Of a DNA stretch of 64,000 bases, positions 1 to 64,000 are shown one piece after another. The notes beneath the pieces are model-generated. The model was not told where the DNA came from, did no database searches, and was given only the letters and a program-made list of their open reading frames with translations. The stretch's first letter is position 1. Each line of letters starts with the position of its first letter. Both the position numbers and the translations under genes were made by a program. Source of the DNA: Alloyangia pacifica (GTDB lineage Bacteria > Pseudomonadota > Alphaproteobacteria > Rhodobacterales > Rhodobacteraceae); NCBI RefSeq assembly GCF_020524285.1, contig NZ_JAIVKX010000003.1:372001-436000 (forward strand), in the 5' to 3' direction.

Positions 1-124
1 CGTCGTCGATGGTGAGGATCGGCCCGCCCGAATAGATCGTGTCGGCCACCTCCTGCGCCAGCGCCCCGCCGGAAGCCAGTAAAGTCCCAAGCAGCAATGC
101 CGCGCCGCCAGTTGCAATCCGCAT
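1..124 (-). CDS. Exported amidohydrolase-like protein (5' part only)
   Basis: Only the first 41 codons lie in the window; the gene runs off the left edge. The visible product begins with a Sec-type signal peptide: a short basic start (MRIATGG), a leucine/alanine-rich core and an AxA-like cleavage site (GALAQ). It is followed by ADTIYSGGPILTIDD, which is typical of the first beta-strands of YtcJ-type amidohydrolases, where a phrase like 'ytGGpIlTmd' is common. The family assignment rests on that short stretch only. The rest of the gene and any metal ligands are outside the window. Confidence 0.5.
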   Translation of the reverse strand, partial: MRIATGGAALLLGTLLASGGALAQEVADTIYSGGPILTIDD

Positions 125-280
125 CGAAAATCCCTCCAGAAACGCTCGCACCCGCGCACAATCATCACGCGAATCGGCGGCATCTGAGACGCCGCCACCG
201 AAGCCTAACGTGAGGTAATATTTGCGTCACCCTTGGCGTGTTCCTGCCGCTCCAGCGACGGCACCCCCGCGCAGCTCGTG

Positions 281-1714
281 TCAGCTGCGCCGCAGACCGC
301 CGACCTCGCGCCAGAACAGCGGCGTCAGCAGCACGTAGACGGTGATCATCTCGAGCCGCCCGAGGTACATGGCGAAGGAGAGCACAAGCTTCACCGGATC
401 GCTCATCGTGGCGAAGTTGCCCGCCGGGCCGATGATCGGCCCCACCCCCGGCCCGACATTGGCCAGCGCGGTCAGCGCACCGCTGGCCGAGGTCTCGAAA
501 TCCAGCCCGAAGAAGTCGAGCACGATGGTGAAACCGCCGAAGGTCAGCCCGTAGAACATCATGAAGCTGATCACCCCCTTCATCACGTCCTCGTCCACCC
601 GTGCGCCCTCGTAGCGGATCGCGGTGACCGCATGCGGCGCGCGGATGGTCTGCATCTTGGCCTTCAGCGCGCGGGCAAAGAGCAGCCAGCGCATCGCCTT
701 GGCGCCGCCCGCGGTCGAGCCGGTGCAGCCGCCCACGGCGGTCAGCAGGAAGAATGCGACGGCGGCGAAGGGCCCCCAGAGCGTGTAGTCGGTGGTGGCA
801 TAGCCGGTGGTCGTCACCACCGAAACCACGTTGAAGGCCACCGCCGTGGCGGCCTCGAAGGGGGCCATGCCCTCGTCGACCACCAGCCAGACGGTCAGCA
901 CGGTGATCACCGCGATCAGCGATTTGACCATGGCGGCAACCTGCTCGCTGCGGATCACCCCGCGCAGCACGATGCGCAGGTACCAGGCAAAGGGCAGCGC
1001 CCCGAGCAGCATGAAGATCGTGCAGGCCCATTGCAGGAAGGGGCTGGTAAAATGTCCAAAGGAGGCGTCGTAGCCGGAGTAGCCGCCGGTCGAGAGCGTC
1101 GTCATCGCGTGGGTGATCGCATCGAAGGGGCTCATCCCGCCCACCAGGTAGACGAAGGCGCAGAGCGCCATCAGCCCGAGGTAGATGCGCAGGGTGGCCG
1201 AGGCGAAGGCGGCGGCATTGTTCAGCTCCTTCTCGCCCTTGTCCGAGCTCTCGGTGCGAAAGAGCTGCATGCCGCCGACCTGCAGCAATGGCAGCATGGC
1301 GATGCCGGTGACGATGAAGCCGACCCCGCCGACCCCCTGCAGCAGCGCCCGCCAGAGGATCACCCCGCGCGGCGTCTCGTCGAGCCCGCTCATCACCGTC
1401 GAGCCGGTGGTGGTGATGCCCGACATGGCCTCGAAGACCGCATCCACCGGGCTCAGACCCCACATCCACAAGGGCACCGCCCCGGCCACCGCCGCCGTCA
1501 CCCAGACCGAGGAGGTCAGCAGGAAGGTCAGCAGCCGGTTCTGCTCGTGGAAGTCGGACCAGGTCGACAGGCTCACCCCGCCGCCGACCATGCCCACCAG
1601 CGCCGCCGACATGCCGAAGGTCCCGCCGGTGCCCGGGAAGAGCAGCGCCACCACCGCCATGAGCAGCGCGAAGAACACGCAGACCAGACCGTTGATGAAG
1701 TAGATGAAGGACAT
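281..1714 (-). CDS. trkH: TrkH family potassium uptake protein
   Basis: Integral membrane subunit of a Trk/Ktr-type K+ uptake system, normally gated by a cytoplasmic TrkA-type NAD-binding subunit that is not in this window. The 477-residue length is normal for TrkH. Four pore loops can be read in order: GITTTGSTV (about residue 100), TLSTGGYSG (about 210), VTTTGYATTDY (about 305) and ANVGPGVGP (about 425). Each carries the glycine expected in a selectivity filter. Hydrophobic helices fill the rest. The gene stands alone between the left-edge gene, which lies downstream of it, and divergent murJ. Confidence 0.93.
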   Translation of the reverse strand: MSFIYFINGLVCVFFALLMAVVALLFPGTGGTFGMSAALVGMVGGGVSLSTWSDFHEQNRLLTFLLTSSVWVTAAVAGAVPLWMWGLSPVDAVFEAMSGITTTGSTVMSGLDETPRGVILWRALLQGVGGVGFIVTGIAMLPLLQVGGMQLFRTESSDKGEKELNNAAAFASATLRIYLGLMALCAFVYLVGGMSPFDAITHAMTTLSTGGYSGYDASFGHFTSPFLQWACTIFMLLGALPFAWYLRIVLRGVIRSEQVAAMVKSLIAVITVLTVWLVVDEGMAPFEAATAVAFNVVSVVTTTGYATTDYTLWGPFAAVAFFLLTAVGGCTGSTAGGAKAMRWLLFARALKAKMQTIRAPHAVTAIRYEGARVDEDVMKGVISFMMFYGLTFGGFTIVLDFFGLDFETSASGALTALANVGPGVGPIIGPAGNFATMSDPVKLVLSFAMYLGRLEMITVYVLLTPLFWREVGGLRRS

Positions 1715-1981
1715 GACGGCTTTCTCTCGACTTGCCGAACCGGTCCCGACGCCGCGTCGACCCCGAAGCCATGCGGCGAGGACGGGGGAAATTCAACTCG
1801 AGTTTTGACCTACCGGCAAACGGCAACCGTTCCGCGACGCCGCGATGCCCGGCTCCGCGGTCGGCAAAGCGCCGCGTACGCGCGGCCTGCTTGCAGGATG
1901 TGCATCCGACGTGCCCCCTTCCTAGGCTCCCGGCGATAGTCTACCTCTGGCCGCAAGAAGACGTGCAGAGGCAGCAGCATC

Positions 1982-3526
1982 ATGAAACCCATCCGCCTGA
2001 TTTCGGGCATCCTCACGGTCGGATTCTGGACCCTTGCCAGCCGCATCCTGGGCGTTGCGCGCGAGATCTTCATCCTCGCCTATATCGGGCCGGGCCCGGT
2101 GATGGATGCCTTCGTGGCCGCCTTCCGCCTGCCCAACATGTTCCGCCGCTTCTTTGCAGAAGGCGCCTTCAACGCCGCCTTCGTCCCGATCTTTTCCAAG
2201 AAGTACGAGGGCGAGGAGAACCCGCTGAAGTTCGGCAGCGATGCGATGAACGGGCTGGCCTTCGTGCTGTTGGTGATCTCGGCGCTGGCGCTGATCTTCA
2301 TGCCGGCGCTGGTCTGGGCCACCGCCGGGGGCTTCGCGGGCGACGCCCGCTTCGACCTCACGGTCGGCTATGGCCGCATCGTCTTTCCCTACATCCTGTT
2401 CATCTCCCTCGCCGCGCTCTTCTCCGGCGCGCTGAACGCCACCGGCCACTTCGCCGCCGCCGCGGCGGCCCCGGTCCTGCTGAACATCTTCGTGATCATC
2501 GCCATGGTCGCCGGCAAGCTGCTCGGCGGCGAGATCGTCGAATGGCTGGTCTGGGCGATCCCCTTCGCGGGGGTGGCGCAGCTGGCGCTGGTCTGGATCG
2601 CCGCCGAGCGCGCCGGGATCTGCCTGCGCCCCGGCCGCCCGGTCTGGACCAAGGACATGAAGCGGCTGCTGCGGGTCGCCATCCCGGCCGCGCTGGCGGG
2701 CGGGGTCATGCAGGTCAACCTGCTGGTCGGCCAACAGGTCGCCTCGACCTTCGAGAAGGCGGTGGGCTGGCTCTATGCCGCCGACCGGCTCTACCAGCTG
2801 CCGCTCGGCGTGGTCGGCATCGCCGTGGGCATCGTGCTGCTGCCGGACCTCTCGCGCCGCCTCAAGGCGCAGGACGACGCCGGCGCGCGCCACGCCTTCT
2901 CCCGCGCGGGAGAGCTGTCTCTGGCGCTGACCGTGCCCGCCGCCGTGGCGCTGGTCGTGGTGCCCTACCCGATCGTCTCGGTGCTGTTCCAGCGCGGCGC
3001 CACCTCGGTCTCGGATGCGCAGGCCATCGCCTTTGCCGTCGCCATCTACGGGCTCGGCCTGCCGGCCTTCGTGATGCAGAAGGTGCTGCAGCCGCTGTTC
3101 TTCGCCCGGGAGGACACCCGAACTCCGTTCTACTACGCGCTCTGGTGCATGGCGGTGAACGCGGTTCTGGCCATCGGCCTCGCGCCGGTGCTGGGCTGGT
3201 ACGCCCCGGCCATCGCCACCACCGTCGCCGCCTGGACCATGGTGGCGCAGCTCGCCTGGGGCGGGCGCAAGCTGGGCGAGGTCGCCCGCTTCGACAGCCG
3301 TTTCCGGCAGCGCATCCTGCGCATCTGTCTCGCCTCGGTGATCATGGGTGCGATTCTCTGGGGAACCATGCTGGCCCTCGGGCCGTTGCTTGAAAGAAGC
3401 TACTGGCGGGGACTTGCGCTCGTCGGTCTGATCGTTGTCGGCATCGTGTCTTACGGGATCGCCGGTCAGGCCGTAGGGGCCTTCCGCCTGTCCGAGTTCA
3501 GAACCGCATTTCGCCGCAAGGGCTGA
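1982..3526 (+). CDS. murJ: Lipid II flippase MurJ (MviN)
   Basis: MurJ moves the peptidoglycan precursor lipid II across the inner membrane. The 514-residue product starts with the family hallmark IRLISGILTVGFWTLASR and has GPGPVMDAFVAAFRLPN in the first loop. The segment FRRFFAEGAFNAAFVPIF is diagnostic of MviN/MurJ. About 14 hydrophobic helices follow, ending in a basic tail. A purine-rich GCAGAGG sits about 9 bases before the ATG. The phospholipase D gene begins 3 bp after the stop, so the two are probably cotranscribed. In related genomes murJ often lies close to trpS, which is also seen here a little downstream. Confidence 0.95.
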   Translation: MKPIRLISGILTVGFWTLASRILGVAREIFILAYIGPGPVMDAFVAAFRLPNMFRRFFAEGAFNAAFVPIFSKKYEGEENPLKFGSDAMNGLAFVLLVISALALIFMPALVWATAGGFAGDARFDLTVGYGRIVFPYILFISLAALFSGALNATGHFAAAAAAPVLLNIFVIIAMVAGKLLGGEIVEWLVWAIPFAGVAQLALVWIAAERAGICLRPGRPVWTKDMKRLLRVAIPAALAGGVMQVNLLVGQQVASTFEKAVGWLYAADRLYQLPLGVVGIAVGIVLLPDLSRRLKAQDDAGARHAFSRAGELSLALTVPAAVALVVVPYPIVSVLFQRGATSVSDAQAIAFAVAIYGLGLPAFVMQKVLQPLFFAREDTRTPFYYALWCMAVNAVLAIGLAPVLGWYAPAIATTVAAWTMVAQLAWGGRKLGEVARFDSRFRQRILRICLASVIMGAILWGTMLALGPLLERSYWRGLALVGLIVVGIVSYGIAGQAVGAFRLSEFRTAFRRKG

Positions 3527-3529
3527 CAT

Positions 3530-5017
3530 ATGACGCTGACATCGCTGATCACCGCCGCCGAGGGTTTCCCCGCCCTCGAACGGCTCTGCCATGGCGCGCA
3601 GAACGAACTGGTGATGAGCTTCCGCATTCTCGATCCCCGCACCAAGCTGCGCAGCCCCGAACTGCGCGAACAGGGATTGGAAAACTGGGCCGACCTGTTG
3701 GCCGACGTCGCCCGGCGCGGCGTGACCCTGCGGATGATCATCTCCGATTTCGACCCGGTCTTCACCTCCACGCTGCACCGCAGCGCCTGGCGCTCGGCCT
3801 CGGTCTTCGCCGAGCGCCTGAGCGGCGACGTGCAGATCCTCTGCGCCCCGCACGGGCAGAACGCCGGCTGGCTCTGGCGGTGGGCGATGCGCGGCAGGAT
3901 TGCCCGCTACATCAATGACCTGCGCCGCGAGGAGGACACCTCGCTCACCCCCGTGCAGCGCGCGGTGCTGAAGGGCGCGGTGCTTCTGCGCCCGGTGACG
4001 ATCCACCAGAAATTCGCCGTCGCCGACGGCACGTCCTGCGTGATCGGGGGACTCGACATCAATGAGCGCCGCTTCGACACCCCCGAGCACGACCGCCCGG
4101 CCGACGAGACCTGGCACGACGTGTCGATGCAGGTGGACGACGCGGATTTCTCCGCCGCCCTGCGCGGCCATTTCGACGATTGCTGGAACGCCGCGCTGGA
4201 TTGCGACACGCCCTGCGTGACCGGTCGCGCCGAGCGCCGCGGGAACGGCAAGCGCCCGCAGGCGCCGGCCGACCTGCGCCTCGTGCGGACCTTCTCGGCG
4301 CCCTGCGCCGGCGCCGCGCGGCTCTCGCCCCGGCCCGACATCGTCGAGCACGAGAAATCGGCGATCGCGATGATCGGCGAGGCACAGCGCTACATCTACA
4401 TCGAGACCCAGTTCCTGCGGCACCGCCCGGTCGCCGAGGCGCTGGCAAAGGCCGGCGACCGCAACCCGAACCTGCAACTCGTGCTGCTCATGCCCTCCTT
4501 CCCCGATCGCGTGCTCTACGAAGGCAACGACGGCTGGGACACCCGGCACGGCCACGCGCTGCAGACCGAGGCGGTCACCCGCGTGCAGAAGGCCTTCGGC
4601 GACCGCGCTGCCATCGTCTCGCCCGGCCAGCAGCAGGACTCGCCCGAGGAGGTGCCCGACCTGCTCGGCTCAGGCCCGATCTACGTGCACTCCAAGGTGA
4701 TGCTGGTGGACGACCGGGTGGGACTGGTCGGCTCGGCCAACCTCAACGGGCGCAGCCTGCGCTGGGATACCGAGGCCTCGGTGCTGTTCCGCAAGCCGGA
4801 CGCGGTGGAGGGGCTGCAGCGGCGGCTGGCAAAGACCTGGCTTGGCGATCACCTGAACGGGCACGACCCGGTCAGCGCCCGCACCTGGCGTCAGGCGGCG
4901 CTCAGCAATGCCGCGCAACCGCCCGAGAAGCGCGAGGGCTTCATCCTGCCCTATCCGCAGGCTGCGGGGCGGAAGTTCTCCCGCCCGCTGCCGATCCTGC
5001 CCGCCGACATGTTCTGA
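3530..5017 (+). CDS. Phospholipase D family protein
   Basis: A 495-residue protein with two HKD half-sites: HQKFAVAD near residue 163 and HSKVMLVD near residue 387. Each supplies the His-Lys-Asp of the phospholipase D active site, and each is followed by the usual Gly-Asn/Asp element (GGLDINERR and GSANLNGRS). Members hydrolyse or exchange phosphodiester head groups, as in phosphatidyl transfer. No signal peptide is visible, so the enzyme is probably cytoplasmic or attached to the membrane face. It follows murJ by 3 bp, which suggests cotranscription and a membrane-lipid role. Exact substrate unknown. Confidence 0.88.
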   Translation: MTLTSLITAAEGFPALERLCHGAQNELVMSFRILDPRTKLRSPELREQGLENWADLLADVARRGVTLRMIISDFDPVFTSTLHRSAWRSASVFAERLSGDVQILCAPHGQNAGWLWRWAMRGRIARYINDLRREEDTSLTPVQRAVLKGAVLLRPVTIHQKFAVADGTSCVIGGLDINERRFDTPEHDRPADETWHDVSMQVDDADFSAALRGHFDDCWNAALDCDTPCVTGRAERRGNGKRPQAPADLRLVRTFSAPCAGAARLSPRPDIVEHEKSAIAMIGEAQRYIYIETQFLRHRPVAEALAKAGDRNPNLQLVLLMPSFPDRVLYEGNDGWDTRHGHALQTEAVTRVQKAFGDRAAIVSPGQQQDSPEEVPDLLGSGPIYVHSKVMLVDDRVGLVGSANLNGRSLRWDTEASVLFRKPDAVEGLQRRLAKTWLGDHLNGHDPVSARTWRQAALSNAAQPPEKREGFILPYPQAAGRKFSRPLPILPADMF

Positions 5018-5038
5018 GGCGGCTTCCGAGATTGCCGC

Positions 5039-5725
5039 TCAGCGCCGCTGCCGCAGGCGCTCGCGCAGCCTTGTCCAGCCGCCGGGCACCAGCACCATGG
5101 TCAGCAGAAAGCCTGACCCGAAGCCGCCGAGGTCCGCCACCCAGTCGAGCGTGCCGCCAAAAAGCAGGCCGAACAGCAGTTGGATCCCCAGCAGGATGCC
5201 GATCAGCGAAAAGGCTCGCGCCTGCTGCTCGCCCATCTGCCCCAGCCGCAGCCACAGCAGGTAGGTGAATCCCCCGATCAGCCCGTAGACCGGCGGGAAG
5301 GCCCCGATCAGCGGCACCGGCGTGCTCAGGAAGCCATAGGCCAGCGCCCCGCCGAAGCACGACACCGCGAGGATCGCCAGCGTGCGCGCGGTTCCAAGCG
5401 CCTCGCCGACCATCTTGCCGAGCGCCAGCAGCATCACCGCGGCAAAGAGCGCATGGCTGAAGCTGCCGTGCACGAAGGCGTAGCTGAAGAAGCGCAGAAG
5501 GTGCTGCGCCGGGAACTGCCCGCTCGACAGCATCCAGTGCCAGACCTCGTTCGAGAAGGCGAAGCGCTGCAGCGCATCCAGCCGCCAGCCCACCGCGCCG
5601 GGACCGCCGAGCAGCCCGCGCGCGCCAAGCGAGAAGGCCGCCTCGACCCCGACGATGACCACGGCCAGCCCCACGATCGCGGGCGGCATGGAATTGAACG
5701 GCGAGACATTGTGGTTATGCGCCAT
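5039..5725 (-). CDS. Rhomboid-fold membrane protein, catalytic residues missing
   Basis: A 228-residue membrane protein with the six-helix rhomboid layout, including the WHWML and YAFVHGSFSHALF elements seen in bacterial rhomboids. The catalytic positions are altered. The usual GASG serine loop reads GAFPPVYGLIGG, with Pro where Ser is expected. The helix-6 histidine, normally in an AHLGG motif, is Asp (WVADLGGFGSG). It is therefore probably not an active serine protease and may act as an iRhom-like or Derlin-like binding protein. The start at 5725 has AAGAGG just upstream; an in-frame ATG lies further 5'. It converges with the phospholipase D gene and is divergent from trpS. Confidence 0.8.
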   Translation of the reverse strand: MAHNHNVSPFNSMPPAIVGLAVVIVGVEAAFSLGARGLLGGPGAVGWRLDALQRFAFSNEVWHWMLSSGQFPAQHLLRFFSYAFVHGSFSHALFAAVMLLALGKMVGEALGTARTLAILAVSCFGGALAYGFLSTPVPLIGAFPPVYGLIGGFTYLLWLRLGQMGEQQARAFSLIGILLGIQLLFGLLFGGTLDWVADLGGFGSGFLLTMVLVPGGWTRLRERLRQRR

Positions 5726-5800
5726 GGTGGCCTCTTTCTTGACGGCATGTCGGGCCATGGGTAAGCCAGCCGGGACCGAATTTCCAGACGGAGGAAGCCC

Positions 5801-6835
5801 ATGTCCGACGCGGGCGACATCAATTCCGCTTTCACGCCGCGCGTGTTTTCCGGCATCCAGCCCTCGGGCGGGCTGACGCTTGGCAATTACCTCGGCGCGA
5901 TCAAGCGTTTCGTCGACATGCAGGACAGCGGGGTGGAGACGATCTACTGCGTCGTCGACATGCATGCAATCACCGTCTGGCAGGACCCCGAGGCGCTGCG
6001 CCGGCAGACCCGCGAGCTGACCGCGGGCTACCTCGCCTCCGGCCTCGATCCGCAAAAGTCGATCCTGTTCAACCAGAGCCAGGTCCCCGGCCACGCCCAG
6101 CTCGGCTGGATCTTCAACTGCGTCGCGCGGCTTGGCTGGATGAACCGGATGACCCAGTTCAAGGACAAGGCCGGCAAGAACGCCGAGAAGGCCTCGCTGG
6201 GCCTCTATGCCTATCCCGCGCTGATGGCCGCCGACATCCTGCTCTATCACGCCACCCACGTGCCCGTGGGCGAGGACCAGAAGCAGCACGTCGAGCTGAC
6301 CCGCGACATCGCGGCGAAGTTCAACCACGACTACGGCACCGATTTCTTCCCGATGACCGAGCCGGTGATCGAGGGCGCCGCCACCCGCGTCATGAGCCTC
6401 CGCGATGGTTCCAAAAAGATGTCGAAGTCCGACCCCTCGGACGCCTCGCGCATCAACATGACCGATGACGCCGACGCCATCGCCAAGAAAATCCGCAAGG
6501 CCAAGACCGACCCCGACGGACTGCCGTCGGAGGCCAAGGGCCTCGAAGGCCGCCCCGAGGCGCGCAATCTCGTCAACATTTACGCCGCCCTCGCCGGGTC
6601 GAGCGTCGACGAGGTGCTGGCTATGGCCGGCGGCAAGCAGTTCTCGGAGTTCAAGCCGATGCTGGTCGATCTGGCCGTGGACAAGCTGGCGCCGATCTCC
6701 ACCGAGATGGCCCGGCTGATGCAGGACCCGGCGCAGATCGACGCGATCCTCGCCGACGGTGCGGGCCGCGCCCGCAAGATCGCCGACCCGATCCTGCAGA
6801 AGACCTACGAGATCGTCGGCATGGTCGGCGCCTAG
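5801..6835 (+). CDS. trpS: Tryptophan-tRNA ligase
   Basis: Class I aminoacyl-tRNA synthetase that charges tRNA-Trp, 344 residues, the usual length. The HIGH-type segment reads [12 protein letters not shown] (about residues 21-32). The second ATP-binding motif KMSKSDPS lies at about residue 205. The segments [15 protein letters not shown] and NRMTQFKDK are characteristic of TrpS. A strong ribosome site (GGAGGAAG) precedes the ATG. A GAAA-loop hairpin starting at about 6872 probably terminates the transcript. Confidence 0.97.
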
Positions 6836-6871
6836 GTCTGATCGGCACCCGAGCCACGTCAGGGCACACAC

Positions 6872-6899
6872 GAAGGGCCGTCCGAAAGGGCGGCCTTTC
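6872..6899 (+). terminator. Hairpin after trpS
   Basis: A 12-bp stem (GAAGGGCCGTCC pairing with GGGCGGCCTTTC, two G-U wobbles) closed by a GAAA tetraloop, 36 bases after the trpS stop. The run of T is short, so termination efficiency is uncertain. Confidence 0.65.
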
Positions 6900-7006
6900 G
6901 CCTTTCCGGCCCCTCCGTCACGCGCACCGCGGCAAGCGGCGGTTTTCGTGCTACACTCCGTGCCACCGCCCAGCCATCGCCCTGGGCTTGAGGGAGGACC
7001 TGCGCG

Positions 7007-7918
7007 ATGACGCTCACCCCAGACCGCACCTGGATCGCATGGACCGGGATGGAGACCGACCTGATCTTCAACCACGGCGTCGATCTTCCGCATTTCGCCG
7101 CCTTTCCGATGATCGACGAGACCGAGGGGCGCGCCCGGCTGCGTGGCTATGCCGAGGCGCTGATCGGCATCGGCCGCGACACCGGCGCGGGAATCATCCT
7201 CGACACGCCGACGTGGATGGCCAACCCCGACCGCGCCGCGCCCCTCGGCTACGCCGCCGTCGATCTCGCCCGCGTGACCGCGGAGGCGGTGGCGCTGCTG
7301 CGTGAGATGGCCGCGACGCACCTCGACGTCTCAACCAGGATCAGCGTGCAGATCGGCCCGCAGGGCGACGGCTACCAGCCCGGCATGGCGGCCGCCGAGG
7401 CCTCCGCCGCCTATCACGGCCCGCAGGTCCGCGCCGCAGCCGAGGCCGGGGCCGACATGGTCAGCGCCTACACGCTCGGCGCCGCCGGAGAGGCGATCGG
7501 CATCGCACGGGCGGCGGAGGAGGCGGGCATCCCCGCGCTCATCGCCTTCACCGTGGAAACCGACGGCCGGCTCGCCGACGGCACGCTGCTGTCGGAGGCG
7601 GTGCAGCGCCTCGCCGGAGCGGCGGAGCCCGCGGCGATCATGGTCAACTGCGCCCACCCCGAGCACATCGCCGAGGCCTTCGACGGCGGCGAATGGGAGG
7701 CGCATCTCGCGGGCATCGTGGCAAATGCCTCGCGTCAGAGCCACGCGGAGCTGGACGCCTGCGAAACGCTCGACGATGGCGATCCGGAGGAGCTGGGTGC
7801 GCAGCTCGCGGCGCTGCAGCGCAGCCATCCGGGGCTGCGCGTGCTCGGCGGCTGCTGCGGCACCGACCTGCGCCACCTGCGCGAGATCGCCCGGCAGGTC
7901 TCGGGCGTCTCAGCCTAG
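7007..7918 (+). CDS. Homocysteine S-methyltransferase family protein
   Basis: A 303-residue single-domain zinc methyltransferase of the MmuM/BHMT type, which transfers a methyl group from a donor such as S-methylmethionine to homocysteine. Visible elements are TGMETDLIFNHGVDLP at the start, a barrel strand with VNCAHPEHI (first Zn cysteine) near residue 213, and GGCCGTDLRHL (the paired Zn cysteines) near residue 285. The ribosome site GGGAGGACC lies before the ATG. The methyl donor cannot be told from sequence. The last 9 bases overlap, tail to tail, with the next gene on the minus strand. Confidence 0.88.
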   Translation: MTLTPDRTWIAWTGMETDLIFNHGVDLPHFAAFPMIDETEGRARLRGYAEALIGIGRDTGAGIILDTPTWMANPDRAAPLGYAAVDLARVTAEAVALLREMAATHLDVSTRISVQIGPQGDGYQPGMAAAEASAAYHGPQVRAAAEAGADMVSAYTLGAAGEAIGIARAAEEAGIPALIAFTVETDGRLADGTLLSEAVQRLAGAAEPAAIMVNCAHPEHIAEAFDGGEWEAHLAGIVANASRQSHAELDACETLDDGDPEELGAQLAALQRSHPGLRVLGGCCGTDLRHLREIARQVSGVSA

Positions 7919-8533
7919 CACGACCCGCGCCGCCAGCCGCAGCGCGTGGCTGCTGTCCCGCGCCGCGGCAGGCATCACCGGATCGTAGGCCGCGCGGATC
8001 AGCGCGCCGATCTCCGGGCGCAGCACCACCCGCCCGTCCTCGAGCCGCCCCAGCGGCGAGCGGGCGGCGAAGGCGCCGTTGCCCCAGGTAAGCATCACCT
8101 GCGCCACCTGCGCCAGCGCAAGATCCTCGGCTGGCATCTGCGCCAGGCTCTCGTCCATGCGCAGGAAGACGAAGGCCGCCTTGATCGACCCATCCGCGTC
8201 GAAGCGGAACACCCGGTACTGGTTCGCCCCGCTCTGCTGCAAGCGACCGACCATCTCGGGCAGCCCGTCGATCATCCGGCCAAGGTCCGGCAGCTCCAGC
8301 AGCTCGGCCCAGTCGCGGAAGAAAAAGACCATGACGTTTGCACCAAGCTCCGGGTCATGCTCGGCCATCTTGTGGCCCGACATGGCGCAGACCACCTCGA
8401 AGGCGCCCTTGACCACCGAAAGCGTCGCGTCCTCGATGCCGAAGACGATGGGCACCAGCGGCCGCCCCCAGCGGGCACAGAGGTAAGTCCCGTCATCGCG
8501 GGTAAACAGCGCTTCGACCTCGGCCGCGTCCAT
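7910..8533 (-). CDS. Conserved hypothetical protein, 207 aa
   Basis: A soluble 207-residue protein with no motif I recognise. It has mixed alpha/beta composition with several Trp and Phe residues (ARWGRPLVPIVFGIED, VMVFFFRDW) and no signal peptide or membrane helix. I chose the start at 8533 because AAGGGGCG sits just upstream; an in-frame upstream extension has no good ribosome site. It is transcribed in the same direction as the ruv genes but lies about 100 bp after ruvB, so it could be the last gene of that unit. Function unknown. Confidence 0.7.
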   Translation of the reverse strand: MDAAEVEALFTRDDGTYLCARWGRPLVPIVFGIEDATLSVVKGAFEVVCAMSGHKMAEHDPELGANVMVFFFRDWAELLELPDLGRMIDGLPEMVGRLQQSGANQYRVFRFDADGSIKAAFVFLRMDESLAQMPAEDLALAQVAQVMLTWGNGAFAARSPLGRLEDGRVVLRPEIGALIRAAYDPVMPAAARDSSHALRLAARVVLG

Positions 8534-8637
8534 GGTTCGCCCCTTCTTCTCTTTGGCAAATACGCACGGCGCAGCAGCCGCCGTGCGGCGCTCCACCTGC
8601 CATGCCGGGCGCCGCCGCGCAAGATGTCCGCGCCGCG

Positions 8638-9672
8638 TCAGCCGTCGAAGAGCGTCCCCTGCCCCGGCCCCTGCGGACGCGGCATCGGCAGCCCGAGGTG
8701 ATCCCAGGCCCGCTGCGCCAGCATGCGCCCACGCGGGGTGCGCTGGATCAGCCCCTGCTGCAGCAGGTAGGGCTCGATCACCTCCTCGAGCGCGTCGCGG
8801 CTTTCCGAGAGCGCCGCCGAGAGGGTCTCGATCCCCACCGGCCCGCCGGAGTAATTCTCGGCCATCAGGGTCAGGTAGCGCCGGTCGGCGCCGTCGAGGC
8901 CGAGCTGGTCCACCCCGAGCCTCGTCAGCGCGCCGTCGGCCAGTTCGCGGGAGACGACGCCGCCGCCCTCGACCACGGCGAAATCCACCACCCGGCGCAG
9001 CAGCCGCCCGGCGATCCGCGGCGTGCCGCGGGCGCGGCGGGCGATCTCGCGCGCGCCCTCGGGCTCGGCCCGCACGCCCAGCTTGGCGGCATTGCGGCTG
9101 ACAATTTCGTGCAGCTCGTCCTCGGTGTAGAACTGCAGCCGGGTCGGAATGCCGAAGCGGTCGCGCAGCGGCGTGGTCAGCAGGCCGAGCCGCGTGGTCG
9201 CCCCGACCAGCGTGAAGGGCTGCAGCTCGATCCGCACGGTGCGCGCGGCGGGCCCCTCGCCGATCACCAGGTCGAGCTCGAAATCCTCCATCGCCGGGTA
9301 GAGCACCTCTTCGACCGCCGGGTTGAGCCGGTGGATCTCGTCGATGAACAGAACATCCCGCGCCTCGAGGTTGGTCAGGATCGCCGCCAGGTCTCCGGCC
9401 TTGGCCAGCACCGGCCCGGACGTCATGCGGAAGCCCACCCCCAGCTCGCGCGCCATGATCTGCGCCAGCGTCGTCTTGCCAAGGCCCGGGGGGCCGTGGA
9501 ACAGCGTGTGGTCCATCGCCTCGCCCCGCGATCGGGCCGATTGGATGAACACCCGCAGGTTGGCGCGCGCCTCGGCCTGGCCGATGAAGTCGCCCAGCAT
9601 CTGCGGGCGCAGCGCACGGCCCTCGTCCTCGGGCAGCGGCTCGGGACGCAGGGTGGGATCGGATCCGACCAT
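8638..9672 (-). CDS. ruvB: Holliday junction branch migration ATPase RuvB
   Basis: AAA+ motor that drives branch migration of Holliday junctions together with RuvA. The 344-residue length is normal. Walker A is GPPGLGKTT (residues 60-68), Walker B is FIDEIH (about 109-114), and the sensor/arginine segment includes GATTRLGLL near 155 and the DRFG motif. The C-terminal winged-helix part ends in [12 protein letters not shown]. It starts 3 bp after the ruvA stop in a ruvC-ruvA-ruvB operon. Confidence 0.97.
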
Positions 9673-9675
9673 GGT

Positions 9676-10350
9676 TTATCCCTTCGGCGCCAGCAGCTTC
9701 AGCGCGGCGCGGATCAGCGCGGGGGTCTCGGCCTCCGGATCCTCGCCCGCCGCCTGCGCCACCGCCGACGCCGCCTCGCCCGGCGCGTAGCCGAGATTGC
9801 CGAGCGCCGAGAGCGCCTCGGATTGCGCCGAGGCGTTGGGTTTCGGCGCCGGAGCCTTGCGCGGCGCCGCGGGCGCGGGTGTTGCGGCCGGCGCGTCCTC
9901 GATCACCACGTCGTCAGCCGAGGTCACCTGCCCCGCGCCCATGGCCATAACCATCGGGGCCTTGTCCTTCAGCTCGTTCACCACGCGCTGCGCGGTCTTC
10001 GGGCCGATGCCCTTGGCCGCCTTGATGGCGTTCCAGTCCCCGAGCGCGATCGCCCGGCTCACCCCGTCCGGCCCCAGCGTACCGAGGATGGCGAGCGAGG
10101 CCTTGGCGCCGACGCCCTGCACCGACATCAGCAGGCGGAACCATTCCTTTTCCACCAGCGAGGGGAAACCGTAGAGCTGCAGCAAATCCTCGCGCACCAG
10201 CAGGTCGGTGTAGAGCGCCGCCGCCTCACCCGGGGCCAGCGTCATCAGCACCCGCTCGGAGCAATAGACCACGTAGCCCACGCCCCGCACGTCGATCAGC
10301 GCGTGATCGTCGCCCTTGTAATCCACCCGTCCGGCGATCCGTCCGATCAT
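9676..10350 (-). CDS. ruvA: Holliday junction DNA helicase subunit RuvA
   Basis: RuvA binds four-way junctions and recruits RuvB. The 224-residue protein has the N-terminal OB fold ([15 protein letters not shown]...), tandem helix-hairpin-helix motifs ([13 protein letters not shown] and [13 protein letters not shown], about residues 75-130), an alanine/proline-rich linker, and the C-terminal domain III ([15 protein letters not shown]) that contacts RuvB. Its ATG overlaps the ruvC stop in an ATGA arrangement, so translation is coupled. Confidence 0.97.
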
Positions 10351-10835
10351 GCCTTTACCTTCATTCTCTGCGCGCCCTGATGATGCGCGTGACAAATCGC
10401 GATGGCCAGTGCATCCGCCGCGTCGGGGCTGTCGATGACGACGCCCGGCAACTGCATCCGCACCATGTGGTCCACCTGCGCCTTTTCCGCGTGGCCGACA
10501 CCGACCACGGTCTTCTTGACCTTGTTGGGAGCGTATTCGCCGATCTCGAGCCCGAATTGCGCCGGCACCAGCATGGCGATGCCGCGCGCCTGCCCGAGCT
10601 TCAGCGTGCCCGCCCCGTCGCGGTTGACGAAGGTCTGTTCGACGGCGGCGATCTCGGGCTGCCAGCGGTGCAGCACATCGGTAAGCTGTTCGTGCAGCGT
10701 GAGCAGGCGCGCCGCCAGCGTGCCCTGCCCCGAATCGCATGTGCCGTTCGCGACATGCCGCAAGCGACTGCCCTCCGCGTCGATCACCCCCCAGCCCATG
10801 TGCCGGAGGCCGGGATCGATTCCGATCACCCGCAT
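10347..10835 (-). CDS. ruvC: Crossover junction endodeoxyribonuclease RuvC
   Basis: Holliday junction resolvase, 162 residues, with an RNase H-like fold. All four acidic metal ligands are visible: Asp7 ([12 protein letters not shown]), Glu66 (AAVEQTFV), and Asp138 and Asp141 (SPDAADALA). It is the first gene of the ruvC-ruvA-ruvB operon. The start is the ATG before RVIGIDPGL, the expected N-terminus. The long upstream gap presumably holds the operon promoter. Confidence 0.96.
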
Positions 10836-11165
10836 TTTCTGCCTGCCCGTTCTTGTTTTTCTGCCTCCGGAGTAGCACGAAACGCGAACATCCGCCAAGC
10901 CCTCGCCCGGGTGCATTTTTTTCGTTCGGCCAGCGATGCACGTCGGCACCGCGTCCGGCATCCAAAGACGACATTCGGAAGTCTCCGCGCGACACTTTGT
11001 GCCTGATTTTTGGGTTATTTTACGGGGATTATGCTCATTTTACGTGCTATGTGAAAACTGCAGGGCCCCCATGCATTTTTGACCAGTTGTTAGAATTCTG
11101 CGGCGGCTCTATCTCCCGCTCAGAATTCAGGCACTTTGAAAACTTCTGGACAAGGACACTGACCC
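10836..11165. other. Intergenic region between divergent ruvC and the DUF1127 gene
   Basis: This 330-base gap has no convincing gene. It is clearly more AT-rich than its surroundings, most of all at about 11005-11060, which suggests promoters for the divergent flanking genes. AGAATTC occurs twice about 25 bases apart (near 11092 and 11121). I cannot assign -35/-10 boxes with confidence. Confidence 0.5.
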
Positions 11166-11432
11166 ATGGCTGCTTATGACTACTCGCGCGACGCCTCCGG
11201 CGCCGCTGGTCTGGCAGGCCGCATCGGCAACGTCTTCGTCACCGGCTTCGCGCCCGTCGCCGCTGATGAGACCCCCCGCTCGGCCGGCCTCTTCGCTACC
11301 CTTTTCGGCATGATCGCCGAGTGGAACGACACCCGTCTGACCCGCAAGAGCCTGATGGCTCTCACCGACCGTGAACTCGACGATATCGGCCTGAGCCGCG
11401 CCGACATCCCCGCGATCGCACGTCGCCGCTGA
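11166..11432 (+). CDS. DUF1127 domain protein
   Basis: A small 88-residue protein whose C-terminal half (about residues 53-81) is a DUF1127/YjiS-like motif: WNDTRLTRKSLMALTDRE followed by LDDIGLSRADI. The short N-terminal part, rich in Gly and Ala, is not conserved in the family. Small DUF1127 proteins in alphaproteobacteria have been linked to RNA metabolism and to phosphate or stress adaptation, but no role can be read from this sequence. The gene is monocistronic: an AT-rich gap lies upstream and a strong terminator 20 bases downstream. Confidence 0.85.
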   Translation: MAAYDYSRDASGAAGLAGRIGNVFVTGFAPVAADETPRSAGLFATLFGMIAEWNDTRLTRKSLMALTDRELDDIGLSRADIPAIARRR

Positions 11433-11452
11433 TCTCATGCGAGATCATGCAT

Positions 11453-11486
11453 AAAGGCCGCTGTCCCGACCAGGACAGCGGCCTTT
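11453..11486 (+). terminator. Strong hairpin terminator after the DUF1127 gene
   Basis: A perfect 14-bp stem, AAAGGCCGCTGTCC paired with GGACAGCGGCCTTT, with the loop CGACCA. The stem ends in T residues. Because the left arm begins with A residues it may also act on the opposite strand for the small membrane-protein gene region. Confidence 0.88.
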
Positions 11487-11544
11487 CTCATGTCCGGACT
11501 AGCCCGGACCCAGCGGAGGTGCGAGGCCGAGGCCCCGCGATCCC

Positions 11545-11889
11545 TCAGCGCAGGAAAACCTGCAGGTGCTGCCCGATCCAGAGCGTGACCGGGTCCACAC
11601 CGAGCAGCCAGGCGCCCAGCTTGTCCCACACACTGCCATTGGTGAGCAGCGCCAGGTGTTCGCCGTAGTTCTCGGCACCAAGGCTGGCGAGCATCAGGCC
11701 CTTGAAGGCCAGGAAGCTCAGCAGCGCGACCAGAACACTTCCAAACCGCGGCGCCTTCAGCGCGCGGCGCGGGCGGTGTTCGATCACGCCGTTTCGATTC
11801 AATTTCGTGACGTAGCCATGCGCCAACTTCCGGTGCTTGTGCCGGATAGCGCGCTGACGGCGCTCGAATCTTTTCAGAGCGCTTTCCAT
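11545..11889 (-). CDS. Small membrane protein, hypothetical
   Basis: A 114-residue protein with a strongly basic N-terminus (ALKRFERRQRAIRHKHRKLAH), one hydrophobic helix near residues 52-72 (VLVALLSFLAFKGLMLASLG), and a second amphipathic or hydrophobic segment near the C-terminus. It is probably an inner-membrane protein with a cytoplasmic basic face. I chose the ATG at 11889, which gives the compact product; in-frame codons upstream would run into the prmA 3' region. Function not recognised. Confidence 0.65.
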   Translation of the reverse strand: MESALKRFERRQRAIRHKHRKLAHGYVTKLNRNGVIEHRPRRALKAPRFGSVLVALLSFLAFKGLMLASLGAENYGEHLALLTNGSVWDKLGAWLLGVDPVTLWIGQHLQVFLR

Positions 11890-11987
11890 ACCGCGACAGC
11901 CCTCGTTACCATACAAATACAGAGCGTATTTGACGGGAAAGCACGGCAGAAATTTGGCAGAAGCGCGGCAAGCCTGCCGCGTTTCGA

Positions 11988-12863
11988 TCACGAAGGCTTG
12001 CGCAGCGTGAGCGTCACCCACTCACCGATTTCGTCGCGGCGGGTCAGCTCAACACCCTGTGCAGCATAGGCTTCGACGACCTCATCGGCCTGCCGGATCA
12101 GGATGCCCGACAGGATCGCGTAACCGCCGGGCGCGAGATGCGCCGCCATATCAGGGGCCAAATCGATCAGCGGTTGCTTGAGGATATTGGCAAAAACGAG
12201 ATCGAAAGGCGCGCGGGCGGCAAGATCGGGATGACCGAAGCCCGCGGCCTCGACGCAGATCACCTTTCCCTCGAGGTTGTTGGCCCGCACGTTCGCCTCG
12301 GCCACTTCCACGGCGACCTCGTCGATGTCCGACACGATTACCGGGTTGGGCCAGATGCGCGCGGCGGCCATGCCGAGCACCGCGGTGCCGCAGCCGATGT
12401 CAGCGACGTTCTGGCCAACCATGCCCTCGTTCGACAGGCGGTCGAGCGCGCGCAGGCAGCCCAGCGTGGTACCGTGGTGGCCGGTGCCGAAGGCCATGGC
12501 GGCCTCGATCAGAAGCGGCTCGGCGCCCTCGGGGATCTTGTCGGCGTCATGCGAACCGTAGACGAAGAAGCGCCCGGCCTCGACCGGGGTCAGCTCGCGG
12601 CGCACCTTGTCGACCCAGTCCTGGTCCGGCACTTCCGAGATGACGAAAGGCTCGGCGTTGAAGGCGGCGGCGAGCAGCGCCAGTTCCACGTCGTTGGGCT
12701 TGCCGAGGAAATAGCCGCCGACCTCCCAGGTGCCGGTGCCGTCTTCGATCTCGAAGACGCCCACGCCCGTGGGTTCGGGATCGATGTCCTCGATGGCCTC
12801 GCCCAAGGCCTCGGCCGCGGTCTTGTCGCTCAGCTTGGTGAAGGCGGTCCAGGTCTTGGCCAT
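11988..12863 (-). CDS. prmA: Ribosomal protein L11 methyltransferase
   Basis: SAM-dependent enzyme that trimethylates lysines and the N-terminus of ribosomal protein L11. The 291-residue product shows the PrmA hallmark AFGTGHHGTTLGCLRAL, followed by the SAM-binding motif I (NVADIGCGTAVLGMAA), the acidic motif II (IVSDIDEVAVEVA) and the motif IV loop FANILKQPL, equivalent to NILxxxL in the family. A strong AGGAGAG precedes the ATG at 12863. Confidence 0.93.
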   Translation of the reverse strand: MAKTWTAFTKLSDKTAAEALGEAIEDIDPEPTGVGVFEIEDGTGTWEVGGYFLGKPNDVELALLAAAFNAEPFVISEVPDQDWVDKVRRELTPVEAGRFFVYGSHDADKIPEGAEPLLIEAAMAFGTGHHGTTLGCLRALDRLSNEGMVGQNVADIGCGTAVLGMAAARIWPNPVIVSDIDEVAVEVAEANVRANNLEGKVICVEAAGFGHPDLAARAPFDLVFANILKQPLIDLAPDMAAHLAPGGYAILSGILIRQADEVVEAYAAQGVELTRRDEIGEWVTLTLRKPS

Positions 12864-12963
12864 GTCGTGCTCTCCTAAAGGGGTTGGCCTGCCCGATACA
12901 GGGTTTGCGCGTGGCGCGCCAGCCTGCATGCAGCCCGCGGCGCCCCCAGCCCCCTGAAACGCA

Positions 12964-12988
12964 GCGCCCCGCCAGAGGGGCGGGGCGC
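12964..12988 (-). terminator. GC hairpin downstream of hemF
   Basis: A perfect 10-bp stem (GCGCCCCGCC with GGCGGGGCGC) around a 5-base loop, 20 bases past the hemF stop on the minus strand. There is no real T tract, so this is a probable transcript end or stabiliser rather than a classical terminator. Confidence 0.5.
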
Positions 12989-13008
12989 ATCGGATGATCA
13001 GGTGAGGG

Positions 13009-13899
13009 TCAGACCCATTTCGCCAGCGGCGGCAGGCTCATCAGCACCGCATCCGGGTCATGTCCGGTGGCGAGGCCGAACTTGGTGCCGCGGTCGTAGA
13101 CCAGGTTGTACTCGGCGTAGAGCCCGCGATGCACGAGCTGCGCATCCTTCTCGGCCGCGCCGAAGCCCATGCTCCGGCGTTTCTCGACCAGCGGAAGGTA
13201 GGCGGGCAGGAAGGCGCGGCCGATGTCCTGCGTCAGGGCGAAGTCCGCCTCCCAATCGCCGGTGTTGCGGTCGTCCATGAAGATGCCGCCGACGCCGCGC
13301 GCCCGCTTGCGGTGCGGGATGTAGAAATACTCGTCCGCCCAGGCCTTCAGCTCGGGATAGAGCGCCGCGCCGTGCGGATCGAGGTACTCTTTCTGGGTGG
13401 CGTGGAAATGCGCCGTGTCCTCTTCGTACTCGAGGCAGGGATTGAGATCCGAGCCGCCCCCGAACCACCAGGCGCCCGGCGTCCAGAACATGCGGGTGTT
13501 CATGTGCACCGCAGGCGCGTGCGGGTTCTGCATGTGGGCGACAAGGCTGATCCCCGAGGCCCAGAAGCGCGGGTCGTCCTCGATTCCCGGCACGCCGCGC
13601 GCCGCCATGGATTTCTGCGCCGCCGCGCCGAGCGTGCCGTAAACGGTCGAGACGTTCACCCCGACCTTCTCGAACACCCGGCCGCCGCGCATCACGCTCA
13701 TCAGCCCGCCGCCGGCGTCGCTACCGTCGTCGGCGGTGCGGGTGGTGGGCGTCACGGTGAAGCGGCCCGCCGCATGCTCGGACAGCGGTCCCTCGGCGTG
13801 GCTGTCCTCGAGCCCTTCGAAGGCGTCGACGATCTTGTCGCGCAGCGCGCGAAACCAATGCGACGCGCGGGTCTTGCGCTCGTCAAATACGTCACTCAT
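13009..13899 (-). CDS. hemF: Oxygen-dependent coproporphyrinogen III oxidase
   Basis: HemF converts coproporphyrinogen III to protoporphyrinogen IX in heme synthesis using O2. The 296-residue protein contains the family signatures GGGLMSVMRGGRVFEKVGVN (about residues 63-82), FWTPGAWWFGGGSDLNP (about 138-154) and KRARGVGGIFMDD (about 198-210). The C-terminal VHRGLYAEYNLVYDRGTKFG is also typical. It precedes prmA on the minus strand with a 145-bp gap. Confidence 0.97.
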   Translation of the reverse strand: MSDVFDERKTRASHWFRALRDKIVDAFEGLEDSHAEGPLSEHAAGRFTVTPTTRTADDGSDAGGGLMSVMRGGRVFEKVGVNVSTVYGTLGAAAQKSMAARGVPGIEDDPRFWASGISLVAHMQNPHAPAVHMNTRMFWTPGAWWFGGGSDLNPCLEYEEDTAHFHATQKEYLDPHGAALYPELKAWADEYFYIPHRKRARGVGGIFMDDRNTGDWEADFALTQDIGRAFLPAYLPLVEKRRSMGFGAAEKDAQLVHRGLYAEYNLVYDRGTKFGLATGHDPDAVLMSLPPLAKWV

Positions 13900-13920
13900 G
13901 TGCGTCCCCCCAGGCCCGGC

Positions 13921-14721
13921 TCAGTGCATCGGCGTGCCGACCGGGTCGATCAGCGTGCGGCCGCCATCCACGGTCATGATCTGGCCGGTCATGAAGCCCG
14001 ACGCCTCGGAGGCAAGGAACTGCACCGCCTCGCAGACCTCGTCCGGCCCGGCGATACGACCGGCCGGTGTGTGCTTCTCGATCTCCTCGCGGTAGCCGGG
14101 ATGCTCCTTGAGGATGTTCTTCAGGCTCGAGGACATCAGCGAGCCGAAGGCCACCGAGTTCACCCGGATCTTCTGCTCCGCCAGCGACACCGCCATCGAG
14201 CGGGTCAGCTGGTCGAGCGCCGCGACCGAGACCGAGTAACCCAGCAGATGCGGGTTGGCCCGCGCGGCGGCGATCGACGAGATATTGATGATCGTGCCGG
14301 CGCAGCGGACGTCCTGCCCCTCGGCCTGCTTGATCATCCGCTTGGCGACGATCTGGCTCAGGCGCATCGCGGGCATCAGGTTCTGGCCGATCATCGTCTC
14401 GAGCGAGGCATCCTCGCAGTCGTGCACGTTGGTGGGCAGGATCTGTCGCGCGCCGTTCACCAGGATGTCGACCCTGTCGTAGGCGTCGAGAGTCGCCGAC
14501 AGCAGGTTGGCCAGCGTCAGCTTCTCGCGCAGGTCGCCGGCGAAGTAGCGCATGGTGCTCTCTTCATCGACCTGCCCGCATTCCTTGGCCAGCCGGTTCT
14601 CGTCCATGTCCGCGAACATGACGTTGGCACCACGGGATGCAAAGTGCCGCGCGATCGCGAGGCCCACGCCATTGGCGGCGCCGGTGACGATGGCGGTCTT
14701 GCCTTCGATGGAAAAACTCAT
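13921..14721 (-). CDS. SDR-family protein lacking the catalytic lysine
   Basis: A 266-residue short-chain dehydrogenase/reductase fold. The cofactor motif TGAANGVG is at about residues 14-21 and the NGAR element is present in place of NNAG. The Ser of the active site appears in NISSIAAA. The tyrosine motif reads YSVSV where the family has YxxxK, so the lysine that lowers the tyrosine pKa is Val. The remaining fold, including the C-terminal TGQIMTVDGG, is intact. Reductase activity is therefore doubtful. A ribosome site AAGGGA precedes the ATG. It lies 21 bp before hemF on the same strand and may be cotranscribed with it. Confidence 0.82.
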   Translation of the reverse strand: MSFSIEGKTAIVTGAANGVGLAIARHFASRGANVMFADMDENRLAKECGQVDEESTMRYFAGDLREKLTLANLLSATLDAYDRVDILVNGARQILPTNVHDCEDASLETMIGQNLMPAMRLSQIVAKRMIKQAEGQDVRCAGTIINISSIAAARANPHLLGYSVSVAALDQLTRSMAVSLAEQKIRVNSVAFGSLMSSSLKNILKEHPGYREEIEKHTPAGRIAGPDEVCEAVQFLASEASGFMTGQIMTVDGGRTLIDPVGTPMH

Positions 14722-14758
14722 GGGAATCCCTTGAATGTTTGCGCCAAGCTAGCCGCGA

Positions 14759-15736
14759 TCAGCGCCCCGGGCGAGAGGCGTGCAGGATCTTGAACCGCGA
14801 ATCCCCTGCGATTTCCTCGGAATTGCGGAAGCGTTCGGCAAGCCGGGTCTCGTAGGGCAGGTGCCGGTTGGCGACGAGCCAGAGCTGGCCCGAGGGTTTC
14901 AGCACCCGCGCGGCCGCATCGATGAAGGCCTGGCCGAGCGAGGGCTCGGCCTTGCGCCCGGTGTGGAAGGGCGGGTTCATGACGACCGCGTCGAGCAGCG
15001 CCGGGGGGCGCCAGTCGAGCGCGTTGGCCCAGTGGAACTGCGCGCGCGCGTCGGTGACATTGCGCCGTGCGCAGTCGAGCGCGTCGTGATCGGCCTCGAC
15101 CAGATGCAGCGCGGCGATCTTCTCGCGGCGCAGCAGGCCGTTTGCCAGACCGCCCCAGCCCGCACCGAGATCGGCGACATTGGCGCCGAGCTTCTCGGGC
15201 AGCGCCGCAAGCAGCGCCTCGCTGGCCGGGTCCGGCCCGTCGGCCGAGAACACGCCGGGCGCGGTCCACTGCCCGCCGGGCAGTTGCGCCGGGCCCTTGG
15301 CCCAGTCGACGAAAGCATCGGTGGCGGTGAACCAGATGGTCTTGCCATGCGCCTTGGAGACCTGCCCCATGATCTCGGTGCGCTTGCGCAGCGCCTTCAG
15401 GCAGGCGTCGATGCCGTCGGTCTTCTGGCCGTCGACGATCACCAGGCCACCCTTGGCGGCGGCGTTGGCCTCGGCGATCCAGGCCTCGGCTCGGTCGCGG
15501 GCGCGGGGCAGGAAGACGATGGCAGCGGCAAACTCCCCCTCGGGGGCCAGCGCGACGGTCCAGCCGCGGCGCTCCCAGGCGTCGTAATCGGGGGCAAGGC
15601 GCTGGACGACGGTGCACCGCTCGCGCGGCAGATCGCCGGCGTCGAAGTCACCGGGGGCGCCAAGCAGCAGGATGCGCCCTTCGGAGGGCAGGTCGAGACC
15701 TCCCTCGAGCGCGAAACTCAATCGGGTATCAGACAT
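14759..15736 (-). CDS. RsmC-like class I SAM methyltransferase
   Basis: A 325-residue two-domain protein. The C-terminal half is a Rossmann methyltransferase with motif I NVADLGAGWGGLA (about residues 186-198) and the target-amine motif MNPPFHTG (about 250), the NPPF form used for guanine or adenine exocyclic amines. The N-terminal half looks like the degenerate methyltransferase domain of RsmC/RlmG proteins. By family it probably modifies 16S rRNA guanine 1207 (m2G), but RlmG-type specificity cannot be excluded. Confidence 0.82.
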   Translation of the reverse strand: MSDTRLSFALEGGLDLPSEGRILLLGAPGDFDAGDLPRERCTVVQRLAPDYDAWERRGWTVALAPEGEFAAAIVFLPRARDRAEAWIAEANAAAKGGLVIVDGQKTDGIDACLKALRKRTEIMGQVSKAHGKTIWFTATDAFVDWAKGPAQLPGGQWTAPGVFSADGPDPASEALLAALPEKLGANVADLGAGWGGLANGLLRREKIAALHLVEADHDALDCARRNVTDARAQFHWANALDWRPPALLDAVVMNPPFHTGRKAEPSLGQAFIDAAARVLKPSGQLWLVANRHLPYETRLAERFRNSEEIAGDSRFKILHASRPGR

Positions 15737-15760
15737 GGTCGAGCCGCCGGGTCGGGCGGA

Positions 15761-16087
15761 TCACTCCTTTTCCATGGTGCATTGCAGCGGATGCTGGTGA
15801 CGCCGGGCAAAATCCATGACCTGCCCCACCTTGGTCTCGGCGATCTCGTGGCTGAACACGCCAACGACGGCGACGCCCTTCTTGTGCACGGTGAGCATCA
15901 CCTCGAAGGCCTGGGCATGGGTCATGCCGAAGAAGCGCTCGAGCACGTGCACGACGAATTCCATCGGCGTGTAGTCGTCGTTCAGAAGCAGCACCTTGTA
16001 AAGCGGCGGGCGCTTGGTCTTGGGCTTGGTCTGCAGAACGACGTCGGAATCGCCCTCGCCATCACGGGGGTCGTTGCGGTCGGACAT
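15761..16087 (-). CDS. clpS: ATP-dependent Clp protease adaptor ClpS
   Basis: ClpS delivers N-degron substrates to ClpAP. The 108-residue product has a flexible acidic N-terminal tail followed by the ClpS core: [17 protein letters not shown], then [18 protein letters not shown] and [20 protein letters not shown]. The NDDYTPM motif carries the acidic residues that hold the substrate N-terminus. A start 11 codons upstream (16120) is also possible; neither has a strong ribosome site. No clpA is in the window. Confidence 0.93.
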
Positions 16088-16228
16088 GAGGACTTTCTGG
16101 GCCGTGACGGGGTAGGTCATCTCGGGGACGCTTTTGCTTTGCGTGTGCTTTGCGGTTCCGGCTTTGAAGGGTCTATATAAATCCAAGGAGCCGCGGAGAA
16201 AAGACCCGTGGCGGGAAGAGGCGACAAT

Positions 16229-16927
16229 ATGGCCCGGAAACTGCAAACAATCGGCTTCGATGCCGACGATACGCTCTGGCACAACGAGCGCTTCTTCACG
16301 CTGACACAGGAGCGATTCGCCGAACTGCTGGCCGATCACGCCGAGCGCGACCATCTCGAGGAGCGCCTGCTGGCCGCCGAGACGCGCAACATCGGCCACT
16401 ACGGGTTCGGCGTGAAGGGCTTCGTGCTGTCGATGATCGAAACCGCCGTCGAGGTCACCGAGGGCCGCGTTCCGGGCGCGGTCATCGGGCAGATCCTCAA
16501 GGCCGGGCAGGACATGCTCGCGCATCCGGTCGAACTGCTGCCGCACGCGCAGGCGGCGGTCGAGGCGCTGGCGCCGGAGCATCACCTCGTGCTGATCACC
16601 AAGGGCGACCTGCTGCACCAGGAGCGCAAGCTGGCGGCCTCGGGGCTGGGCGATTTCTTCGACGCCGTCGAGATCGTCTCGGACAAGCAGCCGCAGACCT
16701 ACGCCCGTATCTTCGGCGCCAGCCCCGGCGGGGCGGAAGGCGCGATGATGGTGGGCAATTCGCTGAAGTCGGACGTCAATCCGGCGATCCGCGCCGGCGG
16801 CTGGGGGGTCTTCGTGCCGCAGGACCTGGCCTGGAGCTTCGAGCATGACGAGAAACTCGATCATCCCCGTTTCCGAGAGATTCCCCACCTTGGTGCACTC
16901 GCCAAGCTTGTGGAAACGCTGGGCTGA
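16229..16927 (+). CDS. HAD-superfamily hydrolase
   Basis: A 232-residue phosphatase-like protein. HAD motif I is [11 protein letters not shown] (about residues 9-19), with both catalytic aspartates. Motif II is LITKGD, motif III includes the Lys in VSDKQPQTY, and motif IV is [10 protein letters not shown], with the metal-binding Asp. The cap is helical (C1 type). I prefer the ATG at 16229 because GGGAAGAGG lies 7 bases upstream; a GTG at 16208 is in frame. Substrate unknown. Confidence 0.82.
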
Positions 16928-16992
16928 CCCGAGGTCCCGGCAAACCGCCGTAATCGTGCCGTAATCGTCCCTATAGTGGTACTCTCAAGCAG

Positions 16993-17011
16993 CTCCTACC
17001 AAATATAGGAG
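16993..17011. promoter_or_regulatory. Inverted repeat upstream of the carboxypeptidase gene
   Basis: CTCCTA and TAGGAG form a perfect 6-bp dyad separated by 7 bases (CCAAATA), about 135 bases before the start of the D,D-carboxypeptidase gene. A tandem direct repeat of GCCGTAATCGT lies just upstream at about 16947-16968. The region is AT-rich relative to the genome, so a regulator site or promoter is likely, but no known factor is recognised. Confidence 0.4.
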
Positions 17012-17146
17012 TTCACGATCGAGAAAACGCCGAAGAATCAAGGCATTGCAGACTTTATTTTTTTGCCGCTCCGTGCTAGCGTTTTCCCAAACTAGAACAG
17101 TTGGCCACCGGAAAACCGGAGGCGAGAGGCAGAGAAGGCGAAAACC

Positions 17147-18727
17147 GTGACGGGACGGCGCATGAAGCGACCGGGCCGAGCAGGCCTGTACATTCTCACA
17201 CTCATCTGGCTCGCCCTCGTGGCGCCACTCGGCGCGTGGGCTGCACCCTATGCCGCGCTGGTGATGGACGCCCGATCTGGTGAAATCCTATTTTCCGAGA
17301 ACGCAGAGACCCGGCTCCATCCGGCCTCGCTGACCAAGATGATGACGCTCTACATCGCCTTCGAGGCGGTCGAGCACGGCGAAATCAGCATGGACACGGT
17401 CGTGACCATCTCGAAGAACGCCGCCGCCGAGCCGCCCTCGAAACTGGGTCTGCGCTCCGGACAGAAGATCAAGCTCCGCTACCTCGTACGCGCCGCCGCG
17501 GTGAAATCGGCCAATGACGCCGCTACCGCCATCGGCGAGGCGATCGAGGGCTCGGAGGCCGCCTTTGCCCGCCGCATGAACCGCACGGCCAAGGCGCTGG
17601 GGATGACCCGCACCACCTTCAAGAACGCCAATGGCCTCACCTCCGAAGGCCACCTGTCCACCGCCCACGACATGGCGATCATGGGGCGGCACATCCTCTA
17701 CGATTACCCGGGCTACTATAACCTCTTCTCGCGCCGCACCACCGACGCGGGCATGCGCGAGGTCGCCAATACCAACCGCCGCTTCCTTGCCGCCTACAAG
17801 GGCGCCGACGGGATCAAGACCGGCTACACCCGTGCCGCGGGCTTCAACCTCGTCGCCTCGGCCGAACGCGGCCGCGAGCGGATCATCTCGGTGGTCTTCG
17901 GCGGCACCTCCACCGCCGCCCGCAATGCCAAGAGTGCCGAACTGCTCAACCTCGGCTTCAAGCGCGCCGCGACCAATGTCGCCCTGCGCCGCCCCGCCAA
18001 GCCGCCCTACATGGGCCGCGTCGGCGGCAGCGACATGATGGTCGCCGGCGCGGATGCCGATGATTCCGGCCTGCGCGGCAAGTCGATCAGGGTGGCGGCG
18101 GCCGCCGTGACCAAGAGCCTGCGCCCGCAGATCCGCCCCGGGGTAAGCAGCTCCGACGTGGCGCCGCTGGTGGCGGGTGTCGAGGATGACATCACCAGCG
18201 TGCTGGAAACCGTGCAGGTCGCCGCCGTGGCCCCTGCCGTCGCCGTCACGCCCGACCCCATCAACATCGCGGACGTCGCCGAAGCCATGGTGGTCGCCGA
18301 GGGTGACACCGGCATCGCCCCCGATGCCTCGATCAAGCCCGTGCGCCGCCCGCAGGCCATGGCTCTGGTCAGCGCGCCGGCGCCGGCCGCCGCGGTGGCG
18401 ACCGAAGTGGTGGCAGAACCGGCGGCAGTCGCCGTCGCGGCGGCGGAACCCGCCGCGCAGGAGGTGGTCACCCGCGTCTCCACCTCGGGCGGACGCCACT
18501 GGGGGATCAACGTCGGCCGCTACCCGAGCCGCTACGCCGCCGAGAAGGTGCTGCTGAAGACCGCGCTGATGGAAACCGCTACGCTGGACGGCTCGCTGCG
18601 CAAGGTGGTCGACCGCTCGGGCGGCTTCGACGCGAACTTCATGGGGCTCTCGCGCGAGACGGCAGACCTCGCCTGCCGCCGCCTTCAGGCCCGCCAGGTG
18701 ACCTGCTTCATGATCGGGCCGAGCTGA
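17147..18727 (+). CDS. D-alanyl-D-alanine carboxypeptidase with SPOR domain
   Basis: Penicillin-binding protein of the PBP5/6 (DacA) group that trims the terminal D-Ala from peptidoglycan stems. A signal peptide ends at about residue 32 (GAWAAP). The three active-site motifs are SLTK (61-64), SAN (120-122) and KTG (223-225). An alanine/proline/valine-rich linker (about 310-430) leads to a C-terminal SPOR domain starting near residue 440 (HWGINVGRYPSRYAAEK), which should target denuded septal glycan. The GTG at 17147 has GAAGG upstream; an ATG at 17162 is an equally possible start. A strong terminator follows. Confidence 0.92.
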   Translation: MTGRRMKRPGRAGLYILTLIWLALVAPLGAWAAPYAALVMDARSGEILFSENAETRLHPASLTKMMTLYIAFEAVEHGEISMDTVVTISKNAAAEPPSKLGLRSGQKIKLRYLVRAAAVKSANDAATAIGEAIEGSEAAFARRMNRTAKALGMTRTTFKNANGLTSEGHLSTAHDMAIMGRHILYDYPGYYNLFSRRTTDAGMREVANTNRRFLAAYKGADGIKTGYTRAAGFNLVASAERGRERIISVVFGGTSTAARNAKSAELLNLGFKRAATNVALRRPAKPPYMGRVGGSDMMVAGADADDSGLRGKSIRVAAAAVTKSLRPQIRPGVSSSDVAPLVAGVEDDITSVLETVQVAAVAPAVAVTPDPINIADVAEAMVVAEGDTGIAPDASIKPVRRPQAMALVSAPAPAAAVATEVVAEPAAVAVAAAEPAAQEVVTRVSTSGGRHWGINVGRYPSRYAAEKVLLKTALMETATLDGSLRKVVDRSGGFDANFMGLSRETADLACRRLQARQVTCFMIGPS

Positions 18728-18751
18728 GCAGCATCCCCGCACAGCACTGAC

Positions 18752-18790
18752 AAAAGAAAACCCCGGGCTCCGCACCCGGGGTTTTCTTTT
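18752..18790 (+). terminator. Rho-independent terminator after the carboxypeptidase gene
   Basis: A 16-bp stem, AAAAGAAAACCCCGGG with CCCGGGGTTTTCTTTT, and a 7-base loop, followed by T residues. This is the clearest terminator in this part of the window and could work in both directions. Confidence 0.92.
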
Positions 18791-18836
18791 TGCAGCCATC
18801 GAAGCGCCTGCAGGGTGCGCACCCCCCAGAAACGAC

Positions 18837-18865
18837 AAACCCCCGAAAGGCAGAGCCCCGGGGGT
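18837..18865 (-). terminator. Hairpin downstream of rpsU
   Basis: CCCCCG and CGGGGG arms (18840-18845 and 18859-18864) form a hairpin that, on the minus strand, is followed by TTTGTCGTTT. It lies about 70 bases beyond the rpsU stop. Confidence 0.6.
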
Positions 18866-18931
18866 CGTCAACTTCTTCGTGTCGGAAGGTCAGCTGCCTG
18901 ACCTCACGAGAATGATCTCACGAGCGTAAAC

Positions 18932-19138
18932 TCAGAGGAGACCTTCGCGCTGAGCCTTCTTGCGCGCCAGCTTGCGGGCACGGCGGACAGCCTCGGCTTT
19001 CTCGCGAGCCTTCTTCTCGGACGGTTTCTCGAAATGCTGCCGAAGCTTCATTTCACGGAACACGCCTTCGCGCTGCAGCTTCTTCTTCAGGGCGCGGAGC
19101 GCCTGATCGACGTTGTTGTCGCGAACACTAACCTGCAT
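18932..19138 (-). CDS. rpsU: 30S ribosomal protein S21
   Basis: A 68-residue basic ribosomal protein. The N-terminus [20 protein letters not shown] and the segment [17 protein letters not shown] are the S21 signatures, and the tail is Arg/Lys-rich. S21 contacts the anti-Shine-Dalgarno region of 16S rRNA. It is transcribed alone, divergent from the COQ9-type gene, and ends before a hairpin terminator. Confidence 0.97.
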
Positions 19139-19254
19139 GTGGTTTTCACCACCTTTCTAGTTTTGAGTTGCAAGGAAATTGCAGGAGCCCGGTCTATAGC
19201 AAGGGTTGCCAATCTTGTCTAGACTCCTACCCATTGAGTCGAAGGAGAGGCCCC

Positions 19255-19941
19255 ATGAGTGAAGAAATTGCCGGGCGCCTGCTGGATGCGGCGCTGAACC
19301 ATGTCGCCTTCGACGGTTGGTCCGAGACGACCTTCCGCGCGGCGGCAAGTGATTCCGGGATCGACCCGGTGGTGGCCCGCGGGCTCTATCCGCGCGGCGC
19401 GGTGGAAATGGCGATCGCCTTCCATCGGCGCGGCGACGAGACGATGGCCGCGCGTCTCAAAGAGATAGACCAGTCCGAGATGCGCTTCCGCGATCGCGTG
19501 GCACTGGCCGTCCGCACCCGGATCGAGGCCGTGGACGACCGCGAGGCGGTGCGCCGCGGAACAGCGCTCTTTGCGCTGCCGATGTACGCCCCCGACGGCG
19601 CCAAGCTGATCTGGGGCACCGCCGACCGCATCTGGACAGAGCTGGGGGACACCTCGCGCGATTTCAACTGGTACACCAAGCGCGCCACGCTGAGCGCCGT
19701 CTATTCCTCGACCGTGCTGTTCTGGCTGGGCGACGATTCGCCCGACAATCAGGCCACCTGGGAATTCCTCGACCGGCGGATCGAGGACGTCATGCGCTTC
19801 GAGAAGACCAAGGCGAAGATGCGCGGCACCCCGGTGCTGGGCAAGGTGCTGGCGGCGGGCCCCGAGAAGGTGCTCGGCAAGCTGCGCGCCCCGAAAAGCC
19901 CGCGCCACGGGCTGCCGGGCGGCTGGACCGCGCCGCGCTGA
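19255..19941 (+). CDS. COQ9 family protein
   Basis: A 228-residue homologue of COQ9, a lipid-binding accessory factor for ubiquinone synthesis. It has a TetR-like N-terminal helical region (LLDAALNHVAFDGWSETTFRAA) and the family core GLYPRGAVEMAIAFHRRGD, then WTELGDTSRDFNWYTKRATL and VLFWLGDDSPDNQATWEFLDRRIEDVMRFEK. The ribosome site GAAGGAGAGG lies just before the ATG. A quinone oxidoreductase gene follows 41 bp downstream, which fits a quinone-related context. Confidence 0.9.
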   Translation: MSEEIAGRLLDAALNHVAFDGWSETTFRAAASDSGIDPVVARGLYPRGAVEMAIAFHRRGDETMAARLKEIDQSEMRFRDRVALAVRTRIEAVDDREAVRRGTALFALPMYAPDGAKLIWGTADRIWTELGDTSRDFNWYTKRATLSAVYSSTVLFWLGDDSPDNQATWEFLDRRIEDVMRFEKTKAKMRGTPVLGKVLAAGPEKVLGKLRAPKSPRHGLPGGWTAPR

Positions 19942-19982
19942 GCCCCCTGCCCTCCCAGCACGACAGCAAGACAGGACCACCA

Positions 19983-20966
19983 ATGACCAAGACCATGCGC
20001 GCCGTCGAGATCTCGCAGCCCGGCGGCCCCGAGGTGCTGCGCCTGACCGAGCGCCCCGTTCCCGAAGCCAGCCACGGCCAGGTGGTGATCCGCGTGGCCT
20101 ACGCCGGGGTGAACCGCCCCGACGCTCTGCAGCGCGCCGGCAGCTACGCGCCGCCCCCCGGCGCTTCGGACCTGCCCGGGCTCGAATGCTCCGGCGAGGT
20201 CATCGCCACCGGCCCCGGCGTCATCTGGCCTGCCGTGGGCGATCAGGTCTGCGCCCTGCTGCCCGGCGGCGGCTATGCCGACTACGTCGCCACCCCCGCC
20301 GCCCATTGCCTGCCCGTGCCGCAGGACATGGGCCTGCGCGAGGCGGCCTGCCTGCCCGAGACCTTCTTCACCGTCTGGAGCAACGTCTTCCAGCGCGGCG
20401 GGCTGCAGGCGGGTGAGCGCTTCCTGGTGCATGGCGGCTCCTCGGGCATCGGCACCACCGCGATCCAGCTCGCCAGCGCCTTTGGCGCGCGGGTCTTCGC
20501 CACCGCCGGCTCGGCGGACAAATGCGCCGCCTGCGAAGAGCTCGGCGCCGAGCGGGCGATCAACTACCGCGAGGAGGATTTCGTCGAGGTCATGCGCGGG
20601 CTTGGCGGGGCGAACCTGATCCTCGACATGGTCGGGGGCGACTACATCCCGCGCAACGTCAAGGCGCTGGCCGACGAGGGACGGCTGGTGCAGATCGCCT
20701 TCCTGCAGGGCCCCAAGGCGGAGCTGAACTTCGCGCAGGTGATGATGCGCCGGCTGACGATCACCGGCTCGACCCTGCGGCCGCAGAGCGATCTGGCCAA
20801 GGCGCGCATCGCGCAGGCCCTGCGCGCGCAGGTCTGGCCGCTGCTCGAGGCGGGCCGCGTCGCGCCGGTCATGGACTCGGACTTCGCGCTGGATCAGGCC
20901 GCCGAGGCGCACGCGCGCATGGAAGGCTCGACCCACGTCGGCAAGATCGTCCTGAAGGTCAGCTAA
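19983..20966 (+). CDS. NAD(P)H-quinone oxidoreductase, PIG3-like MDR
   Basis: A 327-residue medium-chain dehydrogenase/reductase of the zinc-free quinone oxidoreductase branch. The N-terminal part reads GVNRPDALQRAGSY and PGLECSGEV; the cofactor loop is VHGGSSGIGTTAIQLA (about residues 148-163). No structural or catalytic Zn cysteines are present. The pattern matches the TP53I3 (PIG3)-type subgroup. It follows the COQ9 gene by 41 bp on the same strand, so cotranscription is likely. A second, more distant quinone reductase gene lies 2 kb further on. Confidence 0.86.
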   Translation: MTKTMRAVEISQPGGPEVLRLTERPVPEASHGQVVIRVAYAGVNRPDALQRAGSYAPPPGASDLPGLECSGEVIATGPGVIWPAVGDQVCALLPGGGYADYVATPAAHCLPVPQDMGLREAACLPETFFTVWSNVFQRGGLQAGERFLVHGGSSGIGTTAIQLASAFGARVFATAGSADKCAACEELGAERAINYREEDFVEVMRGLGGANLILDMVGGDYIPRNVKALADEGRLVQIAFLQGPKAELNFAQVMMRRLTITGSTLRPQSDLAKARIAQALRAQVWPLLEAGRVAPVMDSDFALDQAAEAHARMEGSTHVGKIVLKVS

Positions 20967-21075
20967 TCGAAGCACAACGCACGCCCGGAGGTCGCCTGCC
21001 CGTCACGGCGGGCGGGGCGCCCTCCCGGCGGCTCCGCCTCGTTCCGGGCGGGTCAGCCTCCCGCCCGATGAGCTC

Positions 21076-21942
21076 TTACGCAACCGCGCGGCGGTAGAAG
21101 TGCCAGCTTGCGTGGCCGAGCAGCGGCAGCACCACCATCAGCCCCAGCAGCAGCGGCAGCGAGCCCAGCACCAGCAGCACCGCGATGACCGCGCCCCAGC
21201 AAAGCACGACCTTCGGGTTCTTCTGCAGCACATGCACCGAGGTCATCACCGCCACCGGCGCGCCGACGTGCCGGTGCAGCAGCAGCTGGAACGAAACCAC
21301 CGAGACCGCCAGCGCCACAAGCGCGAAGACAAAGCCCACGCCGCAGCCCAGCACGATCATCCACCAACCGCCCGCGGTGTTGAACACCTGGTCGAGGAAC
21401 GCCCCCATGCTTTGATGCGTGGCCGGCCCCATGGTCACCAGGTGGATGAAATGCGCCGTCAGCATCCACGCGCAGAACAGCGCGATGAGGTAGAGCCCCA
21501 TCACCAGCATCGCCCCGAACGCCGGGGAACTCAGCACCGCGAAGGCATCGCGCCAGCTCGCCTCGAGACCCATCTCGCGCCTCCGGCTCATCTCGTAGAG
21601 CCCGACCGCGGCCATTGGCCCGACGATGGCAAAGCCCGCGGCCATGGGGAACAGCAGCGGCAGCAGCGCCTGGTGAAACGCCATGCCCATCAGCAGCAAC
21701 CCCATCACGGGGTAGATGAGCACGATGAACAGCACGTCGCTGCGGCAGGCCTTGAAGTCCTCCCAGCCCGCGCGCAGCGAGTCGGAGATGTCCGACATCT
21801 CCATCGTCCGCACCCGGCGCGGGGTGTGGGCGTGGTCCGTCCCGAGCTCGCGCGTCGCGGCCGAGACATGCGAACCCGCCGCCGAGAGCTGCTGTGCCGC
21901 CCAGCTCAGCGGGTTGCCGATCGTATGAGGTGTGTGTGCCAT
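21076..21942 (-). CDS. DUF2189 integral membrane protein
   Basis: A 288-residue protein with about six hydrophobic helices and the DUF2189 features: IGWxDF-like SLRAGWEDFKACRSDV before the first helix, then IYPVMGLLL, GFAIVGPMAAVGLYEMSRR and PVAVMTSV. The soluble N-terminal 50 residues contain several His and Thr. The ribosome site GGGAGGAG precedes the ATG. It lies between two plus-strand quinone oxidoreductase genes. No biochemical role is known to me. Confidence 0.85.
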   Translation of the reverse strand: MAHTPHTIGNPLSWAAQQLSAAGSHVSAATRELGTDHAHTPRRVRTMEMSDISDSLRAGWEDFKACRSDVLFIVLIYPVMGLLLMGMAFHQALLPLLFPMAAGFAIVGPMAAVGLYEMSRRREMGLEASWRDAFAVLSSPAFGAMLVMGLYLIALFCAWMLTAHFIHLVTMGPATHQSMGAFLDQVFNTAGGWWMIVLGCGVGFVFALVALAVSVVSFQLLLHRHVGAPVAVMTSVHVLQKNPKVVLCWGAVIAVLLVLGSLPLLLGLMVVLPLLGHASWHFYRRAVA

Positions 21943-22169
21943 GAGTCTCCTCCCTTGGCGTCGCGCGCAGCGCCAATCGCGGGTCCGGCCATGGCACGCG
22001 CCGAAAGCCAGACGGATCGGTCGCGCGTATGACGCAAGTCTAGCACGAAACCCGCTCGCGGTGCATCACCTCGGCGAGATGCGCCCATCGGGCGGCAAAC
22101 GTGCCCCCTTGCCCCCGCCGGCGCCGCGTCGCAGGGTCTGGCGCAAACGTCAGACAGGAGGACACGACC

Positions 22170-23156
22170 ATGGCCGAGACAGCCCGCACCGTCATCATCG
22201 AGGAAAACGGAGGCCCCGAGGCGCTCAAGCTGGTCGACTGGCCGTTGGGCACGCCCGGCCCGGGCGAGATCCTCATCCGCCACAAGGCCTGCGGCCTCAA
22301 CTTCATCGACTGCTACCAGCGCTCGGGGCTCTACCCGCTGGAGCTGCCGCATGCGCTCGGCATGGAGGCCGCCGGGGTGATCGAGGCGGTCGGCGAAGGC
22401 GTCACCCATCTCGCCCCCGGCGACCGCGCCGCCTATGCCTCCACCCCTCCGGGCGCCTATACCGAGGCGCGGGTGATGCCCGCCGCGCAGGTCTGCAAGC
22501 TGCCGGACGAGATCTCGTTCGAAGATGGTGCGGCGATGATGCTGAAGGGGCTGACCGTCCAGTATCTCTTCCACCGCACGACGCCGCTCAAAAAGGGCGA
22601 CACGGTTCTGTTCCACGCCGCCGCGGGGGGCGTCGGGCTCATCGCCTGCCAATGGGCGAAATCCGAGGGCATCCGGCTGATCGGCACCGCCGGCTCGGAC
22701 GAGAAGTGCCAATTGGCGCTCGACCATGGCGCCGATGCCTGCATCAACTACAACACCGAGGATTTCACCAAGCGCACCCGCGAGCTGACCGATGGCAAGG
22801 GTGTCGACGTGGTGATGGACTCGATCGGCGCCTCGACCTTCATGGGCTCGCTCGACTGCCTGAAACCACTGGGGATGATGATTTCCTTCGGCAATGCCTC
22901 CGGCCCGGTCGAGGCCTTCAACCTCGGCATCCTTGCACAGAAAGGCTCGCTAAAGGTCACCCGGCCTACGCTCTTTGCCCATATCGCCGATCCGGCCGCC
23001 TGCCAGGAGATGGCGGCGATGCTGATGGGCAAGGTCGCCTCCGGCGCGGTGAAGATCCGCATCGACCAGCGTTTCCCGCTGGAAGACGTCGCCGAGGCGC
23101 ACCGCGCGCTCGAGGCCCGCAAGACCACCGGCCAGACCATCCTGACGCTGGGCTGA
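22170..23156 (+). CDS. NADPH:quinone reductase, QorA-like
   Basis: A 328-residue zinc-free MDR enzyme. Family elements are GLNFIDCYQRSGLYPLELP (about residues 43-61), the cofactor loop FHAAAGGVGLIACQWAKSEG (about 149-168), NYNTEDF and VMDSIG. These fit NADPH-dependent one-electron quinone reductase (E. coli QorA type). The ribosome site CAGGAGGAC sits before the ATG. It is only distantly similar to the upstream PIG3-like gene, so this is not a recent tandem duplicate. Confidence 0.88.
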   Translation: MAETARTVIIEENGGPEALKLVDWPLGTPGPGEILIRHKACGLNFIDCYQRSGLYPLELPHALGMEAAGVIEAVGEGVTHLAPGDRAAYASTPPGAYTEARVMPAAQVCKLPDEISFEDGAAMMLKGLTVQYLFHRTTPLKKGDTVLFHAAAGGVGLIACQWAKSEGIRLIGTAGSDEKCQLALDHGADACINYNTEDFTKRTRELTDGKGVDVVMDSIGASTFMGSLDCLKPLGMMISFGNASGPVEAFNLGILAQKGSLKVTRPTLFAHIADPAACQEMAAMLMGKVASGAVKIRIDQRFPLEDVAEAHRALEARKTTGQTILTLG

Positions 23157-23293
23157 GGACGGGAGCCCGCCCGGCACAAGGCCAAGGGCCGCCGGGCGCG
23201 CGGTGGTCCATCGAGGCGGGACGGTTCACGCCCGATGGACGACGCCGTTCCCTTGGGCCGGCACCCACCCGGCGCGCTCCGCCACCCGAACAG

Positions 23294-23323
23294 CAAAACG
23301 GCGCGGGACACCCCCGCGCCGTT
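23294..23323 (-). terminator. Terminator of the FKBP-type isomerase gene
   Basis: An 11-bp perfect stem, AACGGCGCGGG with CCCGCGCCGTT, and a 5-base loop. On the minus strand the second arm runs into TTTT, which fits termination of the isomerase transcript whose stop is 40 bases away. Confidence 0.85.
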
Positions 23324-23365
23324 CTCAATTTCAACAGGGCCGCAGCCCCGGGCGATCAGCCCAGA

Positions 23366-23794
23366 TCAGGCGATCTCGACCAGCTCGATGGCAAAGGTCA
23401 GATCCTTGCCCGCGAGCGGGTGGTTGGCGTCGAGCGTGACCTCGGTGTCGGTCACCTCGACCACGGTCACCTGCACCACCTGGCCGGTCGGCGTCTGCAT
23501 CTGCAGCGGGGTGCCCAGGTCGAGCGGGATGTTGTCGGGAATGTCGGCGCGCGGCACGGCCTGGCGCGCCTCGGCGTGGACCGGGCCATAGGCTTCCTCG
23601 GAGGAGACCTCGACGGTCTTCTTCTCGCCGACGGTCATGCCGGGCATCGCCTTGTCGAGGCCGGGGATGATCTGGCCCGAGCCGACCTGGAACTCCAGCG
23701 GGTCGCGACCCGCGCTGGAATCGAAGGTGGTGCCGTCGTTCAGAGTGCCGGTGTAATGAATACGCACGGTGTCGCCGGTCTTGACCTGCGTCAT
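23366..23794 (-). CDS. FKBP-type peptidyl-prolyl isomerase, SlyD-like
   Basis: A 142-residue prolyl isomerase. The FKBP start VKTGDTVRIHYTGTLNDGTTFDSS leads to the split domain GSGQIIPGLDKAMPGMTVGEKK. An insert-in-flap domain follows (ARQAVPRADIPDN...), then the end of the FKBP fold, DANHPLAGKDLTFAIELVEI, the standard SlyD ending. The His/Cys-rich metal-binding tail of enteric SlyD is absent. GGAGA lies before the ATG. Confidence 0.92.
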   Translation of the reverse strand: MTQVKTGDTVRIHYTGTLNDGTTFDSSAGRDPLEFQVGSGQIIPGLDKAMPGMTVGEKKTVEVSSEEAYGPVHAEARQAVPRADIPDNIPLDLGTPLQMQTPTGQVVQVTVVEVTDTEVTLDANHPLAGKDLTFAIELVEIA

Positions 23795-24031
23795 GGGGTG
23801 TCTCCGATCTGTTTGGGAAAGTTCTGTGGATGGGACGAGGCCACCTGTCGCGGCGGGTGCTCGTTTGCTCTCCCCTCCAACCTAAGCATCCTGCCCCGGG
23901 ATTGCAAAGAGGATGTCCGGACAGGCCCCGGGCGCAGTCTGGCCCCCTTCCAACCCCCGGCAAATTCACCCTTCCGACAGGCCCCTGCCCGTGCCACCCT
24001 GCGCCGGATCGCGAGGAGGACCGCACGCCCC

Positions 24032-24733
24032 ATGACGCAAACCATGACGCAAACCGCCAGGATCACCACCTGCGTCTTCGACGCCTACGGCACGCTCTTC
24101 GACGTCTCCGCCGCCGCCCGCCGCGCCGCCGAGGCGCCGGGACAGGCGGCGCTGGCCGAGGTCTGGCCCGCGCTTTCCGCCGACTGGCGGCGCAAGCAGC
24201 TCGAATACAGCTGGCTGCGCGCAGTGACCGGCGATCACTGCAGCTTCTGGCAGGTGACACAGGACGGGCTCGACTGGGCCATGGAGCACCATGGACTGAG
24301 CGATCCCGACCTGCGCGAGACCCTGCTCGGCCTCTACTGGGAGCTTTCACCCTACCCCGAGGTGCCGAAACTGCTTGCCACGCTGAAGGCCCGCGGCCTC
24401 GCCTGCGCGATCCTGTCCAACGGCAGCCCCGACATGCTGGACGGCGCCGTCTCCAGCGCCGGGCTCGAAAGCTATCTCGACGCCGTCCTCTCGGTCGAGG
24501 ACGTGGGGGTCTTCAAACCCGCCCGCGCGGTCTACGATCTCGTCGGCCAGCGCTTCGGCACGGAACCGGGCGAGGTGCTGTTCGTTTCCTCCAACGGCTG
24601 GGACGCGGGCAGCGCGGCGGCTTACGGCTTCGTCACCGCCTGGGTCAACCGCGCCGACGAGCCCATGGACTGCCTGCCCGGCCAGCCGCAGCACGTGCTG
24701 CCTGACCTGACCACAATCCCGGAGCTTCTGTGA
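24032..24733 (+). CDS. Haloacid dehalogenase type II
   Basis: A 233-residue HAD enzyme of the L-2-haloacid dehalogenase group. Motif I is CVFDAYGTLFDVS (about residues 14-26) with the nucleophilic Asp. ILSNGSPDML is motif II, the Lys appears in GVFKPARAVY, and SSNGWDAGSAAAYGF is the type II motif near residue 188. The first 24 bases are two exact copies of ATGACGCAAACC, so either copy could supply the start. The stop overlaps the ATG of the next gene (TGATG), so translation is coupled. Confidence 0.87.
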   Translation: MTQTMTQTARITTCVFDAYGTLFDVSAAARRAAEAPGQAALAEVWPALSADWRRKQLEYSWLRAVTGDHCSFWQVTQDGLDWAMEHHGLSDPDLRETLLGLYWELSPYPEVPKLLATLKARGLACAILSNGSPDMLDGAVSSAGLESYLDAVLSVEDVGVFKPARAVYDLVGQRFGTEPGEVLFVSSNGWDAGSAAAYGFVTAWVNRADEPMDCLPGQPQHVLPDLTTIPELL

Positions 24734-25560
24734 TGCCCGAGTTCACCACATCCGACGGCCTGAAGATCCACTACACCGACGAGGGCCACGGCATCCCGCT
24801 GCTTTGCCTCGCCGGGCTGACCCGCGACGGGCGCGACTTCGACTATCTGGCGCCGCATCTCGACCCGGCGAAAGTCCGGATGATCCGCATGGACTACCGC
24901 GGGCGCGGGCAGTCCGACTGGACCGACCACGCCAGCTACACCATCCCGATCGAGGGCCGCGATGCGGTGGAATTGATGGACCACCTCGGGCTGAAGCAGG
25001 TGGCGGTGCTCGGCACCTCGCGCGGCGGGCTGATCGCCATGGTGCTGGCGGCGACGGTCAAGGAGCGGCTGCGCGGCGTCGCGCTCAACGACATCGGCCC
25101 CGAGATCGGCGACGCAGGGCTCGCGGTCATCAAGGATTACATCGGCCGCAACCCGGCGTGGAAGACCTACGACGAGGCCGCCGAGCAAATGGCCATGGGG
25201 ATGACCGCCTTCAGGGACGTGCCGCCGGGGCGCTGGATGGAGGAGGTGACGAAGTTCTACCGCGCGACGCCGGAAGGGCTGCAGATCCAATACGACCCGC
25301 GGCTGCGCGACGCGGTGCTCGAAGCAGGCGCGCAGCCCGCGCCGGACCTCTGGCCGCTTTTCGATGCCTTCAAGGGCCTGCCGCTCTGCGCCCTGCGCGG
25401 CGATGGCTCGACACTGCTGACCGCCGAAACCTTCGCCGAGATGCAGCGTCGCCGACCGGATATGATCGCCGCCGAGATCCCCGGCCGCGGCCATGTGCCC
25501 TTCCTCGACGAACCCGAGTCGCTGGATGCGCTGCGGCGCTGGCTGAAGATGCTGGGCTGA
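24733..25560 (+). CDS. Alpha/beta hydrolase
   Basis: A 275-residue alpha/beta-hydrolase fold protein. The oxyanion strand is LLCLAGLTRDGRDF, the nucleophile elbow is LGTSRGG with Ser96, and GRGHVPFLDEPE near the C-terminus holds the catalytic His. It is translationally coupled to the haloacid dehalogenase gene, so the pair may handle related organic acids or esters; this is inference from position. A GTG one codon upstream is a possible alternative start. Confidence 0.82.
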   Translation: MPEFTTSDGLKIHYTDEGHGIPLLCLAGLTRDGRDFDYLAPHLDPAKVRMIRMDYRGRGQSDWTDHASYTIPIEGRDAVELMDHLGLKQVAVLGTSRGGLIAMVLAATVKERLRGVALNDIGPEIGDAGLAVIKDYIGRNPAWKTYDEAAEQMAMGMTAFRDVPPGRWMEEVTKFYRATPEGLQIQYDPRLRDAVLEAGAQPAPDLWPLFDAFKGLPLCALRGDGSTLLTAETFAEMQRRRPDMIAAEIPGRGHVPFLDEPESLDALRRWLKMLG

Positions 25561-25563
25561 GCC

Positions 25564-26469
25564 TCAGTCGAGGTTGAACACCCGGTTCGGGTGCAGCTCA
25601 CCGGCCTTGAAGATGCCCACGGCGATCGGCTTGCCCTGGAACGACGCCCAGGCCTCGTCGCCGTATTCGGCCTCGCCAGGGATGACCATGCCGGGGTTGC
25701 CGTTGCGCAGACGCGCCGCGCCCTCGGGGGTGCAGCGCAGCTCGGGCAGATCGGCAAGGCCCACCTGCAACGGCAGCAGCTTTTCATCCAGCTCGGGCGT
25801 CTTGGCCAGCGCGTCGATCTCCTCGACGCCGATCCCGTCCGAGGCCTCGAAGGGCCCGGACCAGACCCGGCGCAGGCGCAGCACGTGGCCGTGGCAGCCG
25901 AGCGCCTCGCCGAGGTCGCGGGCGATCGAGCGCACATAGCCGCCCTTGCCGCAGACCATCTCCAGTTCGACATGATCGGCGTCGAGCCGCTCGAGCATGA
26001 TCAGCGATTCCACGAAGAGCGGACGGGCGGACAGCTCCATCTCCTCGCCGTCCCGCGCCCGCTTGTAGGCGCGCTCGCCATCGACCTTCACCGCCGAGAA
26101 CTGCGGCGGCACCTGCTGGATGTCGCCGACGAACTGATGCAGCGCTTCCTTGATCACGTCGTCGGAAGGGCGCTCGGTGCTCTCGCGCAGGATCTCGCCC
26201 TCGGCATCGTCGGTGTTGGTCGCCTGCCCCAGGCGCACCACGAAGCGGTAGGCCTTCATCGCGTCGGTGATGTAGGGCACGGTCTTGGTCGCCTCGCCGA
26301 GCGCCACGGCCAGAACGCCGGTCGCCTCGGGGTCGAGCGTGCCCGCGTGGCCCGCCTTCTTCGCCGCCAGCGCCCAGCGGACCTTGTTGACCACCGAGGT
26401 CGAGGTCATGCCCGCCGGTTTGTCGACGATCAGCCAGCCGGAAATGTCGCGACCCTTCTTGCGTGCCAT
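25564..26469 (-). CDS. truB: tRNA pseudouridine(55) synthase TruB
   Basis: Makes pseudouridine at position 55 in the T loop of nearly all tRNAs. The 301-residue protein has [20 protein letters not shown] at the start and the catalytic motif [12 protein letters not shown] with Asp46. Further family segments are [35 protein letters not shown] and [19 protein letters not shown]. It converges with the hydrolase gene, ending 3 bp from its stop. Confidence 0.97.
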
Positions 26470-26655
26470 TGGTGTCCCCGCGCCTCTTCGTATGTCATCA
26501 AGGCGCGCCTGCTAGCAGGCGGCGGGCGCGGGTGTCAATCTGCACTGGCGCCGCGCGATGCGCATGGGCGGAGCATGGGCCGTGGCGCCCGATCGCCTTT
26601 TCTCTCGCCGCGCCGCCCGCTAGGGTCCGCCGCAAGTTCAAGGGAGGCCCCCGCC

Positions 26656-27444
26656 ATGCTCATGGCCGATCTCGGCGATGTCCGACTTCACTACCGCATC
26701 GACGGCCCCGAGGAGGGCGCGCCGCTGGTGCTGGCCAACTCGCTGGGCACCGACTTCCGGCTCTGGGACGGGCTGCTGCCGCACCTCCCCGGGGGGCTGC
26801 GGATCCTGCGCTACGACATGCGCGGCCATGGTCTGTCGGACTGCCCCGAGCCGCCCTATTCCATGGGCGCTCTGGTGCGCGACGCCGAACGGCTGATGGA
26901 GCACACGGGGTTCCGAGATGCGGTCTTCGTCGGCCTGTCGATCGGCGGCATGGTGGCGCAGGGGCTGTCGGCCAAGCGCCACGACCTCGTACGCGCCGCG
27001 GTGCTGTCGAACACCGCCGCCAAAATCGGCACCCGGCAGATCTGGGAGGCTCGCATCGCCGAGGTCGAGAAGGGCGGCGTCGAGGCCATCGCGGATGCGG
27101 TGCTGGAGCGCTGGTTCACCCGCAAGTTCCGCGCCTCCGAGGCGATCAAGCCCTGGCGCAACATGCTCACCCGAACGCCCGCAAAGGGCTACATGGGCTG
27201 CGCCGCCGCCATCGCCGGGACCGATTTCATCACCCCCACCTCGGGCCTGCGCCTGCCGCTGCTCGGCATCGCCGCCAGCGACGACGGCTCCACCCCGCCC
27301 GACATGGTGCGCGAGACGACCGAGCTCGTGCTCGGCTCGCAATTCGCGCTGATCCGCGGTGCCGGGCATCTTCCCTTCGTCGAGAAGCCCGCCGAATACG
27401 GGCAGATCCTCACGGACTTCCTCAGGGGACAGGGGCACATCTGA
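26656..27444 (+). CDS. pcaD: 3-Oxoadipate enol-lactonase
   Basis: Hydrolyses beta-ketoadipate enol-lactone in the protocatechuate branch of the beta-ketoadipate pathway. The 262-residue alpha/beta hydrolase has the PcaD-typical segments LANSLGTDFRLWDGLLPHL and RILRYDMRGHGLSDCP, and the nucleophile elbow GLSIGGMVAQGL (Ser95). The His lies in GAGHLPFVEKP. It heads a tightly packed run with the next two genes. pcaC, pcaG and pcaH are not in the window, so pathway context is incomplete. Confidence 0.85.
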   Translation: MLMADLGDVRLHYRIDGPEEGAPLVLANSLGTDFRLWDGLLPHLPGGLRILRYDMRGHGLSDCPEPPYSMGALVRDAERLMEHTGFRDAVFVGLSIGGMVAQGLSAKRHDLVRAAVLSNTAAKIGTRQIWEARIAEVEKGGVEAIADAVLERWFTRKFRASEAIKPWRNMLTRTPAKGYMGCAAAIAGTDFITPTSGLRLPLLGIAASDDGSTPPDMVRETTELVLGSQFALIRGAGHLPFVEKPAEYGQILTDFLRGQGHI

Positions 27445-28154
27445 TGGCACATTTCCTGCTGATCCACGGCGCTTCGCACGGGGCCTGGTGCTGGCGCGAC
27501 GTGATCGCGGCGCTGGAAGAGCGCGGCCACGCCGCCCGCGCCATAGACCTGCCCGGCCATGGCGCAGATACCACGCCGCGCGATCAGGTCACGCTGCAGC
27601 ACTACGTCGATGCCATCCTGGGCGCGCTCGACGCGCCGACCATCGTCGTCGCCCATTCCATGTCCGGCGTGCCCGCGACCCAGGCCGCCGACCTGCGCCC
27701 CGAGAAGTTCGCCCGGCTTGTCTACCTCTGCGCCTTCCTGCCCAGCGATGGTGACAGCGTCACCAGCCTCAGCCGCGCCTGGCCCGAGCAGCCGCTGAAC
27801 GAGGCGATCCGGCGTGACGAAGGTGGCGCGACCTTCCATTTCGACCCCGCGATGATCCGCGAAAAGTTCTACCACGACTGCCCCGACGCGCTGGTGGACC
27901 GCGCCGCGCGCCATCTCACGCCGCAGCCGATCGCGACCCAGAAGGACCGCGTCTCGCTTTCGGGCCGGGTCGAGCAGGTGCCGCGCAGCTACATCCTGTG
28001 TTCGCAGGACATGGCGGTGCCGCCCGACCACCAGCGTGCCATGGCGTCGGTCTTGCCAAGCGACGAGGTCTACGACATGAGCAGCGCGCATTCGCCTTTC
28101 CTGTCCGACCCCGAGGGCCTCGCCGCCCTTCTGGACCGTATCGCCCGGAGCTGA
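27444..28154 (+). CDS. Alpha/beta hydrolase, EstC/salicylate-esterase-like
   Basis: A 236-residue hydrolase of the plant methylesterase/EstC type. It starts FLLIHGASHGAWCWRDVI, the typical oxyanion and lid entry of this group. The nucleophile is Ser72 in VAHSMSG, and YILCSQDMAVPPDHQRAMA supplies the acid region, with the His in SSAHSPFLSDPEGLA. Its ATG overlaps the pcaD stop by one base and the PcaB-like gene follows 3 bp later. The substrate is probably an ester or lactone; not resolvable further. Confidence 0.82.
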   Translation: MAHFLLIHGASHGAWCWRDVIAALEERGHAARAIDLPGHGADTTPRDQVTLQHYVDAILGALDAPTIVVAHSMSGVPATQAADLRPEKFARLVYLCAFLPSDGDSVTSLSRAWPEQPLNEAIRRDEGGATFHFDPAMIREKFYHDCPDALVDRAARHLTPQPIATQKDRVSLSGRVEQVPRSYILCSQDMAVPPDHQRAMASVLPSDEVYDMSSAHSPFLSDPEGLAALLDRIARS

Positions 28155-28157
28155 CCC

Positions 28158-28970
28158 ATGTCCGCCACGCCTTTCGACAGCGCCCACCTGCACCGCCTCT
28201 TCCCCGCCGGGGATCTCGCCAAGCTGTTCTCCGACAGCGCCGAGGTCCGGGCGATCATGATCGTCGCGGGCACGCTGGCCAAGGTGCAGGGCGAGGCCGG
28301 GCTGATCCCCGAGACCGCCGCCAAGGCCATCCACCGCGCCTCGCTCGAGCTACAGATCGACCCCGGCGCGCTGGCGCAGGATACGACCAAGGCCGGCAGC
28401 GTGGTGCCGCCCCTGCTGCGCGCATTCGAGACGCTGATGCAGGCGCCGGACTACGCCCAGTACCTCGGCCAAGGCGCCCTGCCGGGCGACCTGCAGGATT
28501 GCGCGCTGGCGCTGCGCCTGCGGCAGGTGCTGACCCAGCTCGAGGCCGGCATAGATGCTCTTCCTGCGGGCGACGATCTGGCCGTTCTCAAGGCGGAGCT
28601 TCCGGCGCTGCGCGAGGCCCTGCTCTGCGTGAGCTATGGCGGCGAGAGCGCCGACGTACTGCGCCCGGCGTTGGCGGCCGCGCTGAACCTGGGCGACCGG
28701 GGCTGGGGCCCGGAGCGGAGCGCCCTCACCGCGCTGGCGGAGTGGGCGACCCGGCTCGTCTGCGTGCTGCGGAATCGCGCGCCGGACAGGGCGACTCTCG
28801 CGGCGCTGGCCGCACATGTGCAGGCGCTGAAGAGCTCGCTGGCCGCCACCCCCGGGACCGAGACGTCGCGACGCTACGTCGAATTGCTTGCCCTGCCGCA
28901 GCTCCTGCTGGCCACCGGCAGCGCCCTGTCGATTGCGACGAATCGCCAAGAAACAGGGCTACCCTCATAA
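28158..28970 (+). CDS. PcaB-like protein, reduced and lacking lyase signature
   Basis: A 270-residue protein whose first 140 residues resemble the N-terminus of 3-carboxy-cis,cis-muconate cycloisomerase (PcaB): FDSAHLHRLFPAGDLAKLFSD, then LAKVQGEAGLIPETAAKAIHRAS, and a DCALALRLRQVLTQLE helix. Full PcaB proteins are clearly longer. The GxTSQD loop is replaced by GALPGDLQD, and the fumarase/aspartase-family signature (GSSxMPxKxN) is absent. The C-terminal third shows no match. It is uninterrupted and closely follows two hydrolase genes, so it may be a retained non-catalytic protein rather than a fresh pseudogene. Confidence 0.65.
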   Translation: MSATPFDSAHLHRLFPAGDLAKLFSDSAEVRAIMIVAGTLAKVQGEAGLIPETAAKAIHRASLELQIDPGALAQDTTKAGSVVPPLLRAFETLMQAPDYAQYLGQGALPGDLQDCALALRLRQVLTQLEAGIDALPAGDDLAVLKAELPALREALLCVSYGGESADVLRPALAAALNLGDRGWGPERSALTALAEWATRLVCVLRNRAPDRATLAALAAHVQALKSSLAATPGTETSRRYVELLALPQLLLATGSALSIATNRQETGLPS

Positions 28971-29108
28971 AAATAAGGGGGAATATCTGGCGAGCCCTTG
29001 TCATTCCACTGAGGGTTGCGCTACCAGCGATCAGCCATCGAGACGCAAGACATCGTCCCTAGCCACGCTTCGCCGCGGCGAGCAACTCGTTTTCCGCGGC
29101 ACGCACCC

Positions 29109-29124
29109 TATATTTCGAAACATA
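29109..29124. promoter_or_regulatory. Palindrome upstream of the ArsR-family gene
   Basis: TATATTTCGAAACATA is a 16-base dyad centred on TCGA with one mismatched pair, 17 bases before the ATG of the ArsR-family regulator. Its place suggests an autoregulatory operator. AT-rich dyads are usual targets of ArsR-type repressors. Confidence 0.5.
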
Positions 29125-29141
29125 CTTTTGCAGAGGCACCG

Positions 29142-29471
29142 ATGGTGAAGGACACGACACTCACCCCCCCGCCCGAGGAAATGGCCGAGAACGCGCGCAA
29201 TGCCGCCGGCTTTCTGAAGACACTGGCCCACGAAGGGCGCCTGATGATCCTGTGCCACCTCGGCTCGGGCGAGAAGTCCGTGGGCGAGCTCGAAGGGCTG
29301 CTCGGCATGCGCCAGGCGGCGGTGAGCCAGATGCTGGCACGCCTGCGCGAAGAGGGCCTCGTGAACACGCGTCGCGACGGCAAGACGATCTACTACAGCC
29401 TCGCCACCGAGGACACCGCGCGGGTGATCGGCCTGCTCTACGAGATCTTCTGCGCCAAGGGGCCCTGCTGA
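29142..29471 (+). CDS. ArsR-family regulator with SqrR/BigR-like cysteines
   Basis: A 109-residue winged-helix regulator. The recognition helix is MRQAAVSQMLARLREEG (about residues 56-72) and the wing is TRRDGKTIYYSL. Cysteines lie at 38 (LMILCHLGSGEKSV), 104 (YEIFCAKG) and 109. The pair at 38 and 104 matches the spacing of the two cysteines that form a persulfide bridge in SqrR/BigR-type sulfide sensors; this is inference from family knowledge. A dyad sits in front of the gene. No sulfide oxidation genes are adjacent. Confidence 0.8.
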   Translation: MVKDTTLTPPPEEMAENARNAAGFLKTLAHEGRLMILCHLGSGEKSVGELEGLLGMRQAAVSQMLARLREEGLVNTRRDGKTIYYSLATEDTARVIGLLYEIFCAKGPC

Positions 29472-29472
29472 C

Positions 29473-31362
29473 TCAGCTCTCCGCGTCGCGCCATTCCCAG
29501 GGCCGCGTGTACGCCCCGAGGCAGCGCGCGATTGCCCTGTCGTCGTCGGCGCTGCGCCGCAGCTGCGCAACCAGCCCGCGCCGCCGGTCGTCGATCACCC
29601 CATCGACGCGCGCCGTCAGCCCCCCGGCCTCCAGCGCCGCGTCGTAGACCCGCGCGATCGCCCTTTTTCGCAGGTCGGGCTTGAATACCTTGCCGATTCC
29701 CGTTTTCGGAATCTCGGACAGGATTTCGAGGTGTTTCGGCCAGGCCGCCCGTTCGTGGATGTGCACCCGTGCGTGGGACAGGAGCTCTTCTTCGGTGACC
29801 ATCGCCCCCGCGACCAGCTCGACATAGGCGCAGGGCAGCTCGCCGGCATGCGAGTCGGGCTGTCCGATCGCCGCCGCCACGGCCACCGCCGGATGGGTCA
29901 TCAGCGCGTCCTCGATTTCGCCCGGGTCGATATTGTGACCGCCGCGGATGATCACGTCCTTGGCCCGGCCGGTGATCCACAGGTAGCCGTCCGCATCGAG
30001 CCGGCCCAAATCGCCGGTGCGCAGGAAGCGGCCCTCGACGTAGAGGTTCCGGTTGCGCTCGGCGTCGGTGTAGGTGGCACCCGGTGTCACGCCGGGGTTC
30101 GACACGCAGATCTCGCCGATCTCGTCGGTCGGACATTCCTGCGGGCCCGCGTCGGTCTGCCGGACAATCTTCACCTCGGTGTAGGGCAGCGGAAAGCCCA
30201 CCGAGCCGATCTTCTTCACCCCGTCGGGCGGGTTCACCGACACGAGGCAGGTCGCCTCGGTCAGCCCGTAGCCTTCGCAGATCGACAGGCCCGCGACCTC
30301 CTCGAAGCGCTTGAACAGCTCCGTCGGCATCGGCGCCGAGCCCGAGAAGGCGTAGCGCATGGTCGAGATATCGGCGTCCACCCTGCGCTGCATCAGCGCC
30401 GAGACCGCGGTGGGCACGGTGATCATGAAGCTGATCTTCCAGCGCTCGCAGAGCTTCCAGAAATTGTCGAAGACCCCGTCGCCGCGGTAGCCCGCCGGGG
30501 TCGGCAGCACCACATGCGCGCCCGAGGCGATCGCCGACATGATCACCACCTCGGTGGCGAAGACGTGGAACAGCGGCAGCGGGCACATGACGTTGTCGGT
30601 CTCGCGGAACAGCAGGCGCGAGCCGAGCCAGCCGTTGTAGAGCATCCCCGACACCCGGTGCTGCGCGACCTTGGGCATGCCGGTGGTGCCGCCGGTGTGG
30701 AAATAGGCGGCGGCGCGGTCCTCGGTCGACGGGGTGAAGGTCAGCCCGGTCGGCTGACGCGTCAGCTCGGCGTTGAAGCACTTGATGTCGGCGTGGTGGG
30801 TACGCGGCAGCTTGGGGCGCAGCAGCGGCACCAGCCACCGCTTCGGCGGGGTGAGGTAGCGGTTGAGATCGACCTCGAGCACCGTGACCACCCGCGGCGC
30901 ATGGCGGCAGGCCTCGGCCAGCTTCTGCGCGATGTCGGTCTTGGGGAAGGACTTCAGCGTTACCACGACCCGCGCGCCGGTCTCGCGCAGCAGCGCCGCG
31001 ATTTGCTCGGGCTCGAGCAACGGGTTGATCGGGGCGACGGTGCCCGCGGTGGCCGCGCCGAGAACGGTAAGCAGCGCCTCGGTGCAATTGGGCAGCACCA
31101 TCGCGACGACGTCGCCCTCCTGCACGCCGAGGCTGCGAAAGAGGTTGGCGGCCTGGTTGACGCGGCTTTCCAACTGCGACCAGCTCAACGTCTCGGCCGG
31201 ATCCTTCGCCCCGGAGAGCAACTGGAAGCTCACCGCCGGTCGATCCCCGAAGCGCGCGGCGGTCTGCGCGAGGCAGGCGTGCAGGCTCTCGGGCAGCCCC
31301 CGCTCGGACCAAGGTTTCTCAGCCTCGATCGCGGCGCGATCTTCCACTGTCACGAATTGCAT
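29473..31362 (-). CDS. Acyl-CoA synthetase (AMP-binding)
   Basis: A 629-residue adenylate-forming enzyme that activates a carboxylic acid to its CoA thioester via an acyl-AMP. The P-loop A3 motif is YFHTGGTTGMPKVAQ (about residue 220), A5 is GYGLTEATC, A7 is RTGDLGRLDADGYLWITGR, A8 is RAKDVIIRGGHNIDPGEIE, and the A10 lysine is in PKTGIGKVFK. I prefer the ATG at 31362 with GGAGGAG 10 bases upstream; a TTG two codons earlier is possible. The last codons converge with the ArsR gene, 1 bp apart. Chain-length preference is not readable. Confidence 0.88.
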   Translation of the reverse strand: MQFVTVEDRAAIEAEKPWSERGLPESLHACLAQTAARFGDRPAVSFQLLSGAKDPAETLSWSQLESRVNQAANLFRSLGVQEGDVVAMVLPNCTEALLTVLGAATAGTVAPINPLLEPEQIAALLRETGARVVVTLKSFPKTDIAQKLAEACRHAPRVVTVLEVDLNRYLTPPKRWLVPLLRPKLPRTHHADIKCFNAELTRQPTGLTFTPSTEDRAAAYFHTGGTTGMPKVAQHRVSGMLYNGWLGSRLLFRETDNVMCPLPLFHVFATEVVIMSAIASGAHVVLPTPAGYRGDGVFDNFWKLCERWKISFMITVPTAVSALMQRRVDADISTMRYAFSGSAPMPTELFKRFEEVAGLSICEGYGLTEATCLVSVNPPDGVKKIGSVGFPLPYTEVKIVRQTDAGPQECPTDEIGEICVSNPGVTPGATYTDAERNRNLYVEGRFLRTGDLGRLDADGYLWITGRAKDVIIRGGHNIDPGEIEDALMTHPAVAVAAAIGQPDSHAGELPCAYVELVAGAMVTEEELLSHARVHIHERAAWPKHLEILSEIPKTGIGKVFKPDLRKRAIARVYDAALEAGGLTARVDGVIDDRRRGLVAQLRRSADDDRAIARCLGAYTRPWEWRDAES

Positions 31363-31517
31363 TGCCAATGCGCTCCTCCACGCATGACGTCACCGCGGCG
31401 ACGCGGTGACACCGATCTCGAGTGTGGGAGGCAAGTGCGCCTCCCGCAAGGGCTGCGCCCATAGCACGTCGGCCCAGCGGCGCAAAGCCCGGATGGACCC
31501 GAGCCACGAGGACGCGC

Positions 31518-33317
31518 CTACTCGGCGGCGAGGCCGTCGGTGAACTGCAGCCGCGCCAGCCGGGCATAGAGCCCGCCCTCGGCAACCAGCGCGTCATGCC
31601 CGCCCTGCGCCACGATGCGCCCATGCTCCATGACGACGATGCGGTCGGCCTTCTTCACCGTGGCAAGCCTATGCGCGACGATGATCGTCGTGCGGCCCTC
31701 GGCCAGCGTGTCGACCGCCTGCTGCACCGCGCGCTCGCTCTCGGCATCGAGCGCCGAGGTCGCCTCGTCGAGCAGCAGCACCGGCGCATCGCGCAGGATG
31801 GCGCGGGCGATGGCCACGCGCTGCTTCTGCCCACCCGAGAGCATCACGCCGCGCTCGCCGAGGAAGGTATCGTAGCCCTCGGGCAGCGCGCTCAGGAAGT
31901 CATGCGCGGCGGCGGCACGGGCGGCGGCCTCGACCTCGGCATCGCTGGCACCGGGCCGCCCGAAGCGGATGTTGTCGCGCGCCGAGGCGGCGAAGATCAC
32001 CGGGTCCTGCGGCACCAGCGCGATGTGCCGGCGGAAGCCGTTGCGGCTCATCCGGTCAAGCGGCACCCCGTCGAGCAGCACCCGCCCCGCGTCGGGGTCG
32101 TAGAAACGCTGGATCAGCTGCACGATGGTGGTCTTGCCCGCGCCCGAGGGGCCGACGAGGGCGACGGTCTCGCCCGGCCGGATGTTCAACTCGATGCCGT
32201 CGAGCGCCTTGACGCCGGGCCGAGCGGGATAGGTGAAATCGACCTTGTCGAAGGTGATCTCGCCGCGCACGGTGCCGGGCACCGGCAGCGGCTGCGCGGG
32301 ATCGGTCACCGTGTCCTCGGCCTGCAGCAGCTCGACGAGCCGCTCGGTGGCGCCCGCGGCACGCTGCAGCTCGCCGAAGATCTCCGACAGCGCCGCCACG
32401 GCCCCGGCGACCATCACCGAGTAGATGACGAATTGCACCAGCGCCCCGGCGCTCATCTGCCCCGCGCGCACGTCCACCGCCCCGGCCCAGAGCACGCCGA
32501 CGATACCGGTAAAGACGAGGAAGATGACGATCGCCGTCATCAGCGCGCGGGTCTTCACCCGGCGGCGGGCCGCGTCGAAGCTCTTCTCGGTGACTTCGGC
32601 AAAGCCCTCGCGGCTGATCGCCTCGTGGGTGTAGCTCTGCACCGTCTGCACGGCGGAGAGCGCCTCGGCGGCATTGCCCGAAGAGACGGCGATCCAGTCC
32701 TGGTTCTCGCGGCTCAGCTTGCGCAGGCGGCGCCCGAGCGTGAGGATCGGCACGATCACCACCGGCACGATCAGCAGCACCATTCCGGTGAGCTTGGCCG
32801 AGGTGAAGAGCATCAGCGTCAGCCCGCCCGCGAAGAGCAGCAGGTTGCGCAGCGCGATCGACACCGACGAGCCGATCACCGAGAGGATCAGCGTGGTGTC
32901 GGTGGTGATCCGGCTGAGCACCTCGCCGGTCATGACGTTTTCGTAGAACGCGGGGGACAGGCCGATCACCCGGTCGAAGACCGCCTTGCGGATATCGGCC
33001 ACCACGCGCTCGCCGAGCCGGGTGACCAGCGCGTAGCGGGCGGCGGTGCCGAGCGCCAGCAGCGCGGCAATGCCGAGCGCCGCCATGAAGTAGCGGTCCA
33101 GAAGCGCCCCGTCCTGCGTGCCGAAGTTGTCCACCACCCGGCGCACCGCCAACGGCAGGGTCAGCGAGACGGTGGCGGTGGCGATCAGCGCGAGGATCGC
33201 GGCGATCATCAGCCCGCGATAGGGCTTCATGAAGGGCCAGAGGGCGCCCAGTGAGCCGAGTTTCCGGGATTTCTCGCGATCGTCCTGCACGGCGGCAGCC
33301 GGGTTTCCGTGGGCCAT
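31518..33317 (-). CDS. ABC exporter, MsbA-like (fused permease and ATPase)
   Basis: A 599-residue half-transporter with six membrane helices in the first 330 residues and a C-terminal nucleotide-binding domain. Walker A is VGPSGAGKTT (about residue 400), the signature is LSGGQKQRVAIARA, Walker B is VLLLDEATSALD, and the H-loop is IVAHRLATV. Such proteins work as homodimers and export lipids, peptides or drugs. AGGAGCGGG precedes the ATG. Placement next to the acyl-CoA synthetase gene is suggestive of a lipid substrate but no more. Confidence 0.9.
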   Translation of the reverse strand: MAHGNPAAAVQDDREKSRKLGSLGALWPFMKPYRGLMIAAILALIATATVSLTLPLAVRRVVDNFGTQDGALLDRYFMAALGIAALLALGTAARYALVTRLGERVVADIRKAVFDRVIGLSPAFYENVMTGEVLSRITTDTTLILSVIGSSVSIALRNLLLFAGGLTLMLFTSAKLTGMVLLIVPVVIVPILTLGRRLRKLSRENQDWIAVSSGNAAEALSAVQTVQSYTHEAISREGFAEVTEKSFDAARRRVKTRALMTAIVIFLVFTGIVGVLWAGAVDVRAGQMSAGALVQFVIYSVMVAGAVAALSEIFGELQRAAGATERLVELLQAEDTVTDPAQPLPVPGTVRGEITFDKVDFTYPARPGVKALDGIELNIRPGETVALVGPSGAGKTTIVQLIQRFYDPDAGRVLLDGVPLDRMSRNGFRRHIALVPQDPVIFAASARDNIRFGRPGASDAEVEAAARAAAAHDFLSALPEGYDTFLGERGVMLSGGQKQRVAIARAILRDAPVLLLDEATSALDAESERAVQQAVDTLAEGRTTIIVAHRLATVKKADRIVVMEHGRIVAQGGHDALVAEGGLYARLARLQFTDGLAAE

Positions 33318-33461
33318 TCCCGCTCCTTTGTCTTCAGGACGGTATTGCGGGCCCGCGCGGCCTGCGTCAAGGCGCGGCGTGTCACAGCCGCGCGCGCATT
33401 GCGGCTGCCGAGGCGCAGGGATCTGCAAACGACGGTATCGGGCAACGATGTCGGGGGAGTT

Positions 33462-33535
33462 TGGAGCGGGCGGCGGGAATCGAACCCGCGTCATTAGCTT
33501 GGAAGGCTAAGGTCTTACCACTACACAACGCCCGC
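33462..33535 (-). tRNA. tRNA-Gly (anticodon TCC)
   Basis: Minus-strand cloverleaf of 74 bases including an encoded CCA. The acceptor stem is GCGGGCG paired with CGCCCGC, the anticodon stem-loop is CTTAG/CCTTCCAAG with TCC at the centre, and the T arm contains GGTTCGATTCC. It decodes GGA and GGG. Confidence 0.96.
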
Positions 33536-33620
33536 GTAGTGGCGGGAGAGATATTGCAACCGGTCGGCCCGGTCAACCGCCCCCGCGCGGCTTTTGCAGG
33601 ATGCCGCCGCGTTTTTCCGG

Positions 33621-33650
33621 TGATCCAATCCGCGCGCCCCGGCGTAACCC
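33621..33650 (+). promoter_or_regulatory. Predicted RpoE promoter of the DUF2177 gene
   Basis: TGATCC (33621-33626), an 18-base spacer, and TAACCC (33645-33650). Box sequences and spacing are identical to the element before rpoE and nearly so to the one before the FAD oxidoreductase gene. The predicted start lies about 20 bases before the ATG at 33677, leaving room for the AAAGGA ribosome site. Confidence 0.78.
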
Positions 33651-33676
33651 CGAGGTAAGGTACCAAAGGACCTCCC

Positions 33677-34087
33677 ATGCAGACCCTCCTCCTCTACGGC
33701 ATCACGGCTGCCATATTCCTCGGCCTCGACATGCTCGGGCTGAAATACCTCATCCGCCCGGTCTTCGAGCGCCACGTGGGGCACCTGCTGGCAGAGCCGC
33801 TGCGGCTCGGACCGGCGGCAGGATTCTACCTTGCCTATGTGGTCGGGGTGCTTGTCTTCGTCTCGCTGCCGGCGCTGCGCGAGGGCGCGGCGCTGCAGGC
33901 GCTGTGGATGGGCGCGCTGCTCGGGCTGATGTGCTACGGCACCTACGAGATGACCAATTTCGCCACGCTGGCCGACTGGAGCTGGGAGCAGGTGATCGCC
34001 GACTGTCTCTGGGGCGCGGTGCTGACCGGTGTGTCCGCCTGGGCAGGGGTTGCGGCGGTTCTGGCGATCTTTCCGAGAGCGAGCTGA
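33677..34087 (+). CDS. DUF2177 membrane protein, probable RpoE-regulon member
   Basis: A 136-residue protein with four hydrophobic helices. It matches DUF2177: FLGLDMLGLKYLIRPVFERHVGHLL, then AAGFYLAYVVGVLVF and GLMCYGTYEMTNFATLADWSWEQVIADCLWG. The conserved Tyr/Asn/Trp residues near the last two helices suggest a buried functional site, but no activity is known. It is monocistronic and preceded by a promoter of the same form as the one before rpoE, so it is probably induced by RpoE-activating stress. Confidence 0.85.
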   Translation: MQTLLLYGITAAIFLGLDMLGLKYLIRPVFERHVGHLLAEPLRLGPAAGFYLAYVVGVLVFVSLPALREGAALQALWMGALLGLMCYGTYEMTNFATLADWSWEQVIADCLWGAVLTGVSAWAGVAAVLAIFPRAS

Positions 34088-34151
34088 CGACGTTCCTGAC
34101 CCGCCTCGCGTGAGCCCCCCTCCCCCCGCGACAGGTCCGGGGGTGAGGAGC

Positions 34152-34889
34152 TCAGCCCGCAAGCCGCGCCGTGAGGCGCAGCGCGACCGGGTAGGGCAAC
34201 AGCCGAAGCATCTTCAGCGCAAAGGTGAACCGCTTCGGGAAATGGATCTCGAAGCTGCGCCCGCTCATGCCCTTGGCGATGTCGCGCGCCGCTTGTTCCG
34301 GCTCGATCATCGCGGGCATCTTGAAATCGTTCTTGTCGGTCAGCCGCGTGCGCACGAATCCGGGGCAGACCAGCCGAACGTCGACCCTTGGCGCAAGCTC
34401 AACCCGCAACGTCTCGGCGAGGTTGATGATCGCCGCCTTGGTCGCGGAATAGGCCTGCCCCTTCGGCAGACCCACATAGCCCGCCACCGAGCCGAAGAGC
34501 GCAAGCTGCCCGCCCTCGCGCAGCACCTTCGGAGCGCATTGCGCCACCAGCAGCGTGCCGGTCACGTTCACCTGCACCAGCGCTGCGGTCTTCTCCGGAT
34601 CGAGGTCCACCACCCGCGCAGGATCGTAGAGCGCCGCGGTGCAGACGAGCGCATCGAGCTTGCCGCCCTCGGCGACCCGCTCGGAAGCGGCGCCGAGACT
34701 CTCGGCACGCGCAAGATCGAGCGGCACCACCTCGGCACCGCCACACTCTGCGGCGAGCGCCTGCAGCGCCTCCTCGTTGCGAGCAGAGAGCACCAGATGC
34801 GCGCCCTGCCCGGCCAGCTCCTTCGCCAGCGCCGCGCCGATGCCCGAGCTGGCGCCGATCAGCCAGATGCGTTTGCCGTCGAAACTCAT
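34152..34889 (-). CDS. SDR-family oxidoreductase, third gene of the rpoE operon
   Basis: A 245-residue classical short-chain dehydrogenase: GASSGIG (residues 12-18), the active-site Ser in LFGSVAGYVG, and YSATK with intact Tyr and Lys. It starts 2 bp after the chrR stop, so it is almost certainly cotranscribed with rpoE and chrR. In R. sphaeroides an SDR gene is part of the RpoE-controlled cluster near rpoE-chrR. The substrate is unknown; the C-terminal hydrophobic and basic tail (FTFALKMLRLLPYPVALRL) suggests membrane contact and a lipid substrate. Confidence 0.86.
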   Translation of the reverse strand: MSFDGKRIWLIGASSGIGAALAKELAGQGAHLVLSARNEEALQALAAECGGAEVVPLDLARAESLGAASERVAEGGKLDALVCTAALYDPARVVDLDPEKTAALVQVNVTGTLLVAQCAPKVLREGGQLALFGSVAGYVGLPKGQAYSATKAAIINLAETLRVELAPRVDVRLVCPGFVRTRLTDKNDFKMPAMIEPEQAARDIAKGMSGRSFEIHFPKRFTFALKMLRLLPYPVALRLTARLAG

Positions 34890-34891
34890 GG

Positions 34892-35527
34892 TCAGATGCG
34901 GAACAGCGGCTGCAGCAGGCGCGGAATCATCGCGCGGAACCGCAGCGGCGCGTCGGTGGCGGCAAGGCAGATGCAGGGCCCCTCGTCACCCGCCATGGGC
35001 TGGTGGTCGACATCGTCTGAAGCCACCTCGACATCCCCGGCGCCGAACCGCCCCTCACAGTCCGAGAAGCTGCCCTGCAGCACCAGCGTCAGCTCGAGCC
35101 CGCCGTGGGTGTGCTCGGGTACGGCGCGACCGCGCGGGATGTAGAGCAGGCGAAGCGAGCCCTCGGCATCGGCGCTGAGGATCTGCTGGCGGATGCCGCC
35201 GCCCAGCATTTTCCAGCGCGGCGGCTGGCCTTTCAGCGCCTCCATGACGGGGGCGGGAAAGATGCCCGACCCACGCTGCTGCGGAGGGGGTGGCGGCGCG
35301 CTGTCGAGCGCTGCGAAGAGACGGTCCTTTGCGCCGGAGGAGACGGCCGCGGGAGCCATGCTGGACAGCAGGGCGCCGCCCAGGGCCGCCTCGGTCTCGA
35401 CCGCGGCGCGGCAGGCATCGCAGAGCGACACATGCGCCGCGATCACAACCGCAAAGGGCTGCGGCAGCGTGCCTGCGGCATAGGCGCGAAGCATCTCCTC
35501 GGGGATATGATGGGTGATCTTGCTCAT
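34892..35527 (-). CDS. chrR: ChrR-type zinc anti-sigma factor
   Basis: ChrR holds RpoE inactive until singlet oxygen or related stress triggers its turnover. The 211-residue protein has the ZAS domain ligands His6, His32, Cys36 and Cys39 (HVSLCDAC) and a C-terminal cupin domain with PEHTHGGLELTLVLQG and a later VDHQP, supplying the cupin metal ligands. Its ATG overlaps the rpoE stop in an ATGA arrangement. In the characterised system the cupin part is needed for the singlet-oxygen response. Confidence 0.95.
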   Translation of the reverse strand: MSKITHHIPEEMLRAYAAGTLPQPFAVVIAAHVSLCDACRAAVETEAALGGALLSSMAPAAVSSGAKDRLFAALDSAPPPPPQQRGSGIFPAPVMEALKGQPPRWKMLGGGIRQQILSADAEGSLRLLYIPRGRAVPEHTHGGLELTLVLQGSFSDCEGRFGAGDVEVASDDVDHQPMAGDEGPCICLAATDAPLRFRAMIPRLLQPLFRI

Positions 35528-36081
35528 TGGGATCTCAGGTCGGTCAGGTCGCGCCGCAGGCGGTCGAGCCCGAGGCGGATACGGGATTTGATCGTGCCCA
35601 GCGGCAGGCCGGTGATCCGGCTGATCTCGCTGTGGGGCATTTCGTCCATGTAGGCGTGACGCAGCGCCTCGATCTGTTCGGGCCTCAGCTTCTGCAGCGC
35701 TTCGCGCAACTGCGCCGCCTCCTGCTCCATGGCGAGGATCTGCGGCGCGTCGGGCTCGGAACTCTCGGGCTCCTGCATCAGTTCCGGCTCGGGCAGCGGC
35801 TTGCGCCGGTAGAGGTCGATCTGGCGGTTGCGCGCGATCCGGTAGATCCAGGCCGAGGCCTCGGCCCGGTGCGGGTCGAATTGCGCCGCCTTGTTCCAGA
35901 CCGAGATCATCACGTCCTGCACCACGTCCTCGGCACTGCCGTCGCGCAACCCGCTGCGGATCAGCATCGCCTTCAGCCGGGGCGCGAAGAAATCAAACAG
36001 CCGACCAAAGGCCTCGCGGTCCCTGCGGTCGCGCACGGCAAGCAGCCATTGCGTCTGTTCGGTTCTTTGGGCGGGCGTCAC
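35524..36081 (-). CDS. rpoE: ECF sigma factor RpoE (ECF11 type)
   Basis: Group IV sigma factor of 185 residues paired with ChrR. Region 2 is AEDVVQDVMISVWNKAAQF with DPHRAEASAWIYRIARNR following, and region 4 is LRPEQIEALRHAYMDEM plus ISRITGLPLGTIKSRI. I chose the GTG at 36081 (VTPAQRTEQ) because AGGAG lies 6 bases upstream; longer in-frame reading upstream has no ribosome site and crosses the promoter. Its own promoter element (36194-36223) has the same boxes as the promoters of the putative target genes, which indicates autoregulation. Confidence 0.94.
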   Translation of the reverse strand: MTPAQRTEQTQWLLAVRDRRDREAFGRLFDFFAPRLKAMLIRSGLRDGSAEDVVQDVMISVWNKAAQFDPHRAEASAWIYRIARNRQIDLYRRKPLPEPELMQEPESSEPDAPQILAMEQEAAQLREALQKLRPEQIEALRHAYMDEMPHSEISRITGLPLGTIKSRIRLGLDRLRRDLTDLRSQ

Positions 36082-36193
36082 ACGGGTCTCCTTGCTCTTG
36101 CGTCGTATCACCAAGTTAGCAGGTCTCGGGCCTTCCGGCTGGAAAGCATCGAACGCTTCGGGCGTGGTGAGGCGGCCATCAAGAGACATGTAG

Positions 36194-36223
36194 GGGTTAC
36201 GGCGGCCAAGGCGAAAAGGATCA
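36194..36223 (-). promoter_or_regulatory. Predicted autoregulated rpoE promoter
   Basis: On the minus strand: TGATCC (36223-36218), an 18-base spacer, TAACCC (36199-36194). The predicted start near 36187 gives a leader of about 105 bases before the GTG of rpoE. Confidence 0.78.
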
Positions 36224-36478
36224 CCCGAGGTATGAATTTTTTTGCGGGCGCAAGCACTACGCCTGCAAAATGCATGGAGAGCGCCATGCCAAGGCGGGCC
36301 GATGGGATGGCGCCCCTCTGCCCGAGGCGCGCGCTTTTTGCCAGCCAAAGCCCTGCGTCCTCCGAGCAATGCGCGGCGATGACAGTTGCCTGCCCGCGCG
36401 CGGGGAGGTGCGCGCCCGACGACCGGTACACGTGCCCGGCGCATCCGAAAAAAATTCCCCCTCGCCTCAACGCCTTGG

Positions 36479-36508
36479 TGATCCATTTCGAATCCACATG
36501 CGTAACAA
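36479..36508 (+). promoter_or_regulatory. Predicted RpoE promoter of the FAD oxidoreductase-DUF1365-CFA operon
   Basis: TGATCC (36479-36484), an 18-base spacer and TAACAA (36503-36508). The leader to the GTG at 36542 is about 27 bases and contains GGAGG. The rest of the 460-base gap between rpoE and this operon holds no recognisable gene apart from the rpoE promoter. Confidence 0.75.
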
Positions 36509-36541
36509 TCATATGTCCAGTTTTTCGCGGCGGAGGTTTGC

Positions 36542-37834
36542 GTGGCCCTAGACCTGTCTTTCGGAGTTCCCCAGCGCGTCGCCGTGATCGGCGGCGGCAT
36601 CTCGGGTCTCGCCAGCGCATGGCTCCTGTCGCAGCGCTGCCGCGTCACGCTTTACGAGGCCGCGCCGCGGCTTGGCGGCCACGCCCGCACGGTCGTCGCC
36701 GGGCGCTACGGCGACCAACCGGTGGACACCGGCTTCATCGTCTTCAACTACGCCAACTACCCGCATCTGACCGCCCTGTTCCGCGACCTCGACGTGCCGG
36801 TGCAGCGCAGCGACATGAGCTTCGGCGTCTCGCTCGACGGCGGTCGGCTGGAGTATGCGCTGCGTTCGGGTAATGCGCTCTTCGGCCAGCGCAGCAACCT
36901 CGCGCGGCCCGGCTTCTACGCGATGATCCGCGACATCCTGCGGTTCAACGGTCAGGTGGAAGCGACGGCTGCGGCGCGTCCCAACGCCTCGATCGGCGAG
37001 TTGCTGGACGTGCTGGGGCTCGGAACCGCTTTTCGCGAGCGCTATCTTTACCCGATCTGCGGCGCCATCTGGTCCACCCCCTCGGCGAAGATCGGCGACT
37101 TCCCGGCGCAGGCACTGGTGCGCTTCCTGCGCAATCACGCCCTGCTCTCGGCCGGCGGCCAGCACCAGTGGTGGACCGTGTCGAGGGGCAGCCAGAGCTA
37201 CGTCTCGCGCCTCACCGCAGCGCTCGAGGCGCGGCAGGTCTCACTGCGGCCCGGCACACCGGTGCGCCAGGTGACACGGGATGAGCGCCACGTGCAGGTG
37301 ATGACCGACGGCGAGGCGCCCGAGACCTATGACCAGGTGATCTTCGCCTGCCATGCCGATGTCGCTTTGTCGCTGCTTGCCGCGCCCAGCGCCGCCGAAC
37401 GCCGTGCTCTGGGCGCGGTGAAGTTCCAGAACAACCACGCCGTTCTGCACCGTGACACCCGCCTTATGCCGAACCGCCGCCGCTGCTGGAGTTCCTGGGT
37501 GTTCCGCACCGAACCCGGAACGCCTGCCGACCTGCCCGTCGGTGTGACCTACTGGATGAACCGGCTGCAGGGCATTCCCGACAGCGATCCGATGTTCGTG
37601 ACGCTCAATCCGCAACGCGAGATCCCGGAAGAGCTGATCTACGACCAGAACACCTTCCGCCACCCGGTCTTCGATCTCGGCGCGCTAGAGGCGCAGGGAA
37701 AGATCGCCGCGCTGCAGGGGATGAACCGCAGCTGGTACGCCGGGGCATGGCTGCGCAATGGTTTCCATGAGGACGGCTTTGCCAGCGCCGTTCGCGTTGC
37801 GCGGAAAATGCTGCCCACCCCGGTGGCCGCATGA
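36542..37834 (+). CDS. FAD-dependent amine-oxidase-like oxidoreductase
   Basis: A 430-residue flavoprotein with the dinucleotide motif VAVIGGGISGLASAWLLS (about residues 13-30), followed by GGHARTV and PVDTGFIVFNYANYPHL, the signature of the NAD/FAD-binding, squalene/phytoene-desaturase-like group found next to DUF1365 and cyclopropane-synthase genes. The GTG start has GGAGG 5 bases upstream. It heads a three-gene operon with ATGA overlaps and has an RpoE-type promoter. By context it probably oxidises or desaturates a phospholipid acyl chain; a fatty-acid desaturase role as in furan fatty acid synthesis is possible but unproven. Confidence 0.85.
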   Translation: MALDLSFGVPQRVAVIGGGISGLASAWLLSQRCRVTLYEAAPRLGGHARTVVAGRYGDQPVDTGFIVFNYANYPHLTALFRDLDVPVQRSDMSFGVSLDGGRLEYALRSGNALFGQRSNLARPGFYAMIRDILRFNGQVEATAAARPNASIGELLDVLGLGTAFRERYLYPICGAIWSTPSAKIGDFPAQALVRFLRNHALLSAGGQHQWWTVSRGSQSYVSRLTAALEARQVSLRPGTPVRQVTRDERHVQVMTDGEAPETYDQVIFACHADVALSLLAAPSAAERRALGAVKFQNNHAVLHRDTRLMPNRRRCWSSWVFRTEPGTPADLPVGVTYWMNRLQGIPDSDPMFVTLNPQREIPEELIYDQNTFRHPVFDLGALEAQGKIAALQGMNRSWYAGAWLRNGFHEDGFASAVRVARKMLPTPVAA

Positions 37835-38607
37835 ACGCCAGTCTCTCGGACACGCTCGAAGGCGGCGAGATGCTGCACCTTCCCGCCCGCGTCACCCACG
37901 CGCGGCGCGGAGGTATCCGGCATGCCTTCGCCTACCGCGTGGACTACCTGCTGCTCGATCCCGAGCGCGCGCGGCCCCGCGCCTTCTTCTCGCGCAACCG
38001 CTTCAACCTCACCGCGCTGCACGATCGCGACCACGGCGGCCCGCGCGGCGCCGGCGAGGGCGCGAAATGGGCGCGTCGGGTCTTCGCGAATGCCGGGCTC
38101 GATGAGATCTCGGTGGCGCTGATGACCCAGCCGCGCTTTCTCGGCTACTGGTTCAGCCCCGTGTCGTTCTGGCTGGCCCTGCGCGGCGACAGGCTGCTGG
38201 CGGTGATCGCCGAGGTGAACAACACCTTCGGCCAGCGCCACAGCTACCTGTGCCATCACCCCGGCTTCACCCCAATCGCGCCCGGGGACGAGCTGACCGC
38301 GACCAAGGTCTTCCATGTCTCGCCCTTCCAGGACGTGCAGGGCACCTACCGGTTCCGCTTTGCCATCAGCACCGCCGGGACGGCCATCGCGATCCACCAG
38401 ATCGACGGCACGGAGGGGCTGATCGCCACGATGCACGGCGATTTTGCACCGGCTTCGTCGATGCGCCTGCTGGGCGCTGCCCTGAAACGCCCCGGTGGCG
38501 CGATGCGCGTGATTGTGCTCATCTATTGGAATGCGCTCCGCCTGAAACTCAAGGGGGCTGGCTATCGCAAGCTGCCCACTCCGCCCGAAAACGAGGTCAG
38601 CCGATGA
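37831..38607 (+). CDS. DUF1365 protein
   Basis: A 258-residue member of DUF1365. Typical segments are RVTHARRGGIRHAFAYRVDYLLLD, NRFNLTALHDRDHG, MTQPRFLGYWFSPVSFWLA and NNTFGQRHSYLC. KVFHVSPFQDVQGTYRF follows. No cofactor motif is visible, but conserved His, Tyr and Asn residues suggest an enzyme. It overlaps both neighbours by 4 bases (ATGA). In R. sphaeroides a gene of the equivalent locus next to the cyclopropane-synthase homologue was reported to be needed for singlet-oxygen-triggered ChrR turnover; identity with this family is my recollection and should be checked. Confidence 0.85.
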   Translation: MNASLSDTLEGGEMLHLPARVTHARRGGIRHAFAYRVDYLLLDPERARPRAFFSRNRFNLTALHDRDHGGPRGAGEGAKWARRVFANAGLDEISVALMTQPRFLGYWFSPVSFWLALRGDRLLAVIAEVNNTFGQRHSYLCHHPGFTPIAPGDELTATKVFHVSPFQDVQGTYRFRFAISTAGTAIAIHQIDGTEGLIATMHGDFAPASSMRLLGAALKRPGGAMRVIVLIYWNALRLKLKGAGYRKLPTPPENEVSR

Positions 38608-39779
38608 TCCTGCCCGTGACGACCCTGATGAAACGCCGCTTCCTGTCGACGCTGGAGCGGATCGAGACGGGCCAGCTTACATTGATCACCCCCGAGGGCA
38701 CCCGCCATCGCTTCGGCGACAGCGGGCCCGAGGCAGAAATGCACATCCTCGACTGGGCGATGCTGCCCGCGCTTGCGGCGCGCGGCGAGGTGGCGCTCGG
38801 CGAGACCTATGTCGCGGGCCTCTGGCACAGCTCGAGTCCGGAACGGCTGATCCGCCTGGCGCTCGACAACCTCGACGCGGTCGAGCACTACGTGACCCCC
38901 GGCCCGCTCGCCCGCCTGAAATTTCAGTTAATCGACCGGGTGCTGCGCGCCAACAGCCTCAAGGGGTCGTCCCGCAACATCCGCGCGCACTACGACGTCG
39001 GCAACGAGTTCTACCAACTCTGGCTCGACCCGGGCATGACCTATTCCTCTGCGCTCTTTGCCGAGGGCGAGAGCGATGACGCCCTGCCCCATGCGCAGGA
39101 CCGCAAGTACGACCGCATCCTGTCGCGGCTGAGTGAAGCGCCCTCGGTGCTGGAGATCGGCTGCGGCTGGGGCGGTTTTGCCGAGCGCGCGGCGGAACAG
39201 GGGCGGAGCGTCACCGGGATCACCCTCTCGCCGAGCCAGAAAGGCTACGCCGATGCCCGCCTCGACGGACGCGCCGAGATCCGGCTTCAGGACTATCGCG
39301 CCGTGCAGGGGCGCTTTGCCAACATCGTGTCGATCGAGATGATCGAGGCGGTGGGCGAGCGCTACTGGCCGGTCTATTTCGCCACCCTCAAGAACCGGCT
39401 GGCCGAGGGCGGGCGCGCCGTGCTGCAGGCGATCACCGTGCAGGACGCGGAGTTTTCGCTCTACCGCAAGCGCACGGACTTCATCCGCCAGCACACCTTC
39501 CCGGGCGGCATGCTGCCGTGCAACGCGGTGCTGGCCCGCGAAGCGCAGAAGGCCGGGCTGGTGCTGCGCGAGAGCTTCGCCTTCGGCCAGGATTACGCGC
39601 GCACCTGCCGCATCTGGTGCGACGGGTTGCTGCGCCAGCGCAAGCGGATCGAGACGCTCGGATACGGCGAGACCTTCCTGCGCAGCTGGCAGTTCTACCT
39701 CGACGCCTGCGCCGCCACCTTCGCAAGCGGGCGCACCGACGTGGTGCAGGTCGAACTGCGCCATGCCGGCGAGACCTAA
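38604..39779 (+). CDS. Cyclopropane-fatty-acid-synthase family methyltransferase
   Basis: A 391-residue SAM enzyme acting on unsaturated phospholipid acyl chains. It has the CFA features NIRAHYDVGNEFYQLWLDP and MTYSSALF, the SAM motif VLEIGCGWGGFAERAA (about residue 178), GITLSPSQ, DYR, and the catalytic-base region FIRQHTFPGGMLP. True cyclopropanation and methyl transfer (as in UfaM, the first step to methylated and furan fatty acids in R. sphaeroides) cannot be told apart by eye. The operon and promoter context favour the second. ATG overlaps the DUF1365 stop. Confidence 0.87.
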   Translation: MILPVTTLMKRRFLSTLERIETGQLTLITPEGTRHRFGDSGPEAEMHILDWAMLPALAARGEVALGETYVAGLWHSSSPERLIRLALDNLDAVEHYVTPGPLARLKFQLIDRVLRANSLKGSSRNIRAHYDVGNEFYQLWLDPGMTYSSALFAEGESDDALPHAQDRKYDRILSRLSEAPSVLEIGCGWGGFAERAAEQGRSVTGITLSPSQKGYADARLDGRAEIRLQDYRAVQGRFANIVSIEMIEAVGERYWPVYFATLKNRLAEGGRAVLQAITVQDAEFSLYRKRTDFIRQHTFPGGMLPCNAVLAREAQKAGLVLRESFAFGQDYARTCRIWCDGLLRQRKRIETLGYGETFLRSWQFYLDACAATFASGRTDVVQVELRHAGET

Positions 39780-39909
39780 ACCCCCTGCCCTGCCACGGTT
39801 TTTGCCCTCAAGCGGCCCATTTTCGCCCCAGTCCGGCAGTACCGCTTTGGCCGGTGGGGCGGCATGCGCCCCGGTTTTCTCGGTTTTTAGGCCGCGCGAG
39901 GTACCTGAC

Positions 39910-40260
39910 ATGTTGCGCAAGTTCGGAATGACCCTTTTTCTCGTGGCCGGCACCGCCGCGCCGCTCGCTGCCGCCGAGCAGGAAGTGAAGCTGATGGGGC
40001 TCGGCTATTTCCCCCAAGAGGTCTATGTCACGGTCGGTGACGTGGTGACCTTCGTGAACGACTCGACGGTCCCCATGTCGGCCACGGCCATCGACGCAAC
40101 CTGGGACAGCGGCGTGCTGGAGCCCGGCGAGAGCTACGCCCTGGAGGTGACCGACGGCATGCAGGGCGCCTTCGGCGACACCTACAACACCGAGAGCACC
40201 GCGGCCGGGCTCATCGACTACGTGAACCCCGCCCCGCTGGAACTCGAGAACAACTATTGA
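39910..40260 (+). CDS. Exported cupredoxin-fold-like protein without copper ligands
   Basis: A 116-residue product with a signal peptide (MLRKFGMTLFLVAGTAAPLA, cut near AAAEQ). The mature part reads VKLMGLGYFPQEVYVTVGD and VVTFVNDSTVPMSATAID, the early strands of a cupredoxin. It contains no His or Cys at all, so it cannot bind copper like plastocyanin or azurin; Met residues are the only candidate ligands. It is acidic and ends in LELENNY. A 130-base gap separates it from the CFA-family gene, so it may have its own promoter. Confidence 0.7.
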   Translation: MLRKFGMTLFLVAGTAAPLAAAEQEVKLMGLGYFPQEVYVTVGDVVTFVNDSTVPMSATAIDATWDSGVLEPGESYALEVTDGMQGAFGDTYNTESTAAGLIDYVNPAPLELENNY

Positions 40261-40266
40261 CCCCGC

Positions 40267-40938
40267 TCAGATCGGCTCGATCAGCGGCTCGATCAGCTCC
40301 GGCCCCTCGGCGCGGTTGGAGTTGACCCTCGGGTCGACCCTGTGCAGCCGAAGCGATCCTTCCGGCGCGGCCTTCATCAGCGGGGCCGCGCCGCGGCCTT
40401 CCTCGCCCAGCCACAGCCCCCAGTCCTTCTGCTGCAGGATCACCGGCATGCGGTGATGCACCTTCGCCATCTCGCCGCTGGCGCCGGTGGTGACAATGGC
40501 GCAGGTGCGATAGGCCTCTCCCTCTCGCTCCCAGTCCTGCCAGATCCCGGCCATGGCCAGCACCTCGCCCTCTGCCGGGGCGATGTACCACGGCAGGCGC
40601 TTGCCCTCCTCGGTCTTGGTCCATTCGTAGAAACCGCTCGCAGGGATCAGGCAGCGGCGTTCGCGGCAGGCGGCACGGAAGGCGGGTTTCTCGGCGATGG
40701 TCTCGGCGCGGGCGTTGATCAGCAGCGGGCCGTCATTGGGGGCCTTGTACCACTGCGGAATGAACCCCCAGCGCATCGACACCAGCAGGCGTGTGCCGTC
40801 CTCGGAGCGGATCACATGCACGTCGTTGGTCGGGCAGACGTTGTAGTTGGGGACATGCGGCAAATCGTTGCCGGGCATGGCCTCGAAGATCTTGGCCATG
40901 GCATCGTCGGGAAGGGTGACCGCGAAACGTCCGCACAT
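40267..40938 (-). CDS. SOS response-associated peptidase (SRAP, YedK/HMCES-like)
   Basis: A 223-residue SRAP protein that forms a covalent thiazolidine link with abasic sites in single-stranded DNA. The catalytic Cys2 (MCGRFAV) is present, as are the conserved Asn (NYNVCPT), Glu in GFYEW and the His in HHRMPVIL. RWGFIPQW and NARAETIAEKPAFR are also typical. The protein begins exactly at the required MCGRF once Met is removed. It converges with the cupredoxin-like gene, 6 bp apart. Confidence 0.94.
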   Translation of the reverse strand: MCGRFAVTLPDDAMAKIFEAMPGNDLPHVPNYNVCPTNDVHVIRSEDGTRLLVSMRWGFIPQWYKAPNDGPLLINARAETIAEKPAFRAACRERRCLIPASGFYEWTKTEEGKRLPWYIAPAEGEVLAMAGIWQDWEREGEAYRTCAIVTTGASGEMAKVHHRMPVILQQKDWGLWLGEEGRGAAPLMKAAPEGSLRLHRVDPRVNSNRAEGPELIEPLIEPI

Positions 40939-40978
40939 GGGGGCTAGAGTAGCGCGCCACGCGGCGCGCGCCAGCCCC

Positions 40979-41524
40979 TCAGATGTCACGCCATTCGCCC
41001 GGCGGGATGCCGTCGAGCGACCACGCCCCCACCGCCCAGCGCACCAGCCGCAGGCAGGGCAGACCCACATGCGCCGTCATCCGCCGCACTTGGCGGTTGC
41101 GACCCTCGGTGATCTTCAGTTCGATCCAGGCATCCGGCACGGACTTGCGATAGCGGACCGGCGGGTTGCGCGGCCAGAGCTCGGGCTCGGGGATCAGCCG
41201 CGCCTGCGCCGGGCGGGTCATGCCGTCTTTCAGTTCGACACCCTTGCGGAGCTGCGCAAGCTGCGCCTCGGTCGGGCTGCCCTCGACCTGCACGAGGTAG
41301 GTCTTGGGCTGCTTGAACTTCGGGCTCGAAATGCGCGCCTGCAGCTTGCCGTCATCGGTCAGCACCAGCAGCCCCTCGCTGTCGCGGTCAAGCCGCCCCG
41401 CGGGGTAGACCCCCGGTACTTTCACGTAGTTTGAAAGCGTCTCGCGCGGGCTGCCCTCGGTGCCCTTGTCGGTGAACTGCGAGAGCACGTTGAATGGCTT
41501 ATTGAGGAGGATCACACGGGCCAT
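40979..41524 (-). CDS. Pseudouridine synthase, RluE-like
   Basis: A 181-residue RsuA/RluB/E/F-family enzyme without an S4 domain. It begins [17 protein letters not shown] and carries the catalytic motif [19 protein letters not shown] with the Asp in [26 protein letters not shown] is the KIIR-type ending. The compact single-domain form matches RluE, which acts on 23S rRNA U2457, but target assignment is by similarity only. It is 1 bp after the tadA stop and probably cotranscribed with it. Confidence 0.88.
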
Positions 41525-41525
41525 G

Positions 41526-41981
41526 TCACGCCTCCCTGCGCGCGGCGAAGAAGTCCTTGAGCAGCGACTCGGCCTCGGGCGCCGCGAGCCCGTCGTAGAC
41601 TTCGGGCACATGGTGGCATTGCGGGTGGGCATAGATTCGCGCCCCCTGCGCCACGCCGCCGGACTTCGGGTCCGACGCGCCGTAGTACAGCCGCCGGATG
41701 CGGGCGAAGGAGATTGCCGCGGCGCACATCGGGCAGGGTTCCAGCGTCACGTAGAGATCATGCTCCGGCAGCCGCTCGGAGCCGAGCGCGGCGCAGGCGG
41801 CGCGCAGGGCCAGCACCTCGGCGTGGGCGGTGGGGTCGTTCAGCTCGCGCGTGCGGTTGCCCGCCGAAGCGATCACCTCGCCCGAAGGCGAGACGATGAC
41901 GGCGCCCACCGGCACCTCGCCGCGGGCGGCGGCGGCGCGCGCCTCGGCCAGCGCCTGATCCATGTGAGAGCGAAATTTCAT
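41526..41981 (-). CDS. tadA: tRNA-specific adenosine deaminase TadA
   Basis: Deaminates A34 to inosine in tRNA-Arg(ACG); that substrate tRNA is encoded later in this window. The 151-residue zinc deaminase has HAE at 53-55 and PCPMC with Cys83 and Cys86. Other family elements are [24 protein letters not shown] and SDPKSGGV. A start at the Met five codons downstream is possible. It is divergent from rluB. Confidence 0.95.
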
Positions 41982-42057
41982 CCCGCGGGCTTAGCGCGAA
42001 GCGCGGCGCTTGGCGAGTCGGCTTCCCCCGGCCCCGCCGATGCAGTATGGCAAATTC

Positions 42058-43224
42058 ATGAGCAAACCCCCGTCGCGCCCCGCCAAACCCTCCGGCCCCA
42101 AGTCCCGTGCCAGCACGGGTCCGAAGTCTGGCCCCAAAGCCGGTTTCAAACCCGGGTCCAAGTCCGGTTTCAAACCCGGGCCGAAGGTGGCTGTCGCAGG
42201 GGCGGAGCGCGGTGCGAAGCCCGAAGGCAGGCCCTTCGGCAAACCTGGCGGCAAGCCTGCTGCCAAACCCGCCGGAAAACCCAGGGGCCGCGGCATCGTC
42301 CACGACGAGACGGATTACTCCAGCGCGCCCCGCGGCGGCTTCAAGGCAGGTGGCAAGATGGGCGGCAAGCCCGGCGCAAAATCGGGCCCCCGCGGCGCCA
42401 AGCCCGCCCCCGAGCCGCGCCCCACGGGCACGCCGATCGCCACCGAGGACGGGCGCATCGCCAAGGTGCTCGCCCGTGCCGGAGTCGCCAGCCGCCGCGA
42501 GGCGGAAAAGATGATCGAGGAAGGCCGCATCTCGGTGAACGGCAAGGTGCTGGAGAGCCCGGCGCTCAACGTCACCGCGAAGGACCGGATCACCGTCGAC
42601 GGCGTGCCGCTGGCCCCGCCCGAGGCGCCGCGCATCTGGCTCTATCACAAGCCCGTCGGACTGGTGACCACCACCAGCGACGAGAAGGGCCGCGAGACGA
42701 TCTTCGACAAGCTGCCCGAGGAGCTGCCGCGGGTGATGAGCATCGGCCGACTCGACCTCAACTCCGAGGGGCTGCTGCTGCTGACCAACGACGGAGGCAT
42801 CAAGCGCAAGCTCGAGCTGCCCTCGACCGGCTGGCTGCGCAAGTACCGCGTGCGGGTCAACGGATCGCCCACCGAGGACATGCTGAAGCCGCTGCGCGCG
42901 GGCATCATGGTGGACGGCCAGAAGTTCCAGCCGATGGAGGTCACCCTCGATCGCCAGCAGGGCGCCAACGCCTGGCTGACCGTCGGGCTGCGCGAGGGCA
43001 AGAACCGCGAGATTCGCCGCGCCATGGCCGACATCGGCCTGACGGTGAACCGGCTGATCCGCGTCTCCTACGGGCCGTTCCAGCTCGGCGAGTTGAAAGA
43101 GGGCGAGGTGCAGGAGCTGCGCCCCAAGGTGGTGCGCGACCAGCTCGGGCTCGACGGCGCGAAGCCCGACAAGCCCGTACCGAGCCGGCAAAGGCGCGGC
43201 CCACCGCCGCGCAAACGGTCGTAA
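42058..43224 (+). CDS. Pseudouridine synthase RluB-like, with long Lys/Gly/Pro-rich N-terminal tail
   Basis: A 388-residue enzyme of the RsuA/RluB group. Residues from about 125 hold an S4 RNA-binding domain (RIAKVLARAGVASRREAEKM), then the catalytic domain with IGRLDLNSEGLLLLTND and EGKNREIRRAM. The first 120 residues are a low-complexity basic tail with near-repeats such as GFKPG and GKPGGKP, probably disordered and RNA-binding. I chose the ATG at 42058; a TTG at 42010 and an ATG at 42040 are in frame. By family it modifies 23S rRNA near U2605. Confidence 0.86.
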   Translation: MSKPPSRPAKPSGPKSRASTGPKSGPKAGFKPGSKSGFKPGPKVAVAGAERGAKPEGRPFGKPGGKPAAKPAGKPRGRGIVHDETDYSSAPRGGFKAGGKMGGKPGAKSGPRGAKPAPEPRPTGTPIATEDGRIAKVLARAGVASRREAEKMIEEGRISVNGKVLESPALNVTAKDRITVDGVPLAPPEAPRIWLYHKPVGLVTTTSDEKGRETIFDKLPEELPRVMSIGRLDLNSEGLLLLTNDGGIKRKLELPSTGWLRKYRVRVNGSPTEDMLKPLRAGIMVDGQKFQPMEVTLDRQQGANAWLTVGLREGKNREIRRAMADIGLTVNRLIRVSYGPFQLGELKEGEVQELRPKVVRDQLGLDGAKPDKPVPSRQRRGPPPRKRS

Positions 43225-43369
43225 AGGCCCTGAAAACAAGGCTCTGCGCGGGGCAGACCCCCGATGCGGCAGTCCCTGACTTAACGGGTCATTAACGCTC
43301 AAGAAGTTTTCACGGATTGGGCCGGAAGGCGCCCTCATTTCGCCCGGATTGCTCGACATTTCTGGCCCC

Positions 43370-43564
43370 ATGAGCACGCTACTTGCCTTGACCATCCTCC
43401 TTGCGACCTCGGTTCTTGTCCTCGGACATATCCGCGTCGTCGCAACCGACACCTACAACGCGCTGGCCAGCGCCACCTCCCGTGCCCGCGCCAGCGGCAC
43501 GCTGCGCGCAAAGCTCGCCTTTGCCGTGCTCTGGCTGCTGATCTTCTTGCTGGGATACCTCTGA
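43370..43564 (+). CDS. Small two-helix membrane protein, hypothetical
   Basis: A 64-residue protein with two hydrophobic segments (LLALTILLATSVLVLGHIRVV and LAFAVLWLLIFLLGYL) joined by a short basic loop, SRARASGTLRAK. It lies at the head of the plus-strand block that contains the XpaC-like and telA genes, 83 bp before the first. The ribosome site is weak, so both start and reality carry some doubt. Confidence 0.5.
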   Translation: MSTLLALTILLATSVLVLGHIRVVATDTYNALASATSRARASGTLRAKLAFAVLWLLIFLLGYL

Positions 43565-43647
43565 GCCGCCGCCCGCCCCGTCCGTGCTCCGACCCCGGGG
43601 CCGCCGCCATTCTTCAGGCCCTCCGGCCACCGCTACTGGAACAGACC

Positions 43648-44481
43648 ATGGGAACGACACGATCTTCTCGCAGGCAGCCTCCCGCCTCCAGCCTGCTCGA
43701 ATCCGGCATCGGCATCCTCTTGCTCGCGGCCTTTCCGCTGCTCCTGCTGCTGTTCCAGGGCCCGCCCGCCACGGCCTTTACCGCCGTGCTGATGCTGGCA
43801 ATCTTCGGCCTTGCCCTGCGGATGATCTATCGCGGCGTCGCCATCGCCGAGGCCTATGAGGCCCGCGACAGCGCCAAGGCCCCCCGCCTGCCGCGCAAGC
43901 TGGTCGGCTCGGGCCTGCTCGGTCTGCTGGTGATGATTCTCGCGGGGCATCATTTCGTCTCGCTGGCGATCCCCTTTGGCCTCGGCGTGCTGGGCTTCGG
44001 CCTGAGCATCGCGGCCTTCGGCAGAGATCCGCTCACCGACAAGGAGGGCGCGCCCGAAGAAGAGCTGCGCCAGTTGCGCACCCAGGAGACGCTGGGCCGG
44101 ATCGACGCCGCGATCAGCGCCGCCGTCGCCGATGTCGCAGCACTTGGCGATGCCGAACTCAGCCGCCGCGCCGAGGCGCTGCAGAACGGGGTGATGGGGC
44201 TGATGCACGCGATCTCTCAGGATCCGCTTGCTGCACGCCGTCTGCGCAAGCCCGTGGCGCGCTTCCTCGATCTTCTCGGCAAGGAAAACGCGCGGCTGAT
44301 CGAAGCCTGGGACAGCGACGCCCGGCCCAAGGCCCGGCGCCGCTACATCGCCCGGGTCACCGCCCTCGGCGAGGCCTTCGAGGACCGGCTGCGCAAGGCC
44401 GGGGCCGAGCAGGGCCGCGATGCCTATGACGTCGAGGCCGACCTCCTGTGGAACCGGATGGCGGACAAGCAGGTCGCCTGA
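43648..44481 (+). CDS. XpaC-like membrane protein, first copy
   Basis: A 277-residue protein with four hydrophobic helices in the first 130 residues and a helical cytoplasmic domain. The C-terminal part (LRTQETLGRIDAAISAAVAD, VMGLMHAISQDPLAARRLRKPVARFLDLLGKEN) resembles the XpaC family ('5-bromo-4-chloroindolyl phosphate hydrolysis protein') and the second copy 1 kb downstream, especially the DPxxxxxxRKxxxxFL part. No enzyme motif is visible. The family frequently sits beside telA, as here. Confidence 0.65.
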   Translation: MGTTRSSRRQPPASSLLESGIGILLLAAFPLLLLLFQGPPATAFTAVLMLAIFGLALRMIYRGVAIAEAYEARDSAKAPRLPRKLVGSGLLGLLVMILAGHHFVSLAIPFGLGVLGFGLSIAAFGRDPLTDKEGAPEEELRQLRTQETLGRIDAAISAAVADVAALGDAELSRRAEALQNGVMGLMHAISQDPLAARRLRKPVARFLDLLGKENARLIEAWDSDARPKARRRYIARVTALGEAFEDRLRKAGAEQGRDAYDVEADLLWNRMADKQVA

Positions 44482-44567
44482 GGCTTCCGCACCGGAACTC
44501 CCCCCTAGCAAGTGCCCCGCGAAGCGCTTAGGTTCTTGTTGAACCGAGAGAGCTTGCGGGGATCATC

Positions 44568-44657
44568 ATGACCGACAAGGGCTTGCGCAAAGTGGCCTAT
44601 GTGCTGCTGATCGTGCTTCTCTTCGGAGTCACTTCCGGCTGGCTGGGAGGGCTCTGA
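44568..44657 (+). CDS. 29-residue membrane microprotein
   Basis: A short reading frame of 30 codons: MTDKGLRKVAYV followed by a hydrophobic helix LLIVLLFGVTSGWLGGL, which ends at the stop. It has a basic cytosolic start and one membrane helix. The stop (44657) is one base before the TTG start of the second XpaC-like gene, and GGGAGGG within its last codons is the ribosome site of that gene, so translation is probably coupled. Its own ribosome site is GCGGGG. Confidence 0.55.
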   Translation: MTDKGLRKVAYVLLIVLLFGVTSGWLGGL

Positions 44658-44658
44658 C

Positions 44659-45558
44659 TTGGCACAGCGCTATGGCGGCAAGTACAGCCCCGACGGGTCT
44701 TCCAGTGATGGCAGCGGCCAAGACGAGCGCCCGCTCTACCACGGCGCACGCGTGGACCCTGTAGGGGCGCGCTCGAACGTGCTCTTTGCTCCGCCCATCG
44801 TCCTCGCAGCGACCTCGCTGACCTCCGGCGCCGCTGGGCTGGCGGTCGGGCTGGCCGGCGCCGGCGTTCTGCTGCTCGGCGCCTGGCTGCTGCGCGACGG
44901 CCTGCGGGCGCAGGCGGCCTATGACGAGCGCAAGATCGCCCGTCGCCCCGCCATCCCGCGCAAGTTTTTCGCCGCGGTCTGCGCCGGTGTCGGCGTCGGG
45001 CTGGCCGCCTTCAAGTCCGACCCCGGCATGGTCGCCCCGGTGCTCTACGGCCTTTCGGCCTTTGCGCTGCACATCGGCGCCTTCGGCATCGACCCGATGA
45101 AGCACAAGGGCATGGAGGGGGTCGACACCTTCCAGCAGGACCGTGTCGCCAAGGTGGTGGACGAGGCCGAAAGCTACCTCAACGCCATGGAGGACGCGGT
45201 ACGCCGGGCCGGGGATCGCCAGGTCGAGGCCCGCGTGCAGCGCTTCCATGCCAAGGCCAAGGATCTGATCCGCACCGTCGAGGAAGACCCGCGCGACCTG
45301 ACCGCCGCGCGCAAGTACCTCGGCGTCTACCTGATGGGCGCGCGCGATGCGGCGGTGAAATTCGCCGACATCTACAGCCGCACGCAGGACCGCGGCGCGA
45401 AATCCGATTTCATGATGCTGCTGACCGACCTCGAAGAGAGTTTCGGCCAGAAGAACCAGAAGCTCCTGCTCGACAACAATGCCGATCTCACCGTCGAGAT
45501 CGACGTGCTGCGCGACAGGTTGCAGCGCGAAGGCGTGCGACTGACAGAGCCCGAATGA
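44659..45558 (+). CDS. XpaC family protein, second copy
   Basis: A 299-residue protein starting at a TTG codon with GGGAGGG 7 bases upstream. Two to four hydrophobic helices (about residues 43-135) precede a helical C-terminal domain with AKDLIRTVEEDPRDLTAARKYL and the ending typical of XpaC, DFMMLLTDLEESFGQKNQKLL. XpaC homologues are encoded next to telA across bacteria; their biochemical role is not established. The telA gene follows 23 bp later. Confidence 0.78.
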   Translation: MAQRYGGKYSPDGSSSDGSGQDERPLYHGARVDPVGARSNVLFAPPIVLAATSLTSGAAGLAVGLAGAGVLLLGAWLLRDGLRAQAAYDERKIARRPAIPRKFFAAVCAGVGVGLAAFKSDPGMVAPVLYGLSAFALHIGAFGIDPMKHKGMEGVDTFQQDRVAKVVDEAESYLNAMEDAVRRAGDRQVEARVQRFHAKAKDLIRTVEEDPRDLTAARKYLGVYLMGARDAAVKFADIYSRTQDRGAKSDFMMLLTDLEESFGQKNQKLLLDNNADLTVEIDVLRDRLQREGVRLTEPE

Positions 45559-45581
45559 GAGACAGTCACGGAGGAAGTCCG

Positions 45582-46784
45582 ATGTCCGAGAATGTGAGAA
45601 CCAAGGCCCAGCAGGAGCTGGCGCTGGTGGAAGAGGTGAATGCTGTGATCCTGCCCGACCCTAAGCCCGCGGACGAGGTCGAGAGCTTCGAAGCCGCCTC
45701 CCCCGCAGTGACCGAGGAGATCCGCGCGCGCATGGACGAGATCGACATGGAGGACACCCAGTCGATCGTCTCCTTCGGCTCCGCCGCCCAGGCCGAGCTG
45801 CAGGAGATCAGCCAGGCGATGCTTGCCGACGTGCGCAACAAGGACGTCGGCCCGGCGGGCGACAGCCTGCGCGATATCGTCACCACAATCCGCGGGTTCT
45901 CGGTCTCGGAACTGGATGTGCGCCGCAAGCGGAGCTGGTGGGAGAAGCTGATCGGCAAGGCCGCGCCCTTCGCCAAGTTCACCGCCCGCTACGAGCAGGT
46001 GCAGGGCCAGATCGACGGCATCACCGACAACCTGCTCAAGCACGAGCACACGCTGCTCAAGGACATCAAGTCGCTCGACCTGCTCTACGACAAGACGCTG
46101 ACCTTCTACGACGAGCTGGCGCTCTACATCGCCGCCGGGCAGAAGAAGATCGAGGAACTGGACGCCAACGACATCCCCGCCCGCGAGGCCGCCGTCGAGG
46201 CCGCCTCCGAAGAGGACAAGGTGATGAAGGCGCAGGAGCTGCGCGACCTGCGCGCCGCCCGCGACGATCTCGAGCGCCGGGTGCACGACCTGAAGCTGAC
46301 GCGGCAGGTGACCATGCAGTCGCTGCCCTCGATCCGGCTGGTGCAGGAGAACGACAAGAGCCTCGTCACCAAGATCAACTCGACGCTGGTCAACACCGTG
46401 CCGCTCTGGGAGACGCAGCTGGCGCAGGCGGTGACAATCCAGCGCTCGTCCGAGGCCGCCGCCGCAGTCCGCGATGCCAACGACCTGACCAACGAGCTGC
46501 TCACCTCGAACGCCAAGAACCTGCGCGAGAGCAATGCCGCCATCCGCACCGAGATGGAACGCGGCGTCTTCGACATCGAATCGGTCAAACAGGCCAACGC
46601 CGACCTGATCGCCACCATCGAGGACAGCCTGCGCATCGCCGACGAGGGCAAGGCGCGCCGCGCCAAGGCCGAGGAGGACCTCAAGACCATGGAAGCGGAG
46701 CTGCGCGACACGCTTGCCTTGGCCAAGTCCCGCGCCACGGGCACCGGCGACAACGCCGCCACCTCGGTTCCGGCGGGGTCGTAA
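45582..46784 (+). CDS. TelA-like toxic anion resistance protein
   Basis: A 400-residue, largely alpha-helical cytoplasmic protein of the TelA (tellurite resistance/YceH) family. Family elements include the SWWEKLIGKAAPFAKF start, YEQVQGQIDGITDNLLKHE, LDLLYDKTLTFYDELALYI and QAVTIQRSSEAAAAVRDAN. TNELLTSNAKNLRESN follows. Long coiled-coil stretches are expected. A strong GGAGGAAG precedes the ATG. TelA proteins associate with XpaC and cell-surface stress modules; actual tellurite resistance is not implied. Confidence 0.9.
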   Translation: MSENVRTKAQQELALVEEVNAVILPDPKPADEVESFEAASPAVTEEIRARMDEIDMEDTQSIVSFGSAAQAELQEISQAMLADVRNKDVGPAGDSLRDIVTTIRGFSVSELDVRRKRSWWEKLIGKAAPFAKFTARYEQVQGQIDGITDNLLKHEHTLLKDIKSLDLLYDKTLTFYDELALYIAAGQKKIEELDANDIPAREAAVEAASEEDKVMKAQELRDLRAARDDLERRVHDLKLTRQVTMQSLPSIRLVQENDKSLVTKINSTLVNTVPLWETQLAQAVTIQRSSEAAAAVRDANDLTNELLTSNAKNLRESNAAIRTEMERGVFDIESVKQANADLIATIEDSLRIADEGKARRAKAEEDLKTMEAELRDTLALAKSRATGTGDNAATSVPAGS

Positions 46785-46788
46785 CCAT

Positions 46789-47766
46789 ATGCGGAGCTGG
46801 GGTCGCTTTTTACTGGGTATCTTGGTTTGCGCGGGCCTCGCGGCCTGCGACAGTTCCGCCCTTGCTCCGCGCAGCACCGGGGTGCTGCCGCAGTCCCGCC
46901 CGTCGGGCCTGAAACCCGAACCGCCGGCGGAAGCCTCGGCGCCGCGCCAATCCCTCGCGAGCTACGATCTCGAGGTCTACTACTCGCGGGTGCAGGCCGA
47001 CCTGCTCTCGCAGGGTCTGCTGCGCACCGATGGCGGTGGCCCCGACACGCCGATCACCGACACCATGCTGGCGCGCAACTTCGAACGGATCGCCCTCGCC
47101 GAGGAATACGCCCGCGGCCAGGGGCTGAAGCCCTCGCGCGGGGAGCTCGGCCGGGTGAAGAAATGGGAAAAGCCGGTGCGCGTCGCGGTCGAGTTCGGCA
47201 CGCATGTCCCCGAGGACCAGAGGGTGACCGACCGCAACATGCTGACCCAGTATGTTGACCGGCTCGGGCGGATCACCGGCCACCCCATTTCCATGTCCCC
47301 GAGCAACGCGAACTTCCACGTTTTGTTCATGTCGCTCGACGACAGGGCGGCGATTGCCCCACGGATCAAGCAACTGGTGCCGGACGTGAATCCCACCGCG
47401 CTGGCGGTCTTCGACCACCTCCCCCGCGAGATCCACTGCCTCGTCATCGCCTTTTCCGACAAGCCGGACGGCTACGCCTACGGCGAGGCAATCGCGGTGA
47501 TCCGTTCCGAGCATCCCGATCTGCTGCGCCGTTCCTGCGTCCACGAGGAAGTCGCGCAGGGTCTGGGTCTCGGCAACGACAGCCCGCAGGCGCGGCCCTC
47601 GATCTTCAACGACGACGACGAATTCGCCTTGCTCACCAGCATGGACGAAATGCTTCTGAAAATCCTCTACGACCCCCAGCTCAAGCCCGGCATGGACGCG
47701 GCCGCCGCGCGGCCCATCGTGGCGGACCTCGCCGCACAGCTCACCGGAGGCCTCGGGCCAAGCTGA
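46789..47766 (+). CDS. DUF2927 lipoprotein
   Basis: A 325-residue exported lipoprotein. The signal peptide ends in a lipobox, LAAC with Cys near residue 20. A proline-rich spacer follows, then the DUF2927 domain with NFERIALAEEY, KKWEKPVRVAVEFG and CLVIAFSDKPDGYAYGEAIA. The segment CVHEEVAQGLGLGNDSP resembles a metalloprotease-like HExxx zinc site (HEEVAQ), a feature of this family worth noting. It begins 4 bp after the telA stop. Confidence 0.82.
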   Translation: MRSWGRFLLGILVCAGLAACDSSALAPRSTGVLPQSRPSGLKPEPPAEASAPRQSLASYDLEVYYSRVQADLLSQGLLRTDGGGPDTPITDTMLARNFERIALAEEYARGQGLKPSRGELGRVKKWEKPVRVAVEFGTHVPEDQRVTDRNMLTQYVDRLGRITGHPISMSPSNANFHVLFMSLDDRAAIAPRIKQLVPDVNPTALAVFDHLPREIHCLVIAFSDKPDGYAYGEAIAVIRSEHPDLLRRSCVHEEVAQGLGLGNDSPQARPSIFNDDDEFALLTSMDEMLLKILYDPQLKPGMDAAAARPIVADLAAQLTGGLGPS

Positions 47767-47805
47767 AGGCGGGCCGACAGGGTCTGACCAACACAGGAGA
47801 CGATC

Positions 47806-48927
47806 ATGGGTATTCTGGATTTCCTCTCGGGACAGTTCATCGACGTCATCCACTGGACGGATGACACCCGCGACACGATGGTCTGGCGCTTCGAGCGCGA
47901 GGGCCACGAGATCAAGTACGGCGCCAAGCTGACAGTGCGCGAGGGACAGGCGGCGGTCTTCGTCCACGAGGGCCAGATCGCCGATGTCTTCACCCCCGGT
48001 CTCTACATGCTCGAGACCAACAACATGCCGATCATGACCACGCTGCAGCACTGGGATCACGGCTTCCGCTCGCCCTTCAAGTCCGAGGTCTATTTCGTCA
48101 ACACGACGCGGTTCAACGGGCTGAAGTGGGGCACCAAGAACCCGATCATCTGCCGCGACCCCGAGTTCGGCCCGGTGCGGCTGCGCGCCTATGGCACCTA
48201 TTCTGTGCGCGTCTCGGACCCGGCGAAATTCCTCGTCGAGATCGTCGGCACCGACGGCGAGTTTACCTCGGGCGAGATCAGCTTCCAGATCCGCAACATC
48301 ATCGTGCAGGAGTTCTCGCGGCTCATCGCCTCGTCGGGAATCCCGGTGCTCGACATGGCCGCCAATACGCAGGAGCTGGGCAAGATGCTGGCCGAAGGCA
48401 TCTCGTCGACCATCGCCGAATACGGGCTGACCCTGCCCGAGCTCTACATCGAGAACATCTCGCTGCCCGACGCGGTGGAGAAGGCGCTCGACAAGCGCAC
48501 ATCGATGGGGGTGGTGGGCGATCTCGACGCCTACACCCGCTTCCAGGCCGCCGAGGCGCTGGGGGCCGAGGGCTCCGCCGCCGGTCAGGCCATGGGCACC
48601 GGCTTCGGCGCTGGCATGGGCATGGCCATGGGCGGCGCCATGACAGGTGCGCAGGCCGGACCTTGGGGCACGCGCCCGCAGCAGACCGCCGCCGCCGCGC
48701 CGCCGCCTCCCCCGCCGCCGGTCGAACACGTCTGGCACGTGGCGGTGAACGGCCAGACGCAGGGACCCTACTCCAAGGCGCGCATGGGCCGCATGGCGAC
48801 CGAAGGCCAGCTCATCCGCGACAGCTACGTCTGGACGCAAGGACAGGACGGCTGGATGCGCGCCGAGGACGTCACCGAGCTGGCGCAGCTCTTCACCGTC
48901 CTGCCGCCGCCGCCTCCGGGCGCATGA
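47806..48927 (+). CDS. SPFH-domain protein with C-terminal GYF-type domain (YdjI-like)
   Basis: A 373-residue cytoplasmic protein. Residues 1-250 form the SPFH/virion-core-like domain: MGILDFLSGQFIDVIHW, KYGAKLTVREGQAAVFVHEG, DVFTPGLYMLETNN and FGPVRLRAYGTYSVRV. A Gly/Ala/Met-rich linker and a run of seven prolines lead to a GYF_2 domain near residues 306-350 (WHVAVNGQTQGPYSKARM, YVWTQGQDGWMRAEDV), a proline-peptide binding fold. SPFH proteins scaffold membrane complexes. Its neighbours suggest it organises the TelA/XpaC group. Its 3' end overlaps the next minus-strand gene by 35 bp. Confidence 0.87.
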   Translation: MGILDFLSGQFIDVIHWTDDTRDTMVWRFEREGHEIKYGAKLTVREGQAAVFVHEGQIADVFTPGLYMLETNNMPIMTTLQHWDHGFRSPFKSEVYFVNTTRFNGLKWGTKNPIICRDPEFGPVRLRAYGTYSVRVSDPAKFLVEIVGTDGEFTSGEISFQIRNIIVQEFSRLIASSGIPVLDMAANTQELGKMLAEGISSTIAEYGLTLPELYIENISLPDAVEKALDKRTSMGVVGDLDAYTRFQAAEALGAEGSAAGQAMGTGFGAGMGMAMGGAMTGAQAGPWGTRPQQTAAAAPPPPPPPVEHVWHVAVNGQTQGPYSKARMGRMATEGQLIRDSYVWTQGQDGWMRAEDVTELAQLFTVLPPPPPGA

Positions 48928-49507
48928 GCGGGACGTAGGAGGCGGGCCGCAGCGCCTCCGCATCCGCCTGCCCCAGCAGCGCCGGGGCAAGGCAGGCATC
49001 CGCCGGAAAACTCACCGCGTCGTCACGCGTCGCCGGGAAGGGCCGCGAGGGCGTCACCTGCGAGGCGGTCAGCAGACGGCCGTTCAGGCACAGATCCTGC
49101 GCGGCGTTGCCGATGTTGAAGCCGAAGCCCTCGCGCCCGCAGTCGGTGCCGAAGCCGTTCATGTTCCAGGCCTGCGGCATCGGGCTTTCCGGGCCGAAGA
49201 CCGCGAATTCGCTTTGCCTGGGCCGGAAGGTCAGCGCCCAGCTGGTCTCGTCGGTCTTCATGCCGAGCGCCCAGCGACCGATGGGTTCGTCATCATGGTA
49301 GCCCTCGACGACAAAGCACTCGACGTCCTCGGCGTAGACGTAGTCGCGCTCGGCCAGAGCCGCGTCGATGGCGATTGCCCCGCGCATCTCGTAGCCGCCA
49401 TTGCCCTGCCACTCGAACCGCCAGGCGAGATCCGCCGCCCGCCCCGCGCTGGTTCCGGCGACCAGCGCCAGTACCGCGATCACCGCGTGTTTCATCCGGA
49501 CCCGCAT
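48893..49507 (-). CDS. Exported protein of unknown function
   Basis: A 204-residue product with a signal peptide (MRVRMKHAVIAVLALVAGTS, cut after GRAA). The mature domain is rich in aromatic residues (WRFEWQGNGGYEMRGAIAID, WALGMKTDETSWALTFRP) and has four Cys, which could form disulfides in the periplasm. GAGGGCG precedes the ATG at 49507. I do not recognise the family. It is convergent with the SPFH gene, overlapping its last 35 bases, and divergent from the zinc-ribbon gene. Confidence 0.68.
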   Translation of the reverse strand: MRVRMKHAVIAVLALVAGTSAGRAADLAWRFEWQGNGGYEMRGAIAIDAALAERDYVYAEDVECFVVEGYHDDEPIGRWALGMKTDETSWALTFRPRQSEFAVFGPESPMPQAWNMNGFGTDCGREGFGFNIGNAAQDLCLNGRLLTASQVTPSRPFPATRDDAVSFPADACLAPALLGQADAEALRPASYVPLMRPEAAAAGR

Positions 49508-49690
49508 GCGTCGCCCTCTTGTTCCCCACGTTTGCCCGCAGCCTAGTCGCTGACGCCGGGAATGCAAAAGCGCGTGCCTGAACTTGTCGTGTGGCGCGCG
49601 GCTGTCCGCGGCAGAAGGCGGTTCCCTCTCCCGGCCTCTCCGCCTAGGGTGGCCCTGCCGGAAAAAGGCGGATCTGGAGGATCTTCGGGC

Positions 49691-50809
49691 ATGAACGAAA
49701 CCCACCGTTTTCCCTGCGAGCAATGCGGCGCCGACTATCGCTTCGACCCGGCCGCCGAAGCCCTGGTCTGCGATCATTGCGGCCACAGCCAGCCGGTCGA
49801 ATCCGCCGGTCCCTGGGAAAGCGACATCCGCGAGCTCGATTTCCGCGCCGCCATGGACAACCTGCTTCCGCTGCAGGAGATGGAGGATCTGCGGGTCACC
49901 AAGTGCCCCAATTGCGGCGCCGAGGTCGAGTTCGATCCCGACACCCACGCCACCGAATGCCCCTTCTGCGCCACGCCGGTGGTCGCCGATACCGGCACCC
50001 ACCGCCAGATCAAGCCCAAGGGCGTGCTGCCCTTCGCGCTCGACGAGAAGAGCGCGCACAAGGCGATGAACGACTGGCTCGGGCGGCTCTGGTTCGCGCC
50101 GAACGGGCTCAAGGAATATTCGCGCAAGGGCCGCAAGATGCAGGGCATCTACGTGCCCTACTGGACCTTCGACGCCAAGACCCGCAGCGCCTACAGCGGC
50201 GCGCGCGGCACCGTCTACTACGAGACCCATACCGTCGTGCGCGACGGCAAGCGCCAGCAGGTGCAGGTGCCCAAGGTGCGCTGGACCCCGGTCCGCGGGC
50301 GGGTCGCGCGCTTCTTCGACGACGTGCTTGTGCTGGCCTCGAAGTCGCTGCCCAAGCGGTTCACCGACGCGCTCGAGCCCTGGGACCTGAGCCGGCTGGA
50401 GCCCTACCGGCCGGAGTTCCTCGCCGGGTTCCGGGCCGAGGGCTACCAGGTCGATCTCGACGCCGGCTTCGTCGAGGCGCGGCACATCATGGACCGTCAG
50501 ATCACCCGCGACATCAAGTTCGACATCGGCGGCGACCAGCAGCGGATCACCTCGGTGGACACGCAGGTCTCGGAGGTCACCTTCAAGCACGTGCTGCTGC
50601 CTGTCTGGCTGGCCGCCTACAAGTTCCGCGGCCAGACCTACCGCTTCGTGGTCAATGGCACCACCGGGAGGGTGCAGGGCGAGCGCCCCTGGTCGGCCTG
50701 GAAGATCGCCATGGCGATCATCCTCGGCACCATCGCCGCGGCGCTGATCGGCTACATGCTGTCGCAGTCGCAGGGCGGCGGCGGCTTCACGGTGCCCATT
50801 GGCTATTGA
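49691..50809 (+). CDS. Double zinc-ribbon protein with C-terminal membrane helix
   Basis: A 372-residue protein with two zinc ribbons at the N-terminus: CxxC pairs at 9/12 with 27/30, and 72/75 with 90/93. A central beta-rich domain (GIYVPYWTFDAKTRSAYSGA, then RITSVDTQVSEVTFKHVLLP) is followed by one membrane helix near residues 338-358 and a Gly-rich tail. Similar proteins are often annotated as primosomal protein N'-like from the ribbon only; helicase motifs are absent, so that name is misleading. Such genes commonly accompany SPFH/YdjI genes. Confidence 0.78.
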   Translation: MNETHRFPCEQCGADYRFDPAAEALVCDHCGHSQPVESAGPWESDIRELDFRAAMDNLLPLQEMEDLRVTKCPNCGAEVEFDPDTHATECPFCATPVVADTGTHRQIKPKGVLPFALDEKSAHKAMNDWLGRLWFAPNGLKEYSRKGRKMQGIYVPYWTFDAKTRSAYSGARGTVYYETHTVVRDGKRQQVQVPKVRWTPVRGRVARFFDDVLVLASKSLPKRFTDALEPWDLSRLEPYRPEFLAGFRAEGYQVDLDAGFVEARHIMDRQITRDIKFDIGGDQQRITSVDTQVSEVTFKHVLLPVWLAAYKFRGQTYRFVVNGTTGRVQGERPWSAWKIAMAIILGTIAAALIGYMLSQSQGGGGFTVPIGY

Positions 50810-50872
50810 GCGACCCCGGCCCGGCGGGCTAGGTATAGCGCTAACACATCTCGAGGGAACAGGGAGCGAGAG

Positions 50873-51784
50873 ATGATCCTGTGCTGCGGTGAATCGCTGA
50901 TCGACATGCTGCCCCGGACGAGCACCGGCGGAGAGCCCGCCTTTGCCCCGGTGGCCGGAGGCGCGGTGTTCAACACCGCCATCGCGCTCGGACGGCTGGG
51001 CGCCCCGGCAGGCTATTTCGGCGGCCTCTCGACCGATCTCTTCGGCACGATCCTGGCCGAGGCGCTGGCGGCCTCGCAGGTCGACTTCTCCGCCTGCCCG
51101 CGCTCGGACCGCCCCACGACCCTCGCTTTCGTCACGCTGGTCGACGGACAGGCACGCTACGCCTTCTACGACGAGAACACCGCCGGCCGGATGCTGGCTG
51201 AAGCCGACCTGCCCGGGCTCGGCGATGACACCACCGCGCTGTTCTTCGGTGGCATCAGCCTCGTGTCGGAGCCCTGCGCCGACACCTTCGCCGCGCTTTG
51301 CGCGCAGGCGGGCGAGCGGGTGGTGATGGTCGACCCCAACATCCGCCCCGGCTTCATCAAGGACGAGGCGCGCTACCGGGCCCGGCTCGCCGGGATGCTG
51401 GCGCGGGCGGACATCGTGAAGATCTCGGACGAGGACATGGACTGGCTCGGTACCACGCCCGAGGCGCTGCTCGACGGCGGCACGGCGCTGGTGCTCGAGA
51501 CCCGTGGTGCCGAGGGGGTGCTGGCAGTCACCGCGCGCGGCAGCATGGAGGTGCCCGCGACCCGCGCGACGGTGGTGGACACCGTCGGTGCGGGCGACAC
51601 GTTCAACGCCGGGCTCCTCGCGGGGCTGGAGCGGGCCGGGCTGCTGAGCCGCGCCGCGCTGCGCGAGACCGGCATGGAGGCGCTGCGCCCCGCGGTCGCG
51701 CTCGGCGCGCAGGCGGCGGCGGTGACCGTTAGCCGTGCCGGCGCCAACCCACCGTGGACGCACGAGTTGGAGGTCGGCGCATGA
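50873..51784 (+). CDS. PfkB-family carbohydrate kinase (fructokinase-like)
   Basis: A 303-residue ribokinase-fold sugar kinase. It begins [13 protein letters not shown], has the sugar-binding [15 protein letters not shown] (PfkB signature 1) and the catalytic signature 2 [14 protein letters not shown] (about residues 238-251) with the base Asp. The pattern is closest to fructokinases. It has no sugar transporter or isomerase neighbour. The next gene, dtd, overlaps its stop by 4 bases. Confidence 0.86.
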
Positions 51785-52224
51785 GAGCGTTGGTCCAGCG
51801 CGTCTCGGAAGCCAGCGTGACGGTCGAAGGTGCCGTGGTCGGAGAGATCGGCCCCGGGCTGCTGATCCTGATTTGCGCCATGCAGGGCGACACCGAGGCG
51901 CAGGCGGACAAGCTCGCCGCGAAGATCGCCAAGCTGCGCATCTTCCGCGACGACGCCGGGCGGATGAACCGCTCGGTGCTCGACACCGGCGGCGCGGCGC
52001 TGGTGGTCAGCCAGTTCACCCTCGCCGCCGACACCCAGCGCGGCAACCGCCCCGGCTTTTCCACTGCCGCCGACCCGGCGGAGGGCGAGCGGCTCTACGA
52101 GTATTTCGCCGGACGCATGGACGCGCAGGGCATCGCCACCGCCACGGGACGGTTCGGCGCCGACATGAAGGTGGCGCTGCTCAACGACGGGCCGGTGACG
52201 ATCTGGATGGACAGCGAGGGCTGA
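51781..52224 (+). CDS. dtd: D-aminoacyl-tRNA deacylase
   Basis: Proofreading enzyme that removes D-amino acids from tRNA. The 147-residue length is normal. It starts [21 protein letters not shown] and has the SQFTLAAD motif (about residues 78-85) and the Gly-cisPro element NDGPVTIW that excludes L-amino acids. It is translationally coupled (ATGA) to the kinase gene upstream. Confidence 0.96.
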
Positions 52225-52245
52225 CGCCCCCGCCGTCGGCGCGCG

Positions 52246-53514
52246 TCACAAAGCCGAGCCGGCAACCAGCGTGCCGCGCAGATAGGCCAGCCGCAGTTCG
52301 GCACGGGCCAGCGCGAACTGCAGGGTGATCTGAGCCTCCCGCGCGTCGAGCGCAGCCGAAAGCGGCTCCAGCAACCGTCCGGCAGTCATCTGCCCGGCGC
52401 GCTGCAATTGCCTTGCCTGCTGCGCCTCGGCCGCGGCGGATGCGTGCTGGATCTGCGCCTCGCGCAGGCGTGCCTGCAGGGTCGCGCGCTCTTGCGCCGC
52501 CACCCCAAGCTCGAAATCGCCCGGCAGCACCGTCGAGAGGACAGGCGCGCCCACCTCCTGCGTCCAGCCCGCGGCATCACTGCCCTCTCCCGCGTAGCCC
52601 GCCACCTCTTCGAGCGCAGCCAGTTCCTCCGGCGAGCGCCGCAGGTCGAGGCCGTCGAGCAGCACATGCGCGGCGCGGAGTTCCTGCGCCTCCTGTGCGG
52701 CGCGCGCGACGCGCGCCTGCAGGTCCGGCAGCGGCACTGGGGTGACAAGCTCGCGCAGCGTGCCGAGTCCCTCGACGCCGCCCAGCCGACTGTCGCCCAT
52801 TGCCGCAAGTTCCCCGCGTGCGCGCTCGGCCTGCTCCAGGGCCTCCACCCGCCCGGCGCGCACCCGCGCCACCTGCGCGCGCAGCGCCTGCAGCCTTTGC
52901 GTGGATTCGGTGCCCCCCGCCACCGCCCGGTGCATCGGCCAGTCCAGCGCGGCGAAATCCGGGTAGACCTCCGCGAACAGAGCCGCACGGGCCCGGGCCT
53001 CCTCGATGCTCAGGTGCTGTCCGATCGCCTCGAAAACCTGCACATTGGCCTCTTCGGCCAGCGCGAGCGCGGCGCTGTCGATCCCCGCCAGCGCAAGGTC
53101 ACGTTCGGCCTGCTTGCGCAGCGTGTCGAAACCTTCGGGACGGGCCCGGACCCCTTCGGACATGCGCTGAAGCGCGGCCAGCGACAGCACCGGCCCAAGC
53201 TCGGGCAGCCAAGCAAGCTCCTCCGCCTCGCCGCGCAGCCGCGCCACGCGCAGTTCCGACGACGCCCGGAAGCTGCCGCCCTCCAGCACCGCGCGGGCGA
53301 TGGCGGCATAGGGCGTGCCGGGAACGATCGCCCCGGGTCGCCGTGCCAATGTCTCGATCACCGGGGCGCTGTCTTCGGCGGCCCGCAGCGCCATGCCCTG
53401 CGGTCCCGCGATGCTGGCGGGCGCCGGTCCTGCCCCGTCATATCCCTGCATGCACCCGGGCAGCAGCGCGACCAGCGCAAGACCGCAGCCCAGACGGAAA
53501 GACGATCCGCTCAT
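52246..53514 (-). CDS. TolC-like outer-membrane efflux lipoprotein
   Basis: A 422-residue exported lipoprotein: the signal ends in LLPGC (Cys near residue 21). The mature part is almost entirely helical and Ala/Arg/Leu/Glu-rich with two similar halves, the hallmark of TolC/OEP-type tunnels. The end REAQITLQFALARAELRLAYLRGTL matches the closing helix of such proteins. It has no adjacent membrane fusion protein or inner-membrane transporter, so its partner must be elsewhere. Confidence 0.7.
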   Translation of the reverse strand: MSGSSFRLGCGLALVALLPGCMQGYDGAGPAPASIAGPQGMALRAAEDSAPVIETLARRPGAIVPGTPYAAIARAVLEGGSFRASSELRVARLRGEAEELAWLPELGPVLSLAALQRMSEGVRARPEGFDTLRKQAERDLALAGIDSAALALAEEANVQVFEAIGQHLSIEEARARAALFAEVYPDFAALDWPMHRAVAGGTESTQRLQALRAQVARVRAGRVEALEQAERARGELAAMGDSRLGGVEGLGTLRELVTPVPLPDLQARVARAAQEAQELRAAHVLLDGLDLRRSPEELAALEEVAGYAGEGSDAAGWTQEVGAPVLSTVLPGDFELGVAAQERATLQARLREAQIQHASAAAEAQQARQLQRAGQMTAGRLLEPLSAALDAREAQITLQFALARAELRLAYLRGTLVAGSAL

Positions 53515-53847
53515 CTCTCCCCTTTCTACTCAATCACTCGTTCACAGATCGCGGCAACGCGCCGCGGTACAGACCGGCAGAGGTGAGACATCGGAGCGCC
53601 CGGCACCACATGTCCCGGGTCGCTGGAAAGAGGCCCCAGCGCGCCCGCCAGGACGCGCGCAAGCCGCTCTTGTCGAGGATCGCACTGCTCTGCCTGAAAC
53701 GGGCCGCTCTCGTAAAATCTCCGGCGGCCGCGCTCTGGCGATCAGCCTATCTTATTTTCGCCACATTCCCCAGAGGCCAAGGTGCCAGGGCATGCAAGAT
53801 CGCGAAGCTGGCGTTGCTAGAATGCCGCATGGTCGCGGAGACGACAG
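53515..53847. other. Intergenic region upstream of the TolC-like gene
   Basis: This 333-base gap lies between the TolC-like lipoprotein gene and the 3' end of the Nudix gene (both minus strand). I see no convincing reading frame with a ribosome site. A short AT-rich patch (about 53745-53765) may hold a promoter. Confidence 0.45.
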
Positions 53848-54300
53848 TCAGCTCAGCAGGGCGGAGATGAGGGGAATCTTGTGCGGCGCGTCGCAGAGCG
53901 TCAGCAGCAGATCCGAAAGCTCTGGCTCATCGACCCGCTTGGCCGCGGCCTTGGGGGTGAACCACTTGCGCTTGCGTTCCTTGCGCTCTTTCCAGTCGCG
54001 CGAGAGCTTGTCGACGATCATCGGATAGACACGCACCCGGCAGTGCAGCTCTGCATCGTCGTCGAGCTGCTTGTGGTAGTGATAGATGCCGATCTCTTTC
54101 TTGCCGATGTGCCCCTTGGCGCCGGCTTCCTCGAGCGCCTCGATCTCGGCGGCGGCCCAGGGCTTCTTGCCATCCATTTCCCAGCCCTTGGGCATGACCC
54201 AGCGCCCGGTGTCGCGCGACGTGACCATGAGCACCCGAAGCTTTCCTGACTTGTCCCATTGCATGGGAAGGGCCGCGATTTGCTCACCGAGTGAGGGCAT
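53848..54300 (-). CDS. Nudix hydrolase with divergent Nudix box
   Basis: A 150-residue protein close to diphosphoinositol-polyphosphate-phosphohydrolase-like Nudix enzymes: QWDKSGKLRVLMVTSRDTGRWV and MPKGWEMDGKKPWAAAEIEA, followed by LEEAGAKG. The Nudix box keeps the AxxEIEALEEAG glutamates, but the early Glu of Gx5E is replaced and the Arg of REUxEE is Ile. That divergence is common in this subgroup. Members cleave nucleoside diphosphate-linked compounds; substrate unknown. The start at 54300 lacks a strong ribosome site. Confidence 0.82.
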   Translation of the reverse strand: MPSLGEQIAALPMQWDKSGKLRVLMVTSRDTGRWVMPKGWEMDGKKPWAAAEIEALEEAGAKGHIGKKEIGIYHYHKQLDDDAELHCRVRVYPMIVDKLSRDWKERKERKRKWFTPKAAAKRVDEPELSDLLLTLCDAPHKIPLISALLS

Positions 54301-54440
54301 GAAGGGGATACCTGTTGGGGAAACTCGTGCCTCGTACGGAAGGAATGTAACCCGGATGTGACAACAGGCAATAAACGCCGGCAAGAGGGCCCGCCTGTCG
54401 GAAGGCGCCTTTCACCCCATGCCTGCGCTGAAACGATGGA

Positions 54441-54462
54441 GGGCGGCCCCGCAGGGCCGCCC
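54441..54462 (-). terminator. GC-rich hairpin downstream of cydX
   Basis: GGGCGGCCC and GGGCCGCCC form a perfect 9-bp stem with a 4-base loop, 24 bases beyond the cydX stop. The T tract is poor, so this is a weak terminator or a transcript-end stabiliser. Confidence 0.5.
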
Positions 54463-54485
54463 TTCGATACACGCATCCGGCGCGC

Positions 54486-54608
54486 TCAGCTTTCGCGTTC
54501 GGCCTCGGAGACCATGCGCGCATCGTCGCGCAGCTCGAGCCACATGGCGTTCATCACCGCGAAGAGCGCCGCCAGCGGAAGGCCGAGGATCCAGGCAAAA
54601 TACCACAT
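54486..54608 (-). CDS. cydX: Cytochrome bd oxidase small subunit CydX
   Basis: A 40-residue single-helix subunit: MWYFAWILGLPLAALFAVMN, then AMWLELRDDARMVSE. The MWYFAWILG start is diagnostic of CydX, which stabilises the heme b595/d site of cytochrome bd. AAGGAGAG lies 8 bases before the ATG. It is the last gene of the cydA-cydB-cydX operon, 16 bp after cydB. Confidence 0.94.
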   Translation of the reverse strand: MWYFAWILGLPLAALFAVMNAMWLELRDDARMVSEAERES

Positions 54609-54624
54609 CTGTTCTCTCCTTTTC

Positions 54625-55785
54625 TCAGTAGGCGCTGTGCGAGCGGTTCACATCGTCTTCGGTGACCTTGCCCCAGAGCACTTTGTAGACCCAGGCCGTG
54701 TAGGCGAGGATGATCGGCAGGAAGATCACCGTCGCGACCAGCATGACAAACAGGGTCAGATGCGACGACGAGCTGTCCCAGACGGTGAGCGAGCTGCGCG
54801 GGTCGACGGTCGACGGCAGGATGAAGGGGAACATCGTCAGCCCGACGCTGGAGATGACCCCGAGGATCGCCAGCTTCGACCACAGGAAGGTCGAGACCTC
54901 GAAGCCCTCGCGCAGGCCGCGCACCGCCATGAAAATTCCCACGAAGCCGAGGATCGGCGCGATCAGGATCCACGGGCGCTCGGTATAGGCGATCAGCCAG
55001 GAGCCCTCGTGCAGCACCTCCTTGAAAAGCGGGTTGGAGGGGCCGTCGGTGACGATCTCCGAGGTGATGTGGAAGCCGTCGATGCCGAAGGCCAGCCAGA
55101 GCCCTGCGAGAGCATAGCCCGCCGCGGCGATCATTCCGGCCACGGTGCCGATGCGCTGCGCGCGGAAGGCAACCATGCCCTTGGTCTTCACCGACAGCCA
55201 GGCCGCGCCGTGCATGATCAGCATCGACAGCGACACTACCCCGCAAAGCAGCGCGAAGGGGCGCAGCAGCCCGAGGAACTTGCCGTAGAAGGTGCCGTCA
55301 TACATCGGCATCAGGTCCTCGGTCAGGTGGAAGGGCACGCCCAGCAGCACGTTGCCCACCGCCACGCCGAAGAGCAGCGCCGGGGCGGCGCCGCCGACAA
55401 AAAGCGCCCAGTCCCAGCTGCTCCGCCACTTGGCGCTGTCACGCTTGGAGCGGTACTTGAAGCCCACCGGGCGCAGGATCAGCGCCGCGAGGATGGCGAA
55501 CATCGCGAGGTAGAAGCCCGAGAAGCTGACCGCGTAGAGCGGTGGCCAGGCCGCGAAGATCGCGCCGCCGCCGAGGATGAACCAGACCTGGTTGCCCTCC
55601 CAGACCGGGCCGATGGTGTTGATCACCACGCGGCGCTCGACATCGGTCTGCCCGACGAAGGGCAGCAGCGCGCCGACGCCCATGTCGAAGCCATCGGTGA
55701 GGGCAAAGCCGATCAGCAGCACGCCGAGCAGCACCCACCAGATCAGGCGGAGGACTTCAAAGCTGATGAGATCATGTAAAATCAT
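54625..55785 (-). CDS. cydB: Cytochrome d ubiquinol oxidase subunit II
   Basis: A 386-residue membrane subunit of cytochrome bd, with about eight helices. FALTDGFDMGVGALLPFVG (about residues 28-46), NTIGPVWEGNQVWFILGGGA (about 56-75) and KRDSAKWRSSWDWAL are CydB hallmarks. It supports the heme-bearing CydA in quinol oxidation with O2 as acceptor. It starts 5 bp after the cydA stop with GGAG upstream. Confidence 0.97.
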   Translation of the reverse strand: MILHDLISFEVLRLIWWVLLGVLLIGFALTDGFDMGVGALLPFVGQTDVERRVVINTIGPVWEGNQVWFILGGGAIFAAWPPLYAVSFSGFYLAMFAILAALILRPVGFKYRSKRDSAKWRSSWDWALFVGGAAPALLFGVAVGNVLLGVPFHLTEDLMPMYDGTFYGKFLGLLRPFALLCGVVSLSMLIMHGAAWLSVKTKGMVAFRAQRIGTVAGMIAAAGYALAGLWLAFGIDGFHITSEIVTDGPSNPLFKEVLHEGSWLIAYTERPWILIAPILGFVGIFMAVRGLREGFEVSTFLWSKLAILGVISSVGLTMFPFILPSTVDPRSSLTVWDSSSSHLTLFVMLVATVIFLPIILAYTAWVYKVLWGKVTEDDVNRSHSAY

Positions 55786-55790
55786 GATGG

Positions 55791-57404
55791 TTACTCCGCA
55801 GGCACATCGGCAAAGGGACCCTTGCCGTCATGGGTGCGCAGCCGGTGCTCGTGCCGCTGCATCCATGTTTCGGTTTCCTCGACATCCTCCTGCGGGCCCT
55901 TGCGGATGTATTTCAGCATGAGACCCATCTCGACGATGAAGAGCACGGTGTAGAAGAGCGCGAAGCCCGCGAGGGTGAACAGCAGGTCGCCCACGCTCAG
56001 GTGCGAGGCCGAGAGCGCCGTCGGCAGGATGCCGTCCACGGTCCAGGGCTGGCGGCCGTATTCGGCGACGATCCAGCCCATCTCGGCGGCGATCCAGGGC
56101 AGCGGGATCCAGGCCACGGCCAGCGTCAGCGCCCAGCGCGGATAGTCGCCGCGACGGAAGTTGCTGAGCACGAAGAACAGCCCGGTGAGCGCGATGAAGG
56201 AGAAGCCGAGGCCGACCATGATGCGGAACGACCAGAACAGCGGCGCCACGCCCGGCACGGTGTCATCGGCGGCCATCTTGATCTGCTCTTCCGTGGCCTC
56301 GCGCGGGTCGTCCACGTAGCGTTTCAGCAGCATCGCGTAGCCGAGGTCGGAAGAGCGTGCCTCGAAGCTCGCGCGCACCGCCTCGGGCGTGGCGTCGCGC
56401 TGTTCGCGGATGGTCATCAGGTCGTCATAGGCAAGCATGCCGGAGCGGATGCGGGCCTCGGATTCCTCGACCAGTTCGGCGATCCCGGGGATTTCCTGGG
56501 TCAGCGAGCGGGTGCCGATCAGGCCCATGACCCAGGGGATATGCACCGCGTAGTGGGTCTCGCGGGCCTCTTGGTCGGGGAAGCCGATCAGGGTGAAATG
56601 GGCGGGGGCCGGTTCGGTTTCCCACATGGCCTCGATGGCGGCGAGCTTCATCTTCTGGGTGTGGCTGGCCGAGTAGCCCGACTCGTCCCCCAGCACGACC
56701 ACCGACAGCGAGGCCGCGAGGCCGAAGGAGGCGGCGACCGAGATCGACCGGCGCGCCAGTTCGACGTGGCGGCCCTTCAGCATGTACCAGGCCGAGACGC
56801 CGAGCACGAAGATCGAGGCGGTGATGTAGCCCGCCGAGACGGTGTGCACGAACTTTGCCTGCGCCACCTCGTTGAAGACCACGTCGAAGAAGTTGGTCAT
56901 CTCCATCCGCATGGTCTCGGGGTTGAACTCGGCACCGACCGGATTGACCATCCAGCCGTTGGCGATGAGGATCCACAGCGCCGAGAAGTTCGAGCCGATC
57001 GCCACCAGCCAGGCGACGATGCAATGCGCCACGCGCGAGAGCTTGTCCCAGCCGAAGAAGAACAGCCCGACGAAGGTCGCCTCGAGGAAGAAGGCCATCA
57101 GCCCCTCGACCGCCAGCGGCGCGCCGAAGATGTCGCCGACGTAGTGGCTGTAGTAGCTCCAGTTCATGCCGAACTGGAATTCCATGGTGATCCCCGTGGC
57201 CACGCCCAGAACGAAGTTGATTCCGAACAGCGTGCCCCAGAATTTCGTCATCTGTCGCCAGATCGGACGCCCCGTCATCACGTAGACCGTCTCCATGATC
57301 GCGACGAGGATCGACAGACCCAGCGTCAGCGGCACGAAGAGGAAGTGGTAGAGCGCCGTCATCGCAAATTGCAGACGCGACAGCTCGACAACATCGAGCT
57401 CCAT
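55791..57404 (-). CDS. cydA: Cytochrome d ubiquinol oxidase subunit I
   Basis: The 537-residue heme subunit of the bd quinol oxidase, which gives high-affinity O2 respiration. The heme b595 axial His is in RLQFAMTALYHFLFVPLTLG near residue 20. GRPIWRQMTKFWGTLFGINF and FGMNWSYYSHYVGDIFGAPL follow. The quinol (Q) loop begins KLAAIEAMWETEPAP and is of the long type, as in E. coli CydA. The C-terminal AEYGRQPWTVDGILPTALSAS is typical. GAGGAG precedes the ATG. A perfect Fnr-type box lies 156 bases upstream. Confidence 0.98.
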   Translation of the reverse strand: MELDVVELSRLQFAMTALYHFLFVPLTLGLSILVAIMETVYVMTGRPIWRQMTKFWGTLFGINFVLGVATGITMEFQFGMNWSYYSHYVGDIFGAPLAVEGLMAFFLEATFVGLFFFGWDKLSRVAHCIVAWLVAIGSNFSALWILIANGWMVNPVGAEFNPETMRMEMTNFFDVVFNEVAQAKFVHTVSAGYITASIFVLGVSAWYMLKGRHVELARRSISVAASFGLAASLSVVVLGDESGYSASHTQKMKLAAIEAMWETEPAPAHFTLIGFPDQEARETHYAVHIPWVMGLIGTRSLTQEIPGIAELVEESEARIRSGMLAYDDLMTIREQRDATPEAVRASFEARSSDLGYAMLLKRYVDDPREATEEQIKMAADDTVPGVAPLFWSFRIMVGLGFSFIALTGLFFVLSNFRRGDYPRWALTLAVAWIPLPWIAAEMGWIVAEYGRQPWTVDGILPTALSASHLSVGDLLFTLAGFALFYTVLFIVEMGLMLKYIRKGPQEDVEETETWMQRHEHRLRTHDGKGPFADVPAE

Positions 57405-57559
57405 GTCAGTACTCCTCAGTGCATGTGGCCCCGGCAGCGCGCGATCACGCGCGTGATCCCAGCTCCTTGGCCCACAAAGTAAAAATCGAGGTGGGCGGAA
57501 CTATTTACCGAACGACACCTTTCAGATGCCCTGCTACACCCGGCCATTGTGACAGCGGT

Positions 57560-57573
57560 TTGATCTGCATCAA
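57560..57573 (-). promoter_or_regulatory. Fnr/Anr-type box upstream of cydA
   Basis: TTGATCTGCATCAA matches the perfect consensus TTGAT-N4-ATCAA. It lies in the 174-base gap between cydC and cydA, close to the cydC stop, and is the expected place for oxygen-responsive control of cydABX by FnrL. Confidence 0.82.
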
Positions 57574-57578
57574 GTTCA

Positions 57579-59255
57579 TCATGATTCTGCGATATAGCTT
57601 TTGAGGTCGATTACCTGATCGGCAGCCTCCAGCTCCGCCGCACGATGCGACGCCGTTACGATCGCCGCGTCCGGCAGAAATTTCCTCACACCTGCAAGTA
57701 CTTGCCTTGCGGTCTCGGGGTCCAGCCCCTCGGTCGGCTCGTCCAGCAGAAGCAGCTTGGGGCGGCGCAGCAGCGCCCGCGCCAGCACCAGTCTGCGAGC
57801 CTGACCACCGGACAGACCAGCCCCACCCTCACCTAAAGGTGAACTCAGGCCGCCGCGCTCCGCGACGGTCTGCGCCAGGTGTACCGCCTCCAACGCTGCC
57901 ATCGCCTCGGCCTCGGTCAGCCCGGGCCGGGCCAGCGAGAGATTCTCCAGCACCGTGCCCGACACCAGCGCCGAACGCTGCGGCACGAGGGTCAGCACCT
58001 TGCGCAACTCACCCTCGGGCCAGGCGCCCAGAGGACGGCCCAGCAGGAGGATCTCGCCCGCCGTCACCGGCTCCAGCCCGGCTATGACGTCCAGCAGCGT
58101 TGATTTGCCGAGTCCCGAGGCACCGCGCAGGGCGAGCGTCTCGCCCGGCGTCACCGACAGCGAGAGGTCGTGCAGCAACAGCCGCGTCCAGCCGGGACGG
58201 GCCAGCGAGAGGTGGCGCAGCTCGAGCACCTTGCCGGTCGTCTCGCGCTCCGACTCGAACGCGCCCCTGAGAGGCGCCGCGGCAGCCGCGGGCGGCTCGG
58301 CCAGGACCCGGCTCGCGGCATCGCGCATGCGCCCGATCTCGGCCATGCCCCGGCGCAGCGGCAGCAGCGTCTCGCCAAGCGCCAGCGCCACGAAAATGCC
58401 GATGGCGGCGCGCGCCGGGTCGAGGTCTGTCTCGGCCACCAGCCAGCCGGCCAGCGCGAAGACCCCCGCCGCGATCAGCGTGACGATCGCCGAGAGCCCC
58501 TGCCCTGCCCCGGTGTCTATGCGATCGAGCCGGTCCATCGCGCCGCGGGCCTCGGCCTCGGAGCGGTCCAGCCCCTCACGCCAGCGCGGCAGCGCGCCCT
58601 GCAGGATCGCCTCGCGGCGGCCCCGGAACAGGCCAATGGCGCGGCGGCGCAGGTCCTGCGAGGCCGCCTCGGCCTGCGCTGACGGGCCCAGGGTGGCGCG
58701 CGCCACCCGCCAGAGCATCACGCCGCCGCCAAGCAGGTAGCCCGCCGCGACCGAGAGCGCGACCGCATGCGAGGTCAGTGCCCAGAGTCCGAGGAAAACC
58801 GCCGCATGGGTCAGCAGCGCCGCGGCGATCGGCAGGGCGAGCCGCAGAACGACCCCGTCGAGCGCATCCACGTCGGCGGTGATCCGGGTCAGCGCCGAGG
58901 CACCGCGCACCCGCCGCAGGTCGGCCACGGGAAAGCGCTCGAGGCGCTGCAGCAGCGTGACCCGCAGCGCCGCAAGGGCGCGCAGCGTGGCGTCATGGGT
59001 CAGCAGACGTTCCCCGTAGCGCGCCGCCGCCCGGCCGAGTGCCAGCCCGCGCACCCCGGCGCTGGGGCGGAAGACATCGAAGGCGATGCCGATCCCGGCG
59101 ATGCCCGCCATGCCGGTGGCGGTGATGAACCAGCCAGAGAGGCCGAGCAGCGCCGCCCCCATCAGCAGCACGAGGACCGCAAGCAGCGCACCGCGCCACA
59201 TGGCAAAAGGATGCGCACGCCACAGCAGGCGCAGAACCTGCCAGAGCTTCAGCAT
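57579..59255 (-). CDS. cydC: Thiol reductant ABC exporter subunit CydC
   Basis: A 558-residue ABC half-transporter that, with CydD, exports glutathione and cysteine and is needed for assembly of cytochrome bd. Six helices are followed by an ATPase domain: Walker A GASGLGKST (about residue 375), signature LSGGQARRLVLARAL, and Walker B LLLLDEPTEGLD. SGWFITATGMAG near residue 40 is typical of CydC. It overlaps the 3' end of cydD by 7 bases. Confidence 0.95.
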   Translation of the reverse strand: MLKLWQVLRLLWRAHPFAMWRGALLAVLVLLMGAALLGLSGWFITATGMAGIAGIGIAFDVFRPSAGVRGLALGRAAARYGERLLTHDATLRALAALRVTLLQRLERFPVADLRRVRGASALTRITADVDALDGVVLRLALPIAAALLTHAAVFLGLWALTSHAVALSVAAGYLLGGGVMLWRVARATLGPSAQAEAASQDLRRRAIGLFRGRREAILQGALPRWREGLDRSEAEARGAMDRLDRIDTGAGQGLSAIVTLIAAGVFALAGWLVAETDLDPARAAIGIFVALALGETLLPLRRGMAEIGRMRDAASRVLAEPPAAAAAPLRGAFESERETTGKVLELRHLSLARPGWTRLLLHDLSLSVTPGETLALRGASGLGKSTLLDVIAGLEPVTAGEILLLGRPLGAWPEGELRKVLTLVPQRSALVSGTVLENLSLARPGLTEAEAMAALEAVHLAQTVAERGGLSSPLGEGGAGLSGGQARRLVLARALLRRPKLLLLDEPTEGLDPETARQVLAGVRKFLPDAAIVTASHRAAELEAADQVIDLKSYIAES

Positions 59256-60922
59256 GGGGCGGCCTCCAGATCGACGATGCGGCCCATGGCCCCGGCCAAC
59301 GCCGCGTCATGAGTGGCGACGATCACCGTGCGCCCTTCCGCGGCGAGCCCCTGCAGCACCTCGATGATCGCGGCGCCGGTGGTGATGTCGAGATCGGCGG
59401 TGGGCTCGTCGGCGAGGATCACCTCGGCGCCCCGGATCAGGGCGCGGGCCAGCAGCAGCCGCCGCGCCTCGCCGCCAGAGACCCCTGCCCCGCTTTCGCC
59501 GAGCACGGTCTCCAGTCCCTCCGGCAGCGCCGCGACGATGCGCTCGGCCCGGGCGCGGCGCAGCGACTCGGGCGGGACATCGCCCGCCGGGTCGCCGGTC
59601 AGGAAAGCGCGAAGGGTCATGTCCGGGATATGCACCTGCTGCGGGACATAGGCGATGCGGGCACGCCAGGCGTCGGCATTGTCGTGGTCCAGCACCTGCC
59701 CCGCGACCCGCACCTGCCCCTGGTCCGGCACCAGCAGCCCGGCGATCAGGTCGAACGCGGTGGATTTGCCCACCCCGCTCGGCCCGCGCAGCGCCAACGA
59801 CTCGCCCGGGGCCACGTGGACATCCGGCAGCGCCACGCGCTGCGACCCGCGCAGGACCTGCACCCCGGCCAGTGCCACCGAGGCCGGGCCGGGCAAGGGC
59901 GCGACTTCGGCCCCCTGCCCCAGCACCGGCGCCCTCTCCGACGCGTCGATCGCGGCGAGGTCCTCCGCCACCGCCTCGGCCGCAGCCTTGTCATGCCAGG
60001 CCGCGGCGAGGTCGCGCAGCGGCTGGAAGAAGTCCGGCGCCAGCAGCAGCAGGAACAGACCCTGGAACAGCGTCAGCCCCGGCCCGAAGAGGCCCCAGGT
60101 GCCGATGGTGATCTCTCCGAGCAGCGAGAAGCCGACATAGACCGCCACCATGGCCACCCCCAGCGCGGAGAAAAGCTCGAGCACCGTCGAGGACAGGAAG
60201 GCCACCCGCAGCACTGCCATGGTGCGCTCCCGCAGCCCCTCGGCGCGGGCCGTGAACTCGGCGCGCGACGCTTCGGCAGCATTCAAAAGCAGCAGGTCCG
60301 GCAGCGCCGAGATGCGGTCGATCAGCAGCGTGTTCATCGCCCCGACCTCGACCATCTGCTTGCGGCTCGCCTCCTGCGCGGCCATGCCGACCAGCGCCAT
60401 GAAGAGCGGGATCAGTGGCCCGGCCACCAGCAGCACCAGCCCCGCCGCCCAGGAGATCGGCAGGATCACGGCAAGATAGAGGACGGGCAGCAGCCGCGCC
60501 CGCGCCATGGCCGGGCGGAAGCGGGTGATCCACGGGCCCAGCGCCGCCAGTTTCTCGGTCAGCAGAGCGGCGAGCGCCGCCGAGGAAGTGCCGCCCATGC
60601 GCAGCGACTCGCGGTCCAGCAGCGCCTGCCTGCGGGCGTGCAAGGTCTCGTCCGCGGCGCGATAGGCGAGCCGGGCCGCACGGCGCTCGCCCCAGCCGCG
60701 CAGCAGCCCGAGCAGCGCGAAAGCCAGCGCCATCGAGAGCGTGCGCGACAGCGGCGCCCCCTCGACCCATCCGGCGATGCCCCAGGCGAGCGCGGCGGCC
60801 TGCGGCAACCAGAGCGCGGCGGCGAGGGCAGAGAGGCGCGAGGACTGGCGCAACTGGCGCTGCGCGCCGGGGCCAAGCAGGCTCTCGGCCCGGGTCCGCG
60901 TCGGCTCGGGGGCGGAAGACAT
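59249..60922 (-). CDS. cydD: Thiol reductant ABC exporter subunit CydD
   Basis: A 557-residue partner of CydC. Six membrane helices lead to an ATPase domain with Walker A GPSGVGKSTA (about residue 385), signature GVSGGEARRLLLARAL and Walker B VILADEPTADLD. It heads the cydDC unit, which lies directly upstream of cydABX. GGAG precedes the ATG at 60922. A 7-bp inverted repeat lies 11 bases upstream of the ATG, between it and the probable promoter. Confidence 0.95.
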   Translation of the reverse strand: MSSAPEPTRTRAESLLGPGAQRQLRQSSRLSALAAALWLPQAAALAWGIAGWVEGAPLSRTLSMALAFALLGLLRGWGERRAARLAYRAADETLHARRQALLDRESLRMGGTSSAALAALLTEKLAALGPWITRFRPAMARARLLPVLYLAVILPISWAAGLVLLVAGPLIPLFMALVGMAAQEASRKQMVEVGAMNTLLIDRISALPDLLLLNAAEASRAEFTARAEGLRERTMAVLRVAFLSSTVLELFSALGVAMVAVYVGFSLLGEITIGTWGLFGPGLTLFQGLFLLLLAPDFFQPLRDLAAAWHDKAAAEAVAEDLAAIDASERAPVLGQGAEVAPLPGPASVALAGVQVLRGSQRVALPDVHVAPGESLALRGPSGVGKSTAFDLIAGLLVPDQGQVRVAGQVLDHDNADAWRARIAYVPQQVHIPDMTLRAFLTGDPAGDVPPESLRRARAERIVAALPEGLETVLGESGAGVSGGEARRLLLARALIRGAEVILADEPTADLDITTGAAIIEVLQGLAAEGRTVIVATHDAALAGAMGRIVDLEAAPC

Positions 60923-60932
60923 GGCGGCTCCA

Positions 60933-60951
60933 CGAGAAAATCCGTTTCTCG
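60933..60951. promoter_or_regulatory. Inverted repeat just upstream of cydD
   Basis: CGAGAAA and TTTCTCG form a perfect 7-bp dyad with a 5-base spacer, starting 11 bases before the cydD ATG. A further GAGA/TCTC pairing with the following GCTCAATGAGA is possible. It could be an operator; no factor is recognised. Confidence 0.4.
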
Positions 60952-61174
60952 CTCAATGAGATAGGGGATGACCGCAAGTTGCAAGCCCCAGCCGCGCCGC
61001 GCGTCACTCTGCCGCCGCGCCGCGGCGCCCACTGGCGTGGCGGCCCGGAGAAAGGCGGTCGAAAGCGCGGCACCGGAGATTGCGCGGCGCCACCGCCCGT
61101 GCCACGCTGCCCGCATCAGACCGACAGGAGATTTTCCCGATGCCCCAGCCCCATACCCGCAAGGGAGCCCGGAC

Positions 61175-61735
61175 ATGAGCGCGCTTGCCGACGTCCTGTC
61201 GCAGATCGATTCCGCCAATGCCCAGGATCCCAACCGCGAAGAGGGCCAGCCCGCCGCGCTGCTCTACGGCGAGCGCATGAGTTCGGAACTGGCCCGGCTC
61301 TTCCCCGAGGCCTCCGAGGTGCTGCAGATCGCCGCGCGCGGCCAGCACGTCGAGCGCTGGCTGCTGCCGCGCGATTCCTATCCCATGGACCGCCCCGGCT
61401 ATTTTGCCTGGCGCAAGGAGCAGGGCCGCCGCCACGGCGCGCGGCTTGCCGGGATGATGGCAAAGGCGGGCTATGATGCCGCCGCGCAGGAGCGCGTGGG
61501 CGTGCTGCTGCGCAAGGAGGGAATCAAGCGCGACGCCGAGGTGCAGGCACTGGAGGACGTGATCTGCTTCACCTTCCTCAAGTGGTACTTCTCGCCCTTC
61601 GCCGAGGGCCGCGACGCCGACGGTCTGCAGCGCATCGTCGAGAAGACCGCGCTGAAGATGTCGCCCGCGGGCCGCGCGCGGGTGCTGCAGGAGTTCGACC
61701 TGCCCGATCCCCTTGCCGAAGCCTTCCGCGACTGA
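61175..61735 (+). CDS. DUF4202 protein
   Basis: A 186-residue soluble helical protein of DUF4202. The core is LLYGERMSSELARLFPEASEVL, then QIAARGQHVERWLLPRDSYPMDRPGYFAWRKEQGRRH and VQALEDVICFTFLKWYFSPFA. The spaced His and Asp residues suggest an HD-like metal site, but this is not certain. AAGGGAG precedes the ATG. The CbiX-like chelatase gene follows 92 bp downstream, and the two may be cotranscribed. Confidence 0.86.
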   Translation: MSALADVLSQIDSANAQDPNREEGQPAALLYGERMSSELARLFPEASEVLQIAARGQHVERWLLPRDSYPMDRPGYFAWRKEQGRRHGARLAGMMAKAGYDAAAQERVGVLLRKEGIKRDAEVQALEDVICFTFLKWYFSPFAEGRDADGLQRIVEKTALKMSPAGRARVLQEFDLPDPLAEAFRD

Positions 61736-61827
61736 TCCCCTGCGCCTTCGACGCAGCCTGCAAGTGTTTTCGGACGCTCTTGCGGCGCTAGGTTGCGCCG
61801 CACCACAGACTATCGAGACCTGAGAAC

Positions 61828-62523
61828 ATGACCCGATCCGCCCTCATCGTCGCCCATGGCAGCCCCTCCGACCCCGATCCGCAGGAAACGGCCCTGAAGG
61901 ACCTCGCGGCGCGCGTCGGGGCGTTGCTGCCCGGCTGGCGCATCGGCGGCGCCACGCTGGCCAAGGAGGGGGCGTTCGATGCCGCAGTGGCGGATCTGGG
62001 CACGCCCTGGGTCTACCCCTATTTCATGGCGCGCGGCTATTTCACCAAGAAGGTGCTCGCCGAGCGTGCCGACCCGGCCGGCCTGCGGGTGCTGGAACCA
62101 TTCGGCACCGAACCCGCCCTGGTGACCAGCGCCGCGCATGCGCTGCAGCGCGAACTTGATGCCAAGGGCTGGCAGCCGGCAGACACCGCCTTGCTCGTCG
62201 CGGCCCATGGCAGCGCCGTGTCCCGCACCAGTGCCGAAAGCGCCCGCGATTTTGCCGCCGCCCTGAAGGCCGAGATGGGATTCGCCGAGGCCCGCGCGGG
62301 CTACGTGGAAGAGCCGCCCTTCCTGAACGAGTCGGCCCGGGGGCTCGGCCAGGCAATCTGCCTGCCGCAATTCGCGCTCAACGCGGGCCACATGCTCGAG
62401 GACGTGCCGCAGGCTCTGGCCGAGGCGGGTTTCGCCGGCCCCGTGCTGCCAGCCTTTATCGACTGGCCGGAAACCCCCGAGCTGATCGCGCAAAGCCTTG
62501 AAACACAGGCAGACTCCGGCTGA
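61828..62523 (+). CDS. CbiX/SirB-type chelatase-like protein
   Basis: A 231-residue protein with the CbiX fold. The catalytic His is in the segment LIVAHGSPSDPDPQ (about residues 6-19); a second half-domain has LLVAAHGSAVSRTS (about 122-135) and CLPQFALNAGHMLEDVPQAL. It matches the sirohydrochlorin/cobaltochelatase family, which inserts Fe2+ or Co2+ into a tetrapyrrole. The gene has no siroheme neighbours other than the DUF4202 gene, so the metal is unknown. A strong terminator follows. Confidence 0.82.
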   Translation: MTRSALIVAHGSPSDPDPQETALKDLAARVGALLPGWRIGGATLAKEGAFDAAVADLGTPWVYPYFMARGYFTKKVLAERADPAGLRVLEPFGTEPALVTSAAHALQRELDAKGWQPADTALLVAAHGSAVSRTSAESARDFAAALKAEMGFAEARAGYVEEPPFLNESARGLGQAICLPQFALNAGHMLEDVPQALAEAGFAGPVLPAFIDWPETPELIAQSLETQADSG

Positions 62524-62555
62524 CTCCTCGGCCTTTCGCAGAGGGCGAAAGCACA

Positions 62556-62594
62556 AAAAAAGAAGGCCACCGCACTGCGGTGGCCTTCTTTTTT
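62556..62594 (+). terminator. Bidirectional terminator after the chelatase-like gene
   Basis: A perfect stem of about 17-19 bp (AAAAAAGAAGGCCACCGCA with its complement TGCGGTGGCCTTCTTTTTT). It ends in T on the plus strand and begins with A, so it can terminate in both directions. It separates the chelatase gene from the minus-strand tRNA-Arg. Confidence 0.93.
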
Positions 62595-62613
62595 GCCGTC
62601 CCCCGGTGGGGAG

Positions 62614-62690
62614 TGGCGGACCGAGGAGGATTCGAACCCCCGACCCCTTGATTCGTAGTCAAGTACTCTATCCAGCTGAGCTATCGGTCC
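62614..62690 (-). tRNA. tRNA-Arg (anticodon ACG)
   Basis: Minus-strand cloverleaf of 77 bases including an encoded CCA. The acceptor stem is GGACCGA with TCGGTCC, the anticodon arm is CTTGA-CTACGAA-TCAAG with ACG at the centre, and the T arm contains GGTTCGAATCC. Its wobble A is the substrate of TadA, which is also encoded in this window. Confidence 0.97.
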
Positions 62691-62755
62691 GTGAGGGCGG
62701 GGTTTAGAGTTTGTTCGAAGGATGCGCAAGAGAGATTTCGAAAAAACTTCCAACC

Positions 62756-64000
62756 TTACCCTAAGTCACCGGTCGGAAGGCGAATTTCGAAGCAGGTGCC
62801 GTGCTCGTCCGAGCGCATGAGCTGCAGTTTCCCACCGTGATTCCGCACCAGCTCGGCAACGATGGCGAGACCGAGTCCCGCCCCGCCCTTCCGCGCGCCG
62901 CCCTGGAACGGCTGGAACAGGTGTTCGCGCGCCTTGGGCGGCAGACCGGGGCCGGTGTCCGTGACCTCGATGATCCAGGCGTCCTCTTCGGCGCGGGCCG
63001 AGACGGCGATCTCGCCCTCCTCGCCCGAGCCGGTGATCGCCTGCCGGGCGTTGCGCACGAGATTCGCGATGGCGCGGTAGATCTGCTCGGGGTCGCCGCG
63101 AATCTGCATCGAGGCGGGAATGTCCTCGGACAGGCTCACCTCATGCTCGCCGATCGCCAGCCGCTCGGCCTCGAGCACCTCGTTGACCAGCTCGGCGAGG
63201 TTGAACTGGGTCAGCAGCGGCGCCGGCTCCTCGGCCTTGCCGAAGGCCAGCGTGGTCTCGCAGAGCGACACGGCGCGGGTGATCGAGCTGACCAGCTTGG
63301 GGGCCATGCGCTTCACCGTCGGATCCTCGGACATTTCGATGCGGTCGGTAAAGAGCTGCGCCGAGCTGAGGATGTTGCGCAGGTCGTGGCTGACCCGCGC
63401 CACCGCCCCGCCGAGCTGCGCCAGCCGCTCCTTCTGCCGCAGCGATTGCGACAGCTGGGTCTCGAGCGATTTCAGCGCCTCCTCGGCCTCACGAATCTCG
63501 CGCACGCCGGCGATGGGCTTGATGATCCGACGCGCGTCCTCGGGATCTTCGGCGTAGCGCTGCATATGGCCGACCACGCCCTTGATCGGCTTCACCAGCA
63601 GCACCCGCACCGCAAGGAACAGCAGGAAGGCGGTGATCAGCGAGAGCAGCGCCGAGACCAGCAGCACCCCGAGACCGAAGTCGATCATCGCGGTACGCAG
63701 CGGCAGGCTGTCCATGGTGACCTCGATCAGCTCGCCGCCATCGTCCTTGGGATAGCCCAGCACCCGGATCAGCCGCGGATTGGGATCGATGAGCCGCTTC
63801 ATCGCGTCCTTCATCAGGATCAGCGGGCCGGCCTCTCGGAGGTCGTAGGATTCGTCGACCGAGCCCGGCATGGGCGAAGACAGCGCCAGTTCGCGCCGTT
63901 CGTCGCGCTGCAGCACGACGTTGTAGACACCGGCGTTGTCCAGCAGCTCGGCCTCGAGCTCGGGTGCCAGCACGTCGTCGGCAAGCAGCGCCAGCGAGGC
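62756..64000 (-). CDS. Sensor histidine kinase (3' part; 5' end beyond the window)
   Basis: The visible 414 codons are open at the right edge. In order: the end of an extracytoplasmic sensor part, one membrane helix (FGLGVLLVSALLSLITAFLLFLAV), a HAMP-like linker, then the kinase core. The H-box is ARVSHDLRNILSSAQ, the N-box NLVRNARQAI, the G1 box VTDTGPGLPP, and the G2 box GGAGLGLAIVAEL. The start and the N-terminal sensor are outside the window. No response regulator is adjacent on this side. Confidence 0.9.
   Translation of the reverse strand, partial: ASLALLADDVLAPELEAELLDNAGVYNVVLQRDERRELALSSPMPGSVDESYDLREAGPLILMKDAMKRLIDPNPRLIRVLGYPKDDGGELIEVTMDSLPLRTAMIDFGLGVLLVSALLSLITAFLLFLAVRVLLVKPIKGVVGHMQRYAEDPEDARRIIKPIAGVREIREAEEALKSLETQLSQSLRQKERLAQLGGAVARVSHDLRNILSSAQLFTDRIEMSEDPTVKRMAPKLVSSITRAVSLCETTLAFGKAEEPAPLLTQFNLAELVNEVLEAERLAIGEHEVSLSEDIPASMQIRGDPEQIYRAIANLVRNARQAITGSGEEGEIAVSARAEEDAWIIEVTDTGPGLPPKAREHLFQPFQGGARKGGAGLGLAIVAELVRNHGGKLQLMRSDEHGTCFEIRLPTGDLG

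Follow-up and report, generated by a model that had tools for sequence, protein, structure and literature searches.

The window analysed here (64,000 nucleotides of the Alloyangia pacifica genome) contains three sites that are very probably ECF11-type RpoE promoters, serving rpoE-chrR-SDR, ufaD-ufaO-ufaM and a DUF2177 gene, with ChrR predicted to hold RpoE inactive. Promoters of this kind are known, and their presence carries a model regulon into a non-model genome; two additions go beyond the known regulon, namely DUF2177, an uncharacterised membrane protein family, as a recurrent partner, and a conserved AUG at the rpoE start, from which one would predict that translation is leaderless and, possibly, that a well-studied stress circuit has a sigma isoform with an extended N-terminus. 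The putative promoters are as follows.

33621..33648, plus strand: RpoE-type promoter of the DUF2177 gene (-35 TGATCC 33621-33626, -10 CGTAAC 33643-33648)
36196..36223, minus strand: rpoE autoregulatory promoter (-35 TGATCC 36223-36218, -10 CGTAAC 36201-36196)
36479..36506, plus strand: RpoE-type promoter of ufaD (-35 TGATCC 36479-36484, -10 CGTAAC 36501-36506)

The original prediction, that one -35/-10 pair with 18 bases between TGATCC and TAAC occurs three times, was confirmed at each position and strand, but its view that the boxes of one site differ was not: all three pairs are identical, and the third site departs only in bases beyond TAAC. The window's three copies of TGATCC-N16-CGTAAC, as an exact triple, were reached in 0 of 400 shuffles, and TGATCC-N18-TAAC averaged 0.015 copies with a maximum of 1 in 400 dinucleotide shuffles; for the looser TGATCC-N17..19-TAA the shuffle mean was 0.15, and three copies were reached in 1 of 100. 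Published consensus sequences for ECF11 RpoE-ChrR promoters (TGATCC-N15-GCGTA, PMC5036791; TGATCC-N16-CGTA, PMC5507510) fit these sites and support the resemblance to R. sphaeroides RpoE promoters put forward in the original prediction. The promoter upstream of rpoE itself matches TGATCC-N16-CGTA; a G precedes CGTA at two of the three sites, the exception being that of rpoE.

The complete genome of 5.73 Mb has only four copies of TGATCC-N16-CGTAA, three of them inside the window, and TGATCY-N16-CGTA yields 11 sites as compared to 2 with a reversed-pattern control. When these hits were compared to gene starts, as had been suggested, the window's three sites, one ahead of a photolyase gene (L320), one ahead of a fasciclin gene (L326) and possibly two more (L319 and L328) preceded a likely start. 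Both photolyase and fasciclin appear in the R. sphaeroides RpoE regulon list. No reading frame of 70 codons begins within 300 bp of sites L324 and L325, site L327 falls within a long frame, and L329 lies ahead of short doubtful frames. Two further patterns were dropped as too loose: a relaxed motif with 2 mismatches (23 matches against 17.9 expected) and TGATCC-N15..17-CGT (215 genome matches).

The genes near these sites are the following.

33677..34087, plus strand: DUF2177 membrane protein, 136 aa, proposed RpoE target (PF09945, 129.3 bits, cut-off 26.9)
34152..34889, minus strand: short-chain dehydrogenase (SDR), 245 aa (PF00106), 2 bp after chrR
34892..35527, minus strand: chrR, zinc-binding-type anti-sigma factor (TIGR02451)
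35524..36189, minus strand: rpoE in its long frame, starting at ATG 36189, 221 aa (PDB 2q1z match)
36542..37834, plus strand: UfaD-like flavin amine oxidase family protein (PF01593), start GTG 36542
37831..38607, plus strand: UfaO-like DUF1365 protein (PF07103, 212.3 bits)
38604..39779, plus strand: UfaM-like cyclopropane-synthase-family methyltransferase (PF02353, 234.3 bits)

Comparison of the protein sequences supports orthology of this sigma/anti-sigma pair with R. sphaeroides RpoE-ChrR. RpoE has sigma regions 2 and 4 (PF04542, PF08281), consistent with ECF11, and its best structural-database match is PDB 2q1z (E 2.6e-45); ChrR scores 201.3 bits against TIGR02451 (cut-off 124.5) and aligns to PDB 2z2s (E 3.8e-57) with HxxxCxxC and HxHxxxE retained. 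ChrR thus resembles ECF11 anti-sigma factors in lying beside rpoE, in combining zinc anti-sigma and cupin-like domains, and in keeping the ligand residues, as these are listed in PMC6852236. A flavin oxidase, a DUF1365 protein and a methyltransferase stand together as in a Ufa operon, as judged by domain families alone, and ufaD-ufaO-ufaM is likely a furan fatty acid operon of putative enzymes, the pathway assignment being that of PMC7380195.

We propose that ChrR, as a zinc-binding anti-sigma factor, would keep RpoE inactive until its removal, which in R. sphaeroides follows singlet oxygen or organic peroxides; by analogy, a similar signal may act in Alloyangia pacifica. Free RpoE would then transcribe its own operon, rpoE-chrR-SDR, as feedback, the divergent ufaD-ufaO-ufaM, whose putative enzymes would make methylated furan fatty acids, and the nearby DUF2177 gene, whose product may act in a membrane response. 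With less confidence, the rpoE mRNA would be leaderless and an internal start would give a second, shorter RpoE. Ufa-type genes are described as helping to activate RpoE in R. sphaeroides.

The R. sphaeroides system shares with the window its sigma/anti-sigma orthology, promoter consensus, ufa genes, and photolyase and fasciclin targets. The arrangement differs, however: the R. sphaeroides SDR (RSP1087, 245 aa, the same length as ours) ends the RSP1091-1087 operon (PMC7380195) whereas that of the window follows chrR; in the window a ufaM-like gene is grouped with ufaD-ufaO; and DUF2177 is an extra unit, not named in the R. sphaeroides 15-gene RpoE list, some entries of which read 'hypothetical'. 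The P. syringae PSPTO_1043 and Shewanella RpoE2 regulons share TGATCC-N16-CGTA and have targets that include rpoE-chrR, phrB, cfa and SDR genes, but DUF2177 was not found among their targets in the literature searched. No report of DUF2177 as an RpoE target was found in the literature searched, although it may be listed in Dufour 2008. In Chlamydomonas, SAK1-dependent singlet oxygen genes include CFA1/CFA2 and DUF1365, fasciclin-like and DUF2177 genes, the last also singlet-oxygen induced (PMC4067076); the regulator there is eukaryotic, and the overlap in genes is correlative. Because DUF2177 recurs in the bacterial regulon and is induced by singlet oxygen in a green alga, it may have a shared membrane defence function. 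The window's DUF2177 protein is predicted to form four long helices (pLDDT 91.7), with no PDB fold matched at E <= 0.001 and no solved relative found by sequence at E <= 1, and we thus claim no function for it.

Conservation of the promoters was assessed in the best 80 of 561 DUF2177 relatives, a site being counted when at least 9 of 11 motif positions matched. Type A loci (n = 44) have the window's layout, type B loci (n = 15) have rpoE in the locus in 11 of 15 cases, and type C loci (n = 17) are more distant in sequence (UfaD 45-50%) and, as judged at the locus, without adjacent rpoE-chrR. DUF2177 follows the SDR on the same strand in type B. Among type A loci the motif preceded DUF2177 in 35 of 44, and both ufaD and rpoE in 43 of 43 testable; in type B it preceded ufaD (14 of 14 testable) and rpoE (11 of 11 testable) but never DUF2177 (0 of 15), and in type C it was found once in 17 for each of DUF2177 and ufaD. 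The difference between types A and C for DUF2177 is pronounced (Fisher p 1.4e-7), though related loci are not independent, and only 69 of 2200 shuffled type-A regions reach 9 positions and 3 of 2200 reach 10. On the other side, type C is also the more distant in sequence, and the ufaD motif is kept in four loci (L215, L270, L274 and L279), though the available stretch is without rpoE. That each promoter is conserved in related loci and nearly absent from type C supports dependence on RpoE as likely; together with orthology and the published consensus, it upholds the predicted RpoE regulon with its autoregulation and nearest targets.

RpoE thus seems to have DUF2177 as a recurrent target. That its site is instead a chance or relic match, with another promoter driving the gene, is favoured by the many DUF2177 genes in ChrR-bearing genomes that do not have the motif. 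The motif is absent from 9 of 44 type-A loci (one of which, L208, ends 31 bp upstream), and in 13 of the 35 positive ones the site lies 72-153 bp from the start rather than the 25-46 of the others. In a broader family sample, too, only 13 DUF2177 genes out of 75, that of the window among them, match at 10 or more of the 11 positions, which counts against a recurrent target. One DUF2177 match (L144) that could not be aligned to the window protein was dropped before counting. However, chance is hard to reconcile with the failure of 400 shuffles to give three window copies, and in the 13 strong family cases the site lies 21-43 bp before the ATG, with a score of 10 reached in 0 of 1500 shuffles. 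In type B, moreover, DUF2177 lies downstream of the ufa genes and shares their strand, and we regard a chance or relic origin as very unlikely. All 13 strong family cases fall in ChrR-bearing genomes (13 of 65 versus 0 of 10 ChrR-lacking), a difference that is not significant (p 0.19). Across the alphaproteobacterial class, 29 of the 37 genomes that have DUF2177 also have ChrR, as compared to 85 of 252 without DUF2177 (p 3.5e-7); the corresponding family-level co-occurrence (64 of 74 versus 93 of 125, p 0.049) was set aside as too weak.

Each promoter had also been placed at a proper distance before a start codon, which is true of DUF2177 (ATG 33677) and ufaD (GTG 36542) but not of rpoE, whose ATG lies only 7 nt past CGTAA; transcription would be expected to begin on the start codon itself. 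The original prediction did not remark on this. Two candidate starts are present as sequence, one upstream of and in frame with the other, which would resemble the SigR' type if both are used.

36187..36189, minus strand: ATG where transcription is expected to begin, proposed to start leaderless translation of an N-extended RpoE
36079..36081, minus strand: internal in-frame GTG, proposed short-RpoE start (AAGGAG at 36088-36093), 36 codons downstream of ATG 36189

We tentatively propose, at somewhat less than even confidence and from sequence comparison, that in Rhodobacteraceae and part of the Alphaproteobacteria induced rpoE makes a leaderless RpoE extended by about 36 residues alongside a short, SD-initiated RpoE. 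An in-frame ATG 7-8 nt past CGTAA, open into rpoE, occurs in 55 of 55 type A and B loci (window included), while an ATG at that position is found in 3 of 59 ufaD promoters, where its frame always closes after 12 codons, and in 0 of 37 DUF2177 promoters. With a distance of 6-9 nt past the -10, it recurs in 27 of 29 further family loci, whose RpoE shares 41-52% identity with that of the window, and, at class level, in 18 of 33 loci, as compared to about 2% per locus expected by chance, assuming independent loci; its absence from the other 15 class-level loci counts against the proposal. An internal NTG 8-20 codons ahead of the core is present in 48 of 53 loci (2 of 55, without the core pattern, were left out) versus about 54% by chance, and is GTG in 26, TTG in 12 and ATG in 10. 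At the internal start that scores best, an SD run of at least 5 is present in 54.5% of the 55 loci versus 15.8% of control codons, and in 21.7% versus 6.3% for family loci (23 of 30, 7 left out); however, runs of at least 4 are hardly above control (89.1% versus 77.3%) or, in the family, below it (60.9% versus 70.2%). The short RpoE is the R. sphaeroides form, residue 8 of which aligns to window residue 40, and one locus (L373) retains the internal GTG despite a stop codon within the extension. When R. sphaeroides RpoE was searched in 394 family genomes, the best identity was 77%. The extension itself is weakly constrained, with 95 synonymous and 164 non-synonymous changes versus 66 and 193 expected over 21 non-independent pairs, and a third-position GC only slightly in excess, 0.67 against 0.65 at the first (the third position has the highest GC in only 28 of 53 loci), which argues the other way.

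The same conservation of the ATG would follow if it were the sole start and RpoE simply had a longer N-terminus here, a reading helped by some of the internal sites having only a weak SD signal. We consider it rather doubtful, as the interchange of GTG, TTG and ATG at the internal site, the strong SD-like runs found there, the stop codon in L373 and the solved R. sphaeroides RpoE without the extension all speak against it. That the internal start alone is used, with the ATG reflecting base preferences near the point where transcription begins, seems unlikely: few starts in S. meliloti were leaderless (171 of 17,001, PMC3616915) and the extension sequence is little conserved, but the ATG letters and frame persist in all 55 loci amid varying neighbouring bases, and ufaD and DUF2177 promoters keep no open frame there. 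Use of both starts has a precedent in Streptomyces SigR/SigR' with its zinc anti-sigma RsrA, where a longer sigma isoform arises from an upstream ATG on an autoregulated transcript (PMC5472188). In the window, by contrast, the upstream ATG would be leaderless, the extension would be about 36 rather than 58 residues, and a crude scan of 33300-36700 showed no separate basal promoter of sigma-70-like type (0.3 expected by chance), which may weigh against two starts. If the long RpoE of the two-start proposal is shorter-lived or interacts with ChrR in another way, as it may, it may shape feedback as SigR' does, giving the circuit a built-in second feedback step, perhaps favoured when stress favours leaderless translation. 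No report of leaderless rpoE mRNA or N-extended RpoE in these bacteria was found in the literature searched; such a form would have gone unnoticed because both the studies and the solved structure concern the short RpoE.

Upstream of the -35 boxes, the A-tract AAAAAAATT is found both at rpoE (36235..36243, minus strand), where it may be UP-element-like, and at ufaD (36448..36456, plus strand), 11 bp farther out. In the consensus of 52 sequences, AAAnTTT stands at -17 to -11 from the rpoE -35 box.

The motif TGATCC-N16-CGTAAC is present at all three positions at which the original prediction had claimed RpoE promoters, as follows:

33621–33648, plus strand, promoter before DUF2177
36196–36223, minus strand, promoter before rpoE
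36479–36506, plus strand, promoter before ufaD

In 400 dinucleotide shuffles of the window, TGATCC-N18-TAAC never matched more than once per shuffle, three matches to the looser TGATCC-N17..19-TAA were attained in 1 of 100 shuffles, and a whole-genome search found TGATCC-N16-CGTAA four times in 5.73 Mb, three of them in the window. Because an RpoE consensus has been published for R. sphaeroides (TGATCC-N15-GCGTA; PMC5036791) and P. syringae (TGATCC-N16-CGTA; PMC5507510), these promoters are of a known kind; a G precedes CGTA at two of the three sites. The reading as RpoE promoters, with autoregulation and nearest targets, is of a known kind and is supported by the consensus fit, by orthology of RpoE and ChrR (which match the solved R. 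sphaeroides pair), and by promoter conservation in related loci.

From left to right the window carries DUF2177 (plus), SDR, chrR and rpoE (minus), and ufaD-, ufaO- and ufaM-like genes (plus), the ufa names being assigned by domain families. The R. sphaeroides furan pathway uses UfaM for methylation, UfaD for desaturation and UfaO (DUF1365) for the insertion of oxygen, and the SDR of the window has the same length as that organism's SDR RSP1087, 245 aa (PMC7380195; PMC7074977). Elsewhere in the genome the motif also lies 5' of a photolyase gene and a fasciclin protein gene, both on a 15-member R. sphaeroides list (PMC7074977). Two further RpoE-like sites of this genome stand 41 bp ahead of a 213-codon frame without Pfam match (L319, 1501–2206) and 124 bp ahead of the gene for cytochrome bd oxidase subunit I (L328, 3–1526).

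What we add to the prediction is DUF2177 as a probable recurrent RpoE target and, as judged from sequence, a probable conserved leaderless-type rpoE start. DUF2177 was found in 74 of 199 Rhodobacteraceae genomes, and at least 10 of 11 motif positions matched upstream of 13 of the 75 family genes alignable to the window protein (the window's included), always 21–43 bp before the start, a score reached in none of 1500 shuffles. Among named genomes, the best 80 of 561 relatives were analysed, a sample therefore biased towards close kin:

Type A, 44 loci: same layout as the window
Type B, 15 loci: a single strand carries the ufa genes, SDR and DUF2177 in a row
Type C, 17 loci: ufa genes inverted, no adjacent rpoE-chrR
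Other layouts, 4 loci

At a threshold of at least 9 of 11, the motif preceded DUF2177, ufaD and rpoE in 35/44, 43/43 and 43/43 cases in type A, and in 0/15, 14/14 and 11/11 in type B, where rpoE lies inside 11 of the 15 loci and the gap before DUF2177 is 6–164 bp in 11 loci and about 740 bp in four. Type C had 1/17 for DUF2177 and 1/17 for ufaD, with no rpoE present. These counts tie DUF2177 to RpoE through its own promoter or, probably, through operon membership. In the class sample, 8 of 30 DUF2177 loci reached at least 9/11, and ChrR occurred in 29 of the 37 genomes that have DUF2177 versus 85 of the 252 that lack it. A third way into the regulon is seen at G398:C5:100061-101080, where DUF2177 directly follows chrR on the same strand.

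Against the target reading, the motif is absent at most family DUF2177 genes, and 13 of the 35 type-A positives sit 72–153 bp upstream. Strong motifs in ChrR-bearing versus ChrR-lacking family genomes (13/65 versus 0/10) did not differ significantly (p 0.19), and DUF2177–ChrR co-occurrence in the family was weak (p 0.049). Type C is also farther in sequence, its lack of rpoE-chrR being scored beside the ufa-DUF2177 cluster, and four loci (L215, L270, L274, L279) retain the ufaD motif without rpoE in the stretch examined. L215 (Tabrizicola) has no rpoE-chrR between SDR and ufaD, yet keeps both motifs; its putative counterpart genome, G110 (G110:C56, L105), has a ChrR match elsewhere.

In type C the ufa-SDR-DUF2177 set may have switched sigma factor. 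A different motif, CAAC[CT]TT-N-CGT, stands ahead of DUF2177 or ufaD at 10 of the 17 type-C loci but in none of 117 type-A/B regions, and it arose in 2 of 3400 shuffles. Genes for a SigK-like ECF factor and an RskA-type anti-sigma adjoin the cluster in 5 of the 17 (L254, 14168–15381; L260, 13788–15022; L232, L261, L269); an RskA match is also present in L206, of type A. The RpoE of R. capsulatus is described as likewise SigK/RskA-like.

Every one of 55 rpoE loci has, 7 or 8 nt downstream of CGTAA, an open ATG in frame with the sigma factor. The ufaD promoters have an ATG at that distance in 3 of 59 loci, each with a stop after 12 codons, and the DUF2177 promoters in 0 of 37. Among the 29 of 30 family ChrR loci with the promoter, 27 carried an in-frame ATG at 6–9 nt; among the 33 of 40 class-level loci with the promoter, 18 did, and in three of the 40 no RpoE was found. 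Among the 12 loci nearest R. sphaeroides RpoE (two genomes overlap the family set), the ATG lay at 7 nt in nine and at 10 nt in one; of the other two, one ATG was out of frame and one was followed by a stop within the extension. Mapping of the RpoE2 start in Shewanella placed it at an A that follows the same boxes (PMC4336711). The best reading is that the rpoE transcript would be leaderless. The ufaD frame in the window (36513–36551; likewise L201 and L202), whose ATG is 7–8 nt after the -10 box, terminates slightly beyond the ufaD start GTG 36542 and could be a leaderless leader peptide.

In 48 of 53 loci the conserved core is preceded, at a distance of 8–20 codons, by an internal NTG (GTG 26, TTG 12, ATG 10), about 54% being expected by chance. 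SD-like runs of at least 5 are commoner there than at control codons, those of at least 4 hardly so. The extension is weakly constrained as protein, with a slight third-position GC signal, and the PDB protein of R. sphaeroides RpoE starts near the internal site. Two RpoE isoforms are plausible, for which Streptomyces SigR' is a precedent (PMC5472188).

Anchored promoter alignments showed the boxes kept and the spacer almost unconserved, with an A/T tract about 11–17 bp 5' of the -35 box at rpoE promoters, a weaker one at ufaD promoters and none at DUF2177 promoters; it may be an UP element. In the window, the ufaD tract is 11 bp farther from its -35 box:

36235–36243, AAAAAAATT, upstream of the rpoE -35 box
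36448–36456, AAAAAAATT, upstream of the ufaD -35 box

The confidently predicted DUF2177 structure has four long helices (pLDDT 91.7, pTM 0.86) and matched no PDB fold at E <= 0.001. In Chlamydomonas, singlet oxygen induces a DUF2177 gene (log2 3.25, versus 0.08 in sak1), listed in a table that also holds CFA1/2, DUF1365 and fasciclin-like genes (PMC4067076). Judged by the company it keeps, our guess is that DUF2177 serves membrane-lipid defence. Operons near heliorhodopsin genes are reported to include DUF2177 (PMC11109279), another light-related link.
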